A DNA stretch of 17,508 nt from an uncultured Mycoplasmataceae bacterium (lineage in GTDB: Bacteria > Bacillota_I > Bacilli_A > Mycoplasmatales > Mycoplasmoidaceae), in contig CASEPW010000024.1 of the NCBI GenBank assembly GCA_949289925.1, positions 1 through 17,508 on the forward strand, in the 5' to 3' direction. Below are positions 1 to 17,508 of this stretch, piece after piece. A model generated the notes under the pieces. It was not told the origin of the DNA. It searched no databases and worked only from the letters and a program-made list of their open reading frames with translations. Position 1 is the first letter of the stretch; every line of letters begins with the position of its first letter. The position numbers were made by a program, and so were the translations under genes.

Positions 1-20
1 GACTAATAATTATAGTTATA

Positions 21-45
21 AAAGTGTTAAATTTTATCTTTCCAA
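21..45 (+). repeat. 25-bp intergenic motif, copy 1
   Basis: First of two tandem copies of a 25-base motif that runs AAAGTG, TTAAATTTTA, T, CTTTCCAA. It differs from copy 2 at one base (T against A at motif position 17). Bases 13-45 together also match an inverted stretch at the far right of the window (17359-17392). The sequence is non-coding as far as I can see. Its role is unknown; a regulatory site or a dispersed intergenic repeat are both possible. Confidence 0.75.
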
Positions 46-56
46 AGAATCCTATG

Positions 57-81
57 AAAGTGTTAAATTTTAACTTTCCAA
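57..81 (+). repeat. 25-bp intergenic motif, copy 2
   Basis: Second tandem copy, starting exactly 36 bases after copy 1. This copy contains a perfect dyad, GTTAAA-T-TTTAAC, and a wider imperfect one (GAAAG ... CTTTC), which would suit a dimeric DNA-binding protein. It lies about 45 bases upstream of the oppA -10 element. Two units with an 11-base gap do not make a CRISPR array. Confidence 0.7.
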
Positions 82-111
82 TGATAAGTTTCAACAACAA
101 TATATAGCATT

Positions 112-126
112 CCACATAAAATGTGG
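112..126. promoter_or_regulatory. operator-like palindrome at oppA promoter
   Basis: A perfect inverted repeat, CCACAT-AAA-ATGTGG, sits directly against the -10 hexamer at 127-132, in the spacer between -10 and the expected -35. A repressor bound here would block polymerase. No regulator gene lies next to it in the window, so the binding protein is unknown. Confidence 0.45.
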
Positions 127-132
127 TATAAT
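124..132 (+). promoter_or_regulatory. oppA promoter, extended -10
   Basis: TGGTATAAT is a consensus -10 hexamer (TATAAT, 127-132) with the TGn extension that can substitute for a -35. The bases at the expected -35 position (about 104-109, ATAGCA) are poor. Transcription would start near 139, leaving a leader of about 120 nt before the oppA start codon. Confidence 0.6.
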
Positions 133-181
133 TTATATATGAGATTGTTTGTTTTCACTATTAATATTTCATAAAATATTC

Positions 182-246
182 GTTGCTGGTCGTCCACAAT
201 TGATTTTGTTTGGAAGTCCTAGGCAACAAGCTAGGACATTTTTTTT
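182..246 (+). promoter_or_regulatory. oppA leader attenuator-like structure
   Basis: A terminator-type hairpin, GTCCTAG (216-222) and CTAGGAC (231-237) with an 8-base loop, is followed by eight T residues (239-246). It ends one base before the oppA ribosome binding region, so no promoter fits between them and any oppA transcript must cross it. An alternative fold is visible: 182-189 (GTTGCTGG) can pair with 218-227 (CC, two-base bulge, GGCAAC), which uses up the 5' arm of the terminator, and enclose a second stem of 193-199 with 206-214. Two exclusive folds before a start codon suggest transcription attenuation. It matches no riboswitch class that I recognise. Confidence 0.5.
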
Positions 247-261
247 AGAAAGGAGGTATAT

Positions 262-3021
262 ATGAAAAGAAAAAGTAAAATTTTTGTTACTTCTTTTTTA
301 TCATTAGCTATGGCTGGTGTTGTTGCTACCTCTTGTTTTATTACTTTTAGACCAAAACCTATATATCCACTATATACATATATTCTAGAATTTACTAATA
401 CAAATACACCATATGCATCTACATCAGATGTAAATGAAATAATAAAAGGAAATGAATCAAAAAACAAATATATCAAGGATATGATTCAACAAACTAGAAC
501 TATTTTAGATTGATATGAATCGTATTATGAAAAAACTTATCATGAAAAATTCCCAGGATTAATTTTAGATTTTAGAAATTTAAATTCAGTTCCTTCTGAA
601 GGGGAAAAGAACTTTTTCTTATTATTAGATAGAACATTCAAAGCAATAGATAGTAGATTGGGTTTTAATAATATTCCAAGAACTCCTCTTTCTGTTCAAG
701 AAGGTTTTTTTCAAAAAAATACAGAACTTATTAGTTTTTATTGATCACCTGATTTTAATGCAATTACAACTTGATTAACATATATGTTTACAGATCAATT
801 CCCTATTGGTAATCAATGACCAAAATTATATCGTCTATTAGAAAATCCAAAAGAAAATTGACAAATAAATTTAAGAAAAGAACTTGATAGAAAAAATCTT
901 TTCCACTCTCCTATTGAATTGTTAAATTATAGTTCTAAACAAAAAGCTAGTTCAACTGATTATATTGGTCAATTTTATACTTCATTATCAAATACTATAG
1001 GTACTTGAACTGTTAATAATTCAAAATTGAATATTCAAGAATCAACTGTTAGTGGGGATACTAAAGGTTTATATGATACTACTTCTAATCCAGGCGATGG
1101 TATATTATTTGTTAATTGAATAACTTCTCAAATTGCTAATATTCCTTTTGTTGAGGATGGAATAAATTCTTCTATACCATTTTTAATTAGAGCAGGTTAT
1201 TTTAATCCAAATAATCCAAATGCAGATTATAGTTTTAGAGATTGATACTACAATAAATCAACTGTAAGTGGACCTGCACAATTTAGATTATGAAATAAAT
1301 CTTCTCCATTTGATGTCAATAAAACACCATTTAATCCAGCTTTCTCTAATGCTCCATCATCATCTTTTTTTCAATCAGCATGAACAGCATTAACATCTTG
1401 AACAACAGTTTCAAATTATAATAACATCAGGAATCCACAAACTCCTATAGGTTCTGATCATACTTATTTAGTTTCAACAGGTTCAAAAACATCAATTGAT
1501 GATTTAAAAAATTCTTATGATGAAACAACTAACACTTTAACTTTTAGAATAAGACCAATTCCATGAGTAGATTATACAGGTAACCAAATTAATGTTAATA
1601 ATCAAAAAATGTTTTTATCACCAGAAGATTTTACAGCTTCAATAATAGCATTTATTCGTTCAAACCAAATTTCATTAAACGCTAATAGTTATTTTATAGA
1701 CTTAATCTCTCTAGATGTCAATAAAACAATTAATGATTCAAAAAATTTAGAACGTAATGAATCACTAAATGATACAAAAGAATTTGTTTTACACTTTAAA
1801 GAAAAACCTGAATTATCTATTGATTCAGTTTTAGATATCTTACAAAAGCAATATTTCTGTGCTATTCCAGCATTTAAACAATCAGTAAAGAATATTATTG
1901 ATTATGATACATTTATGAGTCTTTTGCCAAATGCTGTTGAAATAACTGATAAACCTAATCCATATATTAATGGAGAATATTATTTAAAAGTAAATTCTTC
2001 ACAAATTGATTTTTATAATTTCTATGGTTCAGGAAACCCTGTTTTAAATTCTAATTCTTGAAAAGATTATGCTTTTGCATCTCCATATTATATTTCTAGT
2101 ATTGATCAGCAACAAATAGTCTTTAATCTTAATGAATCTTATTTTAATGCTTTTAAAGACGAATTAAATGATCAAAAATACAAATCATTTAAATTAACTA
2201 ATACTATTTCTCCTAATTCTCAACAACCACCTAATGGTAATGGAAATAGTGAAGAAAATATTGTTGCAAAAATTCCTAAGATAGTATTGAAATATGCAGG
2301 AAGTTATTCTGAAATTTTGACTTTCGAGCAATTTAAAAATAATGAACTTGATGTTTCATTAATTTCTTCAGCTAAATTATTAGAAGCAAAGCAATCATTT
2401 CCAAATGATTATAGAACTCAGCTTATAGAAAAAAATAATAAATCAAATCTTATTACTTTTAACCTTCAAGTATTTAGTAAAAATGATAAAAATATTATTT
2501 TAGACACTAATGGTGACCCTATAGTTAGAGATAATGGTAATTATGAAGTTGTTAATTATGATATTGATGAATATGGTAATTATATTTTTCCAGAAGGAGT
2601 TAATCCAAAATTAAAATCTAATATCTCAAAACCTTATTATGATTTAATTGTTAGAGATTACTATACTCCAATCGAAGCATATAATCCAGATAAAAATATA
2701 TATGCTACAAGTGCGACAATTAGAGAAACCATAGTTAATTGTATTAATTGAGTATCATTAAAATCTGTTGTTTTCCCAGGAATTACTAAATCTATAGAAA
2801 ATTCTTTTTTACCATATGGTGTATATGATTTAGTTGATAAAAACAACCCTGATTATATTAAAAAATATTGATGATATGCTGCATATAAAACATATATGTT
2901 TAATGATTTAAATATTTTAGATGTTAATACATATGAACAAAGAAAATCAGGCTTAATAATTTGAACATATGATGAGTTATTGAATAATTCCATTAAAAAT
3001 AACAATAAAGGAGGCAATTAA
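262..3021 (+). CDS. oppA: oligopeptide ABC transporter substrate-binding lipoprotein OppA
   Basis: Encodes 919 residues when TGA is read as Trp (first one at 511-513). The N-terminus is a lipoprotein signal: basic MKRKSK, a hydrophobic stretch, then lipobox A-T-S-C with Cys25 as the likely lipidated residue, so the protein should sit on the outer face of the membrane and capture peptides for the permease. The start is supported by a strong AGAAAGGAGG at 247-256, five bases before ATG. The length far exceeds the roughly 540 residues of classical OppA but is normal for the large mycoplasma OppA/P100-type proteins; I found no clear Walker A motif in the N-terminal part I translated. The function rests mainly on signal peptide, size and position directly before the permease genes; the stop codon TAA shares its last A with the next start codon. 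Low sequence similarity to other OppA proteins is expected. Confidence 0.85.
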
Positions 3022-5666
3022 TGTTTAAATATTTTGTTAAACGTTTATTATTTGCAGCCTTAGCTTTATTTGTATTATTAGTTTTAGTATTTTTCCTAAT
3101 GCAAGCTGTTCCAGGTTATCCAATTCCTAGAGAAAATAATGATACTGATGCATCATATTTAGAAAAAGTAAGACAAGCAGGATTATTGGACAATGTATTT
3201 GTTCAATTCTGAAGATTTTTTTCAGGTTTATTTACAGGTAAGGGCTTTGGTATTGTTTATTCAAATGGTTCTAATGTATTAGATACAATGATAGAACCTA
3301 TTAAATATACATTGATGATTGCAGGACCAGCATTCTTACTTTCATCAGTTATTGGTATATTATTAGGGATTGTTTCTGCTTATTATAGAGGTAAATGATT
3401 GGATATTGTCATTAATGCTATTGCAGTATTATTCATTTCTATACCATCGTTTGTTTTTGCATTATATCTTATTCAATTAGCTGGGTTAATAGGACTCCCC
3501 ACTAATTTTATAGTTCCAGGTTCAGATGGTGCCTCAACATCACAAGTTATTTTGTCTATGATAATACCGATATTATCTATGACACTTTCTTCTATTTCAA
3601 TTATTATATATTACACAAGAAATGAATTAGTTGAAGTATTCAAACAAGAATATATTAAAACGGCTTTAGCAAAAGGTTATAAATTTAGAACTGTTGTTTT
3701 TAGATATGCACTTAGAAATGGAGCAATTCCAATCATTTCGATATTGGCACCATCATTTGTTACAGTTCTATCAGGGTCAATAATCATTGAAAAATTCTTT
3801 AACGTTCCTGGAACAGCTAATGAATTAGTAAATGCAATAGTTAAAAAGGAATTTAATATTGTTTTATTCTCTGCAGTATTTTATTCTAGTATATATTTCA
3901 TTATTCAAATATTAGCTGATATTACATATTCTTTTATAGATCCTAGAATAGTTTTAGCTGAAAAATCTTCTGTAAGTTTATGAAAGAAAATAGAATGTAA
4001 ATTTGGTAGAGAATTAAAATCTATGTTATTTGATAAATTTAGTTTTTTAAATAAAGGAATAGGTTTAAATAAGACTATTTCAAATGACGATATATATGAA
4101 ATTTTTAGTGAAACAAAATTAAAAAGTATAGGAATAAAAGAAAATGATTATAAATTAGTACAATACCTATATGAAAATAATAAATCTTCTTTTGAAAGGA
4201 TAAAGAATAATATAAACACAATTAGATTAAAAGATTTAGATAGATTAATATCTGTTGGTTTAGTTCAACCTGTTTACAATGAAGGTATTTCATATGAATT
4301 GAAACCAAATGTTATTCATAGATTAGAAATAAAATCTGATACAACAAAGAATGCATTTAAATTTTATGATGAAGTTAATATTGATAATTCATTAATGAAT
4401 AGCATTTCTTCACGTTTAAGATATAAAATTGTTGCAAAATCAATTATTGATAATTCAGTTCAAGAATTAGATTCTAAAGCTAATGAATTATTATTTTTAC
4501 CTGTTGATGAAGAAGAATTAAATTTTGTTTCACAAAAAGGTATCGAACAAAATGTTAATTATGATATTTCTCCTGAAATGTTTAACCAAGTTGATATCTT
4601 TTCTTCTTCTCCTGAGCAAATTACAGGTAAACCAACTACATATTTAAGAGATTTAGGTAGAAGATTCTTTAAGTCTAAAATTGCTACATTTTTTACTTTC
4701 TTATTAGGATTTATTGTTTTATTTTCTATTATTACTTCACTCGTCAATTTAAATCATATAGATGATCCTATTTCATTGGGTATTCCATCATCAATAATTG
4801 CTTACTTACCACCAAGAATTCCGTGATTAGGAATATCAGGGATTACCACTGTTATAGTAGATTATGATACATTTAATGCAATTAATGCATTAGGTATAAA
4901 GGGGATTTATGAGCAAGTTATTCCTATAGGTAGTCAATATCAATTGGTTAATTTTAATCCATATTTAATACCTGGTTTAGAAAATGTTACTTTAATTTTA
5001 GGAACAGATGGTATAGGTAGAAATTGATGAAATCTACTTTGATTCTCTACTTTACAGTCACTAGTTTTAGCTATATTAGTAGCAGTTTGTTCAGTATTTA
5101 TAGGAACTATTTATGGTTCTATAGCAGGTTCTAAAGCAGGTAAAATGACTGATGTTATTATGATGAGAATAGTTGAAATTTTATCAGGTGTTCCATTAAT
5201 TTTATGAATTTTAATATTTGGTTTAGTATTTTCAGGTGGTAATTTATCTTTACCTATTGTAGGAATCTCATTGATTCTAGTATCGTGAATGTGACCATCG
5301 ATTACTGCAAGAACATTCATCATTAAATATAAAGATGCTGAATTTGTTCAAGCAGCAAGAACTTTAGGTGCAAGTGAAACTAGAATATTATTTTCACACT
5401 TATTGCCTAATGTTGCAGGTAGATTAGTAGTTATTATGGTAAATATGATTCCTAAAGTGATTTTCTTTGAAGCATCATTAGTGTTTTTAGGAGTTAGATC
5501 TGCTACTGATATTTCACTAGGTTCGATGATTGAAACAGCAAGATTAAATCCATATTTATACTTACTATTAGGTCCAACAATTATGATTGTATTAATTACT
5601 CTTTCAGCACAATTAATTTCTAACCATTTAAATGACTCATTAGATCCAAAGGTAAGTGGTGAATAA
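3021..5666 (+). CDS. oppBC: fused oligopeptide permease OppB-OppC
   Basis: A single uninterrupted frame of 881 residues holds both permease subunits of the peptide importer. Residues 1 to about 325 are OppB: a first membrane helix after MFKYFVKRLL, periplasmic-type loop, further helices, EAA loop around 210-225 (EYIKTALAKG) that contacts the ATPase, and the typical end IDPRI. Residues about 326-553 are a charged linker with a winged-helix-like stretch at about 377-430. Residues about 554-881 are OppC: first helix, LGTDGIGRN motif, EAA loop from 772 (DAEFVQAARTLGAS), and the family ending LNDSLDP. OppB ends and OppC begins in the cytoplasm, so the fusion is topologically possible. Start ATG 3021 has AAAGGAGG at 3007-3014. 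An internal ATG at 4023 could serve as a separate oppC start, but only weak GGTAGAG precedes it and no stop codon separates the halves. Confidence 0.85.
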
Positions 5667-5667
5667 T

Positions 5668-6939
5668 ATGTTTAATAAATCATTAAAAATTAGTAATTAT
5701 ATTCCAGATGAAAAAAATACATTACAAAATAATGAAATTTTAGATATTGAAAATTTGAAGGTTTATTTTAAAACTAAATCTGGTTTTGTTCAAGCTGTTA
5801 GAGGTGTAGACTTAAAAGTTAATCGTGGTGAAATAATTGGTCTTGTTGGTGAATCAGGATCAGGAAAATCTGTTTCTGTAAAATCAATTATGGGTTTCAA
5901 TGAAGGGTCTATATTAAAAGCAAAAATGTTAAATTTAAATTCAATAGATATTTTAGGGATTAAAAAGAAGGATTGACCATTTATTAGAGGGACAAGAGTA
6001 GGGTACATTCCACAAGATCCATTATCATCTCTTGATCCTACAAAAAAAATCAAAACACAAATTATAGATGCAATTAAAATTACTCAAAAAAGAAAGTATA
6101 ATAATGCAATTTTTGAGATTAATGCTTATGCTAGTGGTAAATTAACACAAAAGCAAGTTTCTAATCAAAAATATATTTCAAATTCGCTAGAAGAAAAGAA
6201 ACAAAAATTAAAAGAAGCAAAAGAGGCTTATAAGTTAGCAATTAGCAAAGAATCATTATATGAAAAAATGTATAATGTACTTACTTTTATTGGTATTAAA
6301 AATATTGAAAAATCTATTAATTCTTATCCTCATGAATTTTCAGGTGGTATGAGACAAAGAATAGTAATTGCTATGACAATTGTTGGTGAGCCTGATTTGA
6401 TTATTGCAGACGAGCCTACGACTGCACTTGATGTTACTATTCAAGCAAAAGTAATCGATTTAATAAAAAAACTAAGAGATAATTATAAAATTGCAATTAT
6501 TTTTATTTCTCATAATATTTCTCTAGTCGCAAATTTATGTGATTATATTTATATTATGTATGCAGGAAGAATAGTGGAAAAAGGAACTGTTTCAGATATT
6601 TTTACAAATCCAAAACATCCATATACATGAGCATTAATAGGCTCAATCCCTGATCCTAAATCTTCAAAAGAATTAACTTGAATTATTGGTACACCACCAA
6701 ATATGATTTCGCCACCAAAAGGAGATGCTTTTGCAGCAAGAAATATTTATGCTAGAAAAATTGATTTTGAAAAACAACCACCAATGTTCAAAATTTCAGA
6801 AACACATTATGCAGCTACATGATTATTACATAAAGATGCGCCATATCAACCAATACCTGAAGAAATTAAAGAAAAGTTATTAATAGCAAAAAAATCAATT
6901 GCTATTAAAAATAGAAATAGAGGTAATAATGGAAAATAA
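5668..6939 (+). CDS. oppD: oligopeptide ABC transporter ATP-binding protein OppD
   Basis: Encodes 423 residues, one of the two ATPases that power peptide import. In order: Walker A GESGSGKS at 61-68, Q-loop with Gln116 in YIPQDPLSSLDP, a lysine/glutamate-rich insertion at about 137-195, ABC signature FSGGMRQ at 224-230, Walker B LIIADEP at 244-250, and switch His282 in ISHNIS. The C-terminal part follows the Opp/Dpp pattern (NPKHPYT, then a tail of about 100 residues). ATG 5668 starts one base after the permease stop codon; an upstream in-frame GTG at 5656 is less likely. All catalytic motifs are present, so the subunit should be active. The OppD assignment over OppF rests on gene order and the shorter insertion. 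Confidence 0.92.
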
Positions 6940-9376
6940 AAATAATCAATTATCTGTAGAAACAAAAAATAAAATTCTTTCTGTAAAAGATTTATCAAAA
7001 TACTTTACAAAAAATGGAAAAATTTTTAAGGTTCTTGATGAATTAACTTTTGATATTTATGAAGGTGATTTTTTTGGTGTTATAGGAGAATCTGGTTCTG
7101 GAAAGTCTACTACAGGTAAATGTGTAATCCGTTTATTAAATACAAATGGTGGAATAATCACGTTCATGGACAAGATTATTAATAATAAAAAAATATCTAA
7201 ATCAACAAAAAATTGATTAACAAAAAACATGCAAATGATTTTTCAAGATCCTATGTCATCATTAAATCCTAGAAAAAATGTAATGTCATTAATTTCTGAA
7301 CCAATTATTATTAATAAAACATTAAAGAAAGAAGCAAATGACATAATTGAAATTTGTAAAACTATAAATCCTTTTTTCTATCACATTTCGCAATGACAAG
7401 ATTACAATCTTAACATTAAATATTTATTACCATATTATAAAAAACTATATAATTCTTATAAAAATATAATTCATAAATTAGAATCATTTGATGTCAAAAA
7501 ATATAATTCAATTGAACTTTTGCAAGATGAATTAACATCATTTTTTATTAATTTAGAAAATGAATTAACAAAAAATTTAAATAGTTTAAATAATTTAGTT
7601 AAGGAAACAAAACAAATAATTTTTAATAATTATGATACATATTTAAAACATCAACTTGATGAAACTGAAATTAATTTTATAGATGCAAAAAAGAAATATT
7701 CTGACGAAAAACAAAAATATAAAAAATCAGAAGAATGAATACAGTTAAAAAAAGAACGTGATGAATTGTATGAACAAAAAAAAGCATTAGAAAAAATGTT
7801 AGAAATAAAATTTAAAGAGCAAAATTCTGTTTTTATTTCATCACTAATAACAGACTATAATAATCAAGCAAATTTATATCATCAAAGAAGAAAAACTACT
7901 ATCGATTTATTTGATTATTCTTTAAATAAAATTAAATCTGCTATTGCTAAAGATGTGGCAAAAATAATGGAAAAAATAAAATTTGATATTTATTTATCAT
8001 TGGATGATATTAGAGAATTTTCTGATGCAATAAATAAACATGTTTCAACAAAATACCAATGATTATTGGAAAAAATTACTAAGCTATCTAATGAGAATGA
8101 AGAAATTGGAGAATCATTAAAACAAATTTTTAATTCTGAATCAAAATCATTAGAACTAACTCCTGAAATTTCTTATTATTATGAAAAATACAAAAAAATC
8201 GATAAATTAATTGATGAAAAAATAGATGAAGATTTTCTTTTAACATCTAAAACTATTAAAAAAATAGTTCATGATTTTGCAAAAAAATCAAATGATAATA
8301 AACATAAAATTATCAAAGAAATTAAAAATAAAAATGATGAAATCAGCAAATTAGATATTAAGCTAGAAAAGATTTCAATAATTTATAGATATTCTGATTT
8401 AAAAAATCAAAACATTGAAAATTTACATAATGAAAAAGAAAATTTAAAAGATAAGGATATCATTAGAAAAGATTTTATTAATCTTGATAATCATTATTTT
8501 AATCATGAAATAAAACCAAAATTATTAAAACAACAAAAAGAAATAGAATTTTTTTCTTCACAATATGATTTTTTATCTAGAAAAATTTTAAAATTACAAA
8601 GAAAAATTTTATCTTTAATCAAAAGAAACTTAAAGGATAAAGACCCAGATTTTAAAATTGCTTTTGCAAACTTAAAAACAGAATTTAAAAATAGATTAAA
8701 TAATTTAGATGCATGTAAAATTCAACATCAAAGTATGGTTGATCAAGTTGAATTATATAAATCATTGAGATCAAAAAATACATTAATTTTAAATTCAAAT
8801 AAAAAATATTTACAAAATGCTTTAAAAACAGAAAAAGTATTTGAAGCATTAAATGAAGTAGGTTTAAAAAATGAACATGCATTTAGATATCCTCATGAAT
8901 TTTCAGGTGGTCAAAGACAAAGAATTGTAATTGCTAGAAGTTTAATTTCTAAACCAAAATTCATTATCGCTGATGAACCTATTTCTGCTCTTGATGTTTC
9001 AATTCAAGCACAAGTTGTAAACATTATGAAAAATCTTTCAAAAACTCAAGGAATCACTTTTATGTTTATTGCACATGATTTATCAATGGTTAATTTCTTA
9101 TGTAATAGATTAATCATTTTACATAAAGGTAAAATAGTTGAAAAAGGAAATACTAATGAAATATTTAATAACCCAATACACCCTTATACAATATCATTAA
9201 TAAAAGCATCACCTGAATTATCTAAAATTCATGTTGACTTATCTTCTTTTGATTCAGATTTAAATTATGATAAAAACTATTCAATTCATAATAAACCTGA
9301 ATTTCATAAAGTTCCAAATGATAATGACCATTATGTTTTTTGTAGCGGGAGTCAATTTAAAAAATGAGTAAAATAA
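6929..9376 (+). CDS. oppF: oligopeptide ABC transporter ATP-binding protein OppF, with large insertion
   Basis: Encodes 815 residues, the second ATPase of the peptide importer. Walker A GESGSGKS lies at 53-60, Q-loop Gln106 in MIFQDPMSSLNP, then about 520 residues rich in Lys, Glu, Asn and Leu with coiled-coil character (about 120-645) before the ABC signature FSGGQRQ at 658-664. Walker B FIIADEP is at 678-684 and switch His716 in AHDLS. The split nucleotide-binding domain is a known trait of mycoplasma OppF proteins, which are around 800-850 residues long; the role of the insertion is not known to me. ATG 6929 overlaps the end of oppD by 11 bases and has AGAGG just upstream, suggesting translational coupling. 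The motifs on both sides of the insertion are intact. Confidence 0.9.
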
Positions 9377-9897
9377 GCAATGGCACATTTAAAGAAGGAT
9401 ATGTTGTTAATAAAATTAAACACCCTTCTTCAGCAGATGAACCAATTAATTTCGATAAATTATACTATCCAAATGGAATTATTCCTTTTATATTTTTGTT
9501 GTTTCTTTTATTTGCGGGATGATTAGCTGTTTTTATAGCAGGGTGACAACTTGATATTTATTTTAAATTAAAGTGACAAAATTATTTAGTATCAGTTCCT
9601 GGAGTTACATTATGTTTGAATTTATTTTGATTGATATCAAGATCAGGTATATTCAACTCATTTGGATATATGGGATTAAAATTTAGTAGAATTACCAAAA
9701 TTTCAGCTCTTAAACAAAAGGTTCATATAACACCAATTAATGAATCATTAAATGAAATAAAAACATATGAAGAATTTACTAAATATGTAATTGAAAGACA
9801 AAAATATACAAAAAAATTTATGTATATCTCTTTATTTATTCATGGTATTATATTTTTAGCATCAATAATTGTTTTATTAATTGTTACATATGCATAA
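9364..9897 (+). CDS. DUF3899-like membrane protein
   Basis: Encodes 177 residues with three predicted membrane helices at about 39-60, 74-92 and 152-177, and a conserved-looking SRSGIF stretch at 92-97 after helix two. That motif and the overall shape resemble the mollicute DUF3899 family, a family without assigned function. The start codon overlaps the oppF end by 13 bases and the stop lies eight bases before deoD, so it is part of the opp transcript. No clear ribosome binding site precedes the ATG; translational coupling to oppF is the likely mode. An accessory role in the transporter is possible from position alone, but nothing in the sequence proves it. Confidence 0.7.
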
Positions 9898-9905
9898 GGA
9901 GTAAA

Positions 9906-10634
9906 ATGACACCACATATAAAAGCAAAAAAAGATGAAATTGCAAAAGTTGTATTGATGCCAGGTGACCCATTAAGAGCAAAATTTATTGCTGAAAATTT
10001 TTTAACAGATTACAAATGTGTTAATGATGTTAGAGGAATGTTGGCTTTTACAGGATTTTATAAAAATAAAAAAATTACTGTTATGGGTCATGGTATGGGT
10101 ATTCCATCAATTGGCATATATTCACATGAGCTATTTAAATTTTATGATGTTGATACAATTATAAGAATAGGTTCATGTGGATCATATATTAAAGGGATGG
10201 AACTTGGGCAAATTATTATAGGGAATCAAGCAATTTCTAATTCAACATATGCTAAATCGATCGGCGTTAACACAATAGAAGATACTTTATCTGCAACAAA
10301 AGAATTAGTAGATTTAGCTAATTCTACTGCAAAAGAATTAGGAATTAAAACAATAAACGGTCTTATTTTATCTTCAGATGTTTTTTATTCTGAAAATGTA
10401 GAATATAACAATTGAGTTAATTCATTAATTGATAATAAGAACTTATTAGCAGCAGAAATGGAAGCTTTTGGATTATATGCAAATGCAATCAAAAATAACA
10501 AGAAAGCTTTAACTATTGTTTCAGTTAGTGATTCTATAGTTGAACAAAATAAATGTCTTTCTCCTGATGAAAGAGTTACTACATTTAAAAATATGATGTC
10601 TTTAGCATTGGAGATGGCAATAAAAATTGCATAA
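9906..10634 (+). CDS. deoD: purine nucleoside phosphorylase DeoD
   Basis: Encodes 242 residues, the usual size for the hexameric bacterial enzyme that splits purine (deoxy)nucleosides with phosphate into base and (deoxy)ribose-1-phosphate in the cytoplasm. Visible family features are the N-terminal MTPHI.AK, the phosphate-binding VLMPGDPLRAKFIA, GHGMGIPSIGIYSHEL, IRIGSCGS, AAEMEAF near residue 181 and VSDS followed by the ERVTTFKNM end. TAAGGAG (9895-9901) lies directly before the ATG and overlaps the previous stop. It is the last gene of the opp operon. Mycoplasmas need it for purine salvage since they do not make purines. Confidence 0.95.
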
Positions 10635-10654
10635 TTACAACAAAGTATTATAAT
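10627..10654 (+). promoter_or_regulatory. promoter of DUF31 protease gene
   Basis: TTGCAT (10627-10632) and TATAAT (10649-10654) are separated by 16 bases. The -10 ends only seven bases before the ATG at 10662, so transcription would begin at or next to the start codon and the message would be practically leaderless. No convincing Shine-Dalgarno sequence exists upstream, which agrees with this. Confidence 0.45.
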
Positions 10655-10657
10655 AAG

Positions 10658-10699
10658 TGGTATGAAGATTAAATTCAAAAAAATCATACCATTTTTTTT
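10658..10699 (+). terminator. terminator of opp-deoD operon, overlaps next start codon
   Basis: Perfect 8-bp stem TGGTATGA (10658-10665) with TCATACCA (10684-10691), an 18-base loop, then eight T residues (10692-10699). It has the form of an intrinsic terminator for deoD, 24 bases after its stop codon. The start codon of the next gene (10662-10664) lies in the 5' arm and the T-tract encodes Phe-Phe-Leu of its signal anchor. Confidence 0.6.
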
Positions 10700-11828
10700 A
10701 TTAGGTTTAATTTCAACTGCTTCTATAGGTGTTGGTACCTATTTTATCGTTCAAAACTTTACAATTGATAAAAGGGCTACAATAATCCCTTTGGAACCGT
10801 TCGATTGAACTGACTATAAAAATGCTGAGACATTTTCACAAAAAAATTCTTTTAAAGTTACATTTGCTATTCATAATGGATTATCATCAGGTACAGCATG
10901 AAGTTTTTATTTAGATACAAATTCTTCATCATCACATGTTTATTGATATTTAATGACAAATTTCCATGTTGTAAATGATGCAGTCCAATATAATGGTGGC
11001 TCTATTGATTCTCAAAGTTTATTCTTTAAACATAATACAGAAATTACAAGAGGATTTGAATTATCTGATACAAATGAGAATGGTTCATATAGAGTATTAA
11101 CGTCAAAAAATTGAGTAAATAACTACAGACAATTTAATGTAGAAAAAGTTAATGTAATAACAGATAATTCAAAAACTTATAATAATCATGATGATTTAAA
11201 TTTATTTTCAAATACTGCATCTTCAGAAAATAATTATTACAACATAGACATGTCAGTAATTAAACTAACTATTACAAAATCAACATATAATCAATTTGAT
11301 TCCGCTATTTTTTCAAAAATTGCAAACCCATATCAAAAATGATTAAATGATAAAAATAAATTAAAGTCATTTTCAAACAATGCCATGACATATATAGCTG
11401 GAAACCCTGCACATCCTGCAGACAATGAAAAAGAACAAGGTCAATTAATAGCTCAAGCGATAGATACATATCAATTTGATGGTTTTTATTCTTATTTAAA
11501 TGTACAACAAGGCCAAAATCAACCATTAGATTCTGTTGAACGTTTAAATTCTTTATATTTTGCATCATCATACTCTTCGTCATTTTATAATCAATGACCT
11601 TTAATAGAAGGATCTTCTGGTTCTGCAGTTTATCAATTACCAATTGACTTTGATTTCAATAATATGCAATTTAATTGAATGGATCAATTACCAATGGGAA
11701 TTTATTGAGGGGGTATTTCAAATAATAAAACTAGCTCATTTAAACCAGGTTTTATTCCACTAAAAACCACACGTTACAACATTTATGAGAATTTTTCTAT
11801 TTTTTTAACTTCATCTTATAATAATTAG
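10662..11828 (+). CDS. DUF31 (MIP-type) trypsin-fold protease, membrane-anchored
   Basis: Encodes 388 residues. An N-terminal signal anchor (basic MKIKFKK, then a hydrophobic stretch to about residue 30) has no lipobox Cys, so the body is probably outside the cell but tethered. A serine protease triad can be read: GTAWSFYLD leading to TNFHVV with His102, YNIDMSVIKL with Asp196, and EGSSGSAVY with Ser319. This order and these motifs are those of the mycoplasma DUF31 peptidases, which include the immunoglobulin protease MIP. The partner protein MIB is not in the window, so an immunoglobulin substrate cannot be assumed; it may equally feed peptides to the neighbouring Opp system. The protein is shorter than the large lipoprotein members of the family. 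Ends in TAG; no clear terminator follows. Confidence 0.75.
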
Positions 11829-11867
11829 ATTTTTTGTTATTAAATAAGACTTTTAACCATTTTTTAG

Positions 11868-11873
11868 TATAAT
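11868..11873 (+). promoter_or_regulatory. HU gene promoter, -10
   Basis: Consensus TATAAT 35 bases before the HU start codon. The bases around the expected -35 (about 11845-11850, TAAGAC) are weak. It is the best promoter candidate for the HU and hypothetical gene pair. Confidence 0.5.
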
Positions 11874-11907
11874 TATTAGTATAGTAGTCAAACAAAGGAG
11901 AATTATT

Positions 11908-12225
11908 ATGGCAGACAAAAAAGTAAAAACAATGACTAAGAAAGAAATGATTTCAGCAATCAACGAAAACTTAGGTGGTCAATATTCTAATAAAGAAATT
12001 GAAGAAGTATTATTAGCATTTGAAAAAGTTTTATTAGTTGAATGAAAAACAAAAGGTGAATTCAAATTATTCAACATTGGTAAATTTAAAGTATTAAACA
12101 AAAAAGCTAGACAAGGAATTAACCCATTAACTAAAGAACCAGTTTTAATTCCAGCAAAAATTGTACCTAAATTTTCTTTTACTAAAGCAGCAAAAGACTT
12201 TATTTTAGGAAACTTAAAAAAATAA
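11908..12225 (+). CDS. hup: HU-family DNA-binding protein
   Basis: Encodes 105 residues, a small basic nucleoid protein that binds and bends DNA as a dimer. The fold is visible as two N-terminal helices (MTKKEMISAINE... and IEEVLLAFEKVLL), then GEFKLFNIGKFKV at 50-62, the DNA-binding arm ARQGINPLTKEP at 67-78, and the ending PKFSFTKAAKDFI. An in-frame TGA (Trp46) splits it under the standard code, so simple gene callers would miss it. The family core is about 90 residues; the eight or so extra N-terminal residues are lysine-rich. AAAGGAG (11894-11900) lies seven bases before the ATG. It is probably cotranscribed with the following hypothetical gene. Confidence 0.92.
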
Positions 12226-12250
12226 TAATTAAACCATAAGAAAATTTAAA

Positions 12251-13192
12251 ATGGTAGAGTTAAATCAAGTAATCAAATATTTAAAAAAGAATGATCGTAA
12301 TTTGTACAATCAATTTAAAGATTGTATAGCTAATCCTGTAGTTTTAGTAAACAGATTGGTAAGACATTATCAATGAATATTTGAAATCAGAGATTTATCC
12401 TCACTTGATTTACAGGATAGATTTAACAAAAATTATTTAAATTTATTTCTATATGCAATGGAATCTGATAATGAATTGGCAAATAATTTTATAAACTATT
12501 TTGCTTTTTCATGTAGAAATTGTTTTGATTTTAATTCAAGAACATGAAATATTGATTTAATATTTAACACATTGATTCATCAATGTTCAACTAATGAATT
12601 TGATTTAGTTGCAATGTATGTGTTGATGGCATCAACATTTGATAGATTTATTAAGTTCTTTTATGTTTTTGAACCAAATGATAAATTGACATTAAATGCT
12701 GATGAAGTGTTTGAATTATTTTTATTAATTGTTAATCAAACATTCTATGATGATTTAAAACATGAAATATTAATTAAAAGAAGAAATTCTTTTTATCACA
12801 AACAACGAGATTTTGAAATTAGATTACCATTGAAAGGTGATGATTTAATTAAAAAACAAAAAGTTGAATCTCTAAAATTAGCTAAAGAAAGATCTGAGCA
12901 AGAATTTATCAAGTGAGATTATTCTTCTCAAAATAGTAACAACTATGATGAGATTGAACAATTTAATGATAAAATACTAGATAATAATCATTATATTAAT
13001 CAATTATATCAACAACATTTAGGTAGCCAACAACAAATTGAAAAACAACAATCAATCATTGATAATTTAAACAATCATAGTTCAGAAAACAAAATTATTA
13101 ATGAAGTTGATCAACCTAAGGTTAATAATTACCCTAGATTTAAACCAAATCCTAATATTAAGATAATTAAATTAAGAGCATTTGAATTATAA
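12251..13192 (+). CDS. hypothetical protein downstream of HU
   Basis: Encodes 313 residues and I do not recognise it. The N-terminal two thirds are a mixed, helix-rich, cytoplasmic-looking region with several Cys and aromatic residues (about 1-180). A charged helical segment with KKQKVESLKLAKERSEQEF follows at about 197-220, then a low-complexity tail rich in Asn and Gln, and a short basic, possibly conserved end (NYPRFKPNPNIKIIKLRAFEL, split here only for reading: NYPRFKPNPN then IKIIKLRAFEL). There is no signal peptide or membrane helix. It starts 25 bases after HU without a clear ribosome binding site. The arrangement with HU suggests a role linked to DNA or chromosome maintenance, but that is inference from position only. 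Confidence 0.75.
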
Positions 13193-13210
13193 GCAAATGC
13201 TTTATTTTTT
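13177..13210 (+). terminator. terminator between convergent genes
   Basis: Stem AGCATTTG (13177-13184) with CAAATGCT (13194-13201), 9-base loop, then TTATTTTTT. The loop holds the stop codon of the plus-strand hypothetical gene, and the T-tract is also the last codons of the minus-strand ferredoxin gene, so the two converging genes share this structure. Confidence 0.65.
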
Positions 13211-13450
13211 TAATACGCCATTATTTATAAGTTCTTGTTCTAATTTTTCATATTCTTCAAGTGTAGCAGTTTCTATTACTCTAGTAGGACAAACTTCCGT
13301 TACTTCTTCTGCGTTTTCAACTTCTACTTTACTACATCAACTTTTACCATCTAAAAAATAACATTTACCATTACTTGCTACCATGCAAGCACCACATCCA
13401 ATGCAACCTTCTCTTTTTATAATTAAATATTTTTTTTCTTTATTTTCCAT
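13202..13450 (-). CDS. [4Fe-4S] ferredoxin
   Basis: Encodes 82 residues with the single-cluster ferredoxin pattern CIGCGAC (Cys16, Cys19, Cys22) and a distant CP (Cys54-Pro55) as fourth ligand. Two more cysteines, Cys30 and Cys39, lie between. This is the layout of the short Bacillus-type ferredoxins, soluble one-electron carriers. One Trp is encoded by TGA, which hides the gene under the standard code. The C-terminus is acidic and probably helical (LEEYEKLEQEL). GGAGA precedes the start (minus strand, 13459-13455). Electron donor and acceptor are unknown; no redox enzyme lies nearby. Confidence 0.85.
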
Positions 13451-13482
13451 AAATTCTCCAATTTAATATAAAATATATTATC

Positions 13483-13490
13483 ATTATAAT
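13483..13490. promoter_or_regulatory. overlapping divergent -10 elements of ferredoxin and glyA
   Basis: The palindrome ATTATAAT gives TATAAT on the plus strand (13485-13490, towards glyA) and TATAAT on the minus strand (13488-13483, towards ferredoxin). The glyA start codon follows 17 bases later and the ferredoxin start 33 bases away on the other side. Polymerase could serve only one direction at a time. Confidence 0.5.
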
Positions 13491-13506
13491 ATAAAATGGG
13501 GTATGC

Positions 13507-14742
13507 ATGAAAGATAAACAACTTTTTGACTTAATTAAATTAGAGAAAAAAAGACAAAAAAATAATATTGAACTTATAGCAAGTGAAAACTATGTAAGTG
13601 TTGATGTATTAAAAGCAACTGGTAGTATTTTAACAAACAAATATGCAGAAGGTTATAGCGGTAAAAGATATTATGATGGTTGTGAATATATTGATCAAAT
13701 TGAAACATTAGCGATTAATCGTCTTACTAAACTTTTTAACGTAAAATATGCTAATGTACAACCACACTCAGGAACAAGTGCTAACATTGCTGCATATATG
13801 TCTTTGTTACAACCAGGAGATAAAATATTAGGTATGGATTTAGCAGCTGGAGGTCACTTATCTCATGGTTATAAAATTACATCTAGTGGTAAATTTTATG
13901 AATCATTCACTTATGGTGTTAATCAAGACGGTATTATTGATTATGAAGAAGTAAGAAAAATAGCACTAAAGGTAAAACCTAAATTAATTATTTGTGGTGC
14001 AAGTGCATATTCTAGAAAAATTGATTTTGTTAAATTTAGTGAAATAGCAAAAGAAGTTGGAGCATATTTAATGGCTGATATAGCACATATTGCTGGTTTA
14101 ATTGCAGCAGGATTACATCCATCACCTGTTGGGTATGCTGATATTATTACCTCTACTACTCACAAAACTTTAAGAGGTCCAAGATCAGGGATTATTATGA
14201 CCAATGACGAAGAAATTATTAAAAAAGTTAACACATCGGTGTTTCCTGGTGTGCAAGGAGGGCCACTTGAACATGTTATTGCAGCAAAAGCTGTATGTTT
14301 TAATGAAGCATTAGATCCATCATTTAAAATTTACCAACAAGCAATAATTGATAATGCTCAAGCTATGGCAGAGGAATTTAAAATGTTAGGTGTGAAACTT
14401 GTATCAAATGGTACAGACAACCATTTATTTATCATTGATACAGTAAAATCATTTGGTTTAACAGGTAAAGAGGCTTCAGATAGATTAGATAAAATTAATA
14501 TTACAGTTAATAAGAATTCTATTCCATTTGATACATTACCTCCAAATACATCTAGTGGTATTAGAATTGGAACACCTGCAATGACTTCTAGAGGTTTAAA
14601 TACTGAAAAATCTAAAGAATTAGCAAGACTTATATATGATTTTTTATTATTAAAGGATATCACAAATGAAACTCTTGAATCATTTAAAAATAGAGTTAGT
14701 AAACTTTCTAAATCTCTAAAAATTAAAAAACACTATATTTAA
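13507..14742 (+). CDS. glyA: serine hydroxymethyltransferase
   Basis: Encodes 411 residues, full length for the family. The PLP enzyme converts serine and tetrahydrofolate to glycine and 5,10-methylene-tetrahydrofolate in the cytoplasm. Key motifs: [11 protein letters not shown] at 21-31, [18 protein letters not shown] at 43-60, HSGTSAN at 87-93, Asp191 and His194 in ADIAHIAGL, and [11 protein letters not shown] at 216-226 with Lys220 forming the Schiff base with PLP, then [10 protein letters not shown]. The family usually has [11 protein letters not shown]; the first Thr is Ser here. It contains no Trp. GGGG at 13498-13501 may serve as ribosome binding site; the leader is very short. Confidence 0.97.
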
Positions 14743-14758
14743 GGTAATGTTATAAAAT

Positions 14759-15302
14759 ATGAAAAAATTGTAAAAAAATTATATCTTTGTTGTTTTTTAT
14801 CTATATTATAATTCGTTCTTTTTAATCTTTTCTAATTATTCTTTTTCAAAATTTAGAATTGCTATCTACAAAGGTAAAGAATCGTTTTCATATTATATAT
14901 TTGTACTTTTTTAAAACAATTCATTCCTAGGTTCACATTCCATTAATAAGTAAAATCCTATCCAACAATCAAAGATTTAAAAATATTTCTATTGATAGTC
15001 GTTTCTTAACACATTACATTATTAATAAATTCTATTTTTCATATGATATTTTGGATGATTATTATAAATATCCATATTTTAATATTATTAGACATGAATT
15101 TAATCAAATTGATAAGAATCTTATTTATATCGCATATTTAGAAAAAATAAGAGTAAGAATAATATAAACAGGCAAAAGTAGTCATAAAGAAATTTATCGT
15201 CATCCTGCAAAATTAATTTATACACTCATTAATAATAAGGATATAACCTTTAATTATTATTATCCATTTTTAAATCAAAATGTGGAGCAAAAAAATAAAT
15301 AA
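14759..15302 (+). pseudogene. decayed gene of unknown function
   Basis: The 700-base gap between glyA and the permease gene contains a broken reading frame. From ATG 14759 the frame meets TAA at 14771, continues as a plausible protein (SKFRIAIYKGKESFSYY) to 14911, and then needs a one-base shift at a run of six T (14907-14912). After that it is open except for TAG at 14928-14930 and TAA at 15165-15167, and ends at TAA 15300-15302. The stretch 14931-15164 has 78 codons without TAA or TAG, unlikely for random AT-rich DNA. The rebuilt protein would be about 180 residues with segments such as SIDSRFLTHYIINKFYF, IIRHEFNQIDKNL and HKEIYRHPAKLIYTLI. I do not recognise the family. An intact homologue elsewhere would fix the true start and the number of lesions. 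Confidence 0.6.
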
Positions 15303-15393
15303 AATATGTTAATAATTAATAAATATATCCTTTTAATAATATTGTTATAAAAGATGGTTTTTGAACAATTTATACAAACACTATGTAAAATTA

Positions 15394-15422
15394 TTCACAC
15401 AAAAAATAAATAGTATTATAAT
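15394..15422 (+). promoter_or_regulatory. promoter of APC permease gene
   Basis: TTCACA (15394-15399) and TATAAT (15417-15422) are separated by the ideal 17 bases. A second TATAAT overlaps at 15422-15427. This is the best-formed promoter in the window, with a leader of about 20 bases. Confidence 0.65.
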
Positions 15423-15448
15423 ATAATTGTTGAAAGGAGTCTATTTTT

Positions 15449-17272
15449 ATGGGTAAAAAAGACGTAAATGCTGCTGAAACAACAATCGCAGCTCAACCCA
15501 CAAGCAAAAAAATTGGATTCTTCTCTGCTATGTTGATTGCAATGGGGTCATGTATCGGAGCAGGTATCTTCTTTAAAGCTAAGGGTGTTCTAGAAAGCTC
15601 ACAAGGTAATTTAATTTTTGCTATTATGGCTTGATTACTTGCAGCTTTCGCAGTTATTGCTATGGCTCTTGCATTAATTGAAATTGCAAGTGCTAGAAAT
15701 GATAACTTATCACTAATTGGATGAACAAAAACATTCAATAGTAGAGTAGTATATAAAGCTTCTAAAAACTTTATGTTCTATATCTATCTTCCATTGACAT
15801 ATTTCTTTATGCCATTCTATGTAATTATGTCATTGCAAGATGCATTAGGTTCATTTATTAGTGGATGAGATTACACTATTTTAGATGGTAGTGCTGCTAG
15901 TGCAGATTGAGTAATTTGATTTATTATATCATTAGTTATTTCTGCATTCTTCATTTTTGTTTCTGGTATTAGTTCAAGAGCTGGAAATATTATGAATAAA
16001 ATAATTATGGCATTCAAATTCATTCCATTAATTGCTGTTCCAGTAATTGCTTTTGTTATTGTTGGTATTAAGGGTGCAAATGTTGAATTTGAATTACCTG
16101 GTACAGGTGATGTTTCTGGTGCAACACCAAATATTTATAATTTTGGTAGAGCAACACCATTCTTAGGAATTTTCATGGCTATTGGTGCAATCTTCTTTGC
16201 ATACGATGGTTTCTATGCGACAGCTGGATTACAATCAGAAATGAAAGAACCTAAAAAAACACCTGTGGCAATTTTATTGGGTTTAGGTGCAACAACTGTT
16301 ATCTATTTATTAATTGCTATTTCAATGTCATTAACTGGTGATGGTGGTTTATCTGGATTAACTGATTTCTTACAAGAAAAAAATGTATATTGAATTTTTG
16401 GTGTTATCAATTTATTAATTGCTATTGGTGTTTTAGGTATTATTAATGGTTTTGCAATGTGAGCTCCTCGTTTCACTGAAGATTTAATTGCTGAACATGA
16501 ATTACCATTATCTCATAGATACTTAAATAAATTAAATCCTAGCAAACCTTGAGTTGGTATTTGATATTCAGTTGTTATTAGTGCACCTATTGTGTTAGTG
16601 TTTACAATTATTGGCGCTTATGCTTATCAAGGACCAGGCTTCTCTGCATATGGTGATTTTAATTATAGTGATGTTGGTGATTTATTGACTGCAGTTGGAA
16701 CAAATGCTTCTGGTTCATTGAAAACTGAAGACATGATTGCTTTATATGGAACTGCTGAAATGGGTGGTATCTATGCATTCTGTGATCTTATGGGTACATG
16801 AACATGTGTGTTAGCATTCATCTTTATTGCTTTACCTATCTATGGTGGATTAAGAAATAGAAAATCAAATTTTGTTACAGTTGAAAAAAATAAAAACTTT
16901 GTTTGAGCTGGTTGAGTATCTGTAATTATGATTGCTATTCCTACAGTTATCTTAGTACTAGATGCATTCTACAATGTGTTTATTCTAACAGCAGGTGCTT
17001 CTGGAAGTACTAAATTCGATGAATTATTTGGTACTTGAGTTAATACTAAAAAAGATGGTTCAGGTACAAATATTTTAGTTCTTGGTTCAGCTACAACAGA
17101 TCTAGTATCAAGAATCATGAAATTAGTAATGTTAGTAGTGTTTGGTGCATTATCATTAGCTCCTACATTAATTGAAGATAAAATGCATATTAAAAAATAT
17201 GGTTCAATTGAAGCATATGAAAAATCTTTAGGAATTAGTCCTACATTCAAACAAGCTGAATTTAAATTCTAA
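15449..17272 (+). CDS. APC-superfamily amino acid permease
   Basis: Encodes 607 residues of a multi-helix membrane transporter. After a short hydrophilic start, TM1 carries the APC substrate-binding break GSCIGAGIFF (33-42). Around a dozen or more hydrophobic segments follow, with APC-like features FIFVSGISSRAGNIMNKIIMAFK in the middle region (broken here: FIFVSGISSRAG, NIMNKIIMAFK) and AIFFAYDGFYATAGLQSEMKEPKKTPVAI-type TM6/loop (AYDGFY, then EMKEPKKTP). A large polar loop near residues 390-445 and the soluble C-terminal tail make it longer than the usual 450-500. Substrate cannot be told from sequence. AAAGGAG (15433-15439) fixes the ATG. It has its own promoter and terminator, so it is a single-gene unit. 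Confidence 0.88.
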
Positions 17273-17297
17273 TTTAAAAAGAAAGCTAAAATAAAAG

Positions 17298-17325
17298 AAA
17301 ATAACTCTTCGGAGTTATTTTTTTT
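17298..17325 (+). terminator. terminator of APC permease gene
   Basis: Ten-base-pair stem AAAATAACTC (17298-17307) with GAGTTATTTT (17312-17321), closed by a C(TTCG)G tetraloop, the very stable type, and followed by a T-tract. On the minus strand the hairpin is followed by a T-rich run as well, so it may also stop the converging gene at the right edge. Confidence 0.9.
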
Positions 17326-17358
17326 ATTTTTTTTAAAAAAATTTTTGAAATTATGTTA

Positions 17359-17392
17359 TTGGAAAGATAAAATTTAACAGTTTTTATAACTA
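17359..17392 (-). repeat. inverted copy of the left-edge motif
   Basis: Read on the minus strand, this begins TAGTTATAAAA, continues TGTTAAATTTTATC and ends TTTCCAA, matching bases 13-45 over 33/34 positions apart from a GT-for-ACT-like difference (one substitution and one inserted base). Such a match across 17 kb is far beyond chance even in AT-rich DNA. Confidence 0.75.
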
Positions 17393-17432
17393 CATTTTAT
17401 ATTTAATCATAAAAAATTAATTTGTCTGATAA

Positions 17433-17508
17433 TTAAACTTTAATCGACTTTAAATAAGCCTCTTTTTGTGCTAATCTTTGCTCTCATAACAATAATTTAT
17501 TTTTAATC
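17433..17508 (-). CDS. 3' end of a minus-strand gene, partial
   Basis: On the minus strand the window opens in a frame that gives IKNKLLLWEQRLAQKEAYLKSIKV (24 residues; written as IKNKLLLWEQRL and AQKEAYLKSIKV) followed by TAA at 17435-17433. The Trp is TGA and the composition looks coding and helical. Only the C-terminus is visible, so the product cannot be named. It converges on the permease gene. Confidence 0.5.

Follow-up and report, generated by a model that had tools for sequence, protein, structure and literature searches.

The window, by which we mean the whole 17,508-nucleotide stretch of DNA analyzed here, derives from a MAG that is 74% complete. It carries a forward-strand operon in which a single gene, oppBC, is accompanied by genes for OppD and OppF ATPases and for an OppA-type protein, the last recognized only by its position and DUF5396 (Table 1). 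The oppA-position gene shares one base with the oppBC start. For oppD we chose an ATG start, the mechanically called open reading frame beginning at GTG 5656. The order of the operon is kept across the loci that we compared.

Table 1. Features of the opp locus in the window, with the basis of each assignment
Feature	Positions	Strand	Basis or comment
oppA-position gene, 919 aa	262..3021	+	Pfam DUF5396, E 1.2e-13; conserved position; OppA-type by position
Stretch with Shine-Dalgarno AAAGGAGG ahead of the oppBC start	3001..3018	+	Duplex energy -11.7 kcal/mol
oppBC	3021..5666	+	Single 881-aa OppB-OppC permease gene, code 4; 53 two-half relatives
OppB half, residues 1-310	3021..3950	+	NCBIfam Opp3B 1-313; Pfam PF19300, PF00528
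Linker, residues 311-535	3951..4625	+	No in-frame TAA/TAG; probably cytoplasmic
TGA read as Trp (W321)	3981..3983	+	Trp aligned in P0002 and P0005
Winged-helix-like (ScpB-like) module, residues 368-439	4122..4337	+	Sequence-profile evidence
OppC half, residues 536-881	4626..5663	+	NCBIfam Opp3C 519-878; PF12911 (below cut-off), PF00528
oppD ATPase	5668..6939	+	Pfam ABC_tran, oligo_HPY; NF043079
oppF ATPase, 815 aa	6929..9376	+	Pfam and NCBIfam; long insert splits the ABC domain
177-aa ORF after oppF	9364..9897	+	Follows oppF in 9 other loci; no Pfam family

The oppBC frame is open under code 4 for 881 codons, including 10 TGA codons read as Trp, and matches both permease families, as a sequence-only reading of this DNA had proposed. 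Over the 225 codons of the linker, the chance of encountering no TAA or TAG is about 10^-8.5 given the linker's own base composition, and the two other frames contain 23 and 24 such stops. The TGA at the OppB-OppC junction had likewise been taken as Trp. This assignment held: TGA codons elsewhere in the gene encode W729 and W756, which occupy invariant Trp columns among 26 aligned fused proteins and thereby support code 4. A tRNA search of the MAG returned four genes only (Lys, Phe, His, and Leu) and no tRNA-Trp, so the assignment of code 4 rests on these columns.

Each half of the protein contributes one BPD_transp_1 stretch in Pfam (whole-protein E value of 6.5e-45). The OppB N-terminal family PF19300 scores 35.8 bits against a cut-off of 23.8, OppC_N (PF12911) scores 22.0 bits, just under its cut-off of 23.9, and the NCBIfam Opp3B and Opp3C matches both lie under their curated cut-offs. 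The EAA loops lie at about residues 201-219 and 771-785 and, judged by reading, are as intact as had been described, as are both C-terminal ends. The earlier description of an OppB frame running on into OppC stands as far as the single open frame is concerned, but not for the spacing of the halves, which lie 225 residues apart. Instead of the two separate chains expected of a peptide importer, the locus has one frame, as known from the gene alone. Its product would be a single-chain Opp importer membrane domain in which OppB and OppC are tethered by the linker. Assembly and transport are a matter of prediction here, with OppD, OppF, and the OppA-type protein from this operon as the presumed partners of the chain.

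A comparison of the junction with that of related mycoplasmas bore out the fusion, which recurs in 53 further full or partial proteins (P0002 to P0054), each a single chain matching the profiles of OppB as well as OppC, and in 10 surveyed genomes. How widespread it is had been left open; among 42 loci drawn from the family and order (L001 to L042), 10 are fused. These comprise all six genomes of the window's genus, all three of g3, and one of g11. A scan of genome contigs with A1 gave 29 loci, a first scan having confirmed none, and viral contigs gave no confirmed relative. In the 10 fused loci with DNA available, the linkers contain no in-frame TAA or TAG, compared to 6 to 24 in each other frame. 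Conservation of the fusion in many assemblies supports a genuine OppB-OppC fusion, at the level of sequence.

To place the fusion on a tree, we dropped 22 of 86 rows at >88% identity, and left out 11 more (5 separate, long-branched or far out; 6 fused) for the careful tree and the approximately unbiased (AU) tests. The fused rows form one clade with one nested exception, so that the tree, as inferred from these sequences, needs either one fusion and one split or two fusions; a quick tree of 64 rows contains the same two changes. The AU test rejected an arrangement with all fused proteins in a single clade (p 0.015) and did not reject one with g8 as sister to the 28 fused rows of the larger subclade (p 0.527). 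Fission and double fusion therefore both fit.

The ordinary linker probably represents an OppB tail joined to an OppC head after loss of the stop codon and the oppC ribosome-binding site, because the separate tails of unfused relatives have a similar total length (in the g7 and g10 loci, OppB tail and OppC head sum roughly to an ordinary fused linker). Linkers diverge faster than the membrane halves in the pairs compared, none of which bears the module described below; linker dN/dS was 0.31 and 0.25 in two pairs and 0.86, near neutral, in another.

Two other accounts of the open frame were weighed. That it is an artefact of sequencing, assembly, or genetic code is barely conceivable: the window is a MAG contig and the frame does depend on TGA being Trp, but the identical open junction occurs across many assemblies and the TGA codons occupy invariant Trp columns. 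Sequencing error in particular is ruled out, since 53 other proteins match both profiles in one chain. It is also improbable that two proteins are still made, whether because translation also starts inside the linker or because a protease cuts the long product. Length and poor conservation make the linker a plausible substrate for proteases, and the window has weak internal sites, TTG 427 at -3.9 kcal/mol and ATG 335 at -2.9, the former nearly matching the L052 gene start (-4.0). However, no internal Met is common to all 26 aligned fused proteins, and the best internal site in nine other fused loci reaches only -1.8 kcal/mol, compared to -7.9 for the separate oppC of both g8 genomes. Start sites of the fused genes themselves range from -4.0 to -12.9 kcal/mol in nine loci, with -5.9 at the L053 ATG. 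The start near 4023 (M335) that the sequence-only reading had flagged for oppC was rejected: its Shine-Dalgarno pairing is far weaker than that at the gene start, and M335 is shared by one of the five nearest relatives (P0003), so that only two of the six module-bearing proteins have Met there. M520, ahead of the OppC half, is common to all six, and its energy in the window (0.6 kcal/mol) amounts to no site.

In the window's subclade, the linker also appears to hold a winged-helix-like module, the more unusual part of the fused protein; the earlier reading had not addressed linker content. By sequence profile, this module resembles the C-terminal part of ScpB, which we take to be its second winged helix. 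It is found in 6 of the 54 fused proteins, the other five copies being 16 to 44% identical to that of the window. P0007, the sister of P0006, lacks the module, which is thus dispensable. The window's copy is the weakest and, as a profile match, rests partly on those of its relatives. Alone it matched no Pfam family, including PF04079. Against a profile without any OppBC rows, the full-length protein of the window scored only 5.6 bits, a level reached by 27 of 1,000 shuffles, and the cut-out module scored 14.4 bits, the best shuffle reaching 14.3; P0002 to P0006 scored 15.8 to 29.2 bits in the same test. A region search with residues 330 to 545 matched P0002 solely, a guessed-motif pattern search of the window's own genome gave no match, and the helix-helix-helix-wing pattern expected of the module was not apparent from crude secondary-structure propensities.

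A similar module occurs on at least three further membrane proteins of the same genome, and probably on a fourth: an ABC exporter, a P-type ATPase, a FolT-like ECF component (ECF-S), and C106, a fragment that is apparently membranous. With its own host type left out, each of these modules scored 17.0 to 26.3 bits, above 1,000 of 1,000 shuffles. Leave-one-host-out tests thus strengthened the other hosts and weakened the window's copy judged alone. In an initial profile search the P-type ATPase matched at E 0.013, and matches elsewhere, in other genomes, were at least as good (0.006 and 0.010). The six OppBC and seven ECF-S module proteins are 50 to 87% identical to those of the window's genome, and the two profiles built from their modules, with no row in common, aligned with an hhalign probability of 95.1 and a score of 42.4, compared to at most 16.1 in 60 column shuffles and 15.1 in 76 real control windows. 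Pairwise scores exceeded those of all 76 control windows. The modules should lie on the cytoplasmic side of their hosts, a sidedness that we infer.

All 16 modules together matched ScpB with an hhalign probability of 94.9 (E 4.4e-8), aligning over columns 194 to 267 of a 13-protein ScpB alignment; the OppBC modules alone gave a probability of 39 and a score of 29.3 (shuffle maximum, 18.2). Individually, 8 of the 16 match Pfam SMC_ScpB (PF04079; best E 3.8e-6), and on the ECF-S and ABC exporter hosts the family stays below its cut-off of 27.4 bits (23.0 and 18.2, respectively). Tandem winged helices characterize the kite family, to which ScpB belongs; the match seen for the module is to the C-terminal part of ScpB, and the module is a short stretch within membrane proteins. 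The genome also encodes an ordinary ScpB (L089, 146.6 bits). Similarity of the modules to known winged helices, judged by profile, was above controls, and HTH-type regulators made up 5 of 9, 7 of 10, 10 of 15, and 6 of 13 rows in the PDB profile listings, one of the last being named ScpB. The remaining rows look like chance matches.

We estimate a probability of about 0.72 for the account as a whole, a single-chain OppBC with a linker that in one subclade would include an ScpB-like module with a possible docking role. The part of the source available to us (PMC4989898) describes kite proteins, which resemble ScpB in structure, as using their winged-helix motifs for dimerization and kleisin binding. 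Protein-protein docking may tentatively be named as the module's most likely role, whether to a shared soluble protein (the kleisin ScpA, for example) or to the corresponding modules of other transporters. A neutral, functionless accretion, in which a winged helix spread to those loops and tails of membrane proteins that tolerate it and is now drifting, is possible though doubtful. It would account for the low identity among OppBC copies, for the absence of the module from P0007, and for linkers that outpace the membrane halves, one pair near-free of constraint (in pairs without the module). Against it, near-constant length is kept in the six OppBC linkers (216 to 226 residues) and the seven ECF-S proteins (435 to 446 aa), a recognizable sequence pattern is retained, and the five hosts in this genome, C106 tentatively among them, all look from their sequences like membrane proteins. 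DNA binding that tethers transporters to the nucleoid is distinctly unlikely: MarR and Lrp-type DNA-binding regulators are among the best solved-structure profile matches, but module charge ranges from acidic (ABC exporter, 9 K+R versus 14 D+E) to mildly basic, and ScpB, the closest family found, belongs to a group described as kleisin partners in the portion of that source seen (PMC4989898).

Returning to docking, a broader and rather unlikely version is that a small Ureaplasma-like clade distributed the ScpB-like module among five or more unrelated membrane proteins, on their cytoplasmic face, as a common docking system coupling transport to kleisin/condensin or a shared regulator, with the OppBC linker as one site. 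Were docking confirmed as the role of the module, a single cytoplasmic partner would serve several unrelated transporters, an arrangement for which we know of no precedent. A natural single-chain Opp permease would fix OppB:OppC stoichiometry and provide a ready construct for structural work, and the relatives show a series from separate genes through one-frame genes with a stop between them to fusion, and perhaps back to two genes. By profile matching, the fused permease is found in a group of Ureaplasma-like mycoplasmas and the module-bearing join in a small subgroup. One of the fused proteins, P0034, is attributed by its source to Ureaplasma ceti. Among the matches listed from open-licence literature, no title or abstract start described an OppB-OppC fusion in Mollicutes or a winged-helix docking module on transporters.

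The closest known systems are the OppB/OppC and DppB/DppC importers, which have OppD and OppF as operon partners, as in the window. Against the solved pairs (8z21, 8z1v, 8j5q, 8wd9, and others), the alignment spans the whole chain for the OppB half and the C-terminal transport domain for the OppC half. The nine solved permease sequences among the matches listed are separate chains of 287 to 339 residues, whereas the window has one chain with a 225-residue linker. Other Mycoplasmoidaceae encode separate oppB and oppC (e.g., L012, L014, L015, and L045) with 39 to 62% identity; in the unfused members oppC has its own ribosome-binding site (-3.1 to -11.9 kcal/mol in the six read), and in L012, L015, L036, and L038 the two genes share one frame with one or two stop codons between them. 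Distant long permeases (P0055 and P0059 to P0062, P0060 being named Anaerolineales) also have two BPD_transp_1 stretches in one chain. Their identity is 25 to 27%, and they most likely represent separate fusions; P0055 carries, by reading, about 480 extra C-terminal residues. P0056 and P0057, also among the distant matches, have one permease domain each. FhuB is another single-chain ABC membrane domain, of another ABC type. In the part of the source available to us, Bacillus subtilis AppBC, DppBC, and OppBC are given as two proteins each, and the exporters AlbCD, EcsAB, and YthPQ as single-chain ABC membrane domains, with two membrane domains per polypeptide as in the OppBC fusion but of other ABC types (PMC11466899).

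The sequence-only reading had placed OppB and OppC in a single 881-codon frame and had read the TGA at 3981-3983 as Trp, and both claims stood. Under genetic code 4 (TGA read as Trp), the frame at 3021-5666 is open throughout, and the codon in question becomes W321, in a column aligned with Trp in the related proteins P0002 and P0005. A Pfam scan of the window protein placed two BPD_transp_1 stretches above the cut-off. Ten codons of the gene are TGA read as Trp, and two of them (W729 and W756) fall in columns that are invariantly Trp in an alignment of 26 fused proteins. Because of these two columns, comparison of the sequences supports code 4 well for this gene, despite the fact that a tRNA search of the MAG found no tRNA-Trp.

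Features of the window and sites of the linker module in its genome
Feature	Location	Basis or remarks
OppB half	residues 1-313 of the window protein	span of the NCBIfam Opp3B match, below that model's curated cut-off
Linker	residues 311-535 of the window protein	225 residues, between the OppB and OppC halves
OppC half	residues 519-878 of the window protein	span of the NCBIfam Opp3C match, below that model's curated cut-off
Module in MsbA-like ABC exporter (709 aa)	N-terminus, residues 19-94	own-genome profile match
Module in calcium-type P-ATPase (999 aa)	C-terminus, residues 934-999	own-genome profile match
Module in FolT-like ECF component (ECF-S)	loop	profile A3, E 9.8e-6; host's family matches below cut-off
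Module in apparently membrane-bound fragment C106, cut by contig end	C-terminus	profile A3, E 0.006
oppF	6929-9376	815 aa; ABC domain split by a long insert
177-aa ORF after oppF	9364-9897	hydrophobic stretches; recurs there in 9 other loci; matches no Pfam family
Weak match to MIP family Ig-specific serine endopeptidases	10662-11828	NF045841, 24 bits against a cut-off of 125

A search restricted to proteins of ~485-1542 aa retrieved 61 relatives; that length limit hides unfused relatives, and the search therefore gives no proportion of fused to unfused permeases. The query and 53 of the 61 (P0002-P0054) each matched the OppB profile and the OppC profile within a single chain, some of these proteins being partial. 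The full two-profile test set comprised 86 rows: these 54 proteins, plus 9 loci with the fused gene and 23 pairs of separate genes. Source names among the relatives were Mycoplasma sp., Ureaplasma sp., Mycoplasmoidaceae bacterium, and Ureaplasma ceti (P0034), for which a name notification exists in the open-licence literature. Five more distant relatives (P0055 and P0059-P0062) likewise join two BPD_transp_1 stretches in one permease, and P0055 has a long C-terminal addition.

In a survey of the family, 44 of 95 genomes gave matches. Fused or separate calls were made for matches with a kept locus; the searches for relatives and across the family supplied 42 such loci, some of them from elsewhere in the order, and of these 10 were fused and 32 separate. 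The fused gene occurs in every one of the six genomes in the window's genus (one copy is cut by a contig end past the junction), in all three genomes of genus g3, and in one genome (G113) of genus g11, while both genomes of genus g8 have separate genes. Judged from these genomes and the relatives above, the fusion is not an accident of the window's contig. Of the 29 named loci from genome contigs, several of which are the same contigs judging by length, 9 are fused and 18 have separate genes, with contig ends interrupting the remaining 2. The gene order oppA, oppBC, oppD, oppF recurs across loci. Among the matches listed in the open-licence literature, no title or abstract opening describes an OppB-OppC fusion in Mollicutes.

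Whether the frame yields one chain or two was approached through its stops and start sites. The linker contains no in-frame TAA or TAG in any of the 10 fused loci with DNA, and 6-24 in each other frame; the log10 probability of a stop-free linker is -8.5 for the window alone and -45 when summed over the 10 loci, an overcount, the loci being related. The anti-Shine-Dalgarno duplex energy is -11.7 kcal/mol at the window's oppBC start versus at best -3.9 within its linker, and at best -1.8 at internal linker sites of the nine other fused loci. Gene starts ranged from -4.0 to -12.9 kcal/mol (in locus L053, -5.9 at ATG and -1.1 at TTG), and the stand-alone oppC reaches -7.9 in both g8 genomes. Met 520 is common to the six module-bearing proteins, and its energy of 0.6 in the window amounts to no site. 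In the three pairs compared, all without the module, linker dN/dS was 0.31, 0.25, and 0.86 (membrane halves, 0.04-0.23), so that the linker is under constraint in two pairs and evolves almost freely in the other. The likeliest reading is that the single-chain permease acts like any other Opp membrane domain, with its two halves tethered.

Separate genes in genera g7 and g10 offer a comparison for the origin of the linker. Apart from the interrupted L016 (genome G029), where a single TAG breaks the oppB frame, unfused OppB frames in the loci read are 402-441 aa, and unfused OppC frames have ~32-55 residues ahead of the profile start; together these extra ends roughly equal the ordinary fused linkers of 87-168 residues. 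In four loci (L012, L015, L036, and L038), oppB and oppC share a frame and are parted by just one (TAG) or two (TAA TAA) stops, a state close to fusion. Trees were built on the OppB and OppC halves with the linker excluded and the near-identical Hg2 dropped. The fused rows formed one clade except that the separate-gene Ureaplasma sp. Hg1 was nested within it. A single exclusive clade of all fused rows was rejected (AU p 0.015); a tree in which Hg1 and the larger subclade's 28 fused rows are sisters was not (AU p 0.527). On these trees, one fusion with a later split and two fusions fit equally well, and the nested position of Hg1 makes gene fission in the Hg1/Hg2 lineage possible. In both (L045 and L047), the separate genes have very short tails and overlap at TAATG.

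Six proteins of 875-882 aa, that of the window and P0002-P0006, carry ~100 extra linker residues, their linkers being 216-226 residues versus 87-168 in the other aligned proteins. This stretch includes a winged-helix-like module, which the final profile found in 6 of the 54 proteins P0001-P0054, all six being rows of that profile; P0007, the sister of P0006, is without it. Against solved structures, an early profile of this stretch (A2) matched helix-turn-helix regulators in five of nine rows, the other four being ATG7 chains (best match, whole-sequence E 0.0039, domain E 0.091). Searched in 20 genomes, A2 had matches in 8 at E 1, the best outside its own site being the ABC exporter of the window's own genome (E 4.9e-4). 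The P-ATPase stretch of that genome (E 0.013) was not significant at this stage, because matches in G007 (0.006, 23 residues) and G037 (0.010) ranked ahead. Adding both stretches gave profile A3, which also matched ScpB (E 0.045) and gave nothing better than E 0.066 in the genus's five other genomes. The later profile A6 found five module sites, all among its rows, then ScpB at E 4.9e-4, then a match at 1.7.

Profile A4 matched 69 of the 95 family genomes at E 0.1. Among the 29 kept loci L104-L132, readings of which cover all except L113, L114, L117, L118, and L131, 21 read as ScpB (Pfam confirmed the five checked); L109 is a Fic protein, and L105 is a helix-turn-helix-like end. L104 (G016, g3) lies at the edge of its contig; this ORF has a winged-helix-like stretch (E 2.9e-7), matches no Pfam family, and adjoins an ORF reading as a multi-helix transporter. 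Of 42 ECF-S relatives, 15 were aligned: six of 437-446 aa (P0063, P0064, and P0066-P0069) share the query's insert at the same loop, and the other nine (320-398 aa) are without the module. P0101, one of those nine, has a distinct, longer loop, and P0065 (272 aa), at 100% identity, seems to be the window genome's own ECF-S fragment. In four genomes belonging to the window's genus, the homologous P-ATPase ends without the module. The G007 (g3) homologue has another kind of tail, which the module profile does not match, and in G002 no ATPase passed the search threshold. Across 104 proteins and 6 ATPase frames, a profile scan found the module in 13, each of them a row of the profile or, in the ATPase case, the sequence that supplied the row.

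Profiles of the six OppBC and the seven ECF-S modules, with no row in common, aligned at probability 95.1 and score 42.4, against at most 16.1 in 60 column shuffles and 15.1 in 76 real OppA/OppD/OppF alignment windows. We also built profiles with one host type left out and scored whole proteins against 1000 shuffles each. The ABC exporter (17.0 bits), P-ATPase (23.3), C106 (26.3), and ECF-S (24.8) each exceeded all 1000, whereas the window OppBC scored 5.6 bits, which 27 of 1000 shuffles reached. Cut-out OppBC modules each exceeded their own 1000 shuffles (26.2, 25.4, 15.8, 29.2, and 23.2 bits for the other five copies), the window's 14.4 bits barely passing the shuffle maximum of 14.3. Identification of the window copy therefore rests largely on alignment with its relatives.

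Compared with 13 ScpB proteins of the family, all 16 modules gave a probability of 94.9 (E 4.4e-8), the ECF-S modules alone 92, and the OppBC modules alone 39 (score 29.3, against maxima of 18.2 in shuffles and 18.1 in control windows). Pfam SMC_ScpB was matched individually by 8 of the 16 (best E 3.8e-6); two hosts searched at full length also matched it (E 6.6e-5 and 0.0019) without reaching the curated cut-off. No title or abstract opening among the matches listed in the open-licence literature describes transporters bearing a grafted winged helix. For the linker and the other module sites we predict a cytoplasmic location, on the ground of the usual topology of these membrane-protein families. 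Neutral accretion of the module comes close behind our preferred guess, which is that it may serve as a docking site for ScpA, another partner, or like modules. We favor docking by analogy: according to passages in PMC4989898, kite proteins, whose structure resembles that of ScpB, use their winged-helix motifs to dimerise and to bind kleisin.
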